From the NCBI GenBank assembly GCA_021772015.1, contig JAETNS010000008.1, positions 62,001 through 126,000 on the forward strand: DNA of 64,000 bases, written 5' to 3'. The notes under the pieces were generated by a model. It made no database searches. It was given only the letters and a program-made list of their open reading frames with translations, and had not been told where the DNA came from. Origin of the DNA: Prevotellaceae bacterium (GTDB lineage Bacteria > Bacteroidota > Bacteroidia > Bacteroidales > Muribaculaceae). This document shows, piece by piece, positions 1 through 64,000 of this stretch (position 1 is its first letter; each line of letters starts with the position of its first letter). Both the position numbers and the translations under genes were made by a program.

Positions 1-185
1 AACAGGGTGCATACAACTATCAGTATCTTGTAGTGACGGACGGCTCGTCCACCGGTTCGTCAGATTATATAGAGGGGAACCATTACCAAACTGTCAACGA
101 ATATCTCGTCTACGTCTACTATCGCGCTCCGGGCGACCGCTACGACCGTCTCCTCGGAGTCGGGGCGCTCTTCTCCGGCCGCTGA
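1..185 (+). CDS. C-terminal end of a type IX secretion plug-like protein (DUF5103), partial
   Basis: The frame starting at base 3 is open from the window edge to a TGA at 183-185 and encodes about 60 residues. The peptide contains NYQYLVV, then EGNHYQTVNEYLVYVYYR and ends RYDRLLGVGALFSGR. The pattern of a GN-x-Y-x-T-x-NEY run followed by YYR and RYDRL near the very end is what I recall for the C-terminus of DUF5103 proteins, annotated as type IX secretion system plug protein. Only the end is visible, so start, length and domain order cannot be judged. A type IX link fits the sorting-like tails on several secreted proteins in this window. The family call rests on memory of a short stretch. Confidence 0.65.
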   Translation, partial: QGAYNYQYLVVTDGSSTGSSDYIEGNHYQTVNEYLVYVYYRAPGDRYDRLLGVGALFSGR

Positions 186-255
186 TCACGCGGATTCGCG
201 GGCTTCCAAAGAAGAATTCTCGCAAGAAAGAAATCTCTCGCCGTTTTTTAAAGAA

Positions 256-330
256 AGGTCTCGCAGATTACACAGATTACACAGATGCCATCCGGATGGA
301 ATCTGTGTAATCTGTGTAATCTGCGAGACT
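256..330. repeat. Palindromic repeat, copy 1
   Basis: A 75-bp imperfect palindrome with arms of about 37 nt; one internal mismatch is visible. Each arm carries 2.5 copies of a 9-nt unit (agattacac type). It lies between the convergent plug-like gene and the 529-residue gene. Fragments of the same word (gagactct, ctgtgagagct) continue to about 372. It belongs to the same family as the elements at 4236, 8834, 10844, 13251 and 25769. Confidence 0.9.
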
Positions 331-385
331 CTTCTTTATAAACGAGACTCTTTTTTATAAATCTGTGAGAGCTTTTTATAATAGT

Positions 386-420
386 GCTGCCCGTCTGCGC
401 AGTGGAGCGCGACGGGCAGC
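386..420. terminator. Hairpin between convergent genes
   Basis: A perfect 10-bp stem (386-395 with 411-420) that extends inward with GC pairs. It lies downstream of the minus-strand 529-residue gene and of the plus-strand plug-like gene. There is no clear T tract on either side, so termination is inferred from position and stem strength. Confidence 0.55.
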
Positions 421-474
421 AGGATAAGGGATATACAGTCAGAGACTGCGTTGTGTTTTCAGTGATGAGTCGGT

Positions 475-2064
475 TTAGCGGGCGATCTCTTTGGAGACTT
501 TGCCTGCGCGGTTGACGATGTAGAGCTGGCCTGCTTCGGGAGCGAGGACGCGGATGCCTTGGAGGTTGTAGTACTCGGCGGGAGCGTCGGTTGCGGCTGC
601 CTCAACCTCTTCGATAGCTGAAGTGCCGGCAACGGTGAGGGTGGAAGCGACAGCGGGATCGTTGCTGCGGACGAAAGTGAATGTCACGTTGCTGAGAGCG
701 TTCTCGAACATGAAGTTGCATCCGGAGCCGGGCCATGCGTTGATGGCGACATTGGGGGTAACGGCAACAGGCTGTGCCTCTGTCCAGGAGGGATCGCCTT
801 CGGCGCCCCAGCTTGTTGTCCAGCCTTCTTCGGCAGTCTTGATCTTGAATTCGGCACCGGCCTCGACGGCAGCCATTGTGTAGGTGTAAGTGTCGCCGTT
901 CTTGGTCATCTGGAAAGCGGGATCGTTTTCTGCCCAATCGTTGAACGAGCCTACGAGAACGAGATCCTCTACAACCACTACCTCACCGGCTTTAGTCACT
1001 TTGAGGACAGCTCCGGAGGTGGTGAAAGTGACGGTCATGTCGAACTTGCCGGGGCCTGCTACGATAGCGCCAACGTCGCCGGTCTTGGAGATGAGGTTGA
1101 GAGTAGCCTCATTGTCGGTGAAGACAAGGTTCTCGCCATCAGTTGCGGCTCCATAGCGAAGATCGCCCCAGGCAGTCTCTCCATTTGAGGTGAGGAAGCT
1201 GAAATTGCCGGTAGTGCCCATTTCCACATTGGAGATGGAGAACACTGTTCCCTCTTTGGTCAGTTCGGGAGCGGTGGCAGGAGTCCATGCATTACCTGCG
1301 AGGTCACCGACGAGATAGAGATGGTCGGGAGTCTGTACGGGTACAGGAGGTTCTTCACCGTTGGTTTTGATGTAAACGGTCGACTGGCCACCTTCAACAT
1401 ATGTGAAGATTATCTCGCCACCTGCAGGTACTGAGATCTCGAAGTTGCCCTGCGCGGCGGTCGAAGCGTTGAGAGTGGTATTGTATGCGGGAGTGTCGGT
1501 TGTGCCGTACCAGGATGTTCCGTCTGTGATCTTGAAACCTGCTCCGGCTTCTATATCTCCCAGGGGAAGCTCACTGACAGCAGTGTAGCTGTATACGTTG
1601 TTGCCCTTGGAGGTCATTTTGTAATCTGCGGGAGCGGAATCCCAGTCGGCGAATCCGCCGGTAACATAGAAGTTGAGGGTCACAGGACCAGAGGGAAGCT
1701 GGGCGGTGATGGCCGAGAGGTCATCCTTGACAACGTAGGTTATGGCTACTCCTGCCTTTGCGGGGGTGATGTTGGCATCTCCCTGCTTGAGATTGGCAGT
1801 GGCGGTGTTGTCGGTTGTGGTCCATACTCCGTCGAGCATGTAGGCTCCGCCATTGAAATCATTCCATGTGCCTTTTGCGATGGAAATTTTGAACTCCCCG
1901 GTGGCCTCAAAGGTGTATTCTCCGTTTTCTGCGGCTACTTCCAGGGGATCTCCGGGATTCCATTGGCCGGAAGCTCCTGCTACGTTAGCGCCGGTCACAT
2001 AGAGTTGCGCGCTTGCTGACCATGCAGTCAGAGCAGCAGCCATCATGAGTAATGTTTTTTTCAT
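475..2064 (-). CDS. Secreted SusE/SusF-like multi-module protein with sorting-like C-terminal tail
   Basis: 529 residues with a clear signal peptide (MKKTLLMM to SASA, cleavage before QLYVTG). At least four beta-sandwich modules follow, each opening with an LYVTG, FYVTG, LYLVG or LVLVG strand and carrying W and F residues (for example GSFNDWAENDPAFQMTKNG), as in the SusE/SusF and CBM-like starch-binding modules of Bacteroidetes. The first module resembles the N-terminus of the 1231-residue protein at 26071 (WNPGD/WNPKN, FKIS/FKMS, FNGG). The C-terminus has EYYNLQGIRV, a spacer and a basic end, shared with other secreted proteins here. There is no lipobox cysteine, so it is probably exported through the outer membrane rather than lipid-anchored. 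Glycan binding is inferred; the ligand is unknown. Confidence 0.75.
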   Translation of the reverse strand: MKKTLLMMAAALTAWSASAQLYVTGANVAGASGQWNPGDPLEVAAENGEYTFEATGEFKISIAKGTWNDFNGGAYMLDGVWTTTDNTATANLKQGDANITPAKAGVAITYVVKDDLSAITAQLPSGPVTLNFYVTGGFADWDSAPADYKMTSKGNNVYSYTAVSELPLGDIEAGAGFKITDGTSWYGTTDTPAYNTTLNASTAAQGNFEISVPAGGEIIFTYVEGGQSTVYIKTNGEEPPVPVQTPDHLYLVGDLAGNAWTPATAPELTKEGTVFSISNVEMGTTGNFSFLTSNGETAWGDLRYGAATDGENLVFTDNEATLNLISKTGDVGAIVAGPGKFDMTVTFTTSGAVLKVTKAGEVVVVEDLVLVGSFNDWAENDPAFQMTKNGDTYTYTMAAVEAGAEFKIKTAEEGWTTSWGAEGDPSWTEAQPVAVTPNVAINAWPGSGCNFMFENALSNVTFTFVRSNDPAVASTLTVAGTSAIEEVEAAATDAPAEYYNLQGIRVLAPEAGQLYIVNRAGKVSKEIAR

Positions 2065-2166
2065 GTGGTGGTGAAAAATTTAAAGTTAAGATATGAAGTA
2101 AGTAAATATATGGTATTAAATCTCTGCTATGGTATTGACTTTCAGGCGGAGGTGAAATATCGTCGC

Positions 2167-2174
2167 CAAATTTA
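2167..2174 (-). promoter_or_regulatory. -7 element for the 529-residue gene
   Basis: The minus strand reads TAAATTTG, matching the Bacteroidetes TAnnTTTG -7 element, about 100 nt upstream of the start codon. A possible -33 TTG at 2189-2191 is only 14 nt away, shorter than usual. Confidence 0.45.
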
Positions 2175-2379
2175 CGAACTTTTTTTCACAAGGATGCTAA
2201 CCTTTCGTAAAAGTCTTGAAAATTAACCTATTTTAACACTGTTGATGCCGATATCTTTGTTGTTTATAATGCGGTTTGAATCCGCTTTGTGAGGAGGCGA
2301 GAGTATGTCGCGAGACAATCGCGCGGATGATAACAGAGTGAAAAAATCCCCATTAAGGAAAAATTTCCTTAAATAGTCA

Positions 2380-2407
2380 TTGAATTAAAAAAAATTGCGT
2401 AACTTTG
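2380..2407 (+). promoter_or_regulatory. pckA promoter
   Basis: TTG at 2380-2382, a 17-nt gap, then TAACTTTG at 2400-2407: a near-consensus Bacteroidetes promoter. Transcription would start near 2414, leaving a leader of about 85 nt. Confidence 0.7.
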
Positions 2408-2498
2408 TAGCCGAATAACAAGGCGAGGACAGGTCTACTGCCCGCAGTCTCTCTCCAACAAGGACTTTAACAACACATATATTTATCGATATATCAAA

Positions 2499-4100
2499 AT
2501 GAGCAAGATTGATTTAACCCAGTACGGTATCACCGGAACTCCCAAGATCTACCACAACCCATCCTGGGATGAACTCTTCATCGACGAAACCAAACCCGGA
2601 CTCGAAGGTTACGAGAAGGGCCAGCAGACCGAGCTCGGCGCGGTGAACGTCATGACCGGTATCTACACCGGCCGTTCCCCCAAGGACAAGTTCTTTGTGG
2701 AAGACAATGTCTCCAAGGATACCATCTGGTGGACTTCTGACGAATACAAGAACGACAACAAGCCCATCTCTCCCAAGACCTGGGACGCTCTGAAGGAGAT
2801 CGCCGACAAGGAGCTTTCCGACAAGCCCCTGTATGTCGTTGACGCTTTCTGCGGCACCAACAAGGACACCCGTCTGGCTGTCCGCTTCATCATGGAGGTT
2901 GCATGGCAGGCTCACTTCGTGACCAACATGTTCGTTCGCCCCACCAAGGAGGAGCTTGACAACTTCACCCCCGACTTCGTTGTCCTCAATGCCTCCAAGG
3001 CCAAGGTGACCAACTGGAAGGAACTCGGCATCAACTCCGAGACCTGCGTTGCCTTCAACCTCACCCAGAAGATGCAGGTGATCATCAACACCTGGTATGG
3101 CGGTGAGATGAAGAAAGGTATGTTCTCGATCATGAACTACTACCTCCCCCTGCGCGGCATGGCCTCCATGCACTGCTCGGCCAACACCGACATGAACGGC
3201 GAGAACACCGCCATCTTCTTCGGCCTCTCCGGCACCGGAAAGACCACCCTCTCTACCGATCCCAAGCGTCTGCTGATCGGTGACGACGAGCACGGCTGGG
3301 ATGACAACGGCGTGTTCAACTACGAGGGCGGCTGCTACGCCAAGGTCATCAACCTCGACAAGGAGTCTGAGCCCGACATCTACAACGCCATCCGTCGCAA
3401 CGCGCTTCTCGAGAACGTGACCGTCAACGAGGAAGGAAAGATCGACTTCGCCGACAAGTCTGTCACCGAGAACACCCGCGTTTCCTATCCTATCCAGTTC
3501 ATCGAGAAAATCGCCCCGGGCAGCCACGGTCCCGCCGCCAAGAATGTGATCTTCCTGTCGGCTGACGCATTCGGCGTTCTGCCCCCCGTTTCGATCCTGA
3601 CTCCCGAGCAGACCAAGTACTACTTTCTCTCCGGCTTCACCTCGAAGCTCGCAGGAACAGAGCGCGGTATCACCGAGCCTACCCCCACATTCTCCGCTTG
3701 CTTCGGCGCGGCTTTCCTTAGCCTCCACCCCACCAAGTATGCCGAGGAACTCGTCAAGAAGATGGAGAAATCCGGCGCGAAGGCTTATCTGGTCAACACC
3801 GGCTGGAACGGAACAGGCAAGCGTATCTCGATCCGCGACACCCGTGGTATCATCGACGCTATCCTCGACGGCGCTATCCTGAAGGCTCCCACCAAGCAGA
3901 TTCCTATCTTCGATTTCACCGTTCCCACCGAGCTTCCCGGCGTTGATCCCAAGATCCTGGATCCCCGCGACACCTACGCAGATGCCGCCGAATGGAAAAC
4001 CAAGGCAACCAAGCTCGCCGAGATGTTCATCAACAACTTCAAGAAGTTCGAGAACAATGCTGCCGGCAAGGCTCTCGTGGCCGCAGGTCCTCAGCTCTGA
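2499..4100 (+). CDS. pckA: Phosphoenolpyruvate carboxykinase (ATP)
   Basis: 533 residues, full length for ATP-dependent PEPCK, which interconverts oxaloacetate + ATP and PEP + CO2 + ADP in the cytosol. The kinase loop GLSGTGKTT lies at residues 242-250 and is followed by the [20 protein letters not shown] block at 261-280, which holds metal and nucleotide ligands. In Bacteroidales the enzyme often runs in the CO2-fixing direction, feeding succinate and propionate formation together with malate dehydrogenase, which is also in this window. The start is the first ATG after a well-placed promoter. A strong terminator follows. Codon choice is strongly biased to C-ending codons, which suggests high expression and explains a long antisense open frame across the gene. 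Confidence 0.97.
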
Positions 4101-4136
4101 TACTCGCGCATAATATCTGACAGATAACTTCTTCAG

Positions 4137-4188
4137 GCTCCCGCGAAAGCGATACCCATAATCCGGGTCGCTTGCGCGGGAGCTTTTT
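4137..4188 (+). terminator. Intrinsic terminator of pckA
   Basis: Left arm from 4137 (gctcccgcgaaagcga) pairs with tcgcttgcgcgggagc with one mismatch, followed by six Ts. It is 37 nt after the pckA stop. Confidence 0.9.
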
Positions 4189-4235
4189 TGTGAGGTGAAG
4201 CCTGCTTCCATTGACTGTGTCGGATTATCGAGCAG

Positions 4236-4314
4236 AAGTCTCGCATATTACGCCGACTACGCAGAGGTCCTTTCGGTTGAAAAAATCTGTGTAATCCGCG
4301 TAATCCGCGAGACC
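4236..4314. repeat. Palindromic repeat, copy 2 (degenerate)
   Basis: 79 bp of the same family as copy 1. The right arm (aatctgtgtaatccgcgtaa, then ccgcgagacc) is well preserved; the left arm (tctcgcatattacgccgact) has several mismatches, so this copy looks decayed. Confidence 0.75.
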
Positions 4315-4369
4315 AATTTTAAATCATATCCGACGGGAAACAGCAGATTCGTGAAATCATCTGTTGTTT

Positions 4370-4427
4370 TTAACAAAAATTAACGGGAGGGGGGGGTAAA
4401 AATTTGATATTTTTTTGACTACCTTTG
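4370..4427 (+). promoter_or_regulatory. Promoter region of the 1342-residue gene with G tract
   Basis: A block ttaacaaaaattaacggg is followed by an A, a run of eight Gs at 4389-4396, taaaaat, and 16 nt later the -7 element TACCTTTG at 4420-4427. The same block, G run and -7 recur upstream of the 1231-residue gene at 25944-25997. The G run falls just upstream of the -33 position, so its length could set promoter strength. Confidence 0.6.
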
Positions 4428-4699
4428 CGTCGCGATCAAAGCAACCGTTTCGGTCGCGACCATAAATCTACCTACCGTGACGCCCGACGCGGGCGCGTCA
4501 GACCGCCCCGCCAACGTTGCTGCATTCATCTGAGATTTTTTTCAATAAAATTCTTACATAAACTCTTACGCAAACTCTTACAACCTCTTGAAACATCAGG
4601 CCCGGACTCTCCCATGCCTGCCGATGATTGAGGCCATATCTATAACTCGAAAATTAACTGTTTTTCTTTAACTTATCTTACTAAATTCACTTTTCTATC
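4428..4699 (+). promoter_or_regulatory. Long structured leader of the 1342-residue gene
   Basis: About 265 nt between the predicted transcription start and the ATG. It holds an inverted pair gtcgcg/cgcgac at about 4429-4460, another stem of the type tgacgccc...gggcgcgtca at about 4477-4500, and a tandem triplet of a 12-nt unit (aaactcttacgc type) at 4548-4583. No riboswitch class is recognised. A 68-codon open frame in this stretch has no signs of being a gene. Confidence 0.4.
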
Positions 4700-7600
4700 A
4701 TGAAAAAAATTACTCAGCTGATGACGTTCATCGTCCTCATGCTGTCATTTGTATCACAATCAGCTTATGCGACTGACAACCCCGGCAAGGTTCTTATCTC
4801 GTATGGCATAAATGGCAGCAATGATTGGACCTGGAATCAGGAGATGACGAAATCCGATGATGGCAACTCCTATTCCATCACAATAAACAATGTAGTCGGG
4901 AACTTGCGTTTCTTCGTTCACAAAGAGGCGAAAAGTGATTGGAGCGCTATGGTCAACAGTTCCAATAATGTCTACATGATCGAAGGTTATAAAGGAGAAG
5001 AAAGCGATGACGCAACTCTGAATGCCAACTCTAACCCCAAGGTGTATCTTTACGGCACTTGCAAACGATGTATCAAAATCAATGAAGCCGGCAACCTGAA
5101 AGTCACATTGTCTTTCAACAACAACGACGCTTACCTCAAATATGAGAATATAGGTGGTGAAATCACCCATAAATATGAGATTATGTCTGGTATTGATGGT
5201 TGGAATACCCATACTATGACGAATGATGGAACAGGCAAATATGTCTATACTTATACTGTCACTTCTTCCACCTCGGATCGAAAAATAGGTATCAAAGTCG
5301 ATGGTCAGTGGAAAGGTTCCTCCCAAGCTTCAAAAACATTCGACGGGCGTACTCTCACTTGCAAGATGGATGCGACGAATGACAATCATGTTCTCGTTGC
5401 CGATTCTTATGTAGGTGATGTGTACTGTTCTTATGACCCTGAAAACAACAACCTGACCCTCACCAATCCCGGAGGAAATGATGAACGCCAGCGTCTGCAT
5501 ATCCACACTATGGCTATGCTCAACGGTCAGCAGATATTCCCGTTCGATATGGATGGCGAGAATCCCTACAAGGTTTCGATCACAATCAATGCCCCGCTGG
5601 CTGACGACCTGCCTCTGTGTGTTCACCGCCGTCAGGGTACCGATGACTATGTCGGTTATGGTTTCTCGGAGAAGATGACCTATGTTCCCCTCGAATCGGG
5701 CAACACCAACCCCCTTGTCGAGCTTCCTTCCGACGAGAACGCCAATATCGTGCTTCCCAAAGGTCTGAAAGGCACCATCACTTTCGCCGTGAATGTGGTC
5801 GACAACCTGCCAAAGGAACTTACCATCTCAGGCGGAGAGATCGCCCAGAGCCTCTATACTTATGTCCTTTGGGACAACTTCAACAGCACTCAGCTCCAGA
5901 AGACCCAGACTTTCTACGCCCATACGGGCCACTTCGATGTGAAGTACACCTTCACCGGCGAGGAAACAGGGCGCCTTTTCAAGGTTGAGCGCATGCTCAA
6001 CGGCCAGACCGTAAGCGGTCGCCGTTGGTGTGTGGCCCGTAACTCCGCCGAGTACGTGCCTTCGACCACAGGTACTTACTATGACCAGCTTTACGCTACT
6101 GGTACTGACAACGTCGTGCTTCCCGAAGGAATCCGCGGCGAGGTGACCATTTCTGTCTATGTCGACGAGGAGGGTGTCCCCACACGCTTCCATATCCAGG
6201 GCGGTCATATTGGTGAAGGCCCCGAACAGGACTACGTGATCTACTTCTATGACACTACCTCCGGCGGCACCCACAATGCCCCCTATGCCTACATGTGGCG
6301 CAAAGAGGCCGGCGACGTGACCAGCCAGTTCACAACCTGGTGGCCCGACGACCAGGTGGAGAGAGACAAGGCGAAGATGGTTTCTACCGGCAAGTACATC
6401 AAGGATGGAAGCAAATATTATCCCGTCTACAAGCTTGCTTTCTCATGGGGCCACTTGATTCCCCACAATGTTATTATCCATAACGATGATACCAAGTATA
6501 CTGAAAAAAATACCGACCTGACATTCGTCAACGGCGGCTGGTATTACTCCGATGCCACAGAGGCCCGCACCGACCTCAAGGAGACTGACCTGGTCGACAA
6601 GCCCGGTGAGGTTCCCGCTACCTTCTACATGCACTGGAAAGAGGACTGGATCAAGGACTCAAAAATAAAGGACGGTGCGCCTGAGTTCGCTCCCAGATGT
6701 TTTGTATATTCAGGCAGCCTTGGCGACACGAACAACTATGACGTTCTCATGAATATGTGGAACACAGCCAAGGAAATGAGCCAGATCACCGAGCTTGCTC
6801 CCGCAATCTCTACGGATCCCGCCATGGCTGTGGCTGACGAGCAGCAGATGACCATCACCGAGAAATACCAGATATGGAAATGTGATTTCACCGGTGCGGA
6901 GCGCAAAGACAAGGAGAATGTCTGCTTCATGATGATGGGAAATGACAACAAGCCTTGGATATACGCATCTCGTAGCGGAGGTTTCGCCGAACCTGATTAT
7001 CTCGACCGGTATATCTTCGCTACCGCCAAAGACGACTCAGGCAACCGCTATGCTGTCCAGTCGTTCATTCCCTATGATGATTTCAAGAGGCTTGACCGTC
7101 AAGGCCGTCCGTATGTCTACCTGCTTGGTAATCCTGACGGAGCCATATCCGGGTTGCAGTGGAGCGATCCTCTTAAGACGACACCTTGGCCTGCCGAACA
7201 AGGATGCTTCTATATAGAGGTCAATGTCGGCAAAAATGCCGACGCGCAGTGGAAAATGTCATGGATCGACCCCGCCGCTGCCATCACCCGAAACGGCGTG
7301 ACCACGGGAGCCAAGGACTCCGCGCGTGCATGGGCTACTTTCGACCTCGGTATCTTCGGTGTGGATGACCTCTATGAATATCCTGCCGGTTACGACAAGC
7401 CCGAGATGGATAAGAAGGCATATGAAGGCGACATCGTCAACTCGGCGTTCTGTAAGCCCTATGAGTCGATCCGCTATCTCAACTACAACCAGTACAACTG
7501 GTTCATCAGCAAGGATGAACTCAATTTCGATGGGAAATGTTTTGTCGTGGTCGATCCTCACTCGACCTGCCGCACGGTGACTGTGATTCCTTACGATCCC

Positions 7601-8728
7601 AACCCCTCGGTATCTCTGACCGCAACAGACTTCGGTACTGTCCATCTCAACGAGGCTCAGGCCAAGATCTTCCACGGCGATCACAGCTCACACCTCCACG
7701 GAGCTTCATACAACGGCCATATCTACATGCAGGACCTCAATGTCTGCTCCGGTACTGTTACGATCAAGAAATCCCACGAGAACCTGCGTGAGAAGTTCGA
7801 CCTCAACTACGGCCTGTACATGAATGGCGACCTTGTTCTTGAGCATGACAACCCCGATGAGGTGCTGAAGTTGAAATACATGCCTCTGGCGGCTTCCGGC
7901 GAAGTCGGTATCCGTTGCACCTACGAGAATAAGACCACTCACCTGACTTTCCACTCCAAGCTTGGAAAGGGAGAGTATTCAGGCGCGACTCCCGATTTCC
8001 CGCAGCCAGCCGTAGCTTTCGCGAAAGCAACCAGGGTGAAAGATCCGGGTGTGGAATCGAATCCCGCCATGGCCGGCCGTATCGGCGTTCTGATCGAGGA
8101 TATCACTTTCGCTGTCGACGAGACCCCCTATGTATATTACACCGACTTTGAGTTTGAAGAGGGTGAGCGTGCCGAGATCCTTCACAGTGATCACCGCATC
8201 GTCAAGAGATTGCCGACCCTCTATGGCAACAAGAATCTTCCCGGATGGTCGTTCCTCGATTATGAGAATAACTATCAGTTTGTAGATCAGGGGAATGTCA
8301 GCTCCAACAACTGGTCAAGCCATTTCGCAGATTCCCAAAAGAATGCCTCGATCTACCTGACCAACACCGGCGAAGAGATAACCTCTCTGACAGGTAAGGT
8401 TTACGCTGTCTATCCTTTCTTCTATCAGGTGAACCCGACGATAGAGAATCCGTCGAGTGCTCCCCGCAAGGCTGCCACAGACTACACCAACGACCTGCCC
8501 GAAAACCTCAATGCCGTTGATTACCACGTGACGAGTGTTTATCTACCTAAGGAGATAAAGCCCGCAGTGACCGGCGACATCATCTCAGGAGTTGAGGATG
8601 TGATTGCCGACGCAGACAATGCCGAAGGGGAATATTACAACATGCAGGGTGTGCGCGTTTACGAGCCTACTCCCGGTGTTTATCTCCTCCGCAAAGGCTC
8701 TACCGTCACCAAAGTGATCGTCAAGTAA
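4700..8728 (+). CDS. Giant secreted multi-domain protein, paralogue of the gene at 26071
   Basis: 1342 residues with a signal peptide (MKKITQLMTF to SAYA, cleavage before TDNPG). The N-terminal third has repeated beta-sandwich modules like those of SusE/SusF. The middle and C-terminal parts align by eye with the 1231-residue protein at 26071: ADDLPLCVHR versus ADTPLCVKR, WATFDLGIFGV versus WATFDLGLVGV, NGHIYMQDLN versus NGHIFINNIN, and THLTFHSKL versus NHLTFHSRT. The end has EYYNMQGVRV and a basic tail (VTKVIVK), the sorting-like module of this window. I do not recognise the large C-terminal region as a named family. A surface role in glycan or host-ligand binding is inferred. The upstream G tract suggests variable expression. 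Confidence 0.75.
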   Translation: MKKITQLMTFIVLMLSFVSQSAYATDNPGKVLISYGINGSNDWTWNQEMTKSDDGNSYSITINNVVGNLRFFVHKEAKSDWSAMVNSSNNVYMIEGYKGEESDDATLNANSNPKVYLYGTCKRCIKINEAGNLKVTLSFNNNDAYLKYENIGGEITHKYEIMSGIDGWNTHTMTNDGTGKYVYTYTVTSSTSDRKIGIKVDGQWKGSSQASKTFDGRTLTCKMDATNDNHVLVADSYVGDVYCSYDPENNNLTLTNPGGNDERQRLHIHTMAMLNGQQIFPFDMDGENPYKVSITINAPLADDLPLCVHRRQGTDDYVGYGFSEKMTYVPLESGNTNPLVELPSDENANIVLPKGLKGTITFAVNVVDNLPKELTISGGEIAQSLYTYVLWDNFNSTQLQKTQTFYAHTGHFDVKYTFTGEETGRLFKVERMLNGQTVSGRRWCVARNSAEYVPSTTGTYYDQLYATGTDNVVLPEGIRGEVTISVYVDEEGVPTRFHIQGGHIGEGPEQDYVIYFYDTTSGGTHNAPYAYMWRKEAGDVTSQFTTWWPDDQVERDKAKMVSTGKYIKDGSKYYPVYKLAFSWGHLIPHNVIIHNDDTKYTEKNTDLTFVNGGWYYSDATEARTDLKETDLVDKPGEVPATFYMHWKEDWIKDSKIKDGAPEFAPRCFVYSGSLGDTNNYDVLMNMWNTAKEMSQITELAPAISTDPAMAVADEQQMTITEKYQIWKCDFTGAERKDKENVCFMMMGNDNKPWIYASRSGGFAEPDYLDRYIFATAKDDSGNRYAVQSFIPYDDFKRLDRQGRPYVYLLGNPDGAISGLQWSDPLKTTPWPAEQGCFYIEVNVGKNADAQWKMSWIDPAAAITRNGVTTGAKDSARAWATFDLGIFGVDDLYEYPAGYDKPEMDKKAYEGDIVNSAFCKPYESIRYLNYNQYNWFISKDELNFDGKCFVVVDPHSTCRTVTVIPYDPNPSVSLTATDFGTVHLNEAQAKIFHGDHSSHLHGASYNGHIYMQDLNVCSGTVTIKKSHENLREKFDLNYGLYMNGDLVLEHDNPDEVLKLKYMPLAASGEVGIRCTYENKTTHLTFHSKLGKGEYSGATPDFPQPAVAFAKATRVKDPGVESNPAMAGRIGVLIEDITFAVDETPYVYYTDFEFEEGERAEILHSDHRIVKRLPTLYGNKNLPGWSFLDYENNYQFVDQGNVSSNNWSSHFADSQKNASIYLTNTGEEITSLTGKVYAVYPFFYQVNPTIENPSSAPRKAATDYTNDLPENLNAVDYHVTSVYLPKEIKPAVTGDIISGVEDVIADADNAEGEYYNMQGVRVYEPTPGVYLLRKGSTVTKVIVK

Positions 8729-8755
8729 CCTATCGGGTACTTTAACTCTTGCTAT

Positions 8756-8797
8756 AGCCGCCCCGGCCTCCTGTCTCCACGGGAGTCCGGGGCGGCT
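8756..8797. terminator. Hairpin after the 1342-residue gene
   Basis: A perfect 11-bp GC-rich stem (agccgccccgg at 8756-8766 with ccggggcggct at 8787-8797), 27 nt after the stop codon. It is followed by a pyrimidine-rich stretch rather than a pure T tract. Confidence 0.7.
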
Positions 8798-8833
8798 CCG
8801 TCTCCACTCCACTCCTCTCCTCTTCTCATAATA

Positions 8834-8972
8834 CAAGACCTCTCATGATACAGGATCTCTCACAGATTACACCGATTACACAGAAGCCATCCGGATGCAA
8901 ATCCGCATAATCATACAATCGGTGTAATCTGTGAGAGATCCTGTATTGATCCTGTCATTATGAGAGGTCTTG
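8834..8972. repeat. Palindromic repeat, copy 3 (nested, longest)
   Basis: 139 bp. The outer arms caagacctctcat and atgagaggtcttg match perfectly over 13 bp, and the inner arms gatctctcacagattacacc and ggtgtaatctgtgagagatc pair perfectly. The core unit is the 9-nt agattacac type shared with copies 1 and 6. Half-site debris (ctgtgagag, ctgcgagagc) continues to about 9016. Confidence 0.9.
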
Positions 8973-9071
8973 GATATAACCTGTGAGAGTTTTGGGTGTT
9001 ATCTGCGAGAGCTTTGTCATGAGGAGGATGTATTTTTCGGGGAGGGGGAGGCGTATGTCACAGGAAATGCG

Positions 9072-9079
9072 TAACTTTG
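9072..9079 (+). promoter_or_regulatory. -7 element of the transporter gene
   Basis: TAACTTTG matches TAnnTTTG, 42 nt before the ATG at 9121. It lies inside the longest open frame (from 8983), which argues that translation begins at 9121. The -33 part is not convincing. Confidence 0.55.
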
Positions 9080-9120
9080 CAGTCGGTAAAAAAAGAGTTT
9101 TAGTTTTAAGTAATTCTGCT

Positions 9121-10800
9121 ATGGATTTCTTTGATGTGGGCATACTTTGTCCCGGAAACACATCCCTGGCTTCGACGCTGATGCTGCTGTCGTTTGTGAT
9201 AGCGGCAGGTATCTTCATCGGAAAGGTGAAGATCGCCGGCATATCGCTGGGTGTGACTTTCGTATTGTTTGTTGGTATCCTCATGGGGCATTTCGGCTAC
9301 ACCGTAGACCCGGAAGTGCTGAAATTTGTCCGTGAGTTCGGACTTATCCTGTTTATCTTCGCCATCGGCCTCCAGGTAGGTCCGGCGTTCTTCTCTTCAT
9401 TCAAGGAGGGAGGCGTCAGGCTCAACATGCTCGCCGTAGGGGGCATATTGCTCAATGTGGCGATCACTGTGGCCATTTTCTTCATCGACGGCGAGACCGA
9501 CATGACGGTGCTTGTCGGGGTGATGTCGGGAGCTGTCACCAATACCCCCGGACTGGCCGCCGCGCAGCAGTCGTTGGTCGGCACGCCTGAAGCTGTCAGC
9601 GAGGCTGTCAACACCATGTCGATGGGTTATGCCGCAGCTTATCCCCTGGGAGTGATCGGCATCATAACCTCGATGCTGCTTGTCAAGTTTATCTTCCGCG
9701 TGAAGGTAGACGACGAGATCAAACGCATGGAGAAGGAGGCCGAGGATGCTACCGCCAAGCCTTACCTTGCGTCAATAGAGGTGACCAACCAGCTTATAAA
9801 CGGGAAGACTCTTGTACAGCTCCATCAGATCATCCATACCGAATTTGTCGTCTCTCGGCTCATGCAACAGGACGGCACTATCATTATCCCCAAGTCGACA
9901 ACCCAGATCCGGGTCGGAGACAAACTTTATGTGGTCATGACGGCCACTGATCTCGAGAGTTTCGAGAGCGTCGTCGGTCCGTCGGTGGAGATGGGAGATG
10001 ACCAGTGGGAGGAGGTTTCCCCCGCGACAGTCGTCAGCCGCCGCATCGTTATCACCCGCAGTGAGTACAACGGCAAGAGTCTCGCTGACCTGCGCCTTCA
10101 TAAGGGTTACAATCTGAACTGCACCCGCGTCAACCGTGCGGGTGTCGACCTGCTGGCCACCCCCGGGCTGCGCCTCCAGATGGGAGACCGCATCACAGTG
10201 GTCGGAGACCTGAACGACATCGACCGTCTGGCCTCCAAGCTCGGCAACTCGATGAAGCGTCTCAACACCCCCAACCTGATCACGATTTTCGTCGGCATCC
10301 TCTTCGGTATCATCGTGGGCTCTATCAATGTCGGGTTCGGGATGAAGCTCGGCCTGGCCGGCGGTCCGCTTGTGGTCGCCATCTTCCTGAGTCGCTTCGG
10401 CTATAAGTTCAAGCTCGTCACCTACACCTCCTCCTCGGCATCGCTGATGCTTCGCGAGCTTGGAATCTGCATGTTCCTCGCGGCAGTCGGAATCGGTGCG
10501 GGAGCCAACTTCGCGCAGACCGTGTTCAACGAGACCGGCATGTGGTGGGTGATCTGGGGCTTCATCGTGACGTTCGTGCCCCTGATGATCATCGGTTGCA
10601 TCGGACGCGGCCTTTTCAAGATCAACTATCTCACGCTGATGGGTATGATGTCGGGCGGATACACTGATCCCCCGGCCCTGGCCTATGCCAACAACTCCAC
10701 CGCCTCCGACGCTCCGGCGGTCGCCTACTCCACGGTCTATCCTCTGACGATGTTCCTTCGCGTGGTCGCCGCCCAAGCCCTGATCCTCTGCTTCACCTGA
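9121..10800 (+). CDS. AspT/YidE/YbjL-type transporter with two TrkA-C domains
   Basis: 559 residues from the ATG at 9121. The frame is open from 8983, but that stretch encodes a non-conserved peptide and contains the promoter -7 element. The layout is an N-terminal block of hydrophobic helices (GNTSLASTLML, then GLILFIFAIGLQVGP), two RCK_C/TrkA-C domains in the middle (IEVTNQLINGKTL and ITRSEYNGKSL, each ending in a VGD or MGD turn), and a second helix block (GLAGGPLVVAIFLSRFG, then GYTDPPALAYA). This duplicated arrangement is typical of the AspT/YidE/YbjL antiporter-duplication family. The substrate cannot be read from sequence; E. coli YidE and YbjL are uncharacterised and AspT exchanges aspartate and alanine. 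Palindromic repeats flank it on both sides. Confidence 0.88.
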   Translation: MDFFDVGILCPGNTSLASTLMLLSFVIAAGIFIGKVKIAGISLGVTFVLFVGILMGHFGYTVDPEVLKFVREFGLILFIFAIGLQVGPAFFSSFKEGGVRLNMLAVGGILLNVAITVAIFFIDGETDMTVLVGVMSGAVTNTPGLAAAQQSLVGTPEAVSEAVNTMSMGYAAAYPLGVIGIITSMLLVKFIFRVKVDDEIKRMEKEAEDATAKPYLASIEVTNQLINGKTLVQLHQIIHTEFVVSRLMQQDGTIIIPKSTTQIRVGDKLYVVMTATDLESFESVVGPSVEMGDDQWEEVSPATVVSRRIVITRSEYNGKSLADLRLHKGYNLNCTRVNRAGVDLLATPGLRLQMGDRITVVGDLNDIDRLASKLGNSMKRLNTPNLITIFVGILFGIIVGSINVGFGMKLGLAGGPLVVAIFLSRFGYKFKLVTYTSSSASLMLRELGICMFLAAVGIGAGANFAQTVFNETGMWWVIWGFIVTFVPLMIIGCIGRGLFKINYLTLMGMMSGGYTDPPALAYANNSTASDAPAVAYSTVYPLTMFLRVVAAQALILCFT

Positions 10801-10843
10801 CCTAACCCAAGCATTGTTTTGCTCGCTGAATTATTAAATATAT

Positions 10844-10975
10844 AGGTCTCGCAGATTACGCGGATTACGCAGATTGCCATCTGGAAGAATTTTTAATCTT
10901 TTTGGACGGTCTGATTAATATTTTTACGATTTATGCCGGATGGCAATCTGCGTAATCCGCGTAATCTGCGAGACT
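10844..10975. repeat. Palindromic repeat, copy 4, upstream of the GxxExxY gene
   Basis: Arms at 10844-10884 and 10936-10975 pair over about 39 nt with one internal mismatch. The spacer is a 51-nt AT-rich loop, longer than in copies 1, 5 and 6. The 9-nt unit is the agattacgc variant and the partner arm has the matching gcgtaatct variant. The repeat ends 22 nt before the ATG of the gene at 10998. Confidence 0.92.
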
Positions 10976-10997
10976 GATCAATACCAATTATAGAGAA

Positions 10998-11375
10998 ATG
11001 GATTTGGATGAAATCACATATAGAATAATCGGCGCGGCATACAAGGTGCACGGTGAACTTGGTCCTGGTCTTCTTGAGAAAATCTATGAGGAGGCATTGG
11101 CATATCAATTGTATGAAGAGGGATTACATGTGGAGAAGCAGATTGCCTTACCTGTGTTTTATCGTGGGCATCGTCTCTCTGTTGAATACAGGCTGGATAT
11201 GCTTGTTGAAGATTCTGTGATTGTGGAATTGAAAAGTGTCTCGGAGATTACCGATCTTTTCAAAAAGCAATTATTGACATATCTTAAAGTCGCAGATAAA
11301 CAAGTAGGTCTGCTTATTAATTTTAATGTCAGAAATTTACAGTGTGGAATAACACGAATCGTCAATGATTATTAA
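10998..11375 (+). CDS. GxxExxY protein, PD-(D/E)XK nuclease fold
   Basis: 125 residues, full length for the GxxExxY family (PDDEXK_3-like). The name motif is seen as GLLEKIY at residues 24-30, after the usual N-terminal IGAAYKVHGELGPG. A nuclease-type triad is present: D67 in YRLDMLV, then E77 and K79 in VELKS. The family is widespread and its biochemical role is not established to my knowledge. The gene is AT-richer than its neighbours. It starts 22 nt after a family palindrome, and a remnant half-site (agattatccgtgtaatct) lies 10 nt after its stop, so gene and repeats may form one unit. No promoter of its own is visible. Confidence 0.9.
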   Translation: MDLDEITYRIIGAAYKVHGELGPGLLEKIYEEALAYQLYEEGLHVEKQIALPVFYRGHRLSVEYRLDMLVEDSVIVELKSVSEITDLFKKQLLTYLKVADKQVGLLINFNVRNLQCGITRIVNDY

Positions 11376-11384
11376 CCCAAGCCC

Positions 11385-11404
11385 CAGATTATCCGTGTAA
11401 TCTA
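11385..11404. repeat. Remnant of the palindromic repeat downstream of the GxxExxY gene
   Basis: agatta and taatct around a 6-nt centre resemble the core 9-nt unit of the palindrome family. It is short, so it could be chance; position directly after the GxxExxY stop makes it notable. Confidence 0.45.
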
Positions 11405-11409
11405 TAGCC

Positions 11410-13236
11410 ATGAATGAGTTTTTCGCCATATTGAAGCGGTTTGTGCCGCCTTACAAGAAGTACCTGGCGCTGAATGTCTTCTTCAATATATTGTCGGCAT
11501 TCCTGACGCTGTTTTCCTTCGCGGTCATCATCCCGATACTTGAGATGCTGTTCAAGGTCAAGGAGGCGACCTATGGCTATATGGCCACAGGGTCAGCATC
11601 GCTCAAGGATGTGGCCGTCAACAACTTCTATTATTATACCCAGGAGGCGATCGCTCATTATGGCCCGACAGCCACGCTCGCTCTTCTGGCTGCACTCCTC
11701 GTTGTGATGACCGGACTCAAGACCGGGGTGACATTCCTTGCCTCATATTTTGTGATCCCGATGCGCAACGGTATCGTCCGCGACATCCGCAACTATGTCT
11801 TCGACAAGATGGTGGCCCTGCCGATCTCCTTCTTCACCCAGGAGCGGAAGGGGGATGTCATGGCCCGCATGACAGGTGATGTCGGGGAGATCGAGAACTC
11901 CATCATGGCCTCCCTCGACATGATGTTCAAGAACCCGATCATGATCATCGTCTGTCTGGTGATGATGATCATCATCTCCTGGCAGCTCACGCTGTTCGTC
12001 CTGATACTGCTGCCATTGGCAGGGATGGTGATGGGAAAAGTCGGCAAGCGTCTCAAACGTCAGTCGCTCGAGCAGCAGGGACAGTGGGGAATCCTGATGT
12101 CAAACATCGAGGAATGTCTCGGAGGGCTGCGAATCATCAAGGCGTTCAACGCCGAGAGGAAGGTGCGTGACCGCTTCCACCGCGAGAACCAGCTCTTCTA
12201 CCGCCTTTCCAACCGCATAGCACGTCGTCAGAGCCTTGCCCACCCGATGAGCGAATTCCTCGGCACGCTGTCGATCGCCATCGTCCTGTGGTTTGGCGGC
12301 GCGCTGATCCTGTCAGGCACATCCTCGATGAACGCCGCCTCGTTCATCTATTACATGGTCATCTTCTACTCCATCATAAATCCGGCCAAGGACCTGTCCA
12401 AGGCGATGTACTCTATCCAGAAAGGTCTGGCCTCGATGGAGCGTGTCGACAAAATCCTCAACGCCGACAATCCGATCAAGGATCCGGCCAATCCACGCCA
12501 TATAGAGAAACTTAAAGGGGATATCCGCTACAAGGATGTCACTTTCAGCTACGGCACCAACGAGGTGCTCCATGATGTCGACCTGGAGATCCCCGCAGGG
12601 GCGACTGTCGCCCTTGTCGGTCAATCAGGATCCGGCAAGTCGACAATGGCCGACCTGTTGCCCCGTTTCTATGATGTCGACAGGGGGACGATAACGGTTG
12701 ACGGGATAGATGTCCGCGACATGAAGGTACACGATCTGCGGTTACTCATGGGTAATGTAAACCAGGAGGCGATACTCTTCAACGACACATTCTTCAACAA
12801 CATCACTTTCGGGGTCGAGGGGGCTACCCTCGAGGAGGTCCGTGCGGCAGCGCGTGTCGCCAATGCCGACGATTTCATCATGGCCACCGAGCAGGGTTAC
12901 GACACCAACATCGGTGACCGAGGATGCCGCCTCTCCGGCGGTCAGCGTCAGCGCGTCTCCATCGCCCGCGCCATACTCAAGAATCCGCCGGTGCTGATCC
13001 TTGACGAGGCTACCTCCGCTCTCGACTCCGAGAGCGAGAAGCTTGTTCAGCAGGCTCTCGAGCGGCTGATGAAGGGGCGCACCACCCTTGTGATCGCCCA
13101 TCGCCTTTCGACCATCCGTAACGCCGATCTCATATGTGTTATGCATGAGGGACGCATCGTCGAGCGCGGAACCCATGAGCAGCTTCTCGCCCAGGGAGGC
13201 TACTACTCCCATCTGGTCGAGATGCAAAACCTGTAA
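11410..13236 (+). CDS. ABC exporter, fused permease and ATPase (MsbA-like)
   Basis: 608 residues, the usual length of a half-size type IV ABC exporter that works as a homodimer. The N-terminal part has six hydrophobic helices (from LNVFFNILSAFLTLFSFAVI on) with the coupling-helix region RNGIVRDIRNYVFDKM. The C-terminal ATPase has Walker A GQSGSGKST at residues 404-412, the signature LSGGQRQRVSIARAIL from about 508, and Walker B with DEATSALDSES from about 529. The closest known functional class is lipid or lipid A export (MsbA), but sequence alone does not fix the substrate. A family palindrome follows its stop. The start ATG sits 34 nt after the GxxExxY stop and no separate promoter is evident. 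Confidence 0.92.
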   Translation: MNEFFAILKRFVPPYKKYLALNVFFNILSAFLTLFSFAVIIPILEMLFKVKEATYGYMATGSASLKDVAVNNFYYYTQEAIAHYGPTATLALLAALLVVMTGLKTGVTFLASYFVIPMRNGIVRDIRNYVFDKMVALPISFFTQERKGDVMARMTGDVGEIENSIMASLDMMFKNPIMIIVCLVMMIIISWQLTLFVLILLPLAGMVMGKVGKRLKRQSLEQQGQWGILMSNIEECLGGLRIIKAFNAERKVRDRFHRENQLFYRLSNRIARRQSLAHPMSEFLGTLSIAIVLWFGGALILSGTSSMNAASFIYYMVIFYSIINPAKDLSKAMYSIQKGLASMERVDKILNADNPIKDPANPRHIEKLKGDIRYKDVTFSYGTNEVLHDVDLEIPAGATVALVGQSGSGKSTMADLLPRFYDVDRGTITVDGIDVRDMKVHDLRLLMGNVNQEAILFNDTFFNNITFGVEGATLEEVRAAARVANADDFIMATEQGYDTNIGDRGCRLSGGQRQRVSIARAILKNPPVLILDEATSALDSESEKLVQQALERLMKGRTTLVIAHRLSTIRNADLICVMHEGRIVERGTHEQLLAQGGYYSHLVEMQNL

Positions 13237-13250
13237 CCCTCGATAAGGAA

Positions 13251-13330
13251 AAGGTCTCGCAGATTACGCGGATTACGCAGATTAGCCATTCAGATGGAAT
13301 CTGCGTAATCCGCGTAATCTGCGAGACCTT
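13251..13330. repeat. Palindromic repeat, copy 5 (perfect 33-bp arms)
   Basis: Arms 13251-13283 and 13298-13330 are perfect reverse complements over 33 bp with a 14-nt loop, itself partly paired (ccat/atgg). Each arm has 2.5 copies of the 9-nt agattacgc unit. It lies between the convergent ABC exporter and trxA genes. Confidence 0.95.
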
Positions 13331-13382
13331 TCCAATCAATCTAAGGAGGAGTTGTGGACTCTTCCGAGACTGCAACGAGTCG

Positions 13383-13424
13383 CTTTCCTTGGATTCCACA
13401 TCTCTCCGTGGAATCCAAGGAAAG
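13383..13424 (-). terminator. Hairpin downstream of trxA
   Basis: A perfect 17-bp stem (13383-13399 with 13408-13424) and 8-nt loop, starting 10 nt beyond the trxA stop. There is no T tract, so it may act as a 3'-end stabiliser as well as a terminator. Its sequence is unrelated to the palindrome family. Confidence 0.7.
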
Positions 13425-13434
13425 TACCGCGTAA

Positions 13435-13749
13435 TCACTCGTCGGATTTGGTAGGGATGTGCTCGCGGATCTTGGCCTCGAGGAGATCGGCCTGCTGTAC
13501 TCCGACGGTGCGCCATACGGCTTCTCCGTCTTTGAACAGGATCAGGGTCGGCACGGACTGCACACGGTATCGCGCTGCCAGTTCGGCATTCTTGTCGATG
13601 TCGACCTTTACTATGTTGCCTTCATCTCCGATTCTTGTCTTGACCCTTTCAAGGATTGGGCTTTGCATCTTGCAAGGACCACACCATGTGGCGAAGAAAT
13701 CGACAAGCGTCGGTTTCGATGATTTGATGATTTCTTGAAAGTCGCTCAT
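13435..13749 (-). CDS. trxA: Thioredoxin
   Basis: 104 residues, the classic single-domain thioredoxin length with no signal peptide, so cytosolic. The active site WCGPCK has cysteines at residues 23 and 26, and the conserved cis-proline appears in SVPTLILF. It reduces protein disulfides using electrons from thioredoxin reductase, which is not in this window. The 5' side carries a perfect inverted repeat 26 nt before the start. A second thioredoxin-fold protein, a lipoprotein, is encoded at 30000. Confidence 0.95.
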   Translation of the reverse strand: MSDFQEIIKSSKPTLVDFFATWCGPCKMQSPILERVKTRIGDEGNIVKVDIDKNAELAARYRVQSVPTLILFKDGEAVWRTVGVQQADLLEAKIREHIPTKSDE

Positions 13750-13774
13750 ATCTTCAGTTTTAAGTGTTTTTTAG

Positions 13775-13804
13775 ATAATATATGACATTTCAGTCATATA
13801 TTAT
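13775..13804 (-). promoter_or_regulatory. Perfect inverted repeat upstream of trxA
   Basis: ataatatatgac and gtcatatattat are perfect reverse complements around a 6-nt centre (atttca). It lies 26-55 nt before the trxA start codon, so it is either an operator for a dimeric regulator or a leader hairpin. No family is recognised. Confidence 0.5.
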
Positions 13805-13868
13805 AACGTGCAGACCACCTTGATAGTTTGTCATCAGAGGTAAATTAAATTTTTGGCCTTTAAGTGAT

Positions 13869-13900
13869 TTTGGTGGATTGGAGAAAATGTCGTAATTTAG
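13869..13900 (+). promoter_or_regulatory. holA promoter
   Basis: TTTG at 13869-13872, a 20-nt gap, then TAATTTAG at 13893-13900, one base off the TAnnTTTG consensus. It leaves a leader of about 60 nt before the holA ATG. Confidence 0.5.
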
Positions 13901-13967
13901 CGATTGATTTCGGCTATCAGGGCCGGAATCGTGACTAATCCTGTTAATCAGCATCGCATCAGACAAT

Positions 13968-15026
13968 ATGGCAGAAACTCCTACCGCAGATTCCATACGC
14001 AGGTCGCTCCGAAAAGGTGAGGCGGCTCCGGTCTATCTGCTCCACGGCGAGGAAGGCTTTTATGCCGACCTGATATCAAAGGAGGTGGAGAATCTTGTCG
14101 CGCCTGATGACAGGGATTTCGACCTGACGATGCTGTATGCCCCCGAGACGGAGCCGGGTGCGGTCATCGAGGCCGCGCGCCGCTATCCGATGATGTCGGC
14201 GCGCCAGGTTGTCATTGTCCGTGAGATCCAGGAGGGAAACAAACCCCGGTTTTCCCCGACTGCGTATCTTAACGCACTGGCTCCTTATGTGAGGAATCCG
14301 TCGGAGACCACTGTCTTGTGTCTCTGTTTCCGGGGGGCGCAGGCAAAGGGGGCGGAGTTCATGAAGGCCCTGAAAGAGGGGGGCGGTGTGGCCTTGGAGT
14401 CGAGAAAACTCAATGAGAGGATGATCGCATCGACGGTGACGAATTTCATCACCGGGAAAGGACTGACAGTAGACCCCAAGGCGTTGGCTATGCTCTGTGA
14501 CTTTGTCGGCACCGACCTGTCGCGCCTCTATAACGAGGTCGACAAGCTGACGGTGACGCTTGGGCCGAACGCCCGGATCACGCCGGAAGCGGTGGAGCGT
14601 AACATAGGCATCTCCAAGGAATACAACAACTTCGAGTTTGTCGCTGCTGTGGCGCGTCATGAGCCGGAGAAGGTGTTCAGGATTCTGGGGCGTTTCGCTT
14701 CCGATCCGAAGAGCAATCCCCCGCAGGTGTTGATAGTCAATCTTTTCAATCTTTTCTCCAATCTGTTAGTGGCGCATTACGCACAGGACAAGAGTGAGCG
14801 CGGTCTGATGCAGGAGCTTGGATTCCGTTTTCCGATGCAGCTTACGGATGTCCGTAACGCCATGAAATGGTGCGGGCCCTGGCAGACGATAGAGATAATA
14901 TCGCTGATAAGGGAGTTCGACTGCGCGTCGAAAGGAAACGGGTCGCGCCAGGACGCATTCGACTTGCTCCATGACCTTTGCTTCCATATGCTTAACCCGA
15001 TCGGGAGCGCGGGGATGAAATGGTGA
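13968..15026 (+). CDS. holA: DNA polymerase III subunit delta
   Basis: 352 residues, the family length. The delta subunit is the wrench of the clamp loader: it binds and opens the beta sliding clamp. The AAA-like N-terminus has PVYLLHGEEGFYADLI, where the degenerate Walker region of HolA lies, followed by QVVIVREIQE and a long helical C-terminal collar with EYNNFEFVAAVARHEPEKVF. These match bacterial HolA as I know it. It has its own likely promoter. The TPR/PD40 gene follows 21 nt later and is probably cotranscribed. Confidence 0.93.
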   Translation: MAETPTADSIRRSLRKGEAAPVYLLHGEEGFYADLISKEVENLVAPDDRDFDLTMLYAPETEPGAVIEAARRYPMMSARQVVIVREIQEGNKPRFSPTAYLNALAPYVRNPSETTVLCLCFRGAQAKGAEFMKALKEGGGVALESRKLNERMIASTVTNFITGKGLTVDPKALAMLCDFVGTDLSRLYNEVDKLTVTLGPNARITPEAVERNIGISKEYNNFEFVAAVARHEPEKVFRILGRFASDPKSNPPQVLIVNLFNLFSNLLVAHYAQDKSERGLMQELGFRFPMQLTDVRNAMKWCGPWQTIEIISLIREFDCASKGNGSRQDAFDLLHDLCFHMLNPIGSAGMKW

Positions 15027-15047
15027 TGATTTTTTGAATTGCTTATC

Positions 15048-16475
15048 ATGAAGATACACGATCATATCATATCACGGGCAACGGCGGTTGTAGCTGCTGC
15101 GTTGCTCGCAGTGGCCGGATCTGCCGCCCAGAGCCTCGAACAAGCCCGGACCCTCGCTGAGGACGGAAATATCGACGGAGCGATAACGATGTTGCGGACG
15201 CTGGTGGCGGAAGATCCCAAGGACGCGGAGTCGTCGTTGTTGTTGGGTGAACTGCTGTGGGATTCAGGCCATGACTCCGAGGCGATAGAGGTGCTGGAGT
15301 CGTTGCGCAAGCGCGGCGACCGTGAGGCGACGTTGCGGCTCGCCCGCATTTCCCTCGCCGGCTATGACATAGAGGAGGCGCGTCAGCTTCTGGCGGCTTA
15401 TCGCAAGAGCCTTGTCAAGGGGAAACGGCAGATCGCTGAGGATCAGTCGGGAAATCTTGAGGATCAGATCGACCGCGCCGAAGGGATGCTCGACAGAGTG
15501 CAGAACATCGAAGTGATAGACTCGGTGGATGTCGACGCGGAGGAGTTCTTCAGACAATACCCGATGTCGGCCGCCGCAGGGCGCTTCATGGGGCAGGAAG
15601 GGGTCCCCGAGGGATTCCCCGCTGACGGTCAGACTGTCGTCCACGTGACGGAGAGCGGCAACCGTATGGTGTGGTCGGCTTCCGACGAGGAGGGCATCAG
15701 CCGCCTTTACGGTTCGTCGGCGCTTTTGGGAAATGAATGGGAGACTCCGGCGTCGCTGGGCGACGAGCTTGGCGAGGGGGGCGACGCTGCCTATCCCTAT
15801 CTTATGCCTGACGGTGTAACCCTTTATTACGCCAATGACGGTGAGAACTCGCTCGGAGGATATGACATCTATCTCACCCGCATGGGGGAGGATGGGTTTC
15901 TCCAGCCGGCCAATGTCGGGATGCCGTTCAATTCCCCCTACAATGATTACTTGCTTGTGATAGATGAATACACCGGGGCCGGATGGTTCGCCACAGACCG
16001 CAACCGTCATCCCGGAAAGGTCACGATCTATACTTTCGTGCCGCAGGATCTGCGCGTCAATGTAAGTGTCGATGATCCCGCCCTTGCCTCGCTGGCCAGG
16101 CTCAACAATATCGCCCTTACCCTGAAAGAGGGGAAAGATTACAACGCGATCCTCGCCGCGATAGAGGAGGGCCGGTCAATGAGTGGCGCGGAGAAAAGCA
16201 ATGTCGACTTCCTGTTGGCGCTTCCCGGCAATAAGGTATACACTTCGTATGGCGATTTCCGCAATCCACGTGCCCGCGAGGCGATGAAAGTCTATCTCTC
16301 CAAGGAGAAAAAATTAGAGGGTGTTCTCGCCAGACTGGAGGAGCTGCGGGCCGATTATCGACGTGGCGACCATTCACAGGAGGCAGTGATACTGAAACTC
16401 GAAAAGGAGATGGACAATGCCCGCGACGAGCTGAAATTGTTGCGAAACCAAGTCATAAACTTTGAACTGCATTGA
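15048..16475 (+). CDS. Secreted TPR protein with PD40-type propeller repeats
   Basis: 475 residues from the ATG at 15048; a TTG 9 bases upstream is less likely. There is a signal peptide (IHDHIISRATAVVAAALLAV to AQS). TPR-like helices follow (LEQARTLAEDGNIDGAITML, then SSLLLGELLWDSGHDSEAIEVL). From about residue 190 the protein has PD40/WD40-like beta-propeller motifs (YPYLMPDGVTLYYANDGE, then LGGYDIYLTR and WFATDRN). The C-terminus is a charged coiled coil. The TPR plus PD40 order recalls the periplasmic type IX component PorE, but the OmpA-like C-terminal domain of PorE is absent. Function is therefore open; periplasmic scaffold is a fair guess. Confidence 0.75.
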   Translation: MKIHDHIISRATAVVAAALLAVAGSAAQSLEQARTLAEDGNIDGAITMLRTLVAEDPKDAESSLLLGELLWDSGHDSEAIEVLESLRKRGDREATLRLARISLAGYDIEEARQLLAAYRKSLVKGKRQIAEDQSGNLEDQIDRAEGMLDRVQNIEVIDSVDVDAEEFFRQYPMSAAAGRFMGQEGVPEGFPADGQTVVHVTESGNRMVWSASDEEGISRLYGSSALLGNEWETPASLGDELGEGGDAAYPYLMPDGVTLYYANDGENSLGGYDIYLTRMGEDGFLQPANVGMPFNSPYNDYLLVIDEYTGAGWFATDRNRHPGKVTIYTFVPQDLRVNVSVDDPALASLARLNNIALTLKEGKDYNAILAAIEEGRSMSGAEKSNVDFLLALPGNKVYTSYGDFRNPRAREAMKVYLSKEKKLEGVLARLEELRADYRRGDHSQEAVILKLEKEMDNARDELKLLRNQVINFELH

Positions 16476-16514
16476 CCCGGATGCTGCCGGTGTCTGAAAA
16501 CCCTAAATTCAACC

Positions 16515-17972
16515 ATGACGACCTTCATTATCTCGCTTGCCATCCTGATAGGGGGCTATTTCATTTACGGAAAACTGACCGAACGGGTCTTTGGCATTGA
16601 CGCTTCCCGCCCGACTCCTGCGGTCACTCAGGCCGACGGAGTCGATTTCGTCGCGATGCCGACCTGGAAAGTGTTTCTGATCCAGTTCCTTAATATCGCC
16701 GGAATGGGGCCGATATTCGGAGCCATAATGGGAATCATGTTCGGCCCGGCGGCATTCCTGTGGATTGTCTTCGGCACAATATTCGCGGGAGCAGTCCATG
16801 ACTTCATCTCGGCGATGATCTCGCTGCGGTCAGGGGGGATGTCCCTGCCGGAGATCGTCGGGCGCGAGCTTGGACCGGTTGTGAAACAGGTGATGAGGAT
16901 CGTGACGCTTGTGCTGCTGGTGCTTGTAGGGGCGGTGTTCGTGTTGACCCCGTCGGAGGTTGTGGCCGGACTTACTCCCGACTGGTTCTCCATGAAGATT
17001 TGCGCGTTGGTCATATTCCTGTATTACATCCTGGCGACGATGCTTCCGATCGACAAGCTGATAGGGCGGATCTACCCGTTGTTTGGCGCGGCGTTGCTGT
17101 TCATGGGGGTCGGCCTGTTGGGCTACCTGCTTTTCAGCGGGGTTGAGATTCCCGACGGAATGGCCGACGGGCTATATAACCGTCGTCCTGACGCGGCTGA
17201 CGGGCTTCGCCCGCTTTTCCCTATGCTTTGCATCTCGATCGCCTGCGGAGCGATTTCCGGTTTCCACGCAACCCAGTCGCCGATGATGGCGAAATGCCTG
17301 CGCAACGAGCGGCTGGCGCGGCCGGTCTTTTACGGCGCGATGGTGACGGAGGGGATCATAGCCCTGATATGGGCCGCCGCCGCTATAGCCTTCACGGGTG
17401 GTTATGAGGGGCTGGCCGAATATATGGCGACACCGGGCAACTCCCAGGGATCGTTTGTGACAGATGTGTCGTTTGCGTGGCTGGGGACAGCCGGAGGGGT
17501 ACTGGCGATCCTCGGGGTAGTGGCCGCGCCTATCTCGACAGGCGACACGGCCTTGCGCAGCGCGCGCCTGACTCTGGCCGAGATTTTCAATCTTCCCCAG
17601 CAGAAACTTTTCAACCGGTTTGTCATCTGCCTGCCCCTGTTCGCGATAACCTTCATACTCCTGTTTGTCGATTTTGAAGTATTATGGCGTTATTTCGCCT
17701 GGACCAACCAGACCTTGGCGGTCTTCACTCTCTGGGCCTCGACCGTCTATCTTGCCCGTAATGGTAAATTCTACTGGATCACACTGCTGCCGGCGTTGTT
17801 CATGCAGATGGTGACTGTGTCGTACATTTTGCTGGCTCCAAGGCCGGAGGGCTTCGGACTGGATCACTCCCTGTCGTTCGCCGTGGCCACTTTGAGTTGT
17901 GTGGCGGCTCTCGGAGTGTTCAGCTATTACCTGCGCACACTGCGCGCCGATGTCGAACTGATGAAAGACTGA
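16515..17972 (+). CDS. cstA: Carbon starvation protein CstA family transporter
   Basis: 485 residues and a dozen or more hydrophobic helices. It has the CstA signatures FLNIAGMGPIFGAIMGIMFGPAAFLWIVFGTIFAGAVHDF split over helices 2-4, and GFHATQSPMMAKC in the middle. E. coli CstA is about 700 residues; this is the shorter form common in Bacteroidetes and Firmicutes, which lacks the long C-terminal region. In E. coli and relatives the family imports peptides or pyruvate; which applies here is unknown. Inner membrane. The histidinol-phosphatase-like gene starts 11 nt after its stop, suggesting one transcript. Confidence 0.92.
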   Translation: MTTFIISLAILIGGYFIYGKLTERVFGIDASRPTPAVTQADGVDFVAMPTWKVFLIQFLNIAGMGPIFGAIMGIMFGPAAFLWIVFGTIFAGAVHDFISAMISLRSGGMSLPEIVGRELGPVVKQVMRIVTLVLLVLVGAVFVLTPSEVVAGLTPDWFSMKICALVIFLYYILATMLPIDKLIGRIYPLFGAALLFMGVGLLGYLLFSGVEIPDGMADGLYNRRPDAADGLRPLFPMLCISIACGAISGFHATQSPMMAKCLRNERLARPVFYGAMVTEGIIALIWAAAAIAFTGGYEGLAEYMATPGNSQGSFVTDVSFAWLGTAGGVLAILGVVAAPISTGDTALRSARLTLAEIFNLPQQKLFNRFVICLPLFAITFILLFVDFEVLWRYFAWTNQTLAVFTLWASTVYLARNGKFYWITLLPALFMQMVTVSYILLAPRPEGFGLDHSLSFAVATLSCVAALGVFSYYLRTLRADVELMKD

Positions 17973-17983
17973 TTTGTCAACAG

Positions 17984-18817
17984 ATGGATTTTCTTAAAGA
18001 ACTAAACGGCTCTAAAAATTACACATTTCATTCACACACTGAATTTTGCGACGGGCGCGCGACGATGGAGGCGTTCGCCCGCGAGGTGGTCGCGCGAGGA
18101 TTCACCCATTACGGTTTCTCCCCCCATTGCCCGATTCCGATCGTCTCCCCTTGCAACATGCGTAGGGAGGATGTCGCCCGTTATCTTGGAGAGGTCGACA
18201 GGATACGCCGTGAATATGGCGGCCGATGCCGTTTCTATGCTTCGATGGAGGTGGATTACCTCGGCGAGGAATTCGGTCCGGCCAATGCCTATATCAGGCA
18301 GCTTCCTCTCGACTATGTGATAGGGTCGGTCCATTTCATTCCCAACCGGAAAGGGCGGCTGATAGATGTCGACGGGCGTTTCGAGTCGTTCAAAAGGAAG
18401 ATGAGCGATTATTTCGAGGATGACATAAGGTATGTCTGTGAGACATTTTATTCCCAGTCTGTAGCGATGGTTGAGGCAGGAGGGCTTGATATAATCGGCC
18501 ATCTTGACAAAATCGGCCAGAACGCGTCAGATTATCAGCCCGGTATAGAGGACGAGCCTTGGTATCAGGAGCTTGTGGAGGGGCTTATTGACCGCATAAT
18601 AGCCCATAACGCTGGCTGTCCCGAACGCCCGATCACGGTAGAGATCAACACCAAAGCTTACGCCGACCATGCCGGGCGGCTTTTCCCGCATCCGCGATAT
18701 TGGGGACGGCTGCGGCGCGCGGCCGTCCCGATGATCATCAATTCCGACGCTCATGTGCCGGCGCTGATCGACGCTTCGCGCGGGGTGGCGTTCGGGATGT
18801 TGGATACATTGGATTAA
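17984..18817 (+). CDS. hisK: PHP-domain histidinol-phosphatase
   Basis: 277 residues from the ATG at 17984; the frame is open further up, but only inside cstA. The PHP metal-binding motifs are all present: HSHTEFCDG near residues 16-24, HCPIP, GSVHFI, IIGHLDKI, EINTKAY and NSDAH. This set and spacing fit the HisK/HisJ type of histidinol-phosphatase, which removes phosphate from L-histidinol phosphate in histidine synthesis. No other his genes are nearby, so the substrate is a family-level assignment; some PHP proteins act on other phosphoesters. Confidence 0.8.
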   Translation: MDFLKELNGSKNYTFHSHTEFCDGRATMEAFAREVVARGFTHYGFSPHCPIPIVSPCNMRREDVARYLGEVDRIRREYGGRCRFYASMEVDYLGEEFGPANAYIRQLPLDYVIGSVHFIPNRKGRLIDVDGRFESFKRKMSDYFEDDIRYVCETFYSQSVAMVEAGGLDIIGHLDKIGQNASDYQPGIEDEPWYQELVEGLIDRIIAHNAGCPERPITVEINTKAYADHAGRLFPHPRYWGRLRRAAVPMIINSDAHVPALIDASRGVAFGMLDTLD

Positions 18818-18857
18818 CCCTTCACTTCGCTCGGGCACCGGACCGGCTGTTGACAGC

Positions 18858-18883
18858 TTGTTATTATTCCTTGTTATTATTCC
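18858..18883. repeat. Tandem duplication of a 13-nt unit
   Basis: ttgttattattcc occurs twice head to tail between the convergent hisK and DUF6056-like genes. A slippage product; no function is evident. Confidence 0.6.
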
Positions 18884-18905
18884 TTGTGTTTTTTGGTTTA
18901 GGCGG

Positions 18906-20645
18906 CTACCAGTATTTGGCGGGTGAAACGGTCAGGATATCGACCGCCGGGTCATTTATCTCGGCGTAAGACCGCCAGACGGGGCGGAAATAATAGAGAT
19001 CGCGCTGCGCCGAAGTGGCTTTGGCGGTGGTGAAGGGGATGATCTCGAAAAACCTTATGTCTCGCTTGCCCGAGGCGGTCTTCACCTCGGCGTTGATCTT
19101 AAGGAAGGGATATTCTTCCTTATAGATGTCATAGCGGGGAAGATCGTAGCCGGAGGTATAGGCGGGTTCTTTGTCGGAGATAAAGTTTTCGCCGAGGCGT
19201 GTGATGCCGTTGATGACAATGTTGTAAGGCAGGTCTTTTAGATCGGTGGGGATTACACGGACGGGGTTATGGTTGCGGTTTGCCGGATGCAGGGTCAGGA
19301 AATGCAGTGAGACATAGTTGACGTAATAGTCATTGCATGCCCATTGCCAAGGATATTTGTTGTAATGGGGGTAAGGAGTGGGATCGAAGAATACTTGGCC
19401 GTCAGGGCTTTCTCCCATAAGTTTTTCGACTTGACGCTGCTCTTCGGAGAATTTCATTTGTAGCGGTATGTTGAACACGCAGGCGGTGAGTATGAACAAC
19501 GTCAGGATTGTGCTTCCTGTCCATAAGCCAATGACAATGTGTTTACGGTCATGTCTTATTCGTGGGATGAGACCGGTTGTCAGGGAAACGAGTCCGATGA
19601 TTGAGAAAGTGATCCCGGGAATCATAGCGCGTGGCATATTGAAAAACAATCCCATCGCAAGATTTGTGGCTGTCACCAAAACGCATAGCAACTGCAATAC
19701 CACGGATGGAGACGCGGGGAATCCATCTTTTACCCATTTTCTGAAAGTAAAACCTTTGAAGGCAATCCTTGTCCTTTTCAGGATTGCGACACAGAGAATA
19801 ACAGCCAGATACAGTATCGGCAATACGATATGGGGCAGCAGCCATACACCTCCTGTAAGGGTGTAGGGCTGGAACCAGTTGGCCGGATTCAGGGTTATCG
19901 CAACCTCATCGGTGCGATTTCCGGTCGCGGGGGAAATCAGTGTGTAGATTATGCCGATACATAATGCCATAACCATCAAGGTCATAGGCTTTCGTGCTTT
20001 ACTTGACCCGAACATCCATATCACACACATCGGACCGAACACACATAACGCATTCCCCTCATGCCACATTCCGGCCACGAGCATACATATGCATCCGATC
20101 ACAGTCGATATGGTTGACCGGTCTGTCAGCCACAATTTCTTCAAAAAGATCACCACGCAGAATAGTATCAAGGCTATGTCGGCAAGATAGGGGAGATAAT
20201 ATCCTACAAGAAACATGTTGTCGTTCCATGGATATCCAAGCAACACCAACAGTGTTGTCAGCGAAATAGCAATAGGGGTGTTGACATCCTCTTTCACAGA
20301 CACGGTGTTAGATCTGCCGGGCAGTATTGTCAATCGGTAGATCAGCAGGAATATGAAAGCCAATATGATGCCTTCGGCGAGGCCTGTCACCCACCGGGGT
20401 AGAAGAGCTACCGCCAGATCATAGAGGGGAGTTGCCAGCCGGCCGTTGGAGTTGATATAATCGTCTGCAAAAATGTACCCGATATCGGGTAAAGGATTGG
20501 CCTCTCCAATCCTTTCAAGGAGTTCGGTATTGTAGTAGTAATATTTAAGATCGTCAGCAAAAGGATATGTTACAGTCCCCATGATGGCGACGACGACACA
20601 GACAATGATAGCAATTGCCCAGGAGAATATGACTTTTTTCTGCAT
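18906..20645 (-). CDS. Multi-spanning membrane protein, DUF6056-like
   Basis: 579 residues from the ATG at 20645. A 24-codon upstream extension would be translated from a hairpin and is unlikely. About eleven hydrophobic helices are seen, beginning MQKKVIFSWAIAIIVCVVVAIM. A short acidic loop PFADDLKYYYYN follows the first helix, and a soluble C-terminal region of about 150 residues comes last (from PHYNKYPWQW on). This recalls DUF6056 and GT-C fold glycosyltransferases, in which an acidic motif after the first helix is catalytic. The role is inferred only: possibly transfer of a sugar from a lipid carrier at the outer face of the inner membrane. No glycan cluster surrounds it. Confidence 0.6.
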   Translation of the reverse strand: MQKKVIFSWAIAIIVCVVVAIMGTVTYPFADDLKYYYYNTELLERIGEANPLPDIGYIFADDYINSNGRLATPLYDLAVALLPRWVTGLAEGIILAFIFLLIYRLTILPGRSNTVSVKEDVNTPIAISLTTLLVLLGYPWNDNMFLVGYYLPYLADIALILFCVVIFLKKLWLTDRSTISTVIGCICMLVAGMWHEGNALCVFGPMCVIWMFGSSKARKPMTLMVMALCIGIIYTLISPATGNRTDEVAITLNPANWFQPYTLTGGVWLLPHIVLPILYLAVILCVAILKRTRIAFKGFTFRKWVKDGFPASPSVVLQLLCVLVTATNLAMGLFFNMPRAMIPGITFSIIGLVSLTTGLIPRIRHDRKHIVIGLWTGSTILTLFILTACVFNIPLQMKFSEEQRQVEKLMGESPDGQVFFDPTPYPHYNKYPWQWACNDYYVNYVSLHFLTLHPANRNHNPVRVIPTDLKDLPYNIVINGITRLGENFISDKEPAYTSGYDLPRYDIYKEEYPFLKINAEVKTASGKRDIRFFEIIPFTTAKATSAQRDLYYFRPVWRSYAEINDPAVDILTVSPAKYW

Positions 20646-20675
20646 GATACAGGTTCGGCGCGGGGAACGATATGA

Positions 20676-20718
20676 AATGAAGCCGGAAGCCTCCATGTCA
20701 GTGGCTTCCGGCTTCATT
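20676..20718 (-). terminator. Terminator hairpin after korC
   Basis: A perfect 16-bp stem (20676-20691 with 20703-20718), 13 nt past the korC stop and upstream of the membrane protein gene. It separates the two minus-strand units. No long T tract. Confidence 0.75.
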
Positions 20719-20730
20719 ATTGATTAGGGA

Positions 20731-21270
20731 TTATTCCTTGACAAGCTCCATACCTTTGCGGATGGCGGCTTCATTGGCAGGGATCAGATGGTGGTGGCGT
20801 TCGGGGAGAGCCTTCTTGAGTCCGCGTACGACTGCCTCGACGGGGACATCGGGGCGCATCTTCAGCAACGCTCCCAGGAGGATCATGTTGTAGCTCTTGG
20901 CCTGACCCATCTCGATTGTGGCCTCCATAGCGTCAACCGGCACGATGGTGATGTCGGTGCGTGTCGGCGCGTGGTGGATTCCGTAGGGATCGTAGATCAG
21001 GACTCCGCCCGGTTTCACCTTGCTCTCGAACTTGTCGAGACTCTGCTGGTTGAGGATCACGGCAGTGTCGTAGGTGTCGAGGATCGGTGAGGAGATAGGC
21101 TCGTCGCTGATTATGACGGTGACGTTGGCTGTGCCGCCTCGCTGCTCGGGGCCGTATGACGGCATCCATGTAACCTCCAGGTCATTTTCGAGGGCGGCGT
21201 AAGCGAGGATCTTTCCCATCGACAGCACGCCTTGTCCGCCGAATCCGGCAATGATAATTTCGTCTTTCAT
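20731..21270 (-). CDS. korC: 2-oxoacid:ferredoxin oxidoreductase, gamma subunit
   Basis: 179 residues, the usual size of the gamma subunit. It begins IIIAGFGGQGVLSMGKILA, the nucleotide-binding style loop of the family, and contains MPSYGPEQRGGTANVTVI and AVILNQQSLDKFE. With the alpha, beta and ferredoxin subunits encoded just upstream it forms an enzyme that oxidatively decarboxylates a 2-oxoacid, probably 2-oxoglutarate, to the CoA ester while reducing ferredoxin; the reverse reaction is possible in anaerobes. Fourth gene of a four-gene operon, 19 nt after korB, with a strong hairpin after it. Confidence 0.9.
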   Translation of the reverse strand: MKDEIIIAGFGGQGVLSMGKILAYAALENDLEVTWMPSYGPEQRGGTANVTVIISDEPISSPILDTYDTAVILNQQSLDKFESKVKPGGVLIYDPYGIHHAPTRTDITIVPVDAMEATIEMGQAKSYNMILLGALLKMRPDVPVEAVVRGLKKALPERHHHLIPANEAAIRKGMELVKE

Positions 21271-21289
21271 CGGAAATTCAGTTAGAGGT

Positions 21290-22093
21290 TCATGATTTTT
21301 TTACTTCGACAGTCTTCTCTTCCAGACCGGCGGCGGTATCCTTTATGTCACCCAGTGGATAGTTGACAAACATGTTCTCTTCCATCCACTTGTTTGACTT
21401 CTCCGGGGTGAGCTTCCATCCCGAGGAGCAGGTGCCGACAACCTCGACGAAAGAGGTGCCTTTCTTCTCGATGGCGTTCTTGAATGCCTTTTTCAGGGCG
21501 TTCTTGGCCTTGCGGACAGCTTGGACGGTGTGGACGGCCTGACGGGTCACATAGCATGTGCCGTCGAGCAGGGCGACCACGTTTGAGACCTTCAGGGGGA
21601 ATCCGTTGAGGTCTGACCGGCGGCCGTAGGGGGATGTTGCGGTCTTAGCGCCAAGGATGGTGCAGGGTGACATCTGCCCTCCGGTCATGCCGTAGATACC
21701 GTTGTTGATCATTATTATGACGATGTTCTCGCCACGTGTGCAGGCGTGGATCGTCTCGGCTGATCCGATGGCGGCCAGGTCGCCGTCACCCTGGTAGGTG
21801 AACACCACCTTGTCGGGATTGAGGCGGCTGGCGGCTGTGGCCAGAGCCGGGGCGCGGCCGTGGGCGGCTTCGATCCAGTCGCAGTCGATGTAGTTGTAGG
21901 CGAAGACGGAGCAGCCTACGGGAGCAATGCCTATGGCCTTCTCTTCGAGGCCCATCTCCTCTATGACTTCGGCCACAAGTTTGTGGACCACGCCGTGGGA
22001 GCAGCCGGGGCAATAGTGCATATAGTTGTCGTCAATCAACCTCGGGCGGCTGTAGACTTTGTTTTCGGGGCGAATGATTTCCTCGCGTGTCAT
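21290..22093 (-). CDS. korB: 2-oxoacid:ferredoxin oxidoreductase, beta subunit (thiamine diphosphate)
   Basis: 267 residues. CPGC at 28-31 supplies cluster or disulfide cysteines. The thiamine-diphosphate motif is GDGD at 102-105 followed by NNGIYGMTGGQ at 130-140. IDCDWIEAAHGRAPA is typical of the 2-oxoglutarate type. Translation starts 2 nt after the korA stop, so the two are coupled. Kor and the branched-chain (Vor) enzymes are hard to separate by eye; 2-oxoglutarate is favoured. Confidence 0.92.
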   Translation of the reverse strand: MTREEIIRPENKVYSRPRLIDDNYMHYCPGCSHGVVHKLVAEVIEEMGLEEKAIGIAPVGCSVFAYNYIDCDWIEAAHGRAPALATAASRLNPDKVVFTYQGDGDLAAIGSAETIHACTRGENIVIIMINNGIYGMTGGQMSPCTILGAKTATSPYGRRSDLNGFPLKVSNVVALLDGTCYVTRQAVHTVQAVRKAKNALKKAFKNAIEKKGTSFVEVVGTCSSGWKLTPEKSNKWMEENMFVNYPLGDIKDTAAGLEEKTVEVKKS

Positions 22094-22095
22094 GA

Positions 22096-23205
22096 TTAGT
22101 CCTCCTTGGCGTTAGCGGGTTTGTCAATGAAGTCGCGGCGCAGCGCGTCGAGAATCTCGTTGGGGTTGGGGACGATACCTCCCATGCGGCCGAAGTGGCG
22201 TACGGGCACTGAGTCGCTTACGGCGAGTCTTACGTCCTCGATCATCTGGCCTGCGTTTATTTCGACGCAGAGGATCCCTTTGACGTTTTTGGCGGCTTCG
22301 CGTATCGCGTCATAGGGGAAGGGCCAGAGGGTTATCGGGCGTATGAGGCCGACTTTGACACCCTCCTTGCGGGCATCCTCGATGGCCTTCATGCAGATGC
22401 GGGCGATTGATCCGAAAGCGACAACGAGATAGTCTGCGTCTTCGGTGTAGCGGGCCTCGTAACGGACCTCGTTCTTCTCGATCTCGCGGTATGTGCGCTG
22501 GAAACGCTCGTTGTTCTTCTCCATCACGGCGGAGTCAAGCTCCAGTGAGGTCACAATGTTGCGTTTCGTGCGGCCATGATCCTTGCCGGTGACAGCCCAG
22601 GGGCATTGGCGGCGTATCTCCTCCTCGGTGCGACGGGGACGTTGCTCGGGCAACACCACTTTCTCCATCATCTGGCCGACAACGCCGTCAGCCAGAATCA
22701 TCGACGGGGTGCGGTATTTGAAGGCCAGGTCGAAGCCGAGGCTAACGAAGTCGGCCATCTCCTGTACGGTGGATGGGGCGAGTACGATCAGGTGGTAGTC
22801 GCCGTGGCCGCCTCCCTTGGTGGCCTGGAAATAGTCGCTCTGGGAGGGATGGATGGTGCCGAGGCCGGGGCCTCCGCGCATCACGTTCACGATCAGGGCA
22901 GGCAGCTCCGACGCGGCCAGGTAACTGATACCTTCCTGCATCAGGCTCACGCCCGGGGATGAGGATGAGGTCATGACGGCTTTCCCGGTTGCGGCTCCGC
23001 CGTAGACCATGTTGATCGAGGCGACCTCGCTCTCGGCCTGCAGAACTACCATGCCGGTTGTTTCCCAGGGCATCTGGGCCTCAAGGGTTTCGAGGACTTC
23101 GCTCTGGGGGGTGATGGGGTAGCCGAAGTAGCCGTCGCAGCCGTAGCGGATCGCTGCCATGGCGATAGCCTCGTTACCCTTCATGAGTTTTACGTTGTCT
23201 TTCAT
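22096..23205 (-). CDS. korA: 2-oxoacid:ferredoxin oxidoreductase, alpha subunit
   Basis: 369 residues. It begins with the pyrimidine-binding domain (MKGNEAIAMAAIRYGCDGYFGYPITPQSE split in two halves), contains AGGEAT-like segment VYGGAATGKAVMTSSSSPGVSLMQEG that contacts the cofactor, and ends with the conserved EINAGQMIEDVRL. It pairs with the beta subunit. Spacing from the ferredoxin gene is 27 nt. Annotated variously as KorA or VorB in Bacteroidales; specificity is inferred. Confidence 0.92.
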   Translation of the reverse strand: MKDNVKLMKGNEAIAMAAIRYGCDGYFGYPITPQSEVLETLEAQMPWETTGMVVLQAESEVASINMVYGGAATGKAVMTSSSSPGVSLMQEGISYLAASELPALIVNVMRGGPGLGTIHPSQSDYFQATKGGGHGDYHLIVLAPSTVQEMADFVSLGFDLAFKYRTPSMILADGVVGQMMEKVVLPEQRPRRTEEEIRRQCPWAVTGKDHGRTKRNIVTSLELDSAVMEKNNERFQRTYREIEKNEVRYEARYTEDADYLVVAFGSIARICMKAIEDARKEGVKVGLIRPITLWPFPYDAIREAAKNVKGILCVEINAGQMIEDVRLAVSDSVPVRHFGRMGGIVPNPNEILDALRRDFIDKPANAKED

Positions 23206-23232
23206 CTGGGGGAAATGGCTGGAAAATTAAAA

Positions 23233-23463
23233 CTACTTGACTACCACTCGGTAAACCTCGATGCAAGCGTCGGGGCAGACCATAGCGCAGGCTGCGCATC
23301 CGATACAGGCTTCCTCGTTGGCGGGGTAGGCAAAATGATAACCTCGATCGTTGACCTCCTTGGGTTGCAGGGAAAGGACATCGCACGGGCAGGCGACCAC
23401 GCATAGGTCGCATCCTTTGCAGCGTTCTTTCTCGATCGTTACTGCTCCGTGAATTTTAGGCAT
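23233..23463 (-). CDS. korD: Ferredoxin-type subunit with two 4Fe-4S clusters
   Basis: 76 residues. Two CxxCxxCxxxC sets are complete: cysteines at 15, 18, 21, 25 and at 53, 56, 59, 63, enough for two 4Fe-4S clusters. The protein is the electron-transfer (delta) subunit of the oxoacid oxidoreductase that follows. First gene of the operon, with a near-consensus promoter about 90 nt upstream and a hairpin at the predicted 5' end of the mRNA. Confidence 0.92.
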   Translation of the reverse strand: MPKIHGAVTIEKERCKGCDLCVVACPCDVLSLQPKEVNDRGYHFAYPANEEACIGCAACAMVCPDACIEVYRVVVK

Positions 23464-23513
23464 AACTTGCAGTTGACTTAAGCGTAAGCGTTCGGGAAAA
23501 GATTGGTTACAGA

Positions 23514-23546
23514 GGACTCGCCGCCGTAAGCCCGGGCGGGGAGTCC
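23514..23546 (-). promoter_or_regulatory. Hairpin at the predicted 5' end of the kor transcript
   Basis: ggactc at 23514-23519 pairs with gagtcc at 23541-23546, with further GC pairs inside. The predicted transcription start is near 23545, so the mRNA would begin with this stem. It may protect the 5' end from decay. Confidence 0.45.
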
Positions 23547-23551
23547 AATCG

Positions 23552-23581
23552 CAAAGGTATGCTTTTTTTTTGATTCCACAA
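23552..23581 (-). promoter_or_regulatory. korDABC promoter
   Basis: On the minus strand TTG (23579-23581), a 19-nt gap, then TACCTTTG (23552-23559): a near-perfect Bacteroidetes promoter. Confidence 0.75.
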
Positions 23582-23589
23582 CAACTTTT

Positions 23590-24111
23590 TCATAAAGAAA
23601 ACCCCTCGATTTTGATGTTTTTCAACAGGTTTTCCTGAAAGTCGTTGAGATTGGCAAGCATGGCGGCTCCCCACGCGATGGTTTTTATCATCGGGGGCGT
23701 AGATTCGGCCCGGTCGGTTGGCGGGTCGGTCGCGCCTGACATGTTGATTCTCATTCCGGTGGATCCGCGTCGCAATTCCCAGCCGTGATCGTCTGTCAGC
23801 AGGAATATGGCGTTGCCGTCGGGCGGAAGCGAGGGGGGCAGGTAACGCGCCCCCAGTGTCGAAGCCAGACGTGTGCCCCGGTGGGGGTCGTCGAGGGTGA
23901 ACGAGACTTTGAATCCGGCTCCGGCAAGCTCGCGCACGATGTCGGCCATGGCGGGATGGCTGATGTCGCTGACAAACACCTCGCAGGGTGTGAAATCAAC
24001 GATCAACTCCCCGGGGCGGTTGCCACGGGGAGTGATCTTAGGTCGGTAGGAGGATGCTGCTTTGCCGGAGCGATGCTCCTCCATTTTCTTCTCAAGATAA
24101 TTGTCTGCCAT
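23590..24111 (-). CDS. Conserved-looking hypothetical protein
   Basis: 173 residues, no signal peptide or membrane helix. I do not recognise a named family. The first 25 residues are charged (NYLEKKMEEHRSGK). The middle has alternating strand and helix (GELIVDFTPCEVFVSDISHP, then DIVRELAGAGFKVSFTLDDP and AIFLLTDD), which would suit a Rossmann-like or thioredoxin-like alpha/beta fold. The end is amphipathic. It is 6 nt upstream of, and would be transcribed after, the secreted protein at 24118. The kor promoter lies immediately downstream of it. Cytosolic; function unknown. Confidence 0.6.
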   Translation of the reverse strand: MADNYLEKKMEEHRSGKAASSYRPKITPRGNRPGELIVDFTPCEVFVSDISHPAMADIVRELAGAGFKVSFTLDDPHRGTRLASTLGARYLPPSLPPDGNAIFLLTDDHGWELRRGSTGMRINMSGATDPPTDRAESTPPMIKTIAWGAAMLANLNDFQENLLKNIKIEGFSL

Positions 24112-24117
24112 ACGATG

Positions 24118-25065
24118 TCACATGCCGAAGCTTAGAGTCGTGTAGTAGTTGCCGTAGTTGGAGTTGAACTCCAGGGTGACATACCGGTTGTTGTTGCCAA
24201 ACCATGTCGAGGAGATGACTCCTCCCTGGTTGACCGAGCTGACAGGCACGCCGTATTGGCCGCAGAAAGTGTTGTAGAGGGCGTTGTAGCGGCTCATGTC
24301 GTAGTATGTCGACGGATAGGTGAACGACGATCCGCAAAGCGCGCCATTATTATAGTAGAGGGCTGCGTCAGGCCAGTAATAGTTCATTTGCGGCACATTG
24401 GTCAGATACACGACATTGTTGCCGTAGCTGGTCACGCTGTATCCCTGGTTTATGAGTGTGCGCAAGGTGAGATCGACTGTAGTGCCGAACGCTATTCCGA
24501 GGATTGTCCCGAAGGAAGGTCCGTATACCGCAGGCCGCCATGCGGGAGGGGGAAGAGGGCGGCGGTAATGGCCGAAGAAAGGCACATGATGGTTGTGTGG
24601 CCCTCCTCCGAAATACACCGGACGGTGGGGACGCGACGGTGGCGGTGGGGGCGGTGTCGGACGGCCGGGCCTGTGGCCGTGGTCGGGACGATAATGGCCG
24701 TTGCCTCCACCGTGATCAGGCTTCCATCCGTGGTTGCCGCCATTGCCACCGGGACGGTGGCCGTTTCCGCCGGGGCGATTCCCGTTTCCGCCTCCGGGGC
24801 GGTGGCCGTTGTCGGGACGATGATTATTGTTGCCTCCTCCCGGACGATGGCTCCCTCCGTTGTTTCCACCGGGACGATTCCCGCCGGGACGGTTTTGTCC
24901 GCCTCCTCCATTGTTGTTTCCCGGACGGGGCTTGCCGGCAGAGCCGTTTGACTGTCCGAAATGGCTCTGTCTGCCGCCATTGTGGTCAGGCTGGGCGGTC
25001 ATCGGCATCACGGCCATAGACAGTGCCACTAAAAAAGCGCTGATGTATCTATAGTATTTTCTCAT
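24118..25065 (-). CDS. Secreted low-complexity Gly/Asn/His/Pro-rich protein
   Basis: 315 residues with a signal peptide (ISAFLVALSMAVMPMTA, cleavage before QPDHN). Residues about 30-145 are a degenerate repeat of Gly, Asn, His, Arg and Pro (units like HRPGGGNNN and RPGGNGG), ending in a PTPPPPPPSRPHRP stretch. The remaining 160 residues form a Tyr/Asn-rich domain with a short hydrophobic segment (FGTILGIAFGTTVDL) and strands such as TLEFNSNYGNYYTT. The low-complexity part could be a flexible cell-surface or periplasmic linker, or bind metal through its histidines. No named family is recognised. The repeat region is a slippage risk in assembly. Confidence 0.65.
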   Translation of the reverse strand: MRKYYRYISAFLVALSMAVMPMTAQPDHNGGRQSHFGQSNGSAGKPRPGNNNGGGGQNRPGGNRPGGNNGGSHRPGGGNNNHRPDNGHRPGGGNGNRPGGNGHRPGGNGGNHGWKPDHGGGNGHYRPDHGHRPGRPTPPPPPPSRPHRPVYFGGGPHNHHVPFFGHYRRPLPPPAWRPAVYGPSFGTILGIAFGTTVDLTLRTLINQGYSVTSYGNNVVYLTNVPQMNYYWPDAALYYNNGALCGSSFTYPSTYYDMSRYNALYNTFCGQYGVPVSSVNQGGVISSTWFGNNNRYVTLEFNSNYGNYYTTLSFGM

Positions 25066-25205
25066 GACACTTCAATGATTGTTGAGGCTTGTTTTATTAT
25101 TTAGAATAGGTGTCGAGCTATAAGGTTTAAAGAATAGGATCAAAAAAATGTGAATCGTCCGCTGTTATCGCGCCGCTTTGCGCGTCATAGTAATGAAAAA
25201 AATCG

Positions 25206-25213
25206 TAAATTTG
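25206..25213 (+). promoter_or_regulatory. -7 element of the small lipoprotein gene
   Basis: TAAATTTG matches TAnnTTTG, 33 nt before the ATG at 25246. A TTTG at 25177-25180 is 25 nt upstream, a little far for a -33. Confidence 0.5.
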
Positions 25214-25245
25214 CCATCAGGAAAACTCATTAAACTTGTATTGAC

Positions 25246-25680
25246 ATGAAAAAGAATCTTTTATTTCTGTTTATCGGTCTGGTCGCCGTGATTGGCGCAG
25301 GCCTGACATCCTGCTCCGGTGGCGGAGCCGACGCGAAAGTCAACACATTCGTTGACCAGTTGAATTCGGAGACTTTCAAGGAGCAGACCGTCAAGAGCGG
25401 TGTGTTCACCGACGCGGAGGCGAAAGTTGAGGATGGTGCTGTCGTGCTGACCTTCAAGACAATCCCCGGCCTCTCGTTCAAACATGCCACCAAAGAACTG
25501 ATGGATGCCCAGAAAGCCGGCATGATGGCCCAGTTCAAAGAGGCAGTGCCTGTCGACAAAGTGTTCCGTGAAGGATTCGAGGGTATGAAAGAGAAGAACA
25601 TGGTCTTCCGTATGACATTCCTCGACACCAACGGCGACTCCGCTTCGCTCGACATCTCTCCCGCCGAAGTCCTCGACTGA
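25246..25680 (+). CDS. Small predicted lipoprotein
   Basis: 144 residues. The signal sequence ends in a lipobox LTSC with the lipidated cysteine at residue 23, followed by SGGGAD, so the mature protein is membrane-anchored on the periplasmic side or surface. The remaining 115 residues are hydrophilic and mixed alpha/beta (VNTFVDQLNSETFKEQ, then VVLTFKTIPGLSF). I do not recognise the family. It has its own promoter -7 and a textbook terminator, so it is a single-gene unit. Confidence 0.75.
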   Translation: MKKNLLFLFIGLVAVIGAGLTSCSGGGADAKVNTFVDQLNSETFKEQTVKSGVFTDAEAKVEDGAVVLTFKTIPGLSFKHATKELMDAQKAGMMAQFKEAVPVDKVFREGFEGMKEKNMVFRMTFLDTNGDSASLDISPAEVLD

Positions 25681-25726
25681 TCACCTCGATCTTATTTGAA
25701 CCTCTCAAATTTATTGGAATATGTGG

Positions 25727-25756
25727 CTCCCCGGAATCCCTCCGGGGAGTTTTTTA
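25727..25756 (+). terminator. Intrinsic terminator of the lipoprotein gene
   Basis: A perfect 9-bp stem ctccccgga/tccggggag with a 5-nt loop, followed by six Ts. 46 nt after the stop. Confidence 0.93.
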
Positions 25757-25768
25757 TCATTGAAGATT

Positions 25769-25848
25769 AAGGCTCTCACAGATTCCACAGATCACACAGA
25801 TACAATCCGGATTGTATCTGTGTGATCTGTGGAATCTGTGAGAGCCTT
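25769..25848. repeat. Palindromic repeat, copy 6 (perfect 80-bp palindrome)
   Basis: Left arm 25769-25808 is the exact reverse complement of right arm 25809-25848: 40 bp each, no loop and no mismatch. The 9-nt units are the diverged variants agattccac and agatcacac, and the other arm carries the exact complementary changes. Confidence 0.97.
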
Positions 25849-25943
25849 TTCCCGATATAACTGTTGCGCGATCAATATAATAATCTGCGAAAAAGAGTCT
25901 CGTTAAAGGATCTTTATTGTGGTTAACAAAATTTAAGCATCGA

Positions 25944-25997
25944 TTAACAAAAATTAACGGGGGGGGGTAAAAATGACATTGAATTTATATACCTTTG
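25944..25997 (+). promoter_or_regulatory. Promoter region of the 1231-residue gene with G tract
   Basis: ttaacaaaaattaacggg runs into a nine-G run (25959-25967), then taaaaat and the -7 element TACCTTTG at 25990-25997. It is the counterpart of 4370-4427: 22 nt separate G run and -7 here against 23 nt there. Confidence 0.65.
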
Positions 25998-26070
25998 CGC
26001 GTCTTTAGTTTCGATTCTAACTTTTGCCAATCTAAAACCACAAATATCTTACTAACTTCATTATTGTATC

Positions 26071-29000
26071 ATGAAAAAAATCTTACTCCTATTGGTAGGG
26101 GCAATTGTCGCGCTCGCCGCCAACGCACAGCTTTATTTGTGTGGGGTGGAGTTCGGCGAATGGAATCCTAAAAACGCTACCAAAGTAGAGTTGAAGAATG
26201 GTTATTACCACTTTTCGGCCACAGAAACGTTTAAAATGTCAACTACCACGGGTGCGGAATCCTCAGGTAATGGATGGGACGAATTCAATGGCGGTGGCAT
26301 GAGTTTCAATGGCGATTGGAAGGCTGCCGGTGATTACCAAAAAATCGACCTTAAGAGTGGAGCTGCCGACCTTTCTCCATTGTCAGGTTACACCTATTAT
26401 CGAGTCCATAATGACTTCAAATACATGGAAGCCAGCACAAAACAATTCCCGACAGATACAGGAGGGGAGGTTGCCCCATCTTATAATTATGCCGTGAAAG
26501 GTGACTTTGGCGACCTGCCGTCAAATTGGGGTAGCTTCAACTTTGATTCGGATCTTACCGCGACTTATGATTTCGGTACAGGCAAAAAGGGAGGTAACTT
26601 TGGAATCCAGCAACTAAAAAATGGGAATCAGGAAGGTTGGTTCTATGCTCCATCCGGGAGTGATTTCCGTTATGATGCAACAAACTCCGGCAAAACGTTC
26701 TCTCTTGTAAAAGAGAATGGCTCAAATGGAGGAAACCTTAGTTTGTCAGATGCCTCAAGTAAACTCTATGGCATTGTAACTTTTAAACTTACAATAGATG
26801 CCGCCGGAAATCCGACAGCTTTGACGATTACGGGAGGAACAGGCAGTGATGTGGACGTTTATTCCTTCTCGCTCTATAACGGAGACAGCAAGGTGGGCGA
26901 TTTCACAGGGAGCAATCCTTACGCTTTCACATACAACATCTCTACTCCCCTGTCTGCCGACACTCCCCTTTGCGTGAAGCGCGCCAAGAACGGCACTGTC
27001 GACAAGACATACAACCTTGAGTCCGCTCTGACCTACGACGGTACCAACGGAGGTGAAAAGACCCTTAAAGAGGTCGGCAACGACCTTGTCCTCGCGGCCA
27101 CACTTGAGGGAGCGGTCGCCTTCACCCTCAACGTTACCGACAATGTCCCTGTCTCCATCTCTGTCTCCGGCGGTCAGCTTCATCAGGAGACTTTCAAGGA
27201 ATTCTGGCTTATCGGCAAATTCAACGGATGGTCACAGAAAGGTGACGATTACAAATTTTCCACCACTGACGGCAAGACTTACACTTATGTGGCAAAAAAT
27301 GAGATCAAGTCAGAACCAGGTGGAGAAGGTGATGCGGGATGGAAGATCAATGAAGGTACATGGGACGATGGCTACGTTGTGTTCGGCAAGGTGGAAGGCA
27401 CCGCGATCGAATACAACCAGGTGTTCAATCTTACCACCGACCGTAATGCAAAAAATCTTGAGAAAGATATCCCTGCCGGAGCGAAGATGACCCTGACCTA
27501 TAACCCCGGCGGGACATCTACTTTGTTGATCTCGACAGAGGAGGACCCCCTGCCGGAGGTTGAACCCGCTCCGACCACCCTCTACATACAGATGAAGTAT
27601 GACTACTCCAACCAGGCAAAGGATGCTCCACAGAAAGAGACTGATCCGATACTGAATCCGATGCGTTGCCATATCTATAACTCCTCTACAGGAAAATCAA
27701 AACATGATTTCGGTTCTGACGAGGAGATCATGACCCGTGAAAGCTTCCGTTACTCCCTCTGGAAGTACGACATGTCAGAGCAGGATGTCAAGACTTACGA
27801 CGCTGTTGATTTCTACTTCTATACCAACAAGGATGCATCCGGGAAATACACCGATCCCATCCAATATCACTCCCACAAGTCGACATTCTATGTCAATGGT
27901 GTCGAGGACGCGCGTACGGTAGCATGGCATGACAAAGCCAACTGGACCCGTTTTATCTATGCTACGGCGACTTTGGCAGGACATAAACAGAATGATGATA
28001 ATCCCGGACGTTATGCCTGTCAATCAATGATATCATATTCCGACTTCAAGGCTCTCAACGACAGGGATGCCGCCAATGGTGGCCGCAGCAATCTCTATCT
28101 GGTCGGCTGGGGCGTGAAATTCGATGCGGAGGATGCTGATGGCAACCTGATCGAATCCGGCAAGTCGCTTCCCGGCGTTCCCGCCGAGTCGTATGCTCTT
28201 CCTGCCGACAACGGCTGTTTCTATCTGCCGGTATACAAGCCCGGATCGGACGACGATGGCAAGTTCAAGGTGAGCTTCGTCAACACCGGGGAGGCTTCCC
28301 GCCAGATGGCCCGTTTCGGCTCAGCCGCCAAGACTCTTGCCGACACTTATGACGAAGGTATCAAAGGCCGTCCGCGTCACTGGGCCACTTTCGACCTCGG
28401 CCTTGTCGGTGTCGACACCCGTTTCGATTACACCCAGTTCCCCAATTCGTGGCAGCCGACATACGCCAACGGTTCGGCAGGATCCCCCGGATCTGTAAAC
28501 ATGGTTGTCAACCGCTCTGTGAAATACAACAACGTGAACCAGGGTGACTGGATCGTCCCCAAAGACACCCCCAAGGATAAGAACTACTTCGTGTTCGACT
28601 CCCACTCGGAGTGCATGTCGGTGAGCCTTATCGACTTCAATCCTCATCCCCAGGTGACAACCAACAGCTGCGACGTGAACATAGCCACCCTTGAAAACAG
28701 CGAGGCAGTCCAGCTCCACAACCATGACAATCACCTGACAGCATGGGAGGCCAACGGCCATATCTTTATAAACAATATCAACTACGCTCACGCCAACATC
28801 ACAATCAAGGCAGCCGACGGCAACCACCTGAGTGATGACGGCCGCTACTCCTCGGCTTACTCGCTGCTTCTTGACGGCCGCGAGCTCAACGAGGACAACA
28901 ATGCCGTCGCCGGCACTTACAATATCGAGTTCATCCCCGTGTCGAAAGACTGCAACCTGCAGGTGCGCGGCAAGTACACCAACAACATCAACCACCTGAC

Positions 29001-29766
29001 TTTCCACTCCCGCACACGCCGCGCCGACCTGTCGACAGACGTGAAGGTTGTAGATCCGCAGGCTGTCGCCGTTGCCGGCCGGTATGTCTACAACAAGGAC
29101 CTCTCGACCGAAGGCAGTCAGGTCTATGGTGTGTTTGTCGATGAGATCCCGTTCGGATTCGACGAGAACGCGGATATTGTACGCCATTATTACCCTGACT
29201 ATGATATCGCAGGGGCGGAAATCGTAGACAGCAAGCATTATGTCACCGGCCTTGGGCTTTCCTCCGGTCTCGCCGGGTGGGTGAAGAATCCTGAAGCCGA
29301 CGGTATGGACTGGTTTGAAAACGGCGAGAACAACGACTGGTCGTCGACGATAAAGACAACCTCGAAGATGCCGCTCTTTATTCCCAATGTTGTGACCGTG
29401 GCCTCAAAGGATGAGCTTGCCGACAATGTCATCACCGGAAAGATCCTTGCCATGTATCCTTTCATGGTTGATCCCGAAGCCAAGCTTGTCCCTGTTACAG
29501 CCAATGCCCCGGCCCGCAATGCAGGCAGAGCAGCAGTGACAGTCGAAGGAAAGAAGCTTTCATATGTTCCCGGCGAAGCAGAGGTGACGATTTCTGTTCC
29601 CAAGGACAATCCCGTCTCCGGCGTGGCCAACGTGGCTGTCGACACAGACACTGACGCAGAGGTTGAATACTTCACCATCTCCGGCATGCGCGTGATGGGT
29701 GATCCTGCCCCCGGCATCTACCTCCGCCGTCAGGGCGACAAGGTCAGCAAGGTTGTCATCCGCTGA
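26071..29766 (+). CDS. Giant secreted multi-domain protein, paralogue of the gene at 4700
   Basis: 1231 residues with a signal peptide (MKKILLLLVGAIVALAANA, cleavage before QLYLCG). The N-terminal module resembles that of the 529-residue protein; a further SusE/SusF-like module opens at FWLIGKFNGWSQKGDDYKF. From about residue 480 the protein follows the 1342-residue paralogue (LYIQMKYDYSNQAKD in place of the ATFYMHWKEDW region, then RHWATFDLGLVGV, NGHIFINNIN, NHLTFHSRT). The C-terminus has EYFTISGMRV, then GIYLRRQGDKVSKVVIR, the sorting-like tail. Binding of a glycan at the cell surface is inferred. The promoter carries the same G tract as the paralogue. Confidence 0.75.
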   Translation: MKKILLLLVGAIVALAANAQLYLCGVEFGEWNPKNATKVELKNGYYHFSATETFKMSTTTGAESSGNGWDEFNGGGMSFNGDWKAAGDYQKIDLKSGAADLSPLSGYTYYRVHNDFKYMEASTKQFPTDTGGEVAPSYNYAVKGDFGDLPSNWGSFNFDSDLTATYDFGTGKKGGNFGIQQLKNGNQEGWFYAPSGSDFRYDATNSGKTFSLVKENGSNGGNLSLSDASSKLYGIVTFKLTIDAAGNPTALTITGGTGSDVDVYSFSLYNGDSKVGDFTGSNPYAFTYNISTPLSADTPLCVKRAKNGTVDKTYNLESALTYDGTNGGEKTLKEVGNDLVLAATLEGAVAFTLNVTDNVPVSISVSGGQLHQETFKEFWLIGKFNGWSQKGDDYKFSTTDGKTYTYVAKNEIKSEPGGEGDAGWKINEGTWDDGYVVFGKVEGTAIEYNQVFNLTTDRNAKNLEKDIPAGAKMTLTYNPGGTSTLLISTEEDPLPEVEPAPTTLYIQMKYDYSNQAKDAPQKETDPILNPMRCHIYNSSTGKSKHDFGSDEEIMTRESFRYSLWKYDMSEQDVKTYDAVDFYFYTNKDASGKYTDPIQYHSHKSTFYVNGVEDARTVAWHDKANWTRFIYATATLAGHKQNDDNPGRYACQSMISYSDFKALNDRDAANGGRSNLYLVGWGVKFDAEDADGNLIESGKSLPGVPAESYALPADNGCFYLPVYKPGSDDDGKFKVSFVNTGEASRQMARFGSAAKTLADTYDEGIKGRPRHWATFDLGLVGVDTRFDYTQFPNSWQPTYANGSAGSPGSVNMVVNRSVKYNNVNQGDWIVPKDTPKDKNYFVFDSHSECMSVSLIDFNPHPQVTTNSCDVNIATLENSEAVQLHNHDNHLTAWEANGHIFINNINYAHANITIKAADGNHLSDDGRYSSAYSLLLDGRELNEDNNAVAGTYNIEFIPVSKDCNLQVRGKYTNNINHLTFHSRTRRADLSTDVKVVDPQAVAVAGRYVYNKDLSTEGSQVYGVFVDEIPFGFDENADIVRHYYPDYDIAGAEIVDSKHYVTGLGLSSGLAGWVKNPEADGMDWFENGENNDWSSTIKTTSKMPLFIPNVVTVASKDELADNVITGKILAMYPFMVDPEAKLVPVTANAPARNAGRAAVTVEGKKLSYVPGEAEVTISVPKDNPVSGVANVAVDTDTDAEVEYFTISGMRVMGDPAPGIYLRRQGDKVSKVVIR

Positions 29767-29936
29767 TTCCTTGTGACTGATTGATAAGAACACTGTCAGG
29801 CCGGCCTCTCTCATCTTCCGGTCGAATGACATAAACGCATATATTTTTCTTGAGTCAGGGATAGTGATCCCGACATGAGAGAAGTGTATTTAGTAAGAGT
29901 TATAGTAAAATAAAGTTCCGGGTTGCTCCGGAACGG

Positions 29937-29971
29937 AAACTGCCCCGACCGTGAGGTTAGGGCAGTTTTTT
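29937..29971 (+). terminator. Terminator of the 1231-residue gene
   Basis: aaactgccc (29937-29945) pairs with gggcagttt (29960-29968), followed by Ts. About 170 nt after the stop; a smaller stem gttccgg/ccggaac precedes it at 29915-29933. Confidence 0.75.
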
Positions 29972-29999
29972 ATATAAGGGTAAGGCTGTTTTTTGATGA

Positions 30000-30461
30000 T
30001 CAGTTGAGGCGCGCGGCGACGGCTGATTCGAACTGGGGCGCGTCCATGTAACCCATTGTCGAGGAGGTGGAGCCGTCGGGCTTGATGTAGACGACGGTCG
30101 GGATGCTCTGGACGTTGAACTGGGCGGCAAGGCGGGGATTCTGGTCGACATCGACACTGTAGAATGAGGCCCGGTCGCTGTATTTGGCGGCGACGCTCTC
30201 GAAGTTGGGAGCGAACTGGCGGCATGGGCCGCACCAGGTGGCGTTGAAGTCGAGGACGATGAGTTTGCCGTCGGCGGGAGGGATCTGGCCGTCGGCTTTG
30301 ATGGCGGTGACAGCGGGTGTCTGCGTGGCTTTTTCGATGACTTCGTTGGCGGGATCTGCCCGGGGATCGGTCTTTTCTGACTTATCGGCGTTGCCGGAGC
30401 ATGAGGTCATGAAGAGGGCTGCGCTTGCGGCGAGGATTGTTAACAGGTTGTATCTTTTCAT
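30000..30461 (-). CDS. Thioredoxin-fold lipoprotein
   Basis: 153 residues. A signal sequence ends in FMTSC with the lipobox cysteine at residue 21, followed by a linker rich in D, K and E, then a thioredoxin domain with WCGPC at 76-80 and the cis-Pro in SIPTVVYI. It should act in the periplasm as an anchored disulfide reductase or oxidase, distinct from the cytosolic trxA at 13435. The domain is single and short, unlike TlpA/ResA proteins with an AhpC-like insert. Neighbouring mdh is on the same strand but has its own terminator between. Confidence 0.9.
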   Translation of the reverse strand: MKRYNLLTILAASAALFMTSCSGNADKSEKTDPRADPANEVIEKATQTPAVTAIKADGQIPPADGKLIVLDFNATWCGPCRQFAPNFESVAAKYSDRASFYSVDVDQNPRLAAQFNVQSIPTVVYIKPDGSTSSTMGYMDAPQFESAVAARLN

Positions 30462-30553
30462 TGTTTCGTGAGTTTTTAGAAGATGGTTGAATACGGCGTT
30501 TAAGATTAAACGCTCATCAAGGGATTATCGTTGAGATTGGAGGGTAAAAGCAG

Positions 30554-30592
30554 GGAGGGTGTGTCATTCGATTGCGAGATGACACACCCTCC
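30554..30592 (-). terminator. Terminator of mdh
   Basis: A perfect 14-bp stem (30554-30567 with 30579-30592), followed on the minus strand by a short T run (cttttacc). 31 nt past the mdh stop. Confidence 0.85.
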
Positions 30593-30623
30593 GGGTTGGT
30601 TCGTTTATGTCGCTTGGAGGGGA

Positions 30624-31559
30624 TCAGAGTACTCCTGCGAGGGCGGCGTTGGTGGCGTGTACTGCCTCTGCGCTTGCCTTGAAGAGAGCTTTCTCCTCGT
30701 CGTTGAGGTCGAATTCCACGATCTTCTCGATACCGTTGCGGCCGATGATACAGGGCACGCCGATGCAGAGGTCGCTTTCGCCATACTCACCTTCGAGGAG
30801 GGCGGAGCAGGAGATCAGACGCTTCTGGTCGCCAAGGACTGCGGCCACCATTTGTGCCGAAGCCGCTCCGGGAGCATACCATGCGGAGGTGCCGAGGAGT
30901 TTGGTCAGCGTCGCGCCGCCAACCATTGTGTCGGCAGCCACTTTCCGGAGCTGCTCGGCGGGGATGAGAGTGGAGGCGGGGATGCCACGGTATGCGGCGT
31001 AGCGGGTCAGGGGGATCATTGTCTTGTCGCCGTGGCCGCCGATGACGATTCCTTCAACCTCTGTCGCGCTGGCGTTGAGAGCCAAGGAGAGGAAGTATTT
31101 GAAGCGCGCGCTGTCGAGAGCGCCGCCCATTCCGATTATGCGGTTCTTGGGAAGGCCGGAGATCTTGTGGATCAGATAGGTCATGGTGTCCATCGGGTTG
31201 GCCACGCAGATGATCACGGCGTTGGGGGAGTGAGCGAGTACATTCTCTGTGACCGACTTGACGATCTTGGCGTTAACGCCGATAAGCTCCTCACGGGTCA
31301 TTCCGGGCTTGCGGGGCACACCTGAAGTGATCACAACCACGTCAGAGTTCTCGGTCATTGAGTAGTCGTTGGTCACGCCGGTAAGGCGGGTCTGCAGGTT
31401 CAGGATATTGGCTGTCTGCATGATGTCCATGGCCTTGCCTTCAGAAACGCCCTCTTTGATGTCGATGAGCACTACTTCGCTGGCTACCTGTGTGGTAACA
31501 AGCACATTGGCTGTTGTTGCGCCTACGTTGCCGGCGCCTACCACTGTTACTTTTGACAT
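30624..31559 (-). CDS. mdh: Malate dehydrogenase
   Basis: 311 residues, LDH-like MDH family. It interconverts malate and oxaloacetate with NAD(H). The Rossmann loop GAGNVGAT is at residues 8-15; substrate arginines R83 and R89 are in VPRKPGMTR, and the catalytic pair is D149/R152 with H176 in GGHGDK. An arginine at 83 rather than glutamine favours malate over lactate. Together with pckA it serves the PEP-oxaloacetate-malate route to succinate. It is a single-gene unit with a very good promoter. Confidence 0.96.
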   Translation of the reverse strand: MSKVTVVGAGNVGATTANVLVTTQVASEVVLIDIKEGVSEGKAMDIMQTANILNLQTRLTGVTNDYSMTENSDVVVITSGVPRKPGMTREELIGVNAKIVKSVTENVLAHSPNAVIICVANPMDTMTYLIHKISGLPKNRIIGMGGALDSARFKYFLSLALNASATEVEGIVIGGHGDKTMIPLTRYAAYRGIPASTLIPAEQLRKVAADTMVGGATLTKLLGTSAWYAPGAASAQMVAAVLGDQKRLISCSALLEGEYGESDLCIGVPCIIGRNGIEKIVEFDLNDEEKALFKASAEAVHATNAALAGVL

Positions 31560-31603
31560 ATTCGGTTGAGTTTATGTTGGAATGTGATTGGTTTATCTGA
31601 TTG

Positions 31604-31632
31604 CAAATATAGCGAATAATTTTGGATTGCAA
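31604..31632 (-). promoter_or_regulatory. mdh promoter
   Basis: On the minus strand TTG (31630-31632), an 18-nt gap, then TATATTTG (31604-31611). Leader of about 40 nt. Confidence 0.75.
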
Positions 31633-31667
31633 CCGTTTTTGAAAAAATTAACGAAAAATTTCCTCAA

Positions 31668-32249
31668 TCACGCCTCTTCTGCCTCAATCTCTTCAAACGG
31701 CAGAAATATGTCGAGATACATTCGCCTGGTGCTTTTTGTACTGTCGTTATGGGATTGGTTCATAAATCTCATCTTCCCGTAGAAAGCATTTGTACGAGGA
31801 TTGTTCAGTGAATCCACAGTGATAAACTGGCAACCTGCACCATTGAATTGTCGGAAAGTTTCAATTACGAACCTGACGATCTGTTCACCGATCCTTTTTG
31901 ACTGCATACCGACTTTTACGCCGAGATGGCCGATATTAACAGCCGGGAAAGAGGTCTGGCGGGAGAAAATATCTTTATACTCGTCGGTCATGTTTAGGAA
32001 ATCTTCTTTGTCATCCGACTCCAACATCAGTGTGTCGGTCGCCAAGGTGAAGACTCCGACGATTTCCCCATTTATTTTAGCACAATAGGGAGAAAGGTAT
32101 TTGTACTTCGCGCAAAGTTCTATTTCATGGTGAAAGAAATGGTCGAGGCATTCTGTCCCGCAAGAAAAGTCTGCCAAGGCCCTAAAGTCATCTCCTTCTA
32201 ACCGGGAGATGATGAGCTCAGAATCCGAGAATGGGGTTTTTCCCACCAT
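31668..32249 (-). CDS. GNAT-family N-acetyltransferase
   Basis: 193 residues. The N-terminal FSCGTECLDHFF resembles the F-x-C-G-x-x-x-L-(D/N)-x-F start found in TacT/AtaT-type toxin acetyltransferases. The GNAT core is visible as GEIVGVFTLA, the pyrophosphate loop region VGMQSKRIGEQIV (a Q/RxxGxG-like segment), and QFITVDSLNNPRTNAFYGKMRF, where the asparagine and tyrosine contact CoA. Its start overlaps the end of a 65-residue gene by 32 nt. Both are AT-richer than the neighbourhood. It could be the toxin of a toxin-antitoxin pair or an ordinary acetyltransferase; the substrate is unknown. Confidence 0.8.
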   Translation of the reverse strand: MVGKTPFSDSELIISRLEGDDFRALADFSCGTECLDHFFHHEIELCAKYKYLSPYCAKINGEIVGVFTLATDTLMLESDDKEDFLNMTDEYKDIFSRQTSFPAVNIGHLGVKVGMQSKRIGEQIVRFVIETFRQFNGAGCQFITVDSLNNPRTNAFYGKMRFMNQSHNDSTKSTRRMYLDIFLPFEEIEAEEA

Positions 32250-32415
32250 TATTGGATATGATACGTTTGTAAACCGCGCGGTTGATTGATGCGTTTTCGC
32301 GATGGGTCTGTCTCTCTTGCAGAGACAATTCCCCTTTCACTCTACGTGACATCTCCTGACGGAAAATCTTGATTTCCATCGGGGACATAGGGGGATTTTG
32401 AACGGAGGGAATCAT
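32218..32415 (-). CDS. Small basic protein overlapping the GNAT gene, possible antitoxin
   Basis: 65 residues, rich in arginine and lysine and predicted to be mostly helical (PMEIKIFRQEMSRRVKGELSLQE split across two helices). It lies just upstream of and overlaps the acetyltransferase gene by 32 nt in another frame, the arrangement usual in toxin-antitoxin operons. It does not look like the ribbon-helix-helix TacA antitoxin. A -7-like TATATTTG lies 33 nt upstream at 32448-32455. Reality of the gene rests mainly on its context. Confidence 0.55.
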   Translation of the reverse strand: MIPSVQNPPMSPMEIKIFRQEMSRRVKGELSLQERQTHRENASINRAVYKRIISNNGGKNPILGF

Positions 32416-32447
32416 AGGGAATCGAGAGTAAATGTTTATTCTGTCTG

Positions 32448-32455
32448 CAAATATA
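32448..32455 (-). promoter_or_regulatory. -7 element of the small protein/GNAT pair
   Basis: The minus strand reads TATATTTG (TAnnTTTG). No good -33 is seen. Confidence 0.45.
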
Positions 32456-32694
32456 ACAATTTCTTTTGATGTGATGATAAAATAAGGTCGACTTGTATAT
32501 TAGGAATATCTTATAGATTGATGTGGAAAAAGATGGTTGTAAATGATGTTGTTAAGTTGGTTGAATTTCAAATATGAGAGATGATCATCAATGGAGTGGT
32601 ATTTCAAATAAAAACGCCAATATTAATATTTGTTAATAGCGATCTCTATGCTTATTATGAGGATGCATATGGTATGATAAGATGCCGGAACCGG
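32456..32694. other. AT-rich intergenic stretch without a gene
   Basis: The centre of a gap of about 320 bp between divergent transcription units. AT-rich, with many short ATG-containing frames but none with coding character. Composition unlike the rest of the window suggests that the GNAT pair and this stretch arrived together. Confidence 0.5.
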
Positions 32695-32726
32695 ATTGGG
32701 GGAATGGGGGATTTTTTGTAATTTTG
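32695..32726 (+). promoter_or_regulatory. cvpA-suf promoter
   Basis: ATTG at 32695-32698, a 20-nt gap, then TAATTTTG at 32719-32726. The predicted start point is near 32733, only about 7 nt before the ATG at 32740. Confidence 0.65.
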
Positions 32727-32739
32727 CGGGACTGAACCA

Positions 32740-33216
32740 ATGACAACACTTGACGTTATAATATTGATTGTGTTTGTGGGCGCGGTGGCATACGGTTTCT
32801 ACCGGGGTGTCATCGTCCAGGTGGGGGCTGTGGCCGCCATCTTGTTCGCCGTGGTGCTTTGCCGGCTTGGGGGAGAGCCTCTGGCGGAATTCATCGCCGG
32901 CGATGACGCGCCGTCGTCGTTGGATCTGGTGGTGGCCAAGGTGATAGCTTTTGTAGTAGGTTATCTCAGTGTCAGGGTGGTGGCCTCGCTGTTCAAGAAA
33001 GCGACCCACGCTTTGTCGCTTGGAGGCCTCGACCGCCTCGGAGGGGTTGTTTTCAGCCTGTTCCAGTGGATGCTGGTTTTGAGCCTGCTGATCAATCTAT
33101 GGCTTGTCATAAAGCCTGATCCTCCGCTTTCCGAGCTTTCAACTCTTGCCAACGGCCATGCCGCCCCCGCAATTGTCAGGCTTGCACCGGCGGTGTTGGG
33201 TTGGGCGCTTGGCTGA
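32740..33216 (+). CDS. CvpA family inner-membrane protein
   Basis: 158 residues with four hydrophobic helices. The N-terminus TLDVIILIVFVGAVAYGFYRGVI matches the start of CvpA family proteins (a D at residue 5, then G-x-x-x-G). E. coli CvpA is linked to colicin V production and envelope tolerance; its molecular role remains unclear. The SUF gene cluster begins 30 nt after the stop with no terminator between, so the genes are likely cotranscribed. If the upstream promoter is correct the mRNA is almost leaderless. Confidence 0.82.
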   Translation: MTTLDVIILIVFVGAVAYGFYRGVIVQVGAVAAILFAVVLCRLGGEPLAEFIAGDDAPSSLDLVVAKVIAFVVGYLSVRVVASLFKKATHALSLGGLDRLGGVVFSLFQWMLVLSLLINLWLVIKPDPPLSELSTLANGHAAPAIVRLAPAVLGWALG

Positions 33217-33246
33217 TGATTCCCGAATCTCCTGTATCAGTGGATT

Positions 33247-34764
33247 ATGGATAAAGAAAACGAAAAAAACAATAATAATAAAGGAAGCCTACTTGAATCC
33301 GACGGCAGATCGCCGGAACGGGTCGGCGATTCCCGTGTGATAGATGATGTCACCACGGGTGATTACAAATATGGCTTCGTGACCGATGTCGACACGGAGG
33401 TGATTCCCGTGGGGCTTGACGAGGATGTCGTCAGGCTGATCTCGCGAAAGAAAAACGAGCCGGAATGGCTGTTGGATTTCCGATTGAAAGCCTATCGTCA
33501 CTGGCTGACGATGACCCCGCCGAAATGGGGTCATCTGAAAATGCCCGACATTGATTTCCAGGCGATCAGCTATTATGCCGCGCCGGTCAAGAAAGATGGG
33601 CCGAAGAGCCTTGACGAGGTTGATCCGGAGGTTTTGAAGACATTCGACCGTCTCGGCATCCCCCTGCAGGAACAGAAGATGCTTTCGGGGATGGCTGTCG
33701 ACGCGGTGATGGACTCCGTGTCGGTCAAGACCACCCACAAGGAGGCTCTGGCCGAAAAAGGGATAATCTTCTGCTCGATATCGGAGGCTGTAAAGGATTA
33801 TCCCGACCTTGTCAGGAAATACCTCGGCACGGTCGTGTCATACAAAGATAATTTCTATGCCGCCCTTAACTCGGCGGTCTTCTCTGACGGTTCATTCGTG
33901 TATATTCCCAAGGGGGTACGCTGCCCGATGGAACTGTCGACATATTTCAGGATCAATGCCGCCGGCACGGGGCAGTTCGAACGCACCCTGATAGTGGCCG
34001 ATGATGACTCATATGTCAGCTATCTTGAAGGCTGCACAGCCCCGATGCGTGACGAGAACCAGCTCCACGCGGCCATTGTCGAGATTGTCGTCGAGGAGCG
34101 CGCCGAGGTGAAATACTCGACCGTACAGAACTGGTATGCCGGTGATGCCGAAGGGCGCGGAGGGGTCTATAACCTTGTCACCAAGCGCGGACTCTGCCGG
34201 GGGGATTACTCGAAACTGTCATGGACCCAGGTGGAGACCGGTTCGGCTATAACCTGGAAATATCCCTCATGTGTGCTTGCGGGGAGGGGATCGAGCGGGG
34301 AGTTCTACTCCGTGGCGGTCACGCGCAACCATCAGCAGGCCGATACCGGCACAAAGATGATACATCTCGCTCCCGACACCCGTTCGACGATCGTCTCCAA
34401 AGGTATTTCGGCAGGATATAGCGAGAACTCATATCGCGGTCTGGTGAAAGTGACCCCGGCCGCAGAGGGGGCGAGAAACCATACGCAATGCGACTCCCTG
34501 CTGTTGGGGAGCAACTGCGGGGCGCACACATTCCCCTATGTCGATGTCATGAATCCGACTGCGGTAGTGGAGCATGAGGCGACCACCTCGAAGATTTCGG
34601 AAGAACAGCTGTTCTATTGCAACCAGCGTGGCATCCCCACTGAGCAGGCCGTTGGCCTGATTGTCAACGGTTACGCCAAGGAGGTGATGAACAAGCTGCC
34701 GATGGAGTTTGCCGTCGAGGCGCAGCGGCTATTGCAGATAACATTGGAAGGGTCTGTGGGCTGA
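33247..34764 (+). CDS. sufB: Fe-S cluster assembly scaffold protein SufB
   Basis: 505 residues. SufB is the scaffold on which the SufBC2D complex builds Fe-S clusters in the cytosol. The first 45 residues are a polar extension (including a run of Asn). After that the family pattern is clear: [13 protein letters not shown], VPTTxx-like [24 protein letters not shown], then NCGAHTFPY and [14 protein letters not shown], with the conserved glutamate and cysteine region near the end. It is the first of four suf genes. The start is the first ATG after the cvpA stop. Confidence 0.96.
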
Positions 34765-34819
34765 TTCCTGCGCGATACGCGTTTCTTTCAACTTTTCCCA
34801 AAAGAAAAAACAGAAGCTT

Positions 34820-35602
34820 ATGAGCGACGATATATTGCTGGAGGTCAAAGATCTCCGCGCCAAAGTGGAGGACAAGGAGATCCTCAAAGGTATCAATCTG
34901 ACGATACGCCCGGGAGAGGTGCATGCGATAATGGGGCCCAACGGATCCGGCAAATCGACCCTGTCGAGCGTTTTGGCGGGAAATCCCGCTTTCACCGTGA
35001 CAGGTGGAGAGGCGGTCTTCCACGGAGTTGACCTGTTGTCTCTCTCCCCGGAGGATCGTAGCCATGAGGGGCTTTTCCTGTCATTCCAGTACCCGGTAGA
35101 GATCCCCGGGGTATCAATGGTCAACTTCATGCGTGCCGCCGTCAATGCCAAGAGGGAGTACTTCCATGAGCCGCCCATGTCGGCGAGCGATTTCCTGAAA
35201 CTTATGCGCCAGAAACGCGCTGTTGTCGACCTTGACAACAAGCTCGCCTCGCGATCTGTCAATGAAGGATTTTCGGGAGGAGAGAAGAAGCGCAACGAGA
35301 TTTTCCAGATGGCGGTCCTGGAGCCGCGTCTGGCGATCCTCGATGAGACTGACTCCGGCCTTGACATCGACGCATTGCGGGTTGTCGCCGGAGGAGTCAA
35401 CAAACTCAAGACCGACCGCAACGCTACCATAGTCATAACCCATTACCAGCGGCTGCTCGACTATATAAAGCCTGACTTCGTCCATGTCCTCTATAAGGGG
35501 CGCATCGTCAGGACAGGTGGCCCGGAGCTTGCCCTTGAACTGGAGGAGCGGGGCTATGACTGGATCAAGGAGGAGGAAGACAAGAAACACAAGGAGGAAT
35601 GA
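34820..35602 (+). CDS. sufC: Fe-S cluster assembly ATPase SufC
   Basis: 260 residues, ABC-type ATPase without membrane partner. Walker A GPNGSGKST lies at residues 39-47, the signature FSGGEKKRNE at about 151-160, and Walker B with AILDETDSGLDID follows. It drives conformational change in the SufB-SufD scaffold. Its stop overlaps the first possible ATG of sufD (ATGA), indicating translational coupling. Confidence 0.97.
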   Translation: MSDDILLEVKDLRAKVEDKEILKGINLTIRPGEVHAIMGPNGSGKSTLSSVLAGNPAFTVTGGEAVFHGVDLLSLSPEDRSHEGLFLSFQYPVEIPGVSMVNFMRAAVNAKREYFHEPPMSASDFLKLMRQKRAVVDLDNKLASRSVNEGFSGGEKKRNEIFQMAVLEPRLAILDETDSGLDIDALRVVAGGVNKLKTDRNATIVITHYQRLLDYIKPDFVHVLYKGRIVRTGGPELALELEERGYDWIKEEEDKKHKEE

Positions 35603-36960
35603 CCATGTCGTCGCTTAAACAATACACCGATCTCTTCCGGCAGGAGCGTGTGGCCCTTGACGGCAATGCCCCGGCGGCATTGAACGCCGGGCGCGACCGG
35701 GCTATGGTTTTCCTGACTGCGGCCGGCAGCCTTCCCGTGAAGTCTGACGAGGGGTATGAGAAAACCTCCATTGATGAGATGTTCGCTCCTGATTACGGAG
35801 TGAATGTCAACCGGGTCAATTTTCCGGTGAATGTAGCCGAGAGTTTCCGTTGCGATGTGCCGAACATCACCACACTGCTGGCGGTAGTGGTGAATGACCG
35901 TTTTGTCCCGACAACGACATTGATGAAAAATCTTCCAGAGGGGGTGACTGTCTGCTCGTTGCGCGACGCTGATTCCGCCCTGCTTGGCCGATGGCTGGGA
36001 AAGACGGTGGAAAGTGAGGATGCCGCTCTGGCGTTCAATTCCTTGCTTCTTCAGGATGGTGTGTTTATTCATGTCGCCAAGGGGGTAAAGATACCGAAAG
36101 CTATACAGATAGTCGACATATTCAGCGGACAGACACCGCTGTTGGCTCCGCGTAGGGTTTTGCTTGTCGCGGAGGATGGTGCGGAGATCAGTGTCCTCAA
36201 ATGTGACCATACCCAGACTCCCGGAGTGGAATTCGCTTCCTCCGAAGTCATCGAGATTTTCGCCGGAGAGGGCGCGAAAGTCGACTGGTATGATCTGGAG
36301 GAATCCTCCCCCGCGACCTCCCGCTGGTGTCAGTTCCGCTGCCGTCAGGAGGCAGGGTCGTCACTCAACATCTGTGCCGCGACCCTTACCAATGGCAAGA
36401 CCCGCAATGAGTATCTCATCGATGTTGTCGGAGACCATTGCGAGACCCGTCTGTCAGGAATGGCAATCGGGTCAGGGACACAGCATATCGACAACAGTTC
36501 GCGGCTGACCCACCGTTCGGACCGCTCAAACAGCGATCAGCTTTTCAAGTATGTGCTCGACGATAACGCGACGGGTGCTTTCGAGGGGTTGATAGAGGTC
36601 TCGCGTGGTGCGCGGTTCAATGAGGCATACCAGAGCAACCGCAACCTCTTGGCTTCGACGGGGGCCCGGATGCACACCAAGCCCCAGCTCCTGATTTATA
36701 ACGATGATGTCAAATGCTCACATGGAGCTACCACGGGGCAGCTGGATTCGGCGGCATTGTTTTACATGCGCAGTCGTGGCATACCCTTGGCGGAGGCCCG
36801 CAAGATGCTGATGCAGGCGTTCATGGTTGATGTCATCGAGAAGATCAGGCTTGACAGCCTGCGCGACCGTCTGCGCCATCTGCTCGAACTGCGGTTCTCA
36901 GGCTCATGCGGCGATGCCGCCTGTGCTACATGCCGCAATCGCGCCGACCGTCAGGTTTAG
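35599..36960 (+). CDS. sufD: Fe-S cluster assembly protein SufD
   Basis: 453 residues. Partner of SufB in the SufBC2D scaffold. Family traits seen are DEGYEKTSIDEMFAP near the N-terminus, GVFIHVAKGVKIPKAIQI in the middle, and the C-terminal block KPQLLIYNDDVKCSHGATTGQLD followed by RSRGIPLAEARKMLMQAF. The ATG at 35599 overlaps the sufC stop by four bases; a second ATG at 35605 is an equally likely start. A Cys-rich end (CGDAACATCRNR) is longer than in some SufD and might bind metal. Confidence 0.95.
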   Translation: MTMSSLKQYTDLFRQERVALDGNAPAALNAGRDRAMVFLTAAGSLPVKSDEGYEKTSIDEMFAPDYGVNVNRVNFPVNVAESFRCDVPNITTLLAVVVNDRFVPTTTLMKNLPEGVTVCSLRDADSALLGRWLGKTVESEDAALAFNSLLLQDGVFIHVAKGVKIPKAIQIVDIFSGQTPLLAPRRVLLVAEDGAEISVLKCDHTQTPGVEFASSEVIEIFAGEGAKVDWYDLEESSPATSRWCQFRCRQEAGSSLNICAATLTNGKTRNEYLIDVVGDHCETRLSGMAIGSGTQHIDNSSRLTHRSDRSNSDQLFKYVLDDNATGAFEGLIEVSRGARFNEAYQSNRNLLASTGARMHTKPQLLIYNDDVKCSHGATTGQLDSAALFYMRSRGIPLAEARKMLMQAFMVDVIEKIRLDSLRDRLRHLLELRFSGSCGDAACATCRNRADRQV

Positions 36961-37015
36961 CCATCATGGGATAGACAAACAGATTTTTCCAGAACCTATT
37001 TTCAGTATTACCTCC

Positions 37016-38230
37016 ATGCTCGACGTTGAAGCGCTCCGGCGCGATTACCCCATACTCTCCCGGACGGTTTACGGCAAACCGCTGGTATATTTCGACAACA
37101 CGGCCACATCACAGACCCCGCGTCAGGTGGTCGAGGCTGTCGAGAGAATGTATTACGAGCATAAGGCAAACGTCCACCGGGGGGTGTTCTTCCTTTCCCA
37201 GGAAGCGACGGATCTTATGGAGGCTTCCCGCGACAGGGTCAGGAAATATATAAATGCCCCATCACGCGAGGAGGTGATCTTCACCCGTGGCACCACCGAG
37301 GCCCTCAATCTTGTGGCTTATTCCCTTGGGGAACTGTTGGAGGATGGTGATGAGATAATCCTGACGGTGATGGAGCATCACGCCAACATCGTCCCTTGGC
37401 AGCTGTTGCAGCAACGTAAACGCATAGAGATCAAGGTTGTCCCGATTCATCCTGACGGCTCGCTCGATCTGGAGGTCTATAAGTCGCTCTTCTCCGATCG
37501 CACAAAGATTGTCTCTTTCTGCCATGTGTCGAATGTGCTCGGCACAGTCAATCCTGTCCGCGAGATGGCCGATTATGCCCATTCCCGAGGGGCGATAGTC
37601 ATTGTCGACGGGGCGCAGGCTGCTCCTCACATGAATATCGATGTGCAAGCCCTCGGAGTTGACTTCTACGCATTCTCTTCCCATAAAATGTATGGCCCGA
37701 CGGGTGTCGGGGTACTCTACGGCAAACGGGAATGGCTCGACCGCATGCCGCCGTATCAGGGGGGCGGCGAGATGATAAAACATGTCTCTTTCAGCGGCAC
37801 GACTTATGAAGATCCTCCTTTGAAATTCGAGGCCGGTACCCCCGATTTCGTAGACATCGCGGCTTTCTCAGCCTGTCTCGACTATATAGAGTCGATAGGG
37901 ATGGAAGCAATCGAATCCCATGAGCTGCAGCTCCTTGATTATGCCACGAAAAAGATGATGGAGATTCCAGGCATGAGGATTTTCGGTACTGCCCCCGGAA
38001 AAGTTCCCGTCATCTCCTTCCTGATGGGCAATGCCCATCATTACGACACGGGCATGCTGCTTGACAAATTAGGTGTGGCTGTCCGCACCGGCCACCATTG
38101 CGCCCAACCCCTGATGGAATCCCTCGGCATCGAAGGCACCGTCCGTGCCTCCTTTGCCCTCTACAACACCCTCCCCGAAGTCGACACCTTCATCGCCGCC
38201 CTCCGCCGCATCCAGCCCCTCCTCGACTGA
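37016..38230 (+). CDS. sufS: Cysteine desulfurase SufS
   Basis: 404 residues from the ATG at 37016; the frame is open to 36827 but that part overlaps sufD out of frame. Class V aminotransferase fold with pyridoxal phosphate. The cofactor lysine is K224 in SSHKMYGPTG, the reactive cysteine is C362 in RTGHHCAQP, and THE FDNTATSQTP start is typical of group II desulfurases. It releases sulfur from cysteine for the SufBCD scaffold. No sufE or sufU gene is present next to it, although group II enzymes generally need such a partner. Confidence 0.95.
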   Translation: MLDVEALRRDYPILSRTVYGKPLVYFDNTATSQTPRQVVEAVERMYYEHKANVHRGVFFLSQEATDLMEASRDRVRKYINAPSREEVIFTRGTTEALNLVAYSLGELLEDGDEIILTVMEHHANIVPWQLLQQRKRIEIKVVPIHPDGSLDLEVYKSLFSDRTKIVSFCHVSNVLGTVNPVREMADYAHSRGAIVIVDGAQAAPHMNIDVQALGVDFYAFSSHKMYGPTGVGVLYGKREWLDRMPPYQGGGEMIKHVSFSGTTYEDPPLKFEAGTPDFVDIAAFSACLDYIESIGMEAIESHELQLLDYATKKMMEIPGMRIFGTAPGKVPVISFLMGNAHHYDTGMLLDKLGVAVRTGHHCAQPLMESLGIEGTVRASFALYNTLPEVDTFIAALRRIQPLLD

Positions 38231-38306
38231 ACTTGAGGTCGGTCAATGTATCACATCCAAATTAACTGAGGCAAATATACAGATGAAAGGGTAGTATTGC
38301 GTCGGA

Positions 38307-39137
38307 TTATTTCTTACAGGTATATTTTGGAGGTTCGAGATAATAGACACTTTCGCCATGTTCATCATATTGGGAATTGTGCCCTACCACTCTGATTTCA
38401 TATGGCGCATCATGGGTGTAAATATCTTTAGGCAATTCCACCTGTAACAGGTAGCAGATATCATTTCCAACGCTATTCCAGCTGTTGTGCATTGTCAAAG
38501 GTTGGATCGAATATATTTCCAAGGGCTTCCCATCGGCACAAACTTCAAACGTCATATATTGAGGTTCGATTGTTACGATGGAATTCTTTTCAGCATCACC
38601 TTTATCAGCAAAGTTCTGGTAGGCGATAGCTTTGGTAACACTCATAGGGCGTGTGTAAACAAGCATTTCCTGCCTGCCTCCATATTCGATAAACGCCGTT
38701 GTGCCGTATAACTCCATCTTATCATATCTGATATTCAGCTTGATATCACGATCCGCAATGACATTCCATGCCCAGAATTCAAGTTTCATTTTTTCGGGAG
38801 AGACCTTTAGCATCCGGGGATATTCGTTAACACGCATAGCAGCCACTGCAGCATATCTCCCCTTGGCGATGCTGTCAAGTGAGTAACAACCTTGTGGATC
38901 GCTTAATGTTTCATAGGCTTCTGAGAAATCCGGATTATATACAATGATTGAGCAAGAATCGACAGGATTGCCGTTGTAATCGGTCACCATCCCGAATATC
39001 TTCACAGTGTCGGTAGAAAAAGCGTTAAAAGAAATTATACAGAGAAAAATGAGACTTAAGGCGATTTTAATGCTTTTATAATTGTCGATTGTTGCCTTTT
39101 TGAGTTTCATGAAATTGGATATCTTTATGGAATTCAT
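38307..39137 (-). CDS. Secreted protein with carboxypeptidase-regulatory-like domain
   Basis: 276 residues. A hydrophobic signal segment (IKIALSLIFLCIISFNAFS) sits 24 residues in; a later ATG at 39110 would shorten the N-terminus. The first mature domain is a carboxypeptidase-regulatory-like beta sandwich: KIFGMVTDYNGNPVDSCSIIVYN, then DPQGCYSLDSIAKGRY. The rest (about 180 residues) has no recognised family. It ends in a basic KYTCKK. AT-richer than its neighbours, so possibly acquired. Likely outer-membrane or periplasmic; function unknown. Confidence 0.65.
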   Translation of the reverse strand: MNSIKISNFMKLKKATIDNYKSIKIALSLIFLCIISFNAFSTDTVKIFGMVTDYNGNPVDSCSIIVYNPDFSEAYETLSDPQGCYSLDSIAKGRYAAVAAMRVNEYPRMLKVSPEKMKLEFWAWNVIADRDIKLNIRYDKMELYGTTAFIEYGGRQEMLVYTRPMSVTKAIAYQNFADKGDAEKNSIVTIEPQYMTFEVCADGKPLEIYSIQPLTMHNSWNSVGNDICYLLQVELPKDIYTHDAPYEIRVVGHNSQYDEHGESVYYLEPPKYTCKK

Positions 39138-39152
39138 GGCGGGGGGAGGGGG

Positions 39153-39875
39153 TTATTTGAGGCGGAAGAGGTAGCCGAGGGTGATGAGGATGGAGGAGCC
39201 GCGCGAGGCGGAGAAGACATCCTTGCGGGCGGAGGGGAAGATGTTGCCAAGGCCGTAGTAGTAGCGTCCTTCGAGTGTGATGCTGTGACGGCGGCGGATT
39301 ATGAACTCTACCCCGGCCCCGGCGGTGATGCCGTAATCGAATTTGTTTGAGACATCCATCTGCATCTGCTCGTAGCGGCGGTTGGAGGGGAAATCGTGGA
39401 CTTTTGGGAGATCCATGTAGGGGAAGTTGGCTGTGGCCTTGTCGCCGATCATGTAGCAGACCTCCGGGCCGAGATTGAAGAATCCCTTGACTGTCCGGCT
39501 TCCGAAGAAAATGTGGGTCATTATCGGCAGCTCGATATATGTAAGCCTCCGATGGTAGGCGAAAGGAGCCTCCTCAAAGTCCTCCTTCCAGCCGCGTTGC
39601 TCGATGTTGAGTTCCGCCAACAGTCCGACATGCCTCTCCTCGGCGTAACGGAAGCTGACCCCGAACTGCATCCCCGGCAACATCCCTTCCTTGATCGAGG
39701 GGTAGAATGACTGGCGAGACAGCGAGGCTCCGCCATGAACCCCGACATGGACGTGGGGGATATAATGACGCTGGGCGGATGCCTGTGGTGCTATCCCCCA
39801 AAACATCAGCGACATCAGCAAAGAGAGGACCACTCGGCTGATGGTTGCCGGAACTATGTTATGATTGAGGGACAC
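39153..39875 (-). CDS. PorT-family outer-membrane beta-barrel protein
   Basis: 240 residues with a signal peptide ending near APQASA/QRHY. The mature part alternates strands and turns: HVGVHGGASLSRQSF, FGVSFRYAEERHVGLLAELNIEQRGW, then YIELPIMTHIFFG and FNLGPEVCYMIGD, ending in ITLGYLFRLK with an aromatic-rich final strand. This is the usual pattern of the PorT/outer-membrane-protein-beta-barrel family. In Porphyromonas PorT is required for type IX secretion, but many paralogues exist and most are uncharacterised. It follows the LysM gene by 2 nt and is probably coexpressed. Confidence 0.82.
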   Translation of the reverse strand: MSLNHNIVPATISRVVLSLLMSLMFWGIAPQASAQRHYIPHVHVGVHGGASLSRQSFYPSIKEGMLPGMQFGVSFRYAEERHVGLLAELNIEQRGWKEDFEEAPFAYHRRLTYIELPIMTHIFFGSRTVKGFFNLGPEVCYMIGDKATANFPYMDLPKVHDFPSNRRYEQMQMDVSNKFDYGITAGAGVEFIIRRRHSITLEGRYYYGLGNIFPSARKDVFSASRGSSILITLGYLFRLK

Positions 39876-39877
39876 GA

Positions 39878-41599
39878 TTATTTCAGTTTCTTTTCAATGA
39901 ATCCGCCGGGACGGTAGGTGATGATGAACAGGGCGTTGTTGAACAGGCCGCCATTGTCTCCGACCCGTTCGAGGCGCAGGCCGCTCTGTATGCCGGAGAA
40001 GTCAGAGGGGAAATAGTCTGTCCCGGCCATTGTGCGCAATCCCTCGATCACCATTCTGCCTGTGTCGAAGCCGAGGATACCGAGCACCGGCATCTGTTTG
40101 TCAAGCACTCCCTCTCCGTAGGCTTCTCTGAAAGCCGCGTTGACGCGTCCAGCGTCAGGATCGCGTTCGACGGGGGAATATCGTGAATAGATTGTAGTGC
40201 CGAGGTCGCAGATCTCGTCGAACTGCTCGCCACGGAAAGTCGCCCACTCGGGATAGCCGAACACCCGGATTGCGTCAGGGTCGAGGGCGCGCCCCTTGAG
40301 GGCTTTCAGGGCATGAAGCACGCGGGTGAACTCGTCGCGGCTTCCTGAAACAGGGATGAAAACATAAGAGCCGGATTCCGGGTTGAATTCCTCCAGGTCG
40401 GCATCAGCGAGATAACCGTCGAAATTCACTGTTTTGTATACACGCCCCGCCATACTGAGACGCTCCTTAAGTTCGTCGGTAAACTCCTCCTTGTCGGTGC
40501 GTCCGCCGTTGCGGGTAAGGAACACAGGAGTCGCATCAGGGAAGGTGTCAAAGAATCCGTCGATGGCGTGACGATACATAGCGTCGTGGGGAATATTGGT
40601 CTGGACCATTCCCGGCACGGTCATATATGAGGAGTCCTTGACGGCAAACATGTTAAGTATCCAGGCGTTTTCCGGCGCGTTGCGGGAAATCACGTCGAGA
40701 TGGGAAACGTTGTCGGGAGCCACGATCATATCCATATCGGCCATTTCCGGACGGCGCATTATCGCCCTTACGGAGTCGGTGTTGGCCGAGGAGTCATAAG
40801 CGTGGAGCCTGACAGGTGTGCGGCCCGGCAGATTCAATGAATCCGCCGCCAGAAGGAATCCTTTGTAGAATTCGGTGTAGAGCTGAGTCTGGCGTCCCAT
40901 CTGCTCCTCTTCGAGAAGAAACGGGAGTATGATCGCCACATTCATCTCTTTCGGGCAAACGCTGTCGGTTCCGGAGGTCTCCACTAAAAGAGTGTCGGAA
41001 GGTGTCTCTTCCTCTGCCGTGGCCTCTATGGCGGCAATCTCTTCCCTGACGGCAGGGTGATCCGTCTTGTCGGTATTGGAAGAAGCTACGGCAGCGGGAT
41101 CGGATTTCTTGTTGTCGGCCGGTCTGACAGGAGTGGCCTGACGCGAGCTGTCTTCTTTTTGCAGGCGTAGCCGCATGCCGGCTTTCAGTCCATCCTTGGC
41201 GATAGGATTCAAGGCGACAAGCTCATCCATCGTCAGGCCGTATTTGTGGGCTATGCCATATATGCTTTCCCCCTTGGCGACCACATGGGTGAGCGGTCCG
41301 GCGGAATCCCCGTCTGCGGCAGACTTGATATCTGTGGGGAAAAACAGTCTCATGCGGGGTTTCACGCCATCTGACACCGATGGATTCGAAGCCCTGATAT
41401 CCTCGACAGACACACCGAGTTTCTCCGCGACCGTGTAGATGTTGTCGCCAGACTGGGTGTCGTAATAGTACAACACTTTACCGTTGACACGGATAGTCGG
41501 GAGCTCGTTGACAATGCCGGCCCACGACTGGAACGCCGTCGACAGAGCGACAGCCACGACGGCCATGGCTCCCAGGCGCAATATCTTGGAGAATTTCAT
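39878..41599 (-). CDS. LysM protein with periplasmic-binding-protein-like domain
   Basis: 573 residues. A signal peptide (LGAMAVVAVALSTAFQSWAG) is followed by two LysM modules, at about residues 43-91 (TQSGDNIYTVAEKLGVS) and 104-148 (VAKGESIYGIAHKYGLT). An acidic, Ala/Thr-rich linker comes next, and then a type I periplasmic-binding-like domain from about residue 220 (MNVAIILPFLLEEEQMGRQT, then YKGFLLAADSLN). The fusion suggests a peptidoglycan-tethered periplasmic protein that binds a small ligand or a lipoprotein-like LpoA analogue. No catalytic domain is seen. It has a very good promoter and leads a two-gene unit with the PorT-like gene. Confidence 0.85.
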   Translation of the reverse strand: MKFSKILRLGAMAVVAVALSTAFQSWAGIVNELPTIRVNGKVLYYYDTQSGDNIYTVAEKLGVSVEDIRASNPSVSDGVKPRMRLFFPTDIKSAADGDSAGPLTHVVAKGESIYGIAHKYGLTMDELVALNPIAKDGLKAGMRLRLQKEDSSRQATPVRPADNKKSDPAAVASSNTDKTDHPAVREEIAAIEATAEEETPSDTLLVETSGTDSVCPKEMNVAIILPFLLEEEQMGRQTQLYTEFYKGFLLAADSLNLPGRTPVRLHAYDSSANTDSVRAIMRRPEMADMDMIVAPDNVSHLDVISRNAPENAWILNMFAVKDSSYMTVPGMVQTNIPHDAMYRHAIDGFFDTFPDATPVFLTRNGGRTDKEEFTDELKERLSMAGRVYKTVNFDGYLADADLEEFNPESGSYVFIPVSGSRDEFTRVLHALKALKGRALDPDAIRVFGYPEWATFRGEQFDEICDLGTTIYSRYSPVERDPDAGRVNAAFREAYGEGVLDKQMPVLGILGFDTGRMVIEGLRTMAGTDYFPSDFSGIQSGLRLERVGDNGGLFNNALFIITYRPGGFIEKKLK

Positions 41600-41629
41600 C
41601 CTTTGGGAGGTTTTTCAGAATTTATGGTG

Positions 41630-41662
41630 CAAATATACTGCTTTTTCAATTAAACACCAAAA
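41630..41662 (-). promoter_or_regulatory. Promoter of the LysM gene
   Basis: On the minus strand TTTTG (about 41658-41662), a 20-nt gap, then TATATTTG (41630-41637). Leader of about 25 nt. Confidence 0.7.
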
Positions 41663-41679
41663 CGAGCTTCCCAAACGCC

Positions 41680-41719
41680 ACCGCCCCGCGTCATGCCGGA
41701 CAGGCAGACGCGGGGCGGT
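41680..41719 (-). terminator. Terminator hairpin after the CpxP/Spy-like gene
   Basis: A perfect 13-bp GC-rich stem (41680-41692 with 41707-41719), 49 nt past the stop at 41769. No T tract. Confidence 0.75.
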
Positions 41720-41768
41720 AATGTATGGAAACCATTATGTGGTTGTCGTCCCTGTCTGAAAACAGAGA

Positions 41769-42314
41769 TTATTTCGCTACCATTTTGCTTTCAGTAGCCT
41801 GATTACGGGCAGATGCGTGGTGGCGATGTTTGTCCATCTTCCCGGCTTTCTTCCCGTGGCGGGATCCCTTGGCGAAATCCTTGTGACCGGCGGGTCGTCC
41901 CTGCGGAGTGTCAATGACGATATTCTCAAGATAGGTCACATACTGGTCAGGACCGATGATAGCCTTTACCTCCTCAAGATACTGCTTCCGGGCCTCGCGA
42001 CGTGAGGCGACACGGAGAGAGTCGTTGCGCATTCTGTCTGTCTTGCGGGTCTTGGCCTGCTCGGCGCGGGCGGTGGCATGCTTTGCTTTGAGGGCTTTGA
42101 GCTGCGCCTTCTGCGAGTCGGTCAGGTTCATCCCGGCAAACGGATCAGATTTGCCGCAAGGATTTGCCGGGCAAGCCGATTGGGGACAGTCACCTTTGGC
42201 TGGTGTACATTGCTCGTTTACCGGGCATGCGGTGGTCTGAGGGGTCTGCGCCATTGAGGTGAATGACATCATTGACATTGCGATAATGGCCAAGCCTAAA
42301 AATTTCTTTTTCAT
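41769..42314 (-). CDS. Secreted CpxP/Spy-like protein (DUF4890-type)
   Basis: 181 residues with a signal peptide (LGLAIIAMSMMSFTSMA, cleavage before QTPQ). The first mature part is Cys-rich (six cysteines within 30 residues: CPVNEQC, CPQSACPANPC). It is followed by a helical region with the pattern MNLTDSQKAQLKALKAKH and a basic coiled segment (RREARKQYLEEVKAIIGPDQY), then a Lys/His-rich tail. The LT-x-x-Q-x-x-(Q/K)-(L/I) helix is typical of CpxP/Spy and of Bacteroidetes DUF4890 proteins. A chaperone or stress role in the periplasm is inferred. Cysteine and histidine content suggests metal binding. Confidence 0.7.
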   Translation of the reverse strand: MKKKFLGLAIIAMSMMSFTSMAQTPQTTACPVNEQCTPAKGDCPQSACPANPCGKSDPFAGMNLTDSQKAQLKALKAKHATARAEQAKTRKTDRMRNDSLRVASRREARKQYLEEVKAIIGPDQYVTYLENIVIDTPQGRPAGHKDFAKGSRHGKKAGKMDKHRHHASARNQATESKMVAK

Positions 42315-42552
42315 AATTCGTAATGGATTCTTTTAATGACCGGAAGGAATCGGTTGGTTCCCTTGGTCCCGTGATCGGACGGGGCGGTCATTGGTTGTCA
42401 ATTCGTTTCGTTTGGTTCTTTGACAGGTATAACATTCGGGCGTTTATTTCGGCATGAGACTTTAACACGGTTTTAACCATCTGACAATCATAGTCATAAA
42501 AAATCCCAAAAAACAGAATGCTCCTTAAACCTCCCGCAATCACGCCGACTGA

Positions 42553-42584
42553 TTTGTGGCAGTCGGTGAAAATCGTTAAATTTG
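42553..42584 (+). promoter_or_regulatory. Promoter of the DUF4886 gene
   Basis: TTTG at 42553-42556, a 20-nt gap, then TAAATTTG at 42577-42584. It lies inside the longest open frame and therefore fixes the start at 42617. Confidence 0.75.
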
Positions 42585-42616
42585 TAGTGTGGAACACCCT
42601 CTTATTGTCTAAAATC

Positions 42617-43480
42617 ATGAAAAAACTTTTTATAGCAGTATTTGTCTTGTCTGCCACGGCTATGGTGGCGCGGTTGTCAGCCCATGCGGCTGATGTCGAT
42701 GACCCTGTTGTCAGAATCCTTGCGATAGGTAACAGCTTTTCAGAGGATGCGGTCGACCAGTATTTCCATGAGATATGTGAGGCCGCAGGAAAGAAAGTCA
42801 TTATCGGGGACCTTTATATCCCCGGCTGTCCCCTTGAACGTCATTATCTTAACGCGCGGACCGATTCGGCCGCCTACCGTTCCCGCCGCATAGGTTTCGA
42901 CGGGGTGACGATCACCGCCGAACCTGTGAGGCTATCCTCCGCGTTGCGTACCGATGAGTGGGATTTTATCAGCTTCCAGCAGTCAAGCCCCCTTTCGGGC
43001 CTTTATTCCTCATATGGCGATCTGAAGCCACTTATGGCATATGTTGACAGCCTGTCAGACGGCTCACCGCGCTATATGTGGCATCAGACATGGGCCTATT
43101 CCCCGGGCTCCACGCATGGAGCTTTCCCTACATATGGCTCCGACCAGAAAGTGATGTATGATTCCATAATGGGAGCGAGCCGTCAGGTGATCGCCGACCA
43201 TCCCGCATTGGATTTTGTGATCCCCGCCGGAACGGCCATACAGACCGCGCGGACTGTGAGCGGTAACCTTGACCTGACCCGAGACGGCTACCATCTCGAT
43301 TATGTGACAGGGCGGTACATAGCCGCCTGCACATGGTTTGAGGCGATTTTCGGAGAATCGGTGGTCGGAAATCCCTATCATCCCGAAGGGATGTCGTCAC
43401 AAGAGGCGCGAATGGCGCAGGAGGCAGCCCATTCGGCAGTCAGCAGCCCCTTTGCGGTCATCTCGGCGACTGACCGCTGA
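42617..43480 (+). CDS. Secreted DUF4886 protein, SGNH-hydrolase-like
   Basis: 287 residues from the ATG at 42617; the frame is open from 42518, but the promoter -7 falls in that stretch. A signal peptide (LFIAVFVLSATAMVARLSAHA) precedes ILAIGNSFSEDAVDQYFHEI, which holds the G-N-S nucleophile block of DUF4886/SGNH-type hydrolases. FISFQQSSPLSG and DGYHLDYVTGRYIA carry further conserved positions, the last with an Asp-x-x-His pair. The family is often encoded with polysaccharide-degrading enzymes and may be an esterase. Single-gene unit; the substrate is unknown. Confidence 0.82.
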   Translation: MKKLFIAVFVLSATAMVARLSAHAADVDDPVVRILAIGNSFSEDAVDQYFHEICEAAGKKVIIGDLYIPGCPLERHYLNARTDSAAYRSRRIGFDGVTITAEPVRLSSALRTDEWDFISFQQSSPLSGLYSSYGDLKPLMAYVDSLSDGSPRYMWHQTWAYSPGSTHGAFPTYGSDQKVMYDSIMGASRQVIADHPALDFVIPAGTAIQTARTVSGNLDLTRDGYHLDYVTGRYIAACTWFEAIFGESVVGNPYHPEGMSSQEARMAQEAAHSAVSSPFAVISATDR

Positions 43481-43491
43481 CGATCGCGAGA

Positions 43492-44388
43492 TCATTCAGG
43501 TTTCGCAGGCTCCATATGTATGGAAATGTAAGTTCCCGCGCCGAAGCGTGATTTCAGCAACCGTTCGGCGTGGGTAGCCAGGGAATGTGCCTCTGTCAGG
43601 GTCATGTTCCCGTCCATTTTTGCATGGAGGTCCACGGCAATGTCATTCCCGATGCGGCGTGTGCGGAGATTGTGAATGGCTTTGATCCCGTCAACTGACA
43701 TTACGATGTCGCGGATCTCCTTCTCTGTGTTTGCGGGCAGAGAGCCTTCGAGCAACTCGATGACCGATGGCTTTATAATGTCATAGCCGGTCTTGACGAT
43801 GAAGAAGCTGACGAGAATTGCTGCCACGGGGTCGAGTACCCTCCATCGGTCTCCGAGAAACATCGCTCCGGCAATTCCGACAAGTGTGCCGAGCGAGGAT
43901 ATCGCGTCGCTGCGGTGGTGCCAGGCGTTTGCCACCACAGCCTGGGAGTTAAGGCTCTTCCCTTTTATGACGGTATAGCGGTATAGGATCTCCTTGGAGA
44001 TTATGGAGATGACAGCCACCACCAGTGCCAGCATCCCCGGACGTGGAAGCTCTCTCCCGTGGAAGCTGTCGATCACCATCCCGAGACCGTTGGCAAAAAG
44101 TCCGACTCCGGCTCCGGCAAGAATGAGCCCGATGATCAGTGTGGCGAGGGTCTCGAATTTTCCATGACCGTATCCGTGGTTGTCATCACGGGGTTTACCT
44201 GAAATCCTGACAAAGATCAGCACGATTATGTCGGTTACGAAGTCGGAAAGGGAGTGGATCGCGTCGGCCACCATCGCCGAACTTCTCCCCACGATGCCTG
44301 CCACAAGTTTGATGACGATCAACAGGGCGTTGACCGCGGTGCCGACCAGTGTGACCTTGTATATTCCTTTTTCCCGTTGATTCATCAT
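43492..44388 (-). CDS. Cation diffusion facilitator metal transporter
   Basis: 298 residues from the ATG at 44388 (another ATG directly follows). The upstream 144 codons of the open frame run into the divergent pncB gene and are not coding. Six membrane segments are present. The metal-site motifs are HSLSDF in helix 2 and HHRSDAISS in helix 5; GHGKFET lies in the loop between. A C-terminal cytosolic domain (EIRDIVMSVDGIKAIHNLRTRR) is complete. It exports divalent metals such as zinc, iron or manganese by proton antiport. The metal is not evident from sequence. Confidence 0.93.
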   Translation of the reverse strand: MMNQREKGIYKVTLVGTAVNALLIVIKLVAGIVGRSSAMVADAIHSLSDFVTDIIVLIFVRISGKPRDDNHGYGHGKFETLATLIIGLILAGAGVGLFANGLGMVIDSFHGRELPRPGMLALVVAVISIISKEILYRYTVIKGKSLNSQAVVANAWHHRSDAISSLGTLVGIAGAMFLGDRWRVLDPVAAILVSFFIVKTGYDIIKPSVIELLEGSLPANTEKEIRDIVMSVDGIKAIHNLRTRRIGNDIAVDLHAKMDGNMTLTEAHSLATHAERLLKSRFGAGTYISIHMEPAKPE

Positions 44389-44505
44389 ATGAGATGGCCT
44401 TTCATAATATAACGCCGTATCGCCGGCAGTTATTGCGGCGCGGGTGAATTGAAAACTGTCTGTCGGAGTTGTTTGTTTATATATCATACTCTTCATTGAC
44501 AGGCC

Positions 44506-45708
44506 ATGCGACAGATTATAACCCACTTCACAGATGATGACCTCTACAAGTTCACGATGTGTTGCGCCGTGATCGAGAATTTCCCACGGACCATGGTGAA
44601 ATACCGCTTCATTGACCGAGGCTCCACAGTCTATCCTCCCGGCTTCGCCCGCCTGGTAGAGGAGCAGGTGGAGATGCTTGAGGATGTCACTATCACAGAG
44701 GAAGAGATCTCCTTCATGCGCCGCCGTTGCAGGTATATCCCCGGATGGTTCTACAGTTTCCTGAAGGGGTTTCGATATGACCGGCGGCTTGTCACTGTCA
44801 GCCAGGATGCCGAAGGCCATCTGTCTATCGGGTTCGAGGGAAACTGGAGCGACACGATCTTGTTGGAGGTCAAGGTGCTTGCCATTGTCTCCGAATTATA
44901 TTACATGGTCACCGGCGAGTCTGCCGGGTTTGATTATGACGACTATTACCGCCGCTCATATGACAAGGCCGTCAGGATGATAGAGGCCGGATGTGTGTTC
45001 AGCGACTTCGGCACGCGCCGTCGTGCTTCGGCCCGCAGTCAGGAGACCGCCATCAAGGCGATGCATGACTGTCAACTGGAGATGAAAGGTCCGGGATGTT
45101 TCATCGGCACGAGCAATGTCTATTACGCCATGAAATATGACCTGACCCCGATCGGCACGATGGCCCATGAGCTTGTCTGCGCCATAGCGGGAATGTATGG
45201 CCCGCTTATGGCCAACCATATCGCCATGAACGCCTGGCGCAAGACATATCGCGGGGCATTGGGGACATTCCTGTATGACACTTACGGCTGGCGCATTTTC
45301 AGCTTGAATTTCTCGGAGGACTTCGCCAACATGTTCAAGGGGCTGCGGGTAGACAGCGGTGATAATCTGGAGCAGCTTGAACTGATAATAGACAAATATC
45401 GCTCGCTCCACATAGACCCTGCGTCAAAACAGGTCGTTTTCAGCAACGCCCTCGATGTCAACCGCGCAATAGAGTTGCAACGCCACGCCGCCGGGCGGTG
45501 TCTCCCCTCTTTCGGGATAGGCACCCATTTTACAAACGATTTCCCCGGCGTTAAGCCGAGGAATATCGTGATAAAGCTTACGGATGTAAAGATAACGGAA
45601 TCATGGCCTTTTTACAGCCCGACCTGCAAGCTAAGCGAGGACAAGGGTAAGTACACCGGCGATCCCGCCACTGTCCGCCGCTTCATGGAAATCCTGCATC
45701 TTCAGTGA
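44506..45708 (+). CDS. pncB: Nicotinate phosphoribosyltransferase
   Basis: 400 residues, full length. Converts nicotinate and PRPP to nicotinate mononucleotide, the first step of NAD salvage. The start ITHFTDDDLYKFTMCCAV matches the DxYKxTM start of the family. FSDFGTRRRASARSQE carries catalytic and phosphate-binding residues, GTSNVYYAMKYDLTPIGTMAHE the active-site region with its histidine, and FGIGTHFTNDF the PRPP end. Convergent with the esterase gene; only 8 nt separate the two stop codons. Confidence 0.95.
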   Translation: MRQIITHFTDDDLYKFTMCCAVIENFPRTMVKYRFIDRGSTVYPPGFARLVEEQVEMLEDVTITEEEISFMRRRCRYIPGWFYSFLKGFRYDRRLVTVSQDAEGHLSIGFEGNWSDTILLEVKVLAIVSELYYMVTGESAGFDYDDYYRRSYDKAVRMIEAGCVFSDFGTRRRASARSQETAIKAMHDCQLEMKGPGCFIGTSNVYYAMKYDLTPIGTMAHELVCAIAGMYGPLMANHIAMNAWRKTYRGALGTFLYDTYGWRIFSLNFSEDFANMFKGLRVDSGDNLEQLELIIDKYRSLHIDPASKQVVFSNALDVNRAIELQRHAAGRCLPSFGIGTHFTNDFPGVKPRNIVIKLTDVKITESWPFYSPTCKLSEDKGKYTGDPATVRRFMEILHLQ

Positions 45709-45716
45709 TCGGTTAC

Positions 45717-47012
45717 TTATTCGGGCATGATGGAATAGAAGAAGTCCATGAACGCGCCATACCAGTCGGGGGTGACCCAGTGGCCGTTCTCCGGCATGAT
45801 GACATAGCGCTTGTCGGGGGTGTCGAAGAGGTTGAACGAAGCGAAGTTGGTATGGGGCGGACAGACTGGATCCTGCAAGCCGAAGGTGGCGAGGACCGGG
45901 CATTTCACCCACGGGGCGAGGTTCTTGGTATCGAAGTATGACAGGAACCTATACATCTCCTCGTCTGACAGTCCTTTCTCTTTCTGGCAGCGCAAGGCTA
46001 CTTCGCCGGGCCAATGGACTATACGGAAATAGTCGGGATAGTCACCCAGAAATGTGATGGCGGGAGCTATTCCCTTGATGCGGCCTCCGCCAAGGGCTGC
46101 CGACGCTACGGTGAAAGCTCCTCCCTGACTCTGCCCCTGGGAGTAGACGCGGGTGGTGTCGGTCTTCTCGCGGGAGGTCACGAAGTCTATTGCCCTGACC
46201 ACATCCATGAATGCGGCCCGGTAATAATATTTGTCCTTGTCGCCGAAATTCCACGCGAACCAGTCGCCGTATCGGTTTTTTCCGTCGCGGTTGTCGAGAA
46301 GCTGGCCACGGGTCGAGAGGAAAAACTCGATCCATCCGGGTTTGTCGTCGGGATTCCCGTAATAGATCTGAGAAGTACCGCCGTCATATCCCTGATAGGT
46401 GATGAGGGCCGGATATTTCCCCGGAGCTGTCGGCTCGGAATAGAACCCCCGGATCACCACCGGTTCGCCGCCTGTCGAGTCAGGCAACGATTTCATCTCG
46501 ACCAGATACACATTCTTGTTGGCGGAAGAACGGTAGGGATCGCGTGTAAGCTTGTATTCCGGCGCGACAGTGGCGAGTTCGTCGAGAGCCTGCTTCCAGA
46601 ATGTCTCGAAGTCGGGCTGACGGTCAGTCGGGGATACGATGGAAGTCGGATCGTAACCGATATTGAACGGTTTAAGGTCTGTTTCCCCGACCTTGACTTG
46701 CGCCTGATAGAAGCCCGGAGCGAGGGAGAGGTCATCAAAGACCACCTCTGTGGAGTCTCCTGCCGCGATGACCGCTTTTTTCGAGAAATCGCCGGCAGGA
46801 AGTTTGGTGTCGGTCAACAGGGAAAGGGTGACAGTCGCGTCTGCGGGAGTCGCGTCGCGGTTTACGACGTTGACAGTTATGGCAGGGGTCTCACCTTTTT
46901 CCCAACAGCGGAAATTGGTTTTGTCAATCCTCCCCTCCACGGCAGCCGAGGAGGAGAGCAGAGCCGGCAACAATAGTGCCGGGATCAGGAATTGTCTTGG
47001 ATTCAGATTCAT
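45717..47012 (-). CDS. Secreted acetyl-xylan-esterase-like hydrolase (AXE1/cephalosporin-C deacetylase type)
   Basis: 431 residues. A signal peptide (FLIPALLLPALLSSSAA) is followed by a beta-sandwich of about 100 residues (TNFRCWEKGETPAITVNVVN), then an alpha/beta hydrolase. The nucleophile is S295 in GQSQGG; CPVLATFGLQDPVCPPHTNF holds the acid, and ENGHW near the end supplies the histidine. AXE1 members remove acetyl groups from polysaccharides or oligosaccharides. It is the last gene of the utilization operon, 27 nt after the GH3 gene, so it may trim acetylated glucan, xylan or a mixed substrate. Confidence 0.85.
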   Translation of the reverse strand: MNLNPRQFLIPALLLPALLSSSAAVEGRIDKTNFRCWEKGETPAITVNVVNRDATPADATVTLSLLTDTKLPAGDFSKKAVIAAGDSTEVVFDDLSLAPGFYQAQVKVGETDLKPFNIGYDPTSIVSPTDRQPDFETFWKQALDELATVAPEYKLTRDPYRSSANKNVYLVEMKSLPDSTGGEPVVIRGFYSEPTAPGKYPALITYQGYDGGTSQIYYGNPDDKPGWIEFFLSTRGQLLDNRDGKNRYGDWFAWNFGDKDKYYYRAAFMDVVRAIDFVTSREKTDTTRVYSQGQSQGGAFTVASAALGGGRIKGIAPAITFLGDYPDYFRIVHWPGEVALRCQKEKGLSDEEMYRFLSYFDTKNLAPWVKCPVLATFGLQDPVCPPHTNFASFNLFDTPDKRYVIMPENGHWVTPDWYGAFMDFFYSIMPE

Positions 47013-47039
47013 AGGGAATGATGGAAGTAAGGAAGTTTG

Positions 47040-49295
47040 TCACTGCTCGGTGAGGGTGAAAGTCGCCGGTGTGCCGGACGCGCTGTCACCTGCCGTCCAT
47101 ACCCGGAACTCGCCCGGCTCGATGATCGGTTTGCCGTCAAGACCGTGATAGGCGAGCTGAGCCGGGGTAAGGGTGAAGCTGACCACTTGGCTTTCCCCCG
47201 GCTTAAGGGATATCTTTTTGAAATCTTTCAGTTCCTTTACAGGCCGTGCGAGTGAGCCGACCATGTCGCGGACATAGAGCTGCACGGTCTCCTGACCCTC
47301 CCGGTCGCCGGTGTTTGTCACTGTGCATTCCACAGTCAGAGGCTCGCCGGACCTCTTGGCGAGTGTTGCCGAAGAGAGTCGCGGTGACGAGATGTCGAAA
47401 GTGGTGTAGCTCAATCCGTAACCGAAGGGATATAGGGGATCTTTCCCTGCGTCGAGATAGTAGGAAGTGCAACCTGTCGATGTCTGTATTGCTTCCAGAG
47501 GGATAGAATCAAGGTCGACAGTCCACTCCGGCGGACGGCCTGTGTTCTTATGGGCGTAATAGATCGGGTATTGTCCGGTCATTTTTGCCATTGTGACAGG
47601 AAGTTTGCCTGATGGATTGGCTTTACCGGACAACAGGTTTGCCAACGCTTCGCCGGCCATCGTCCCCCCGTGGAAAGTGTAGAGGACAGCGTCGGCTATG
47701 GCGTTTTCTTTCTTTATGGTCAGCGGGCGGCCGGCCATGAAGACCACGGCCAACGGTTTGCCGGTCTTGTCAAGGGCTTCGAGCAAAGCGGTCTGCGCCC
47801 CTTTCAGGTCAAGATCAGCCATGCAGTGTGCCTCTCCCGACATCACCGCCTCCTCGCCGAGGAAGCATATCACCGCATCAGCCTCCGAAGCAGCCTTCAC
47901 TGCCTCGGGAATACCGTCGAGGGATATGTCGCGGGTGAATTTCACCCCCGGAGAATATGAGACATTCTTCTCTCCGTAGAGTTTTCGCAGGGCAGCCAAC
48001 GGGGTCACGGAATGTTCCCGTTGGATATCAGGCGCCCATGTGCCTCCCTGATCGTAAGGAGCGTCAGCCATCGGACCGATGACGGCGATTCTCCTGACAT
48101 CTTTTCCCAACGGGAGCATACCGTTGTTTTTCAGAAGTATCGCACTTTCCTCTGCGGCCTTTGTGGCAGCCGCGAGATGTGACGGGCTGTAGGAGGGTGA
48201 AGGCTTTGACAGATCGATATATGGATTCTCGAAAAGTCCGAGCCGGAATTTCAGCCGCAACACATTCCTGACAAGGTCATCTATGACATTCTCGTCAAGT
48301 TTCCCCTCTCTGACCAATGCCTCCATAGCGTCGGGGTATGAATGTCCCTCCATGTCGATGTCGACACCGGCATTCGCGGCGAGCAGCGCGGCTGCTTTCT
48401 TATCGGCAGCCACCCCGTGGTTTATCATCTCCGTTATGGCGTTCCAGTCGCTGACCAGCACCCCGTCGAAGCCCCATTTGTCACGCAGGATATCACGCAT
48501 GAGCCATTGGTTGCCTGACGAGGGGACACCGTTGATGTCGTTGAAAGATGTCATGAAAGTCGCGACTCCGGCATTGGCCGCAGCCTCGAAAGGAGGCAGC
48601 ACGACATCCGCCAAGAGGGGGAGTGGCAACCAGGTTGTGTTGTAGTCCTTGCCGCTCTCGCTGTAGCCATATCCGGCGAAATGCTTCGCGCAGGCGGCGA
48701 CGGCTGTAGGATCGGCAAGGTTGTCGGTCTGGTAGCCACGGATCATGGCCACACCCATCCGCTCGTTGAGCAGCGGGTCCTCTCCGGCAGATTCGGCGAT
48801 ACGTCCCCAGCGGGCATCGCGGGAGACATCGATCATCGGGGAGAAAGTCCAACGGATTCCGCATGCTGACGCTTCGATGGCGGCGATGCGGGCGGCCTCC
48901 TCCACCAGGTCGGGATTCCAGGTCGCGGCCTGTCCCAGCGGTATCGGGAAGACTGTGTTGAACCCGTGGATCACGTCGCGTGCGAAAATCAGGGGGATTC
49001 CGAGCCGCGACTCCTCCACCGCTTTGCGCTGGAGGCGGTTGACGACTTCCGGATTGACCTCATTTATGATCGATCCGACGCGCCCTTGCGCAACGGCGGC
49101 AGACAGTGTGTCGAACTGGGCGGTGTTAAATTGGTTGAGCTGGCCGATTTTCTCCTGCAAGGTCATGAGGTCAAGCAGAGAGTCGATCCTGGCCTCCATG
49201 ACCGCGTCTTTTGGAGGAGCGGCAACGCATGAGGCCACGGCAACAAACGCCGACATGGCTGCGGCTGTGATTTTTTCAAATGATATTCTCATCAA
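47040..49295 (-). CDS. bglX: Glycoside hydrolase family 3, beta-glucosidase-like
   Basis: 751 residues, the BglX layout. A signal peptide (ISFEKITAAAMSAFVAVAS, Ala-rich) is followed by the GH3 N-terminal barrel with nucleophile D283 in VLVSDWNAI, KHFAGYG around residue 205, the GH3 C-terminal domain (VIGPMADAPYDQGGTWAPD) and the fibronectin-like domain (VTNTGDREGQETVQLYVRD). It probably releases glucose from beta-linked oligosaccharides in the periplasm. Preceded by a hairpin and a -7-like TAACTTTG at 49377-49384, so it may also have its own promoter. Gene symbol by similarity. Confidence 0.9.
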   Translation of the reverse strand: MMRISFEKITAAAMSAFVAVASCVAAPPKDAVMEARIDSLLDLMTLQEKIGQLNQFNTAQFDTLSAAVAQGRVGSIINEVNPEVVNRLQRKAVEESRLGIPLIFARDVIHGFNTVFPIPLGQAATWNPDLVEEAARIAAIEASACGIRWTFSPMIDVSRDARWGRIAESAGEDPLLNERMGVAMIRGYQTDNLADPTAVAACAKHFAGYGYSESGKDYNTTWLPLPLLADVVLPPFEAAANAGVATFMTSFNDINGVPSSGNQWLMRDILRDKWGFDGVLVSDWNAITEMINHGVAADKKAAALLAANAGVDIDMEGHSYPDAMEALVREGKLDENVIDDLVRNVLRLKFRLGLFENPYIDLSKPSPSYSPSHLAAATKAAEESAILLKNNGMLPLGKDVRRIAVIGPMADAPYDQGGTWAPDIQREHSVTPLAALRKLYGEKNVSYSPGVKFTRDISLDGIPEAVKAASEADAVICFLGEEAVMSGEAHCMADLDLKGAQTALLEALDKTGKPLAVVFMAGRPLTIKKENAIADAVLYTFHGGTMAGEALANLLSGKANPSGKLPVTMAKMTGQYPIYYAHKNTGRPPEWTVDLDSIPLEAIQTSTGCTSYYLDAGKDPLYPFGYGLSYTTFDISSPRLSSATLAKRSGEPLTVECTVTNTGDREGQETVQLYVRDMVGSLARPVKELKDFKKISLKPGESQVVSFTLTPAQLAYHGLDGKPIIEPGEFRVWTAGDSASGTPATFTLTEQ

Positions 49296-49333
49296 GGATG
49301 TTTTAAGGATATGTAGTTGTTAAGGAATAGTCA

Positions 49334-49375
49334 GGGAGCCGCGACTCCGAAGTGTTCAAGAAGTGCGCGGCTCCC
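49334..49375 (-). terminator. Hairpin between the BspA-like gene and GH3
   Basis: A perfect 10-bp stem gggagccgcg/cgcggctccc, 25 nt past the stop at 49400. It may attenuate read-through inside the operon. Confidence 0.6.
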
Positions 49376-49399
49376 GCAAAGTTACGGAAAATGTTTGAT

Positions 49400-51085
49400 T
49401 TATTTGAGTATCTTGACTACGGATTTGCCGGCGCGGAGGATATATGCCCCTGCGGGGAGAGAAGATATTTCGATATGGTTTGACGCGGATGAGATAACAA
49501 CACGTCCGGCCATGTCGTAAATTTCGATGCCGGCCACGGGAGCGTAGAATGTGTCGCCCTGGCGGGTGATGTTACCGTTGGCGGCCTCGACATTCTCAAT
49601 TCCTGATACGGGATTGCCCATAGCGACCTTTACATGGATTTGGTTCATTGCCGGGGTCACTGTCACCGGAACGGTCACAGGCTGTTTCTGCAGATCGGCG
49701 ATCTCTCCTGTGGCGGCATAGAGCAGGTTGGGGTCGGCAGGTTCATCGGCGGAGTCATCCTCTTCTGCGTCATCTTCGGCGTAGGTGGCCTGAGTCGCGA
49801 AACGGATCTCTGCGATATATAGTTTGTTGTCGGCTTCCTCGGCGAACTCTACTTTGAACTGTCCTTCACCTTCAAGCACTTCATTCGCGAAGTCGGTATG
49901 GGCGGTGCCGTTGACGATGAATGAGACTTTTACATGAGAAGCGTCCACTTCTTCCGGCAGATCCACCACAGGAGCCATTACCGGAGTTGTCAGTGCCACA
50001 AGGTTCATGGTGTTGTAAGGAGCAGTGTTCCGGAAGCTTTCCAATGCGGAGGCAAGAACTTTGAAAGTAGTGTTTGGATTCTTGGCAACTTGGCTGAAGG
50101 AGCCGGTCCATGCTCCCGAACCGACATTGACAGTGGCTTTGGGGGCGGCGGGGGCGCGACAGATAAATGTACGCTTGACATCGTCGGTCTGAACGAAGAA
50201 ACATCCGTCAGGGATTTTTGTCCATAAATTGGCCTGGTCAGTTATTGTGAATTCCGGCATCGTCTTCACGCTCTGGAATGCATAAGTGCCTACAGAAGTT
50301 ATATTGGGAGACAATTCTGTAAACTGTACTTTTGTGGCGGAAAAAACACTGCCTGGAATGGTTTTCAGTCCCTCAGGCCAGCTTGAGAATGTGCAGTTGG
50401 TACGTCTGAATGCACGTTCACCGAGTGTTTCCAGATCTCTGGGAAGTTTGGAGAAAGTGATACCCGACAAGGGTATTTTCGCGGTATTGTCCTCGTTGAA
50501 CGCGTCTCCGCCAATTGTTCTGACAGTTTCCGGCAGTTCGGAAAGTTCCAGGGATGAGCATCCCCTGAATGCATCCGCCGAGATAGAGGTCAGATAAGGA
50601 GGCAGCGCTTGCAGACGTAATTTCTCACAACCGGAAAAACAATATTGGTTGATTCCCCTTATGCCGTCAGGGAGGTTTACGGATTCTAATTTCTTACAGT
50701 TGAAGAATACGCCGCCAGAAAGACCTGTCAGAGTTGTCGGCAGTTTTACCTCTACGACATTCATGGTCTGGAGTATGCCTTCTTTGTCATAATCTCCGCC
50801 GGGGAGCTTGTTATTGGTGAATTTCGCCTGCGAGAGATCAAGCGCCAGCAATGACGGGCGGAGGTTTTTGCGGATCGCGGCGAAGTCGGTTGCATTCATG
50901 GCGGCCTCACCGGTGATGGTCAGGTCGGTGATGTCGGCCATTGAGGTCAGGTTGTCGTTGGCGGCGATAGCGGCGTTAAGCTCGGCTTCAAGACCTCCGG
51001 CGGTGGTATGTTCGATGGTGACGCTTTCGGCGGAAACGGTCAGCAATGAGACAGCGAAAGCGGCCACTAATGATATTCGTTTCAT
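49400..51085 (-). CDS. Secreted BspA-like leucine-rich protein with type IX sorting-like C-terminus
   Basis: 561 residues with a signal peptide (ISLVAAFAVSLLTVSA). Residues about 100-330 are LRR_5/BspA-type repeats: LPTTLTGLSGGVFFNCKKLESVNLP, YCFSGCEKLRLQALPPYLTSI and similar lines of about 23 residues. A Glu/Asp-rich stretch near 430 is followed by VSGIENVEAANGN. The last 60 residues, with IEIYDMAGRVV, LPAGAYILRAG and VVKILK, look like a type A type IX sorting domain. BspA-like proteins commonly mediate adhesion or protein binding at the cell surface. Its place inside a carbohydrate operon is unusual. Confidence 0.82.
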   Translation of the reverse strand: MKRISLVAAFAVSLLTVSAESVTIEHTTAGGLEAELNAAIAANDNLTSMADITDLTITGEAAMNATDFAAIRKNLRPSLLALDLSQAKFTNNKLPGGDYDKEGILQTMNVVEVKLPTTLTGLSGGVFFNCKKLESVNLPDGIRGINQYCFSGCEKLRLQALPPYLTSISADAFRGCSSLELSELPETVRTIGGDAFNEDNTAKIPLSGITFSKLPRDLETLGERAFRRTNCTFSSWPEGLKTIPGSVFSATKVQFTELSPNITSVGTYAFQSVKTMPEFTITDQANLWTKIPDGCFFVQTDDVKRTFICRAPAAPKATVNVGSGAWTGSFSQVAKNPNTTFKVLASALESFRNTAPYNTMNLVALTTPVMAPVVDLPEEVDASHVKVSFIVNGTAHTDFANEVLEGEGQFKVEFAEEADNKLYIAEIRFATQATYAEDDAEEDDSADEPADPNLLYAATGEIADLQKQPVTVPVTVTPAMNQIHVKVAMGNPVSGIENVEAANGNITRQGDTFYAPVAGIEIYDMAGRVVISSASNHIEISSLPAGAYILRAGKSVVKILK

Positions 51086-51148
51086 CAGTGTGAATGTTTT
51101 AGGTAAGGGAAAGATGTGGGGGGAGGGGAGAGAGTTAAGAGAAGTATG

Positions 51149-51176
51149 GAGGAGGCGCGGCTTTCCGCGCCTCCTC
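51149..51176 (-). terminator. Hairpin between the beta-helix and BspA-like genes
   Basis: A perfect 12-bp stem gaggaggcgcgg/ccgcgcctcctc with a 4-nt loop, 11 nt past the stop at 51187. No T tract; possibly partial termination. Confidence 0.7.
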
Positions 51177-51186
51177 TCAATGATTC

Positions 51187-52653
51187 TTAGAGGCGTACCT
51201 TGGTTGCCTTGTTGCCCTGCCGGCGGATGAAGATGCCGTTTTCAGGGTTGTTCACGCGCATACCCTGGAGGTTGTAGTATTCCACGGGGGCGTTGGGATC
51301 CTCTACATCAGAGACAACAGACTCAACACCGGCCTTGCCTTCAAACTCGTAAGCACCGATGTCCTTGCCGTCCTTGTTGGCGTAGCCTCGGCAGTCGGTG
51401 GCGGGGATATAGTTCACGTCATCGCTCCATTCAGCAGAGTTGTCGATACCGGCGTTGACCAGCGGGGAGTTCTCGCGCAGGATGGGAAGGAAGGGAACGA
51501 AACCTTCGTCACGGGTGCCGAGGGTGGTGCTTACACCGAGGGCGGTCATTGTCTGGTCCTTGCAGAGACCGATGGTGTTGTTGGCGGAAGCGGCATTGGC
51601 GTTGAAGTCGGGATCGTCCATGTTCTCGTTGACACCGCGCTCGGCTCCGTAGAGGATGTTGTTGCGGGCTACGATGGCCTGACGGTCAGCCTCGGCGATG
51701 GAAAGCTCGGAGAGGACGCAGGCACGGTTGGCGTAAACAAAGTTGTTGAACATGTAGATCGGCTCCAGCTGGAAATAAAGGCGGAGCGCGCCGTCATTGT
51801 TGTAGAAGGTGTTGTTGGCAAGGATCGTCTCGCAGTCGGAAGAGTCGGAAATGTCGATGCAAGCCTGATAGTTGTCCTTGCTGGTGTTGTCTACGAATGT
51901 TGTGTTGGTCACGACAAGCTTCTTGCAGCCTGCGAAGTTCACACCGGGCTGGTTGGAGGGGTCATAGATGCCGATACATGTGCCTTGTCCTCCCTGATCG
52001 AGGGAGTTCTTGTAGAATGTGCAGTTGTCTACATACAGTTCGCCGTCCATTGTCTGCGGACCGCGTTGCATGATGGCCGCGCCTCTGGCACCGCCTCCGA
52101 TGATATAGTTGTGCTCGAAGTATGAGTTGGTCACACGGACGATATGGCCACGGCTGCCGATGGCTGCGCCGCATGATCCGGCCTCATTGTCGATGAAGCG
52201 GCAACGATCGACATTCAACTCCTCGCCGGCGAAATAGATCGCTCCGCCGAGCACATATTCAACCTGACGGCCGTTGACGAAATTGAGCCCGCGCAGGGTC
52301 ACTTTCGAGTTGTCGGCGGCGCGGAAGATGCGGACTGCCTCGCCTCCCTCAAAACCGGGCTTCTCTGCGCCCTTGAGAGTTGTGTTGTCACCTTCGATGG
52401 TGCATATCTTGTTCTTGTCGAGGTTGAGCTGGCCTGCCATCATGAAGGTGGCATCCTTCTCGAGGTGGATGATAGTCTCTTCGTTGTCTTTCACGCAGAG
52501 CACTGCCATTTCGGGAGTAGCGAATGGCTTGGCCTCGGTGCCGGGATTCTCGTCAGAACCGTTTGTGGCGACCCAATATTCAACTGCGCCGAAAGATTGC
52601 GATACGCCGATTACAGCGGCTGCCGCGATGGAGAGTAACTGTTTCTTGTTCAT
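51187..52653 (-). CDS. Secreted right-handed parallel beta-helix protein with sorting-like tail
   Basis: 488 residues with a signal peptide (LLSIAAAAVIGVSQSFG). The mature start VEYWVATNGSDENPGTEAKPF is the typical entry to a choice-of-anchor-Q/pectate-lyase-like beta helix. Repeated coils follow: ALRGLNFVNGRQVEYVLGGAIYF-like, NSYFEHNYIIGGGARGAAIM, VDNCTFYKNS, TNTTFVDNT and ANNTFYNND. The C-terminal EYYNLQGMRV plus GIFIRRQGNKATKVRL is the tail shared with other secreted proteins here. Such folds occur in polysaccharide lyases, but also in binding proteins; no lyase motif is evident to me. Confidence 0.82.
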   Translation of the reverse strand: MNKKQLLSIAAAAVIGVSQSFGAVEYWVATNGSDENPGTEAKPFATPEMAVLCVKDNEETIIHLEKDATFMMAGQLNLDKNKICTIEGDNTTLKGAEKPGFEGGEAVRIFRAADNSKVTLRGLNFVNGRQVEYVLGGAIYFAGEELNVDRCRFIDNEAGSCGAAIGSRGHIVRVTNSYFEHNYIIGGGARGAAIMQRGPQTMDGELYVDNCTFYKNSLDQGGQGTCIGIYDPSNQPGVNFAGCKKLVVTNTTFVDNTSKDNYQACIDISDSSDCETILANNTFYNNDGALRLYFQLEPIYMFNNFVYANRACVLSELSIAEADRQAIVARNNILYGAERGVNENMDDPDFNANAASANNTIGLCKDQTMTALGVSTTLGTRDEGFVPFLPILRENSPLVNAGIDNSAEWSDDVNYIPATDCRGYANKDGKDIGAYEFEGKAGVESVVSDVEDPNAPVEYYNLQGMRVNNPENGIFIRRQGNKATKVRL

Positions 52654-52690
52654 GGTTTTTTATGTTGTTTAGGTTGTTGTCAGTGGGTTG

Positions 52691-53920
52691 TTATTGGAAA
52701 ATTCTCACATAGTCGATCTCGTAGGTCTGCGGGAGTGATGCCGGATCAGTGCCCTGCTGTCCTCCCCATCCGCCGCCCCATGCGAGGTTGAGTATCAGGT
52801 AGAAATCCTTGTCGAAAGGCCAGTCAAGCCATGTGGGGGAGGTGCGGACCACGGTGTATCGCCGTCTGCCGTCGACAAACCAGCTGAGTTTGTTTTCCGA
52901 CCATTCGAGTGAATAGATATGGAAATCCTCGCTTGGAGTCGGATTGATAAGCTTTGCCGACATGTGGTGCTTGTTGTCGGTGGTGCTGTTGTGCTGGTAG
53001 GTGTGGGCGGTGAAATGAACCCAGTCGGGGTCATAGCCGACATTCTCCATGATGTCTATCTCGCCGGAACGGGGCCACATGCCATAGTGGCTGTCATTGG
53101 GCATCATCCATATCGCCGGCCATGTCCCCTTGCTTGCGGGGAGCTTCGCGCGGACATCCACGCGTCCGTAGGTGAATTTCACATTGTCTTTTGTATGTAT
53201 GCTGCCGGATGTGTAGGTCGGCTGTGTGCCGTCGGGGAGAGTGAATCCTTCAGTTTCCTTGCGGGCGGTCAGGTAGAGGATCCCGTCGCGTATCTCGCAG
53301 TTTTCCTTTCGGGCGTTTGTGTAATACTGGAGTTCGCCGTTGCGTACATATCCCTCCTCATATCCCCAGTAACGGCTGTCAGGTAATCCGTCAACGTCAA
53401 ACTCGTCGTGGAAAAGCAACCGTGAGTAACCATCGGGGATTTCGATTGTGTCGAAATTGTCGCGGCGGGTGGATATATTGCCGTTGTCATCCACGACGAG
53501 GCTGTATCGGCCTGATCCGTCGGATAGGGAGACCAGCCCGGAAGCTGTTGAGGCGTGTAACGCCGTCGGGGTGTTGCCGATGTTGGCGATGTCGCTGATC
53601 TCCGAGCCATCCGCGCGGATGATTGTGACACCCATCCTGTCGGTTGATCCCCACACGAGATCGTCGTAAGCTCCCAGGGTCGCGCTGCCGGATCCGACAA
53701 GGGTCTGGATATGGCCCAGATGGTCGGTTGTGGCGGTATGGGACTCGGTGTAGAGGATATTGTCATCCGCGTCGATCAGAGACAGTTTCACGGTCACTTG
53801 CTCGTTGCGCGAGGGTGTGCCGTAAATGTCGGTCAGCGATGCCTCATACATCACCGGCTCGGCGTAAGCCGCGAGTATAGCGGAAATTGAAAGTATGGTG
53901 GAAGCGAAAAACGTTTTCAT
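52691..53920 (-). CDS. Glycoside hydrolase family 16 with N-terminal tail-type domain
   Basis: 409 residues with a signal peptide (FFASTILSISAILAAYA). Residues about 22-150 form a domain of the kind found at the start of many Bacteroidetes surface proteins (SLTDIYGTP, YTESHTATTDHLGHIQTLVG, NTPTALHASTASG, VDDNGNIS). The GH16 catalytic domain follows from about 160 with nucleophile and acid/base in EIDIME (287-292), WPAIWMMP before it and a C-terminal YEIDYVRIFQ. Both active-site glutamates are present. Predicted endo-beta-1,3-glucanase or related beta-glucanase. The N-terminal domain is homologous to the stand-alone protein at 54402. Confidence 0.93.
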   Translation of the reverse strand: MKTFFASTILSISAILAAYAEPVMYEASLTDIYGTPSRNEQVTVKLSLIDADDNILYTESHTATTDHLGHIQTLVGSGSATLGAYDDLVWGSTDRMGVTIIRADGSEISDIANIGNTPTALHASTASGLVSLSDGSGRYSLVVDDNGNISTRRDNFDTIEIPDGYSRLLFHDEFDVDGLPDSRYWGYEEGYVRNGELQYYTNARKENCEIRDGILYLTARKETEGFTLPDGTQPTYTSGSIHTKDNVKFTYGRVDVRAKLPASKGTWPAIWMMPNDSHYGMWPRSGEIDIMENVGYDPDWVHFTAHTYQHNSTTDNKHHMSAKLINPTPSEDFHIYSLEWSENKLSWFVDGRRRYTVVRTSPTWLDWPFDKDFYLILNLAWGGGWGGQQGTDPASLPQTYEIDYVRIFQ

Positions 53921-53938
53921 ATCAAAGGCTTGGGCGGT

Positions 53939-54400
53939 CTATCGGTCTCTTTTGAGGAAATGATGGATTGCGGGGGCTTCTCCTTGTGGAAGCAGTCGCA
54001 AAAGATAATGTCCGGCGGGATATCGCGCTATGTCGACCGCTCCGTCATGGAGGGGAAAGTCGGCGAGCATGCGTCCGTCGATCCCGAAAATCTGGCAACG
54101 GCAGCCATCTGCGGCTCCTTCGACAAGGAGTGTCAATCCGTCTGATGAAAGGAGAAACGAAATATCGCTTTTTTCGCCGTCATTAACCGATTCCACGCCA
54201 CTGGTATATGTCGCGGCTACAGGCAGAGAGCCGTGTGACAGGACAGTGCCGTTTGCGGAGATGAAGCCCGAGGCCATTGTCTCCAGGGCATAATGGGATG
54301 TCGGGGTGAAACCTCCGACCGGGAGGAATCCACGGGCATCCGCGCCGTAGATGGCCAATGCCAGGAATGCGACTATGGAAAGTAACCTTGTTCTCATCAT
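53939..54400 (-). CDS. Small secreted protein with type IX sorting-like C-terminus
   Basis: 153 residues. A signal peptide (LLSIVAFLALAIYGADA) is followed by about 60 residues without a recognised fold (TSHYALETMASGFISANGTV), then GVESVNDGEKS and a C-terminal domain with CRCQIFGIDGRML, PAGHYLLRLL and a basic end, resembling a type IX sorting domain. The gene sits between the two GH16-related genes and its start is 1 nt from the stop of the upstream gene, so it is co-translated. It is probably a carrier or surface-exposed partner; function unknown. Confidence 0.7.
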   Translation of the reverse strand: MMRTRLLSIVAFLALAIYGADARGFLPVGGFTPTSHYALETMASGFISANGTVLSHGSLPVAATYTSGVESVNDGEKSDISFLLSSDGLTLLVEGAADGCRCQIFGIDGRMLADFPLHDGAVDIARYPAGHYLLRLLPQGEAPAIHHFLKRDR

Positions 54401-54401
54401 G

Positions 54402-54878
54402 TCAGCGGATTTCAGTGGTTGAGATCTCCCCGTTGTCGGTGATGGTCACCTTGAACTTCTTCCCGGCGGGAGATGTAAGGATCACAGCGGAAGCTGTTGT
54501 CGCATGTATGGCGCGTGGCACGCTCATTATCTGCTGGCAGACAGCGTCCTCATATCCTTTCCCGCAGTCAACGGCTGTTTCCAGATAATAATCGGTGTTG
54601 CTCCAGTCAAGCATATCGAGCGAACCGTTGTCATTCTGGGATCCGATGGCCACATAGGCGACTCCGGCCGGAGAAGTGGTCACGGAGTGTTCCTCTCCGA
54701 AGACATTCTTGCCGTCGGGGGATCCGGCATGGATGACAACTTTCACTTTCACTGAAAGATTTGATTTGGGAAGGCCGTCGGTGGTCTGCACCGTCCGGGC
54801 GAAGTTCATGACAGGACCTGCGGCGGTGGCCGACATCAGTCCGGCAGACAAGGCGAGAATTGAGAATATTTTTTTCAT
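54402..54878 (-). CDS. Stand-alone tail-type domain protein, homologous to the GH16 N-terminal domain
   Basis: 158 residues from the ATG at 54878. An in-frame extension of 16 codons upstream lacks a signal peptide. The signal peptide is FSILALSAGLMSATA. The mature part matches the N-terminal domain of the GH16 at 52691 in order: GEEHSVTTSPAGVAYVAIGS with TESHTATTDHLGHIQTLVG, VPRAIHATTAS with NTPTALHASTAS, and VTITDNGEIS with VVDDNGNIS. The same architecture is common at the N-terminus of Bacteroidetes surface proteins and phage-tail-fibre-like proteins. It may assemble with the fused GH16 or the small sorting-tail protein. Confidence 0.78.
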   Translation of the reverse strand: MKKIFSILALSAGLMSATAAGPVMNFARTVQTTDGLPKSNLSVKVKVVIHAGSPDGKNVFGEEHSVTTSPAGVAYVAIGSQNDNGSLDMLDWSNTDYYLETAVDCGKGYEDAVCQQIMSVPRAIHATTASAVILTSPAGKKFKVTITDNGEISTTEIR

Positions 54879-54941
54879 GGAATATGGTTTCTGTGGGGTT
54901 TGTTCTTGGTGATGGATGGAATTCATCTGATGTTGTCGCTG

Positions 54942-55775
54942 TTATTGGAAGACACGTACATAATCGATCTCATAGCGTTGGGGCAGCGTCGACACATCGA
55001 CTCCCTCCGAGCCTCCCCATCCTCCGCCGAAAGCGAGATTGAGTATCAGGTAATAGTCGATGTCGAAAGGCCAGGTGGTCCAGTCGCTGTCAGGTTCGCG
55101 GTCGATGGCGTATTGCTCTTTGCCGTCGTAATACCAGGTAAGGCGGTCAGGGGTCCATTTCAAGGCGTAGATATGGAAAGCTCCGACAGCTTCCGGGGCT
55201 TCGGTCTGGTGTGTGCGCTGTGTCCCCCTCATATGGTTGAACCGTTCGGTGTGGGCCGAGAAATGTATCTTGCCCGGATCATACCCGACATGTTCGAGTA
55301 TGTCGATTTCTCCCGACCGGGGCCATGAGCCGTAGCTGCTCTCCTGGGGCATCATCCAGATCGCGGGCCATGTGCCGAGCGAGGCCGGAAGCTTGGCGCG
55401 GACTTCGACGTAGCCGTATTTCCAAGCCTCATGCCCGCTGGTGGTGAGACTGGCTGACGTTATCGGACATAGTTCGCCATTGATTGTCACGCTGTCTGCG
55501 CGGGCTTCTATTATGAGCAGCCCGTCGCGGCAGGTCGCGTTTTGCCCAGGAGTATAATATTGTAGTTCCCCATTGCGGATGTATCCTGTCTCGAAAGTCC
55601 ATTTCTTGGGATCAGGCGCGCCGTCTGTGTCGAATTCGTCGGAAAACACGAGTCTGGAATATCCGTCGGGGATGGGAATGTCATTCTCTGCCGGATCGGC
55701 CATTACCGTGGCGGTGGTGATCGCTACGGCGGCGACGGCGATGGCGGTAAAGATGAATTTAGATGACTTTTTCAT
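54942..55775 (-). CDS. Glycoside hydrolase family 16, laminarinase-like
   Basis: 277 residues from the ATG at 55775, with a signal peptide (FIFTAIAVAAVAITTATVMA). The catalytic motif EIDILE at 156-161 has both active glutamates; TWPAIWMMP precedes it and the end is YEIDYVRVFQ, as in GH16 laminarinases. It is the first gene of the operon, directly downstream of a regulated promoter. It lacks the N-terminal tail-type domain of the second GH16. Cleavage of beta-1,3 or mixed-linkage glucan is a family-level inference. Confidence 0.94.
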   Translation of the reverse strand: MKKSSKFIFTAIAVAAVAITTATVMADPAENDIPIPDGYSRLVFSDEFDTDGAPDPKKWTFETGYIRNGELQYYTPGQNATCRDGLLIIEARADSVTINGELCPITSASLTTSGHEAWKYGYVEVRAKLPASLGTWPAIWMMPQESSYGSWPRSGEIDILEHVGYDPGKIHFSAHTERFNHMRGTQRTHQTEAPEAVGAFHIYALKWTPDRLTWYYDGKEQYAIDREPDSDWTTWPFDIDYYLILNLAFGGGWGGSEGVDVSTLPQRYEIDYVRVFQ

Positions 55776-55854
55776 GGGTAAGCATATTTTGGCGGCGCGG
55801 CCGGCTGACACCTGATGTCGCCGCGGTCGGTGTGGATGGTGAAAACCGACAATG

Positions 55855-55862
55855 CAAAATTA
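55855..55862 (-). promoter_or_regulatory. -7 element of the GH16 operon
   Basis: The minus strand reads TAATTTTG (TAnnTTTG), 80 nt upstream of the GH16 ATG. No -33 is evident, as expected for an activator-dependent promoter. Confidence 0.55.
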
Positions 55863-55900
55863 GGCATAAACGCCGCCAGGGCTTTTTGAAAATGGCTACG

Positions 55901-55911
55901 ATGTTCTTTTG
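55901..55911 (-). promoter_or_regulatory. Candidate regulator binding site upstream of the GH16 operon
   Basis: The minus strand reads caaaagaacat, 38 nt upstream of the -7 element. The same 11-mer lies 36 nt upstream of the susC -7 element at 60343-60353. Equal placement upstream of two genes flanking one regulator suggests an operator of that regulator. Confidence 0.55.
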
Positions 55912-55930
55912 GTTGCGCCGCAGGTGTCGT

Positions 55931-55976
55931 AAATGTCGCAAGGAGTTGCGTCGATGTGGCGCAACCCCTTGCATTT
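55931..55976. promoter_or_regulatory. Inverted repeat between the regulator and the GH16 operon
   Basis: aaatg(tc)gcaaggagttgcg pairs with cgcaaccccttgcattt with one mismatch and a 2-nt bulge. It follows the regulator stop (56011) and precedes the GH16 promoter on the same strand, so it could be a terminator or part of the operator. Confidence 0.5.
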
Positions 55977-56010
55977 ATGTCTAAAACGCAGTCAGAGGCA
56001 AGTTTTTGTC

Positions 56011-57939
56011 CTATCCCTGATCAGTATCCGCAGGGGTGTTGGAGCCGCCTTGGTGGATGGCCACATAGCGCGTGGGAGACATCCCGAAATGTTCGCGGAA
56101 ACAGGTCGAGAAGTGAGACAGAGTGGAGAATCCTGTCGCGTAGGCGACTTCCGAGATGGCGATCTCTTTGGTCGAGAGCATCATTGCCGCATGGCGCATG
56201 CGTTCACGTTTTATGTACTCGCTCGGATTCATGTTGGCTGATATTTTCAGCCTCCTCTGGAGATGGGAACGGCTGACACCGATCTCGCGGGCGATATATT
56301 CTACCGAAAGGTCGGGATTGGCCAGCTGCTCGATGACTACTTTGCGGACGCGCTCGAACAGCCGTTCGTCGTTTGACTTTATTTTCACGACCTCCTCGTT
56401 GACCGCCGTGTCGCCGGAGTATTTCTCCTTCAGCATGCGTCGCTGGTGGATCAGCATATTGACGCGGTTGAGCAGATGGTTGATATTGAATGGTTTGGTG
56501 ATATATGCGTCCGCTCCCGCCAGGATCCCCTCGTTTCGTTGCGCCTGGGTCACTTTGGCGGTCAGCATAACTACCGGGATCTCGCAGGTCGCGGAATTGG
56601 CGCGTATCTTGCGGCACAGTTCCAGACCGTCTATGCCATCCATCATTATGTCGGTGAGGATCAAGTCGGGATGATGGGTCAGGGCCATCTCCAGTCCGGC
56701 AGAGCCGTCGGTGGCGGTTACCACGTTGTAATGCTCGGAGAGGCGTGACGAAAGGTATTCGAGAATTGAAGCGTCATCCTCGATCACAAGCACGGTCGCA
56801 TGGCGCGGAGAGGCTTCTTCGCCATGTTTGCGCGGCATTTCGAAGGGTGGCTCCTCGATTGTATGGCGTGTCGTGGTTTGTATTGACTGATCATCAGAGT
56901 CCGGCCGGCATGTTTCGTCAGGTTTTTCATTCTCAATCTCTTCCGGGGTGTAATTGCCCGGTGAAAGCGGAAAACGGAGCAAGAAGACCGTTCCTTCGGA
57001 ACTGCTTTTCTCGATGGATATGGATCCGTGGTGGAGGGCCATCATCTTGCGGGCCAGATGCAGCCCGATACCGGTTCCGGGCAAAGATGCGGGGGAGCTC
57101 TCCTTGACCTGATAGAAACGTTCAAAGACGCTTTCGAAGCTGTCAGCAGGGATGCCGGGTCCCGAATCTGAAATTCTGATTTCCAGATTGTCGCCACTGA
57201 CAGAGGCCCTTAGCGCGATAGTGCCACCATGCGGAGTGAACTTGAAGGCGTTCGAGATGACATTGAACAGTACCTTGTCGGCTTTGTCAGCATCGAGAAG
57301 CATTTTCCGGGGGACATCGGCGGAGATCTCGGTGGTGTAGGATATATCCCTGCGTTCGGCCATATTGGAAAATGCCCCGGAGACCTCATTGATGAAGTCT
57401 TGTATGTCGACCTCCTTGACAGCCAGTGACATGCGGTTGTTGTCGAGCCTCCGTAGGTCCATTATCTGATCTATAAGCCGCAGGATCCGCTGCCCGTTAT
57501 GGCGCATCACATCGATTGTATGCAATGACTGCTTGTCGCGTGTCTTCTCGCGCAGAGACTCCAGAGGCGTGAGGATCATGGTAAGGGGTGTCCTGATCTC
57601 ATGGGATATATCGGTGAAAAACTGCAATTTTTGTTCGGCTGTCTGTGCTTGCATAATCTGACGGTGGCGGCGTTCGACCTCCCTCATCCTCCATTGTATG
57701 GCCTTTATAAGGAGTATGATCGCTGCTATTGACATCAACGCGTAGATAGCCTTGGCCCACGGTGTCAGATAGAAAGGCGGACTGATGATGATCTCCAGGC
57801 TCTTGTCGACCGGCCGGTAACCATCAATGGAGGCTTTGATGCGGAGAGTGTAATTCCCGGGGGGAAGACTTGACCAAGTGGCTGTCCTCACTCCGGGCGG
57901 GAGGTTGATCCATCCATTGTCATGCCCGTCAAGCATCAC
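56011..57939 (-). CDS. Hybrid two-component regulator, C-terminal part (kinase, receiver, AraC DNA-binding)
   Basis: 642 residues from the first ATG after a frameshift. The homologous sequence continues upstream in this frame to about 58045 (ALDGRDKITLTHDQNS), so this ATG is not a natural start. Order: rest of the Y_Y_Y domain, one membrane segment (IYALMSIAAIILLIKAI), histidine kinase with H113 in ISHEIRTPL, ATPase domain (GTGIGLHLARK), response-regulator receiver (LVIEDD and LTDIMMDGIDG) and a C-terminal AraC/XylS helix-turn-helix pair (ISEVAYATGFSTLSHFS). These are the cytoplasmic output modules of a Bacteroides-type HTCS that would activate the adjoining utilization genes. See the N-terminal part at 58025. 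Confidence 0.9.
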   Translation of the reverse strand: MMLDGHDNGWINLPPGVRTATWSSLPPGNYTLRIKASIDGYRPVDKSLEIIISPPFYLTPWAKAIYALMSIAAIILLIKAIQWRMREVERRHRQIMQAQTAEQKLQFFTDISHEIRTPLTMILTPLESLREKTRDKQSLHTIDVMRHNGQRILRLIDQIMDLRRLDNNRMSLAVKEVDIQDFINEVSGAFSNMAERRDISYTTEISADVPRKMLLDADKADKVLFNVISNAFKFTPHGGTIALRASVSGDNLEIRISDSGPGIPADSFESVFERFYQVKESSPASLPGTGIGLHLARKMMALHHGSISIEKSSSEGTVFLLRFPLSPGNYTPEEIENEKPDETCRPDSDDQSIQTTTRHTIEEPPFEMPRKHGEEASPRHATVLVIEDDASILEYLSSRLSEHYNVVTATDGSAGLEMALTHHPDLILTDIMMDGIDGLELCRKIRANSATCEIPVVMLTAKVTQAQRNEGILAGADAYITKPFNINHLLNRVNMLIHQRRMLKEKYSGDTAVNEEVVKIKSNDERLFERVRKVVIEQLANPDLSVEYIAREIGVSRSHLQRRLKISANMNPSEYIKRERMRHAAMMLSTKEIAISEVAYATGFSTLSHFSTCFREHFGMSPTRYVAIHQGGSNTPADTDQG

Positions 57940-58024
57940 GGAGAATATGACATTTTCGGGATGGACGAATTCAACCGCTCCGAACGATATGGTGAAACTG
58001 TTCTGGTCATGTGTGAGTGTGATC

Positions 58025-60121
58025 TTATCCCGTCCGTCGAGAGCCTACACCGGAATCGTCGTTATCAATTATTCGTAACTCGTTGAACGCCACTCGCAAG
58101 AGCGCTTTTGGGGAGTGAGGTTGTCCGGGCAGGAAAGAGACCAGTCCGCCGACTCCTCCGAAATACAGTCTGCCGTCAAGACCGCGGCAGACAGATCCAC
58201 GTTTGAACTCCTTGCATGACAGATGGTCGCAGGTCAAAGAGTTGTCGAATTTAAGCGAGGATGGGTCGAGGCGCGATATACCCCCTCCGGTGCTTAGCCA
58301 GAGATTACCCTTGTCATCGGCGGTGATCCCATACACGATATTGTTTAGCAACCCGTCAGTCTCGTTGAATACCCTTGTCCGACCATCCTTTATATGGTTG
58401 AGTCCCATGCGTGTGGCAGCCCATACCGCTCCTGCGGAGTCGAGATACAAGGAGAAGACGCAGTTGTTGCTAAGCCTCATGTTGGAGCTGTTGTAATGAT
58501 CGAAACGATCGGTTCTCGGATCGAGACAAGACAGGCCGGCATCGCTTGTCCCGATCCATACTTTTCCGTCGGGACCGAACAGGATTGCGTGGACCGCGTT
58601 TGAGAGCAACTGTGAGTTGGCTGGCCTGGCCGGATCATGGGAATAAAACCGCGTTGTCTGGTTTTCAGGATTGTAGACACAAACGCCGTTGCCGTTGGTG
58701 CCGATCCAGAGGTTACCGTCGGAATCTTCGGTTATAGTGTTGACCTCTTTGACCTTTGTTCCGGGAGAGCCGGGTACGGACAGCGTGACCGGCAGGAATT
58801 TTCCGGAGGCGGAATCGTAACGGGAAAGGCCGTTGAGATAATTCCCCGCCCATATGCGGCCATGACTGTCCTGGAAAATGGTAAGTATGGCGCTTGCGCC
58901 GGAGGCCGGATAGGATATATGGCGGAATGGCTCTCCGGGAGCAGGGGAGTGATATATGCCGTCTCCGTCAGTGCCTACCCATAATGCGCCGTCAGAGCTT
59001 TGCAAGGCACATAGCACCGGCTCGGTACCGATATTCATCGACGGGGTGAATGGTGAGTATGAGTAGCTTATCATCGAGTCCTCCGAATCACGCGGAATCA
59101 TCAGCGCGCCTTTCTGGAATATGGCGAGCCACATGTTGCCCTGCCGGTCGGTCAGTATGTCGTGTACCTTGGCTTTCGCCAGATTGAACTCCTTGATTCC
59201 CACCATCACATCGGTCAGCCTTCCGGTCTCAAGGTCTACTTTCTTTATGCCGTTGCCGTCAGTGCCGATATACATTGAGTTCTCTTCCGGGGAGTTGCGC
59301 AATATGTAGACATTCCCGTCGACTTTGACAGCGTCTCGGGTAACGCGGTTTGTCCGATAGTCATAAGCGTCTATGCCGCCGTCGAGCGATCCGATGAAGA
59401 GCCTGCCGTCATTTGTCTGGTCGATTGTGAAGATCATGTCGCTTGACAGTGAGGAGGGATCGTCCGGGTCGTGGGAGAGAGATGTCATGGTGTTTGTGGA
59501 GCCGTTGAAGATCGTGATGCCGGCATCCATTGATCCGATCCAGATGTTCCCGAAGCTGTCCTCATACAATATGGTGGTCTTGTTGGAGCATATTCGGGAG
59601 TTTGTCGTCATGTAACATACCGGCTCTGTCTCCCCTGTCCGGATGCAGACCACCCCGGAGCGGGAGGTTGTGAACCAGATGTTACCCTTACGGTCCTCGA
59701 TTATCGAGTTGACATAGCTGAAATCGGGGACATTCGGGTAGCTTAGCCTGGGAGTGATGAATGTCTGGGTCGAGCGGTCGAATCGCTGTATACCGTCGGT
59801 GGTCCCGACCCAGAGATTGTTCCGGCTGTCCTCCATCACGGTCAGCACTGTGTTGCTCAAAAGCGATCCCGCTTCGGAGGTGCGTGTGAACACGACAGCC
59901 TCCGATCCGTCGAAACGTGCCAGCCCGTAGTCGGTGGCGAGCCAGATGTAGCCGAGATGGTCCTGGCATATCTTGTTGATATGGGAGTTCGAGACAGCGA
60001 AGAGCGTTCCCCGCAGTCCTGTCAGTGATTCCCCTTTTGATTGCATGAGGGGAAAATGGACCAGTATCAGCCATATCATCATGGCCGTTCTGCAAGCCTT
60101 GGAAAAAATGTCTGGTTTCAT
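58025..60121 (-). CDS. Hybrid two-component regulator, N-terminal sensor part (frameshifted)
   Basis: 698 residues from the ATG at 60121; the open frame begins at 60439, but the extra part is unlike any signal region and contains the promoter. After a hydrophobic N-terminus (MIWLILVHFPLM) comes a long two-propeller sensor of Reg_prop repeats (YIWLATDYGLARFDG, NLWVGTTDGIQRFD, KVWIGTSDAGLSC and others). It stops at 58025, in the linker before the Y_Y_Y domain, whereas the continuation lies in the frame one base over. Dropping one G of the GG pair at 58044-58045 would fuse both parts into about 1370 residues, the usual HTCS length. The sensor would bind a released oligosaccharide in the periplasm. 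Confidence 0.88.
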   Translation of the reverse strand: MKPDIFSKACRTAMMIWLILVHFPLMQSKGESLTGLRGTLFAVSNSHINKICQDHLGYIWLATDYGLARFDGSEAVVFTRTSEAGSLLSNTVLTVMEDSRNNLWVGTTDGIQRFDRSTQTFITPRLSYPNVPDFSYVNSIIEDRKGNIWFTTSRSGVVCIRTGETEPVCYMTTNSRICSNKTTILYEDSFGNIWIGSMDAGITIFNGSTNTMTSLSHDPDDPSSLSSDMIFTIDQTNDGRLFIGSLDGGIDAYDYRTNRVTRDAVKVDGNVYILRNSPEENSMYIGTDGNGIKKVDLETGRLTDVMVGIKEFNLAKAKVHDILTDRQGNMWLAIFQKGALMIPRDSEDSMISYSYSPFTPSMNIGTEPVLCALQSSDGALWVGTDGDGIYHSPAPGEPFRHISYPASGASAILTIFQDSHGRIWAGNYLNGLSRYDSASGKFLPVTLSVPGSPGTKVKEVNTITEDSDGNLWIGTNGNGVCVYNPENQTTRFYSHDPARPANSQLLSNAVHAILFGPDGKVWIGTSDAGLSCLDPRTDRFDHYNSSNMRLSNNCVFSLYLDSAGAVWAATRMGLNHIKDGRTRVFNETDGLLNNIVYGITADDKGNLWLSTGGGISRLDPSSLKFDNSLTCDHLSCKEFKRGSVCRGLDGRLYFGGVGGLVSFLPGQPHSPKALLRVAFNELRIIDNDDSGVGSRRTG
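58038..58048 (-). other. Frameshift site in the hybrid two-component regulator
   Basis: The minus strand reads gtaggctctcgac. Frame of the N-terminal part gives GVGSRRTG and stop; the alternative frame gives ALDGRDKITL, which leads into the Y_Y_Y domain. One fewer G restores GVALDGRDK. It may be a real mutation, a sequencing error or a switch. Confidence 0.75.
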
Positions 60122-60231
60122 GGCGGGATCGGTCAGGCAGCCTCTCCGTGAGGTGAGGGCCGTATGAGTCACAGATCTTGGATTAATATAAAATTGTGTG
60201 AAATAAACAATGTCGGTTTTATCCGCAGCGT

Positions 60232-60264
60232 CAAAGTTAATACACATTTTTGAAAATGCAGCAA
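60232..60264 (-). promoter_or_regulatory. Promoter of the hybrid two-component regulator
   Basis: On the minus strand TTG (60262-60264), a 22-nt gap, then TAACTTTG (60232-60239). About 105 nt of leader before the ATG at 60121. Confidence 0.55.
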
Positions 60265-60342
60265 TGTCACACGTCCAAAAAGGGGCGGCGGCTACATCCG
60301 TGCAACAAATTTCGTCATTTTCGCAACCATTCCTACAATATG

Positions 60343-60353
60343 CAAAAGAACAT
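60343..60353 (+). promoter_or_regulatory. Candidate regulator binding site upstream of susC
   Basis: caaaagaacat, identical over 11 bp to the minus-strand site at 55901-55911. It lies 36 nt upstream of the susC -7 element. A tcgcaacc word lies 14 nt upstream here; gcgcaacc directly abuts the other copy. Confidence 0.55.
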
Positions 60354-60389
60354 ACGCATATCAAGCATCGGTTGGTGGCGCGGATGGTG

Positions 60390-60397
60390 TAACTTTG
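60390..60397 (+). promoter_or_regulatory. -7 element of susC
   Basis: TAACTTTG (TAnnTTTG), 52 nt before the susC ATG at 60450. The nearest TTG is only 15 nt upstream, consistent with activator dependence. Confidence 0.6.
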
Positions 60398-60449
60398 CAT
60401 CAGGGAAACCAAACTGTCGTAACGACAATAACAAACCAATCATATTGCC

Positions 60450-63400
60450 ATGAATCCAACTTTCAAATCTGCCATGAGCCATTGCTCAGGATGGGCGCGC
60501 CGCCTGTTGGCTGCCGCCATATTGTTTCCGGCAATCTCAGTGTCCGCGTTGGCTGCGGACATCAAAGTCCAAGGCACAGTCACCGGCGACGGCGAACCTC
60601 TGCCGGGGGCGACCGTGACTGAAGCCGGTAATCCCGGCAACGGCACGACCACCGATGTCGACGGCCGCTTCACGCTTACACTACCCGACAAAGGGAGTGT
60701 CACGGCCAGCTTCATAGGATACAAGACAACCACAGTCAAAGTGGCCGGTCGGCGCGACATACCTATAACATTGGAATCTGACGAGAATGTGCTCGACGAG
60801 GTCGTCGCCATCGGTTACGGTGTGCAGCAGAAGAAACTCGTCACCGGAGCGACCCTGCAGGTCAAGGGTGACGAGATCGCCCGCCAGAACACCATGTCGG
60901 CGATGGGGGCGCTCCAGAGTCAGGCTCCCGGTGTGAACATCGTCAAGAATTCCGGAAAAGCCGGTGACGGTTTCAAAGTCAATATCCGTGGTCTGGGCAC
61001 AATCTACAATTCTTCCCCGCTGGTTGTAATCGACGGAGTCAGCGGCGGAGACCTCAACCTGCTTGACCCTAACGACATCGAGAGCATCGACGTGCTGAAA
61101 GACGCAGCTTCCGCAGCGATCTATGGTGCGCGGGCAGCCAACGGTGTCATACTTGTGACAACCAAGAAAGGTAGCAAGGAGAAGGTCAACGCCCATTTCA
61201 ACATGTATCTCGGTTGGCAGTCGATCCCCAAGACCGTAACCCCCCTGAATGCCCAGCAGTATGTCGAGCTGATGAAGGATACCGGCCTGACCGACGCTGA
61301 TTTTGCCGCCAATGTGCCGCTTTGGGAACAGATACAGAGCGGTGAGTTCACCGGTACGAACTGGCTTGACGAGATCCAGAAAAAAAACGGCTTCAAGCAA
61401 GGTTACAATTTCGGTCTCGACGGAGGGGGCGAACGATCTACCTATTCATTGGGTGTGAGCTATGCATCCGAGACCCCGACCATCGGCGTGACCGCCGACG
61501 ATGTCACCCAGCGTTACGAGCGTTTCACCCTACGTTTCAATTCCGAACATATAATTGTGAAACGTCCAGACCGCGACCTGTTGAAATTCGGCCAGACCCT
61601 GACAATGGCCCATGTAAATTCCAAGGGGATGAATCAGGGTACAGGCAACATGTACTGGAACGATGTCCGCAACGCCCTTTGCGCCTCTCCGCTTTTCCCC
61701 GTTATGGAGAATCCCGAAAAATACGCGTGGCCGGTGTTGCTCGACAGTGACGAGACCAACCCTGTGGCCGAGATGTATTACCTCCGCTCGTTCACACAGA
61801 GCAAGAACTACAATGCCCGTGGAAATCTGTATCTGGTCCTCGAGCCGATCAAGGGGCTGACATTCAAGAGCGCGTTCGGGTTTGCCTACAACGGCTGGAA
61901 TTCCCGCGAGTATGTCCCCGTATACCAGCTCAACGAGAAGAGCTACGCCAAGACTGACAAAGTCAGCCAAGGTTCGGGCAACGGTTTGCAATGGACCTGG
62001 GACAATACCATCAGTTATGATTTTACTGTCAAGGGGCACCATCTCAATATCCTCGCCGGTAACTCCGTGGAGAAATGGGGTCTCGGACAGGACATGAACG
62101 GCTCCAACCGCGACAGCGAGTTTGACAGTTTCGAATACGCCTGGCTCAGCAATGTCAAGACCATCGCTTCCGGCTCGACCACCCTTTCGGGCGCTCCCTG
62201 GAGCCGAGGACAGCTTGTCTCATGGTTCGGACGTGTCAACTACGATTATGACCGCCGCTATATGGCTACCGTCACAATGCGTGCCGACGGTTCGTCAAAC
62301 TTCGCCCGTGGTCATCGGTGGGGTTATTTCCCCTCGGTCTCGGCCGGATGGAACATCGCCGCCGAGAAGTTCATGGAAGACCAGTCGACATGGCTTGACA
62401 TGCTGAAACTGCGTGTTTCCTGGGGTGAGAACGGTAACTGCAATATTCCGACTTTCCGCTATCTTTCGACCATCGCTTTTGGCAATGCCACCAATGCCGC
62501 CTGGTATTACTTCGGGGATGACAAGAGCCATCCGACCATCGGCGCTTACCCTGACATCATGAGCAACCCCGACTTGAAATGGGAGACTTCCCGCCAGACC
62601 GATATAGGTCTTGACGCGCGTTTCCTCCAAAACCGTCTGGGCTTCACTTTCGACTGGTATGAGAAGAAGACTCTCGACTGGCTCGTGCAGCCTACCGCTC
62701 TTGGGATCTGGGGCACCGGCGCTCCTTATGTCAACGGTGGCGACATAAAGAACACCGGCGTGGAGTTCTCTCTGTCATGGAATGACCGCATCGGAGATTT
62801 CACCTACAGTGTCTCGGCCAACCTGGCCCATAACCGCAACGAGGTATTGCGGATCGCCAACGGAAACGGCCTGATAGAAGGAAAGGCCGACATCCTCGCC
62901 CAGAACACCACTTCATTCTACCGTGCCCAGGAGGGTCATCCCCTCGGTTACTTCTATGGTTACGAGACAGCGGGTATCTTCCAGAACCAGGATCAGATCG
63001 ACAACTATATCAGTCCGGCGACCGGCCTTCCCATCATGCCCTCCGCCAAGCCCGGCGACGTGATCTTCGTTGACCGCGACGGCGACGGGACCATCACTCC
63101 GGAGGACAGGACCGCTATCGGTAATCCGTATCCCGACCTGACTTACGGTATCAATATACTGTTGGGCTACAAAGGTTTCGATTTCTCCCTTACAGGCTAC
63201 GGAGTCGCAGGCAACCAGATCGCCCGTTCCTACCGCAGCGGTACCGACAAACCTTATGACAACTACACCACTGAAATGCTTGGCCGCTGGCATGGGGAAG
63301 GTACTTCCAACCGTCTTCCCGCAATTGGCGGTTCGGCAATCAACTGGCAGTATGTCAGCGACCTGTATATAGAAGACGGCGACTATTTCCGTATCACCAA

Positions 63401-63620
63401 CATCACGCTCGGCTATGATTTCAAGCGGCTTTTCCCGCGTCTGCCTCTTAGCAAGCTGCGTCTTTACGGAGCGGTGCAGAATCCCTTCACCTTTACAAAA
63501 TATTCCGGCATGGATCCGGAAATCGGCTACGGAGGAGGCGACAACTGGGCATCAGGCATAGATCTGGGATATTACCCCGGCTCACGCAGCTACCTCATCG
63601 GCCTTAGCATCGAATATTGA
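60450..63620 (+). CDS. susC: SusC/RagA-family TonB-dependent outer-membrane transporter
   Basis: 1056 residues. A signal peptide ends at about SALA (ADIKV next). Then come a carboxypeptidase-regulatory-like domain at about residues 37-110 (VQGTVTGDGEPLPGATVTEAG, then GRFTLTLP), the TonB-box region (DEVVAIGYGVQQKKLVTGA), the plug (INIRGLGT-like NIRGLGTIYNSSPLVVIDGV, then GARAANGVILVTTKKG), and a C-terminal 22-strand barrel ending in RSYLIGLSIEY. It imports oligosaccharides bound by SusD. It is divergently transcribed from the regulator. The downstream susD start lies 41 nt after its stop, as in other Sus loci. Confidence 0.96.
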   Translation: MNPTFKSAMSHCSGWARRLLAAAILFPAISVSALAADIKVQGTVTGDGEPLPGATVTEAGNPGNGTTTDVDGRFTLTLPDKGSVTASFIGYKTTTVKVAGRRDIPITLESDENVLDEVVAIGYGVQQKKLVTGATLQVKGDEIARQNTMSAMGALQSQAPGVNIVKNSGKAGDGFKVNIRGLGTIYNSSPLVVIDGVSGGDLNLLDPNDIESIDVLKDAASAAIYGARAANGVILVTTKKGSKEKVNAHFNMYLGWQSIPKTVTPLNAQQYVELMKDTGLTDADFAANVPLWEQIQSGEFTGTNWLDEIQKKNGFKQGYNFGLDGGGERSTYSLGVSYASETPTIGVTADDVTQRYERFTLRFNSEHIIVKRPDRDLLKFGQTLTMAHVNSKGMNQGTGNMYWNDVRNALCASPLFPVMENPEKYAWPVLLDSDETNPVAEMYYLRSFTQSKNYNARGNLYLVLEPIKGLTFKSAFGFAYNGWNSREYVPVYQLNEKSYAKTDKVSQGSGNGLQWTWDNTISYDFTVKGHHLNILAGNSVEKWGLGQDMNGSNRDSEFDSFEYAWLSNVKTIASGSTTLSGAPWSRGQLVSWFGRVNYDYDRRYMATVTMRADGSSNFARGHRWGYFPSVSAGWNIAAEKFMEDQSTWLDMLKLRVSWGENGNCNIPTFRYLSTIAFGNATNAAWYYFGDDKSHPTIGAYPDIMSNPDLKWETSRQTDIGLDARFLQNRLGFTFDWYEKKTLDWLVQPTALGIWGTGAPYVNGGDIKNTGVEFSLSWNDRIGDFTYSVSANLAHNRNEVLRIANGNGLIEGKADILAQNTTSFYRAQEGHPLGYFYGYETAGIFQNQDQIDNYISPATGLPIMPSAKPGDVIFVDRDGDGTITPEDRTAIGNPYPDLTYGINILLGYKGFDFSLTGYGVAGNQIARSYRSGTDKPYDNYTTEMLGRWHGEGTSNRLPAIGGSAINWQYVSDLYIEDGDYFRITNITLGYDFKRLFPRLPLSKLRLYGAVQNPFTFTKYSGMDPEIGYGGGDNWASGIDLGYYPGSRSYLIGLSIEY

Positions 63621-63661
63621 TCTTCCGCCGCTAAAAATCATCACCTTAACATCCTGAAAAA

Positions 63662-64000
63662 ATGAAAAAGCTGTTTTCAATTTTCACCATCATATTGCTT
63701 CTCGCGGGGATCACATCATGTGAGGACTTCCTCGACACCGAGAATCTCACCAAGAAAGACACCTCCAATTATCCCAAGAATCCGGAGGATGCCGACCAGC
63801 TCCTTACAGGTGTGTATTCCATGTTGGGCCGGTGCGAGCCGCTCGGATTCACATATTTCATCTCCGAGATCATGAGTGACAACTGTTTTGGCGGGGGAGA
63901 CCAGGCCGACAAGTCATGCAAGGCAATGGACCAGTTCAAGAAATCAAGTGAGGACATGTTCCGCTGGAGCTGGCGTGCCCGCTACATGGGTATATACCGC
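63662..64000 (+). CDS. susD: SusD/RagB-family nutrient-binding outer-membrane lipoprotein, partial
   Basis: The first 113 codons are inside the window and the gene runs off the end. The signal sequence MKKLFSIFTIILLLAGITSC ends in a lipobox with the lipid-bearing cysteine at residue 20, followed by EDFLDTEN, the usual CxDFLD start of SusD proteins. PKNPEDADQLLTGVYSM is the first TPR-like helix region. It forms a lid on the SusC barrel and captures the glycan. Cell-surface location. The upstream neighbour susC supports the call. Confidence 0.93.
   Translation, partial: MKKLFSIFTIILLLAGITSCEDFLDTENLTKKDTSNYPKNPEDADQLLTGVYSMLGRCEPLGFTYFISEIMSDNCFGGGDQADKSCKAMDQFKKSSEDMFRWSWRARYMGIYR

Follow-up and report, generated by a model that had tools for sequence, protein, structure and literature searches.

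The window analysed here is a 64,000-nucleotide stretch of DNA (G000:C2:62001-126000) from a 2.86-Mb genome assembled in 48 contigs. At 10998..11375 on its forward strand lies a gene that encodes, from an ATG start and with no internal stop, a protein of 125 residues. The preliminary description had recognised a GxxExxY motif in this protein, and profile searches agree. The protein matches TIGR04256 (GxxExxY) with 148.9 bits over 116 of 116 model positions (cut-off 35) and PF13366 (PDDEXK_3) with 143.2 bits (cut-off 22), passing the curated cut-offs of both families. It is the only GxxExxY copy in this genome at E≤0.001. Seven residues (G24, E27, Y30, D67, E77, K79 and Y95) are the same in all 85 aligned sequences, as expected for a nuclease kept active; the alignment comprises the window protein and 84 of the 133 loci remaining from 139 prepared (window locus L047 excluded; five loci with stops or N and one overlong locus skipped). 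The invariant positions include D67, E77 and K79, previously put forward as a PD-(D/E)XK-like set. An AlphaFold2 model built from the same alignment has a pLDDT of 96.7, and the nearest solved folds found by Foldseek are those of the lambda exonuclease/Cas4 clade of PD-(D/E)XK enzymes (probability 0.99-1.00, TM-score over the query of about 0.5-0.58). The scores are modest, with a best Foldseek E of 3.6e-3, and no PDB chain is related by sequence to the window protein (best E 0.28). Judging from the model, the protein is confidently predicted to have a PD-(D/E)XK fold with a D...E-x-K catalytic set and to belong to this superfamily. The dN/dS values of four GxxExxY gene pairs are about 0.04-0.12, indicating purifying selection on the gene.

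Of 296 genomes sampled from the window's phylum, 152 have a GxxExxY gene, and as many as 12 copies occur in a single genome. The window gene is AT-rich relative to its neighbours, as had been described (GC of 0.38 versus 0.56 for both of them). A phage or plasmid origin was considered and ruled out: at E≤1e-5 the window protein has no match among 50,697 phage records, and among 72,556 plasmid records (PLSDB) only eight match, of 24.8 kb to 1.6 Mb. Earlier reports mention GxxExxY as a gene adjoining a CRISPR RT and as an entry in an algal virus gene list.

Immediately upstream of the gene lies a palindrome at 10846..10974 (inverted repeat I1), the 51-nt arms of which (10846-10896 and 10924-10974) are 88% complementary. 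The arms contain three tandem 9-nt units (CGCAGATTA CGCGGATTA CGCAGATT) followed by inner arms of the form TGCCATC..GGATGGCA and a long loop, which is AT-rich as originally noted (GC of 0.36 at 10876-10944). Its two half-sites correspond to G000:C2:72850 and 72946. That this palindrome belongs to a family is borne out by 75 matches to its half-site in the genome (at most three mismatches), against none for the reversed control pattern; the distance between its end and the ATG is 23 nt rather than the 22 nt given before. Downstream of the gene, a decayed right half-site is found at 11391..11403 (-), an exact 13-nt match to the variant AGATTACACGGAT in enclosing orientation, which is equalled or bettered in score at 3 of 5,688 control positions in the window. 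This remnant, too, had been reported; it is real, though short, but starts 15 nt past the stop and not 10 nt. Because the right arm is barely recognisable, the inverted-repeat score of the window gene, as defined below, is just 21, which makes this locus a poor example of the arrangement described in the following.

Six palindromes of the family are located within the first 26 kb of the window, five of them without a gene. The gene-less palindrome at 245..342 (I2, 49-nt arms, 92% complementary) is absent at the orthologous sites of two relatives, G097 and G081, and that at 25769..25848 (I4, 40-nt arms, 100%) is likewise absent in both. A diverged palindrome at 4238..4313 is absent at the orthologous site in G097 and in a third relative, G148, and has only a degenerate half-site as its counterpart in G081. 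The palindrome at 8848..8946 (I12, 30-nt arms, 100%), which also has outer nested arms, is absent at the orthologous site in G097, G081 and G148. At the site orthologous to 13250..13331 (I7, 34-nt arms, 100%), G081 has a nested palindrome. When the six window palindromes are taken together and only comparable sites are counted, G097 has a counterpart at one of five, G081 at two of six and G148 at none of three. The window also contains two diverged direct repeats of 135 and 141 nt at 52689-53128 and 54940-55376, which are 73-74% identical, are spaced by about 2.25 kb and perhaps reflect a duplicated gene. Across the genome, there are roughly 30 gene-less palindromes; 26 of 29 re-extracted palindromes are intergenic by a crude ORF criterion, and in 28 of 29 the first unit is bordered on its outer side by TCT, as part of GTCTC/CTCTC-like ends. 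The half-sites are clustered, with 56 of 75 on three of the 48 contigs (C13, C35 and C2) and 22 on the 63-kb contig C35.

To describe the surroundings of GxxExxY genes in general, we took the 300 nt on either side of each gene, aligned the upstream flank locally with the reverse complement of the downstream one, and used the best alignment score as a bracketing score, with a threshold of at least 30. The threshold was reached by 47 of 58 GxxExxY genes, which were picked by HMM score rather than at random and counted without regard to relatedness, versus 4 of 334 control ORFs from twenty 20-kb stretches of the same genomes and the window. The 58 genes, 60 loci less two with short flanks, include the near-identical pair L032/L033. 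Of short control ORFs, one in 104 reached the threshold, and the two control ORFs scoring above 34 are themselves flanked by such palindromes. Within the window's taxonomic family, 35 of 44 genes are bracketed (the window gene being one of the misses), as are 12 of 14 named loci. By record title, these 14 loci come from Bacteroidota, Gamma-, Beta- and Deltaproteobacteria, Chloracidobacterium, Planctomycetota and Opitutae/Verrucomicrobia; only the Betaproteobacterium and one Deltaproteobacterium fall short of the threshold. Of 23 additional copies in the named genomes, where GxxExxY genes alone were scored, 16 are bracketed (30 rows minus seven repeats of named loci at the same contig places). 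For a phylum-wide sample, one gene from close to the top of the HMM ranking was chosen in each of 50 genomes out of the 152 that carry the gene; again counted irrespective of relatedness, 32 of 50 genes versus 4 of 312 control ORFs score at least 30, and 23 of 50 versus 0 of 312 score at least 34. GxxExxY genes are thus bracketed by inverted repeats in Bacteroidota and at least four other phyla, and far more often than control ORFs, in keeping with the flanking beyond chance anticipated in the preliminary description. The association of gene and palindrome proposed there holds, but the gene generally sits between two arms and not merely alongside a palindrome. Inverted repeats around a single gene are a trait shared with DDE insertion sequences and MITEs.

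The arms consist of short tandem units. Among 81 loci, four of which are repeats, the best self-match of the arms falls at lags of 8-10 nt in 65, and the self-match at lags 8, 9 and 10 is 0.35, compared to 0.28-0.29 in shuffled arms. At the outer ends, TTAACC typically precedes units like CACAGAG, CGCAAAG or CACGAAG; a few high-scoring loci, for example L264 and L070, have arms of a different make. In the same 81 loci, the arms are separated from the start codon by a median of 21 nt and from the stop codon by a median of 11 nt, so that a typical element measures about 450 nt and contains little besides gene and arms. Such closeness would also suit regulatory hairpins, that is, terminators or attenuators of the GxxExxY gene that play no role in mobility. 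We find this reading scarcely credible, given the gene-less palindromes found elsewhere by the dozen, the nesting of palindromes described below and the position of the arms on opposite sides of the gene, which is not terminator-like. Classical transposition with target duplication was ruled out, since no direct repeat flanks the arms at 46 of 49 well-defined elements; the other three show repeats of 2-3 nt, about as expected by chance, with the exact element ends uncertain by a few nucleotides. Empty sites in relatives did not reveal the exact insertion ends, the intergenic DNA being too diverged. An intron or other RNA host of the gene was ruled out as well, since at the gathering threshold no intron or other Rfam family matches in the window or in 20 loci. 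The GxxExxY gene is free-standing and intergenic and does not have the intron or intein location that defines homing endonuclease genes.

The preliminary description envisaged one palindrome family for the gene. This part did not hold: the arm letters differ from gene to gene. They do so in step with the protein. For pairs of genes from different genomes (89 genes), arm similarity tracks protein similarity (Mantel rho 0.25, p=0.001), and the same is seen for 32 genes within the window's taxonomic family (rho 0.17, p=0.004). The arms of copies from the same genome are no more alike (0.108, 33 pairs) than those of copies from different genomes (0.098, 3,883 pairs). Among the 33 same-genome pairs alone, the correlation of arms and protein is not significant (rho 0.20, p=0.27). 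The arm letters thus go with the protein and not with the host genome, so that gene and arms behave like a single unit. Linkage by itself could be enough to account for such agreement.

Four letter types were then counted in whole genomes, the counts including the genes' own arms. The expected co-occurrence of gene and palindromes across genomes is indeed observed. In 149 genomes of the window's taxonomic family, the CAGATTA type is present in 10 of 33 genomes with the gene and 2 of 116 without it (Fisher p=4e-6), where gene presence was called at E≤0.001 (31 of the 33 are also over the cut-off). Nine of the 12 positive genomes have just 1-4 matches, and in G146 (four matches) and G015 (one match) these adjoin the gene. 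The matches of several genomes are thus mainly the gene's own arms, and those genomes are uninformative on solo copies. The CACAGAG type is found in 69 of 152 genomes with the gene versus 5 of 144 without it among the 296 genomes of the phylum (p=1e-18). Gene-bearing genomes hold 384 of its 391 matches, compared to six matches in all for the reversed control pattern, and the link persists after stratification by family (Cochran-Mantel-Haenszel p=7e-5, odds ratio 8.8). Two families run against the trend: f7, with 0 of 3 genomes with the gene and 1 of 2 without, and f18, with 0 of 5 and 2 of 59, respectively. One genome has 23 CACAGAG matches and one gene (G336) and another has 13 matches at eight places and two genes (G401), hence many of the matches cannot be gene arms. 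In 83 of these 152 genomes with the gene, the pattern is missing. Element-specific letters would lead one to expect this, but it renders the test one-sided.

The ACAGGAG type is found in 5 of 33 genomes with the gene and 2 of 116 without it (p=0.006; the same 149 genomes), the two gene-less genomes being 85% and 56% complete. Only in G077, G093 and G102 does the resident gene have ACAGGAG arms; the genes detected in G145 (37 sites, genome 76% complete) and G002 (one site) are flanked by arms of different make-up (L074 and L065, respectively). The ACAGGAG and CAGATTA types do not overlap, with CAGATTA sites in 0 of 7 ACAGGAG genomes and ACAGGAG sites in 0 of 12 CAGATTA genomes. The fourth type, taken from the arms of L058 (a gene with a bracketing score of 18), is found beside its own gene in G003 only (three sites), although with three mismatches allowed its pattern also matches four sites in the gene-less G009. 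This type has no solo copies, so not every element has them. Genomes with many palindromes and no gene, the case that had been named as contrary to the proposed link, were seen once at high copy number: G081 has 40 half-sites and no intact gene, but retains a short 3' remnant of one. Besides this main exception, eight gene-less genomes have 1-5 matches each.

Palindrome-rich genomes could in principle owe their palindromes to RAYT/IS200-type HuH enzymes, the link to GxxExxY being secondary. Y1_Tnp (PF01797) matches are present in all 12 palindrome-rich genomes tested, in 11 over the cut-off, and G000 itself has a Y1-like ORF at G000:C35:27858-28100 (L289 7822-8538, -; 26.9 bits, cut-off 23). 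Furthermore, two of six scorable Y1 loci are bracketed, with scores of 226 (G081, L284) and 67 (G102, L287). Nevertheless, the Y1-like ORF of G000 is 7.5 kb away from the nearest family palindrome, the match in G097 stays under the cut-off with 22.5 bits, and none of eight Y1 loci has a two-unit CRCARAG motif within 1.5 kb, a motif that is relevant for five of the eight (the other three are from the window's family). We therefore regard HuH enzymes as a very doubtful source of the palindromes.

The history of the palindrome family can be followed within the genus of the window. Half-sites number 74-75 in G000, 57 in G097 and 40 in G081, and there are none in G148 or in the other six genus members searched. 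A GxxExxY gene is nevertheless present in one of the latter, G063, where its letters are different (L066). G000 and G097 have a GxxExxY gene at the same intergenic site between an antiporter and a transporter gene. At this site, G081 has a palindrome and what appear by eye to be the last eight codons of a G097-type gene, and the stretch from palindrome to gene can be aligned with its G097 counterpart as far as the gap; G148 has neither palindrome nor gene. The GxxExxY proteins of G000 and G097 (L049, G097:C12) share 73% identity, with saturated synonymous divergence (pS 0.89), while the adjacent transporter is 94% identical with a pS of 0.55. This suggests that the gene was replaced at the site. 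Base composition may nevertheless contribute to the synonymous excess, the GC3 being 0.36 for the G000 gene and 0.56 for the G097 gene.

Palindromes of the family are also nested in one another. In G000, all 12 extra half-sites near palindromes are in enclosing orientation, a count that leaves out 3 of the 75 half-sites (overlapping) and a pair of side-by-side palindromes on C27. Nested palindromes are found at G000:C13:66230-66413, C35:53227-53442 and C35:60563-60755, and in G097 three palindrome layers are nested within L177 13085-13600. In addition, the arms change in pairs: in 28 palindromes of G000 (one of 29 was left out, as its right arm is out of register), 266 of 280 variable-position cells are complementary, versus a mean of 224 and a maximum of 244 after shuffling, which does not keep relatedness. 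Selection for pairing, copying from arm to arm or copying of two whole-palindrome types would each yield such paired changes.

These observations bear on the possibility that the palindromes are spread by something else and that GxxExxY is a homing endonuclease that invades their centres, in the way that such enzymes colonise introns, and does not make them. The gene takes the place of the loop of gene-less palindromes, the genes of G000 and G097 look as if replaced, and target-site duplications are lacking at 46 of 49 elements, all of which would fit such a parasite. However, the expansion in the genus is confined to the three gene- or remnant-bearing genomes, with no half-sites in the seven other members, and the difference in GC3 may account for part of the synonymous excess. 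On balance, a homing parasite appears unlikely, although it is the most plausible of the alternatives considered here.

A different protein family has to be taken into account as well. Genes for TIGR02436 four-helix-bundle proteins, the 23S intervening-sequence protein family, are likewise bracketed, in 21 of 30 loci from the window's taxonomic family (L076-L105) at a score of at least 30. Their arms have a 7-nt tandem period, with a self-match of 0.61 at lag 7. TIGR02436 proteins are not nucleases by the evidence here, which makes their bracketing the strongest counterpoint to a nuclease-based mechanism. It would be compatible with GxxExxY and TIGR02436 genes being passengers with unrelated functions, whose palindromes are mobilised or generated by host replication and repair or by another enzyme. 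We judge this improbable, since the repeat architectures of the two families differ (lag 7 versus lags 8-10), GxxExxY genes and palindromes co-occur genome-wide, and the arm letters track the GxxExxY protein. The existence of both groups implies either two convergent systems or a host process making tandem-unit palindromes that several proteins exploit.

Comparison with known systems reveals similarities and differences in each case. The closest parallel is with REP/REPIN elements and their RAYT (TnpA-REP) enzymes. Both systems combine many-copy intergenic palindromes (75 half-sites in G000) with a dedicated nuclease gene that is flanked by a palindrome also occurring alone, and in REP/RAYT systems, as for GxxExxY, the enzyme and the palindrome letters vary together. 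However, RAYT is a Y1 HuH enzyme and GxxExxY is of the PD-(D/E)XK type, and the GxxExxY arms are built of tandem 8-10-nt units with the gene between them. The REP elements described in PMC3733652 have a GTAG or CGTC tag at one end. By contrast, 28 of 29 palindromes of the window family have TCT on the outer side of the first unit in place of a GTAG or CGTC tag. Insertion sequences and MITEs similarly have one gene between inverted repeats together with gene-less derivatives; the GxxExxY element differs in the lack of a transposase fold, in its size of about 450 bp, in its tandem-unit arms and, from DDE elements, in the lack of target-site duplications. PD-(D/E)XK homing endonucleases, of which the I-Ssp6803I type is an example, share the nuclease core and a gene inside a structured DNA host element, but GxxExxY genes are not associated with an intron or other Rfam family in the window or the 20 loci. 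The GxxExxY system therefore lacks traits by which each of these three is defined: enzyme and tag in the case of REP/RAYT, transposase and target duplication for insertion sequences, and an intron setting for homing endonucleases. Finally, the cyanobacterial heptameric repeats (STRR) are short tandem units in intergenic DNA, as are GxxExxY arms; we know of no link of STRR or of the TAACTGA repeats of Beggiatoaceae to a gene family. The latter are also short tandem units in intergenic DNA, according to PMC4853749. The 7-nt period, by contrast, goes here with TIGR02436 and not with GxxExxY.

We favour, with some reservation, the explanation that a GxxExxY gene and its arms constitute a compact chromosomal selfish element, the nuclease of which acts on its own palindrome, and that gene-less palindromes are its non-autonomous derivatives. 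The earlier proposal that the GxxExxY protein acts on the palindrome is thereby partly supported. The element consists of a left arm of about three tandem 8-10-nt units, a gene of about 375 nt and a mirror-image right arm. From the observed association of gene and palindrome, we infer the following course of events. The PD-(D/E)XK nuclease of the element would recognise the palindrome built from the element's own units and, once this folds into a hairpin or cruciform, cut it at or near the centre. Repair of the cut from another copy would then spread the palindrome, with or without the gene, to new places, including the centres of older palindromes, and derivatives such as the roughly 30 gene-less palindromes of G000 would arise in this way. 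Cutting at the centre and copying by repair would lead to genes and younger palindromes at palindrome centres, to the lack of target duplications and to gene-specific letters. Exonucleases and Cas4 act on ends rather than hairpins, which counts against the cutting of hairpins. A search of the open-licence literature found no report of a link between GxxExxY and palindromes, which does not by itself establish that the link is absent from print.

More tentatively, GxxExxY proteins may be the enzymes of an undescribed minimal class of mobile elements, in which a nuclease has co-evolved with its own tandem-unit palindrome and spreads it through cuts at palindrome centres and host repair, with no need of a transposase, HuH enzyme or target duplication; the heptamer palindromes of TIGR02436 genes could then represent a second, independent class. 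The proposed explanation provides a testable function for a protein family that is named merely after its motif and yet is found in about half of the sampled genomes of the phylum, as well as a possible explanation for the short palindromes of tandem units that are dispersed in many bacterial genomes. Should it be true, REP/RAYT would not be the sole system of a palindrome plus its enzyme, and a nuclease of a different fold would have adopted a similar way of life. GxxExxY proteins would then also be new hairpin-specific nucleases, with targets that can be read from the flanks of their genes.
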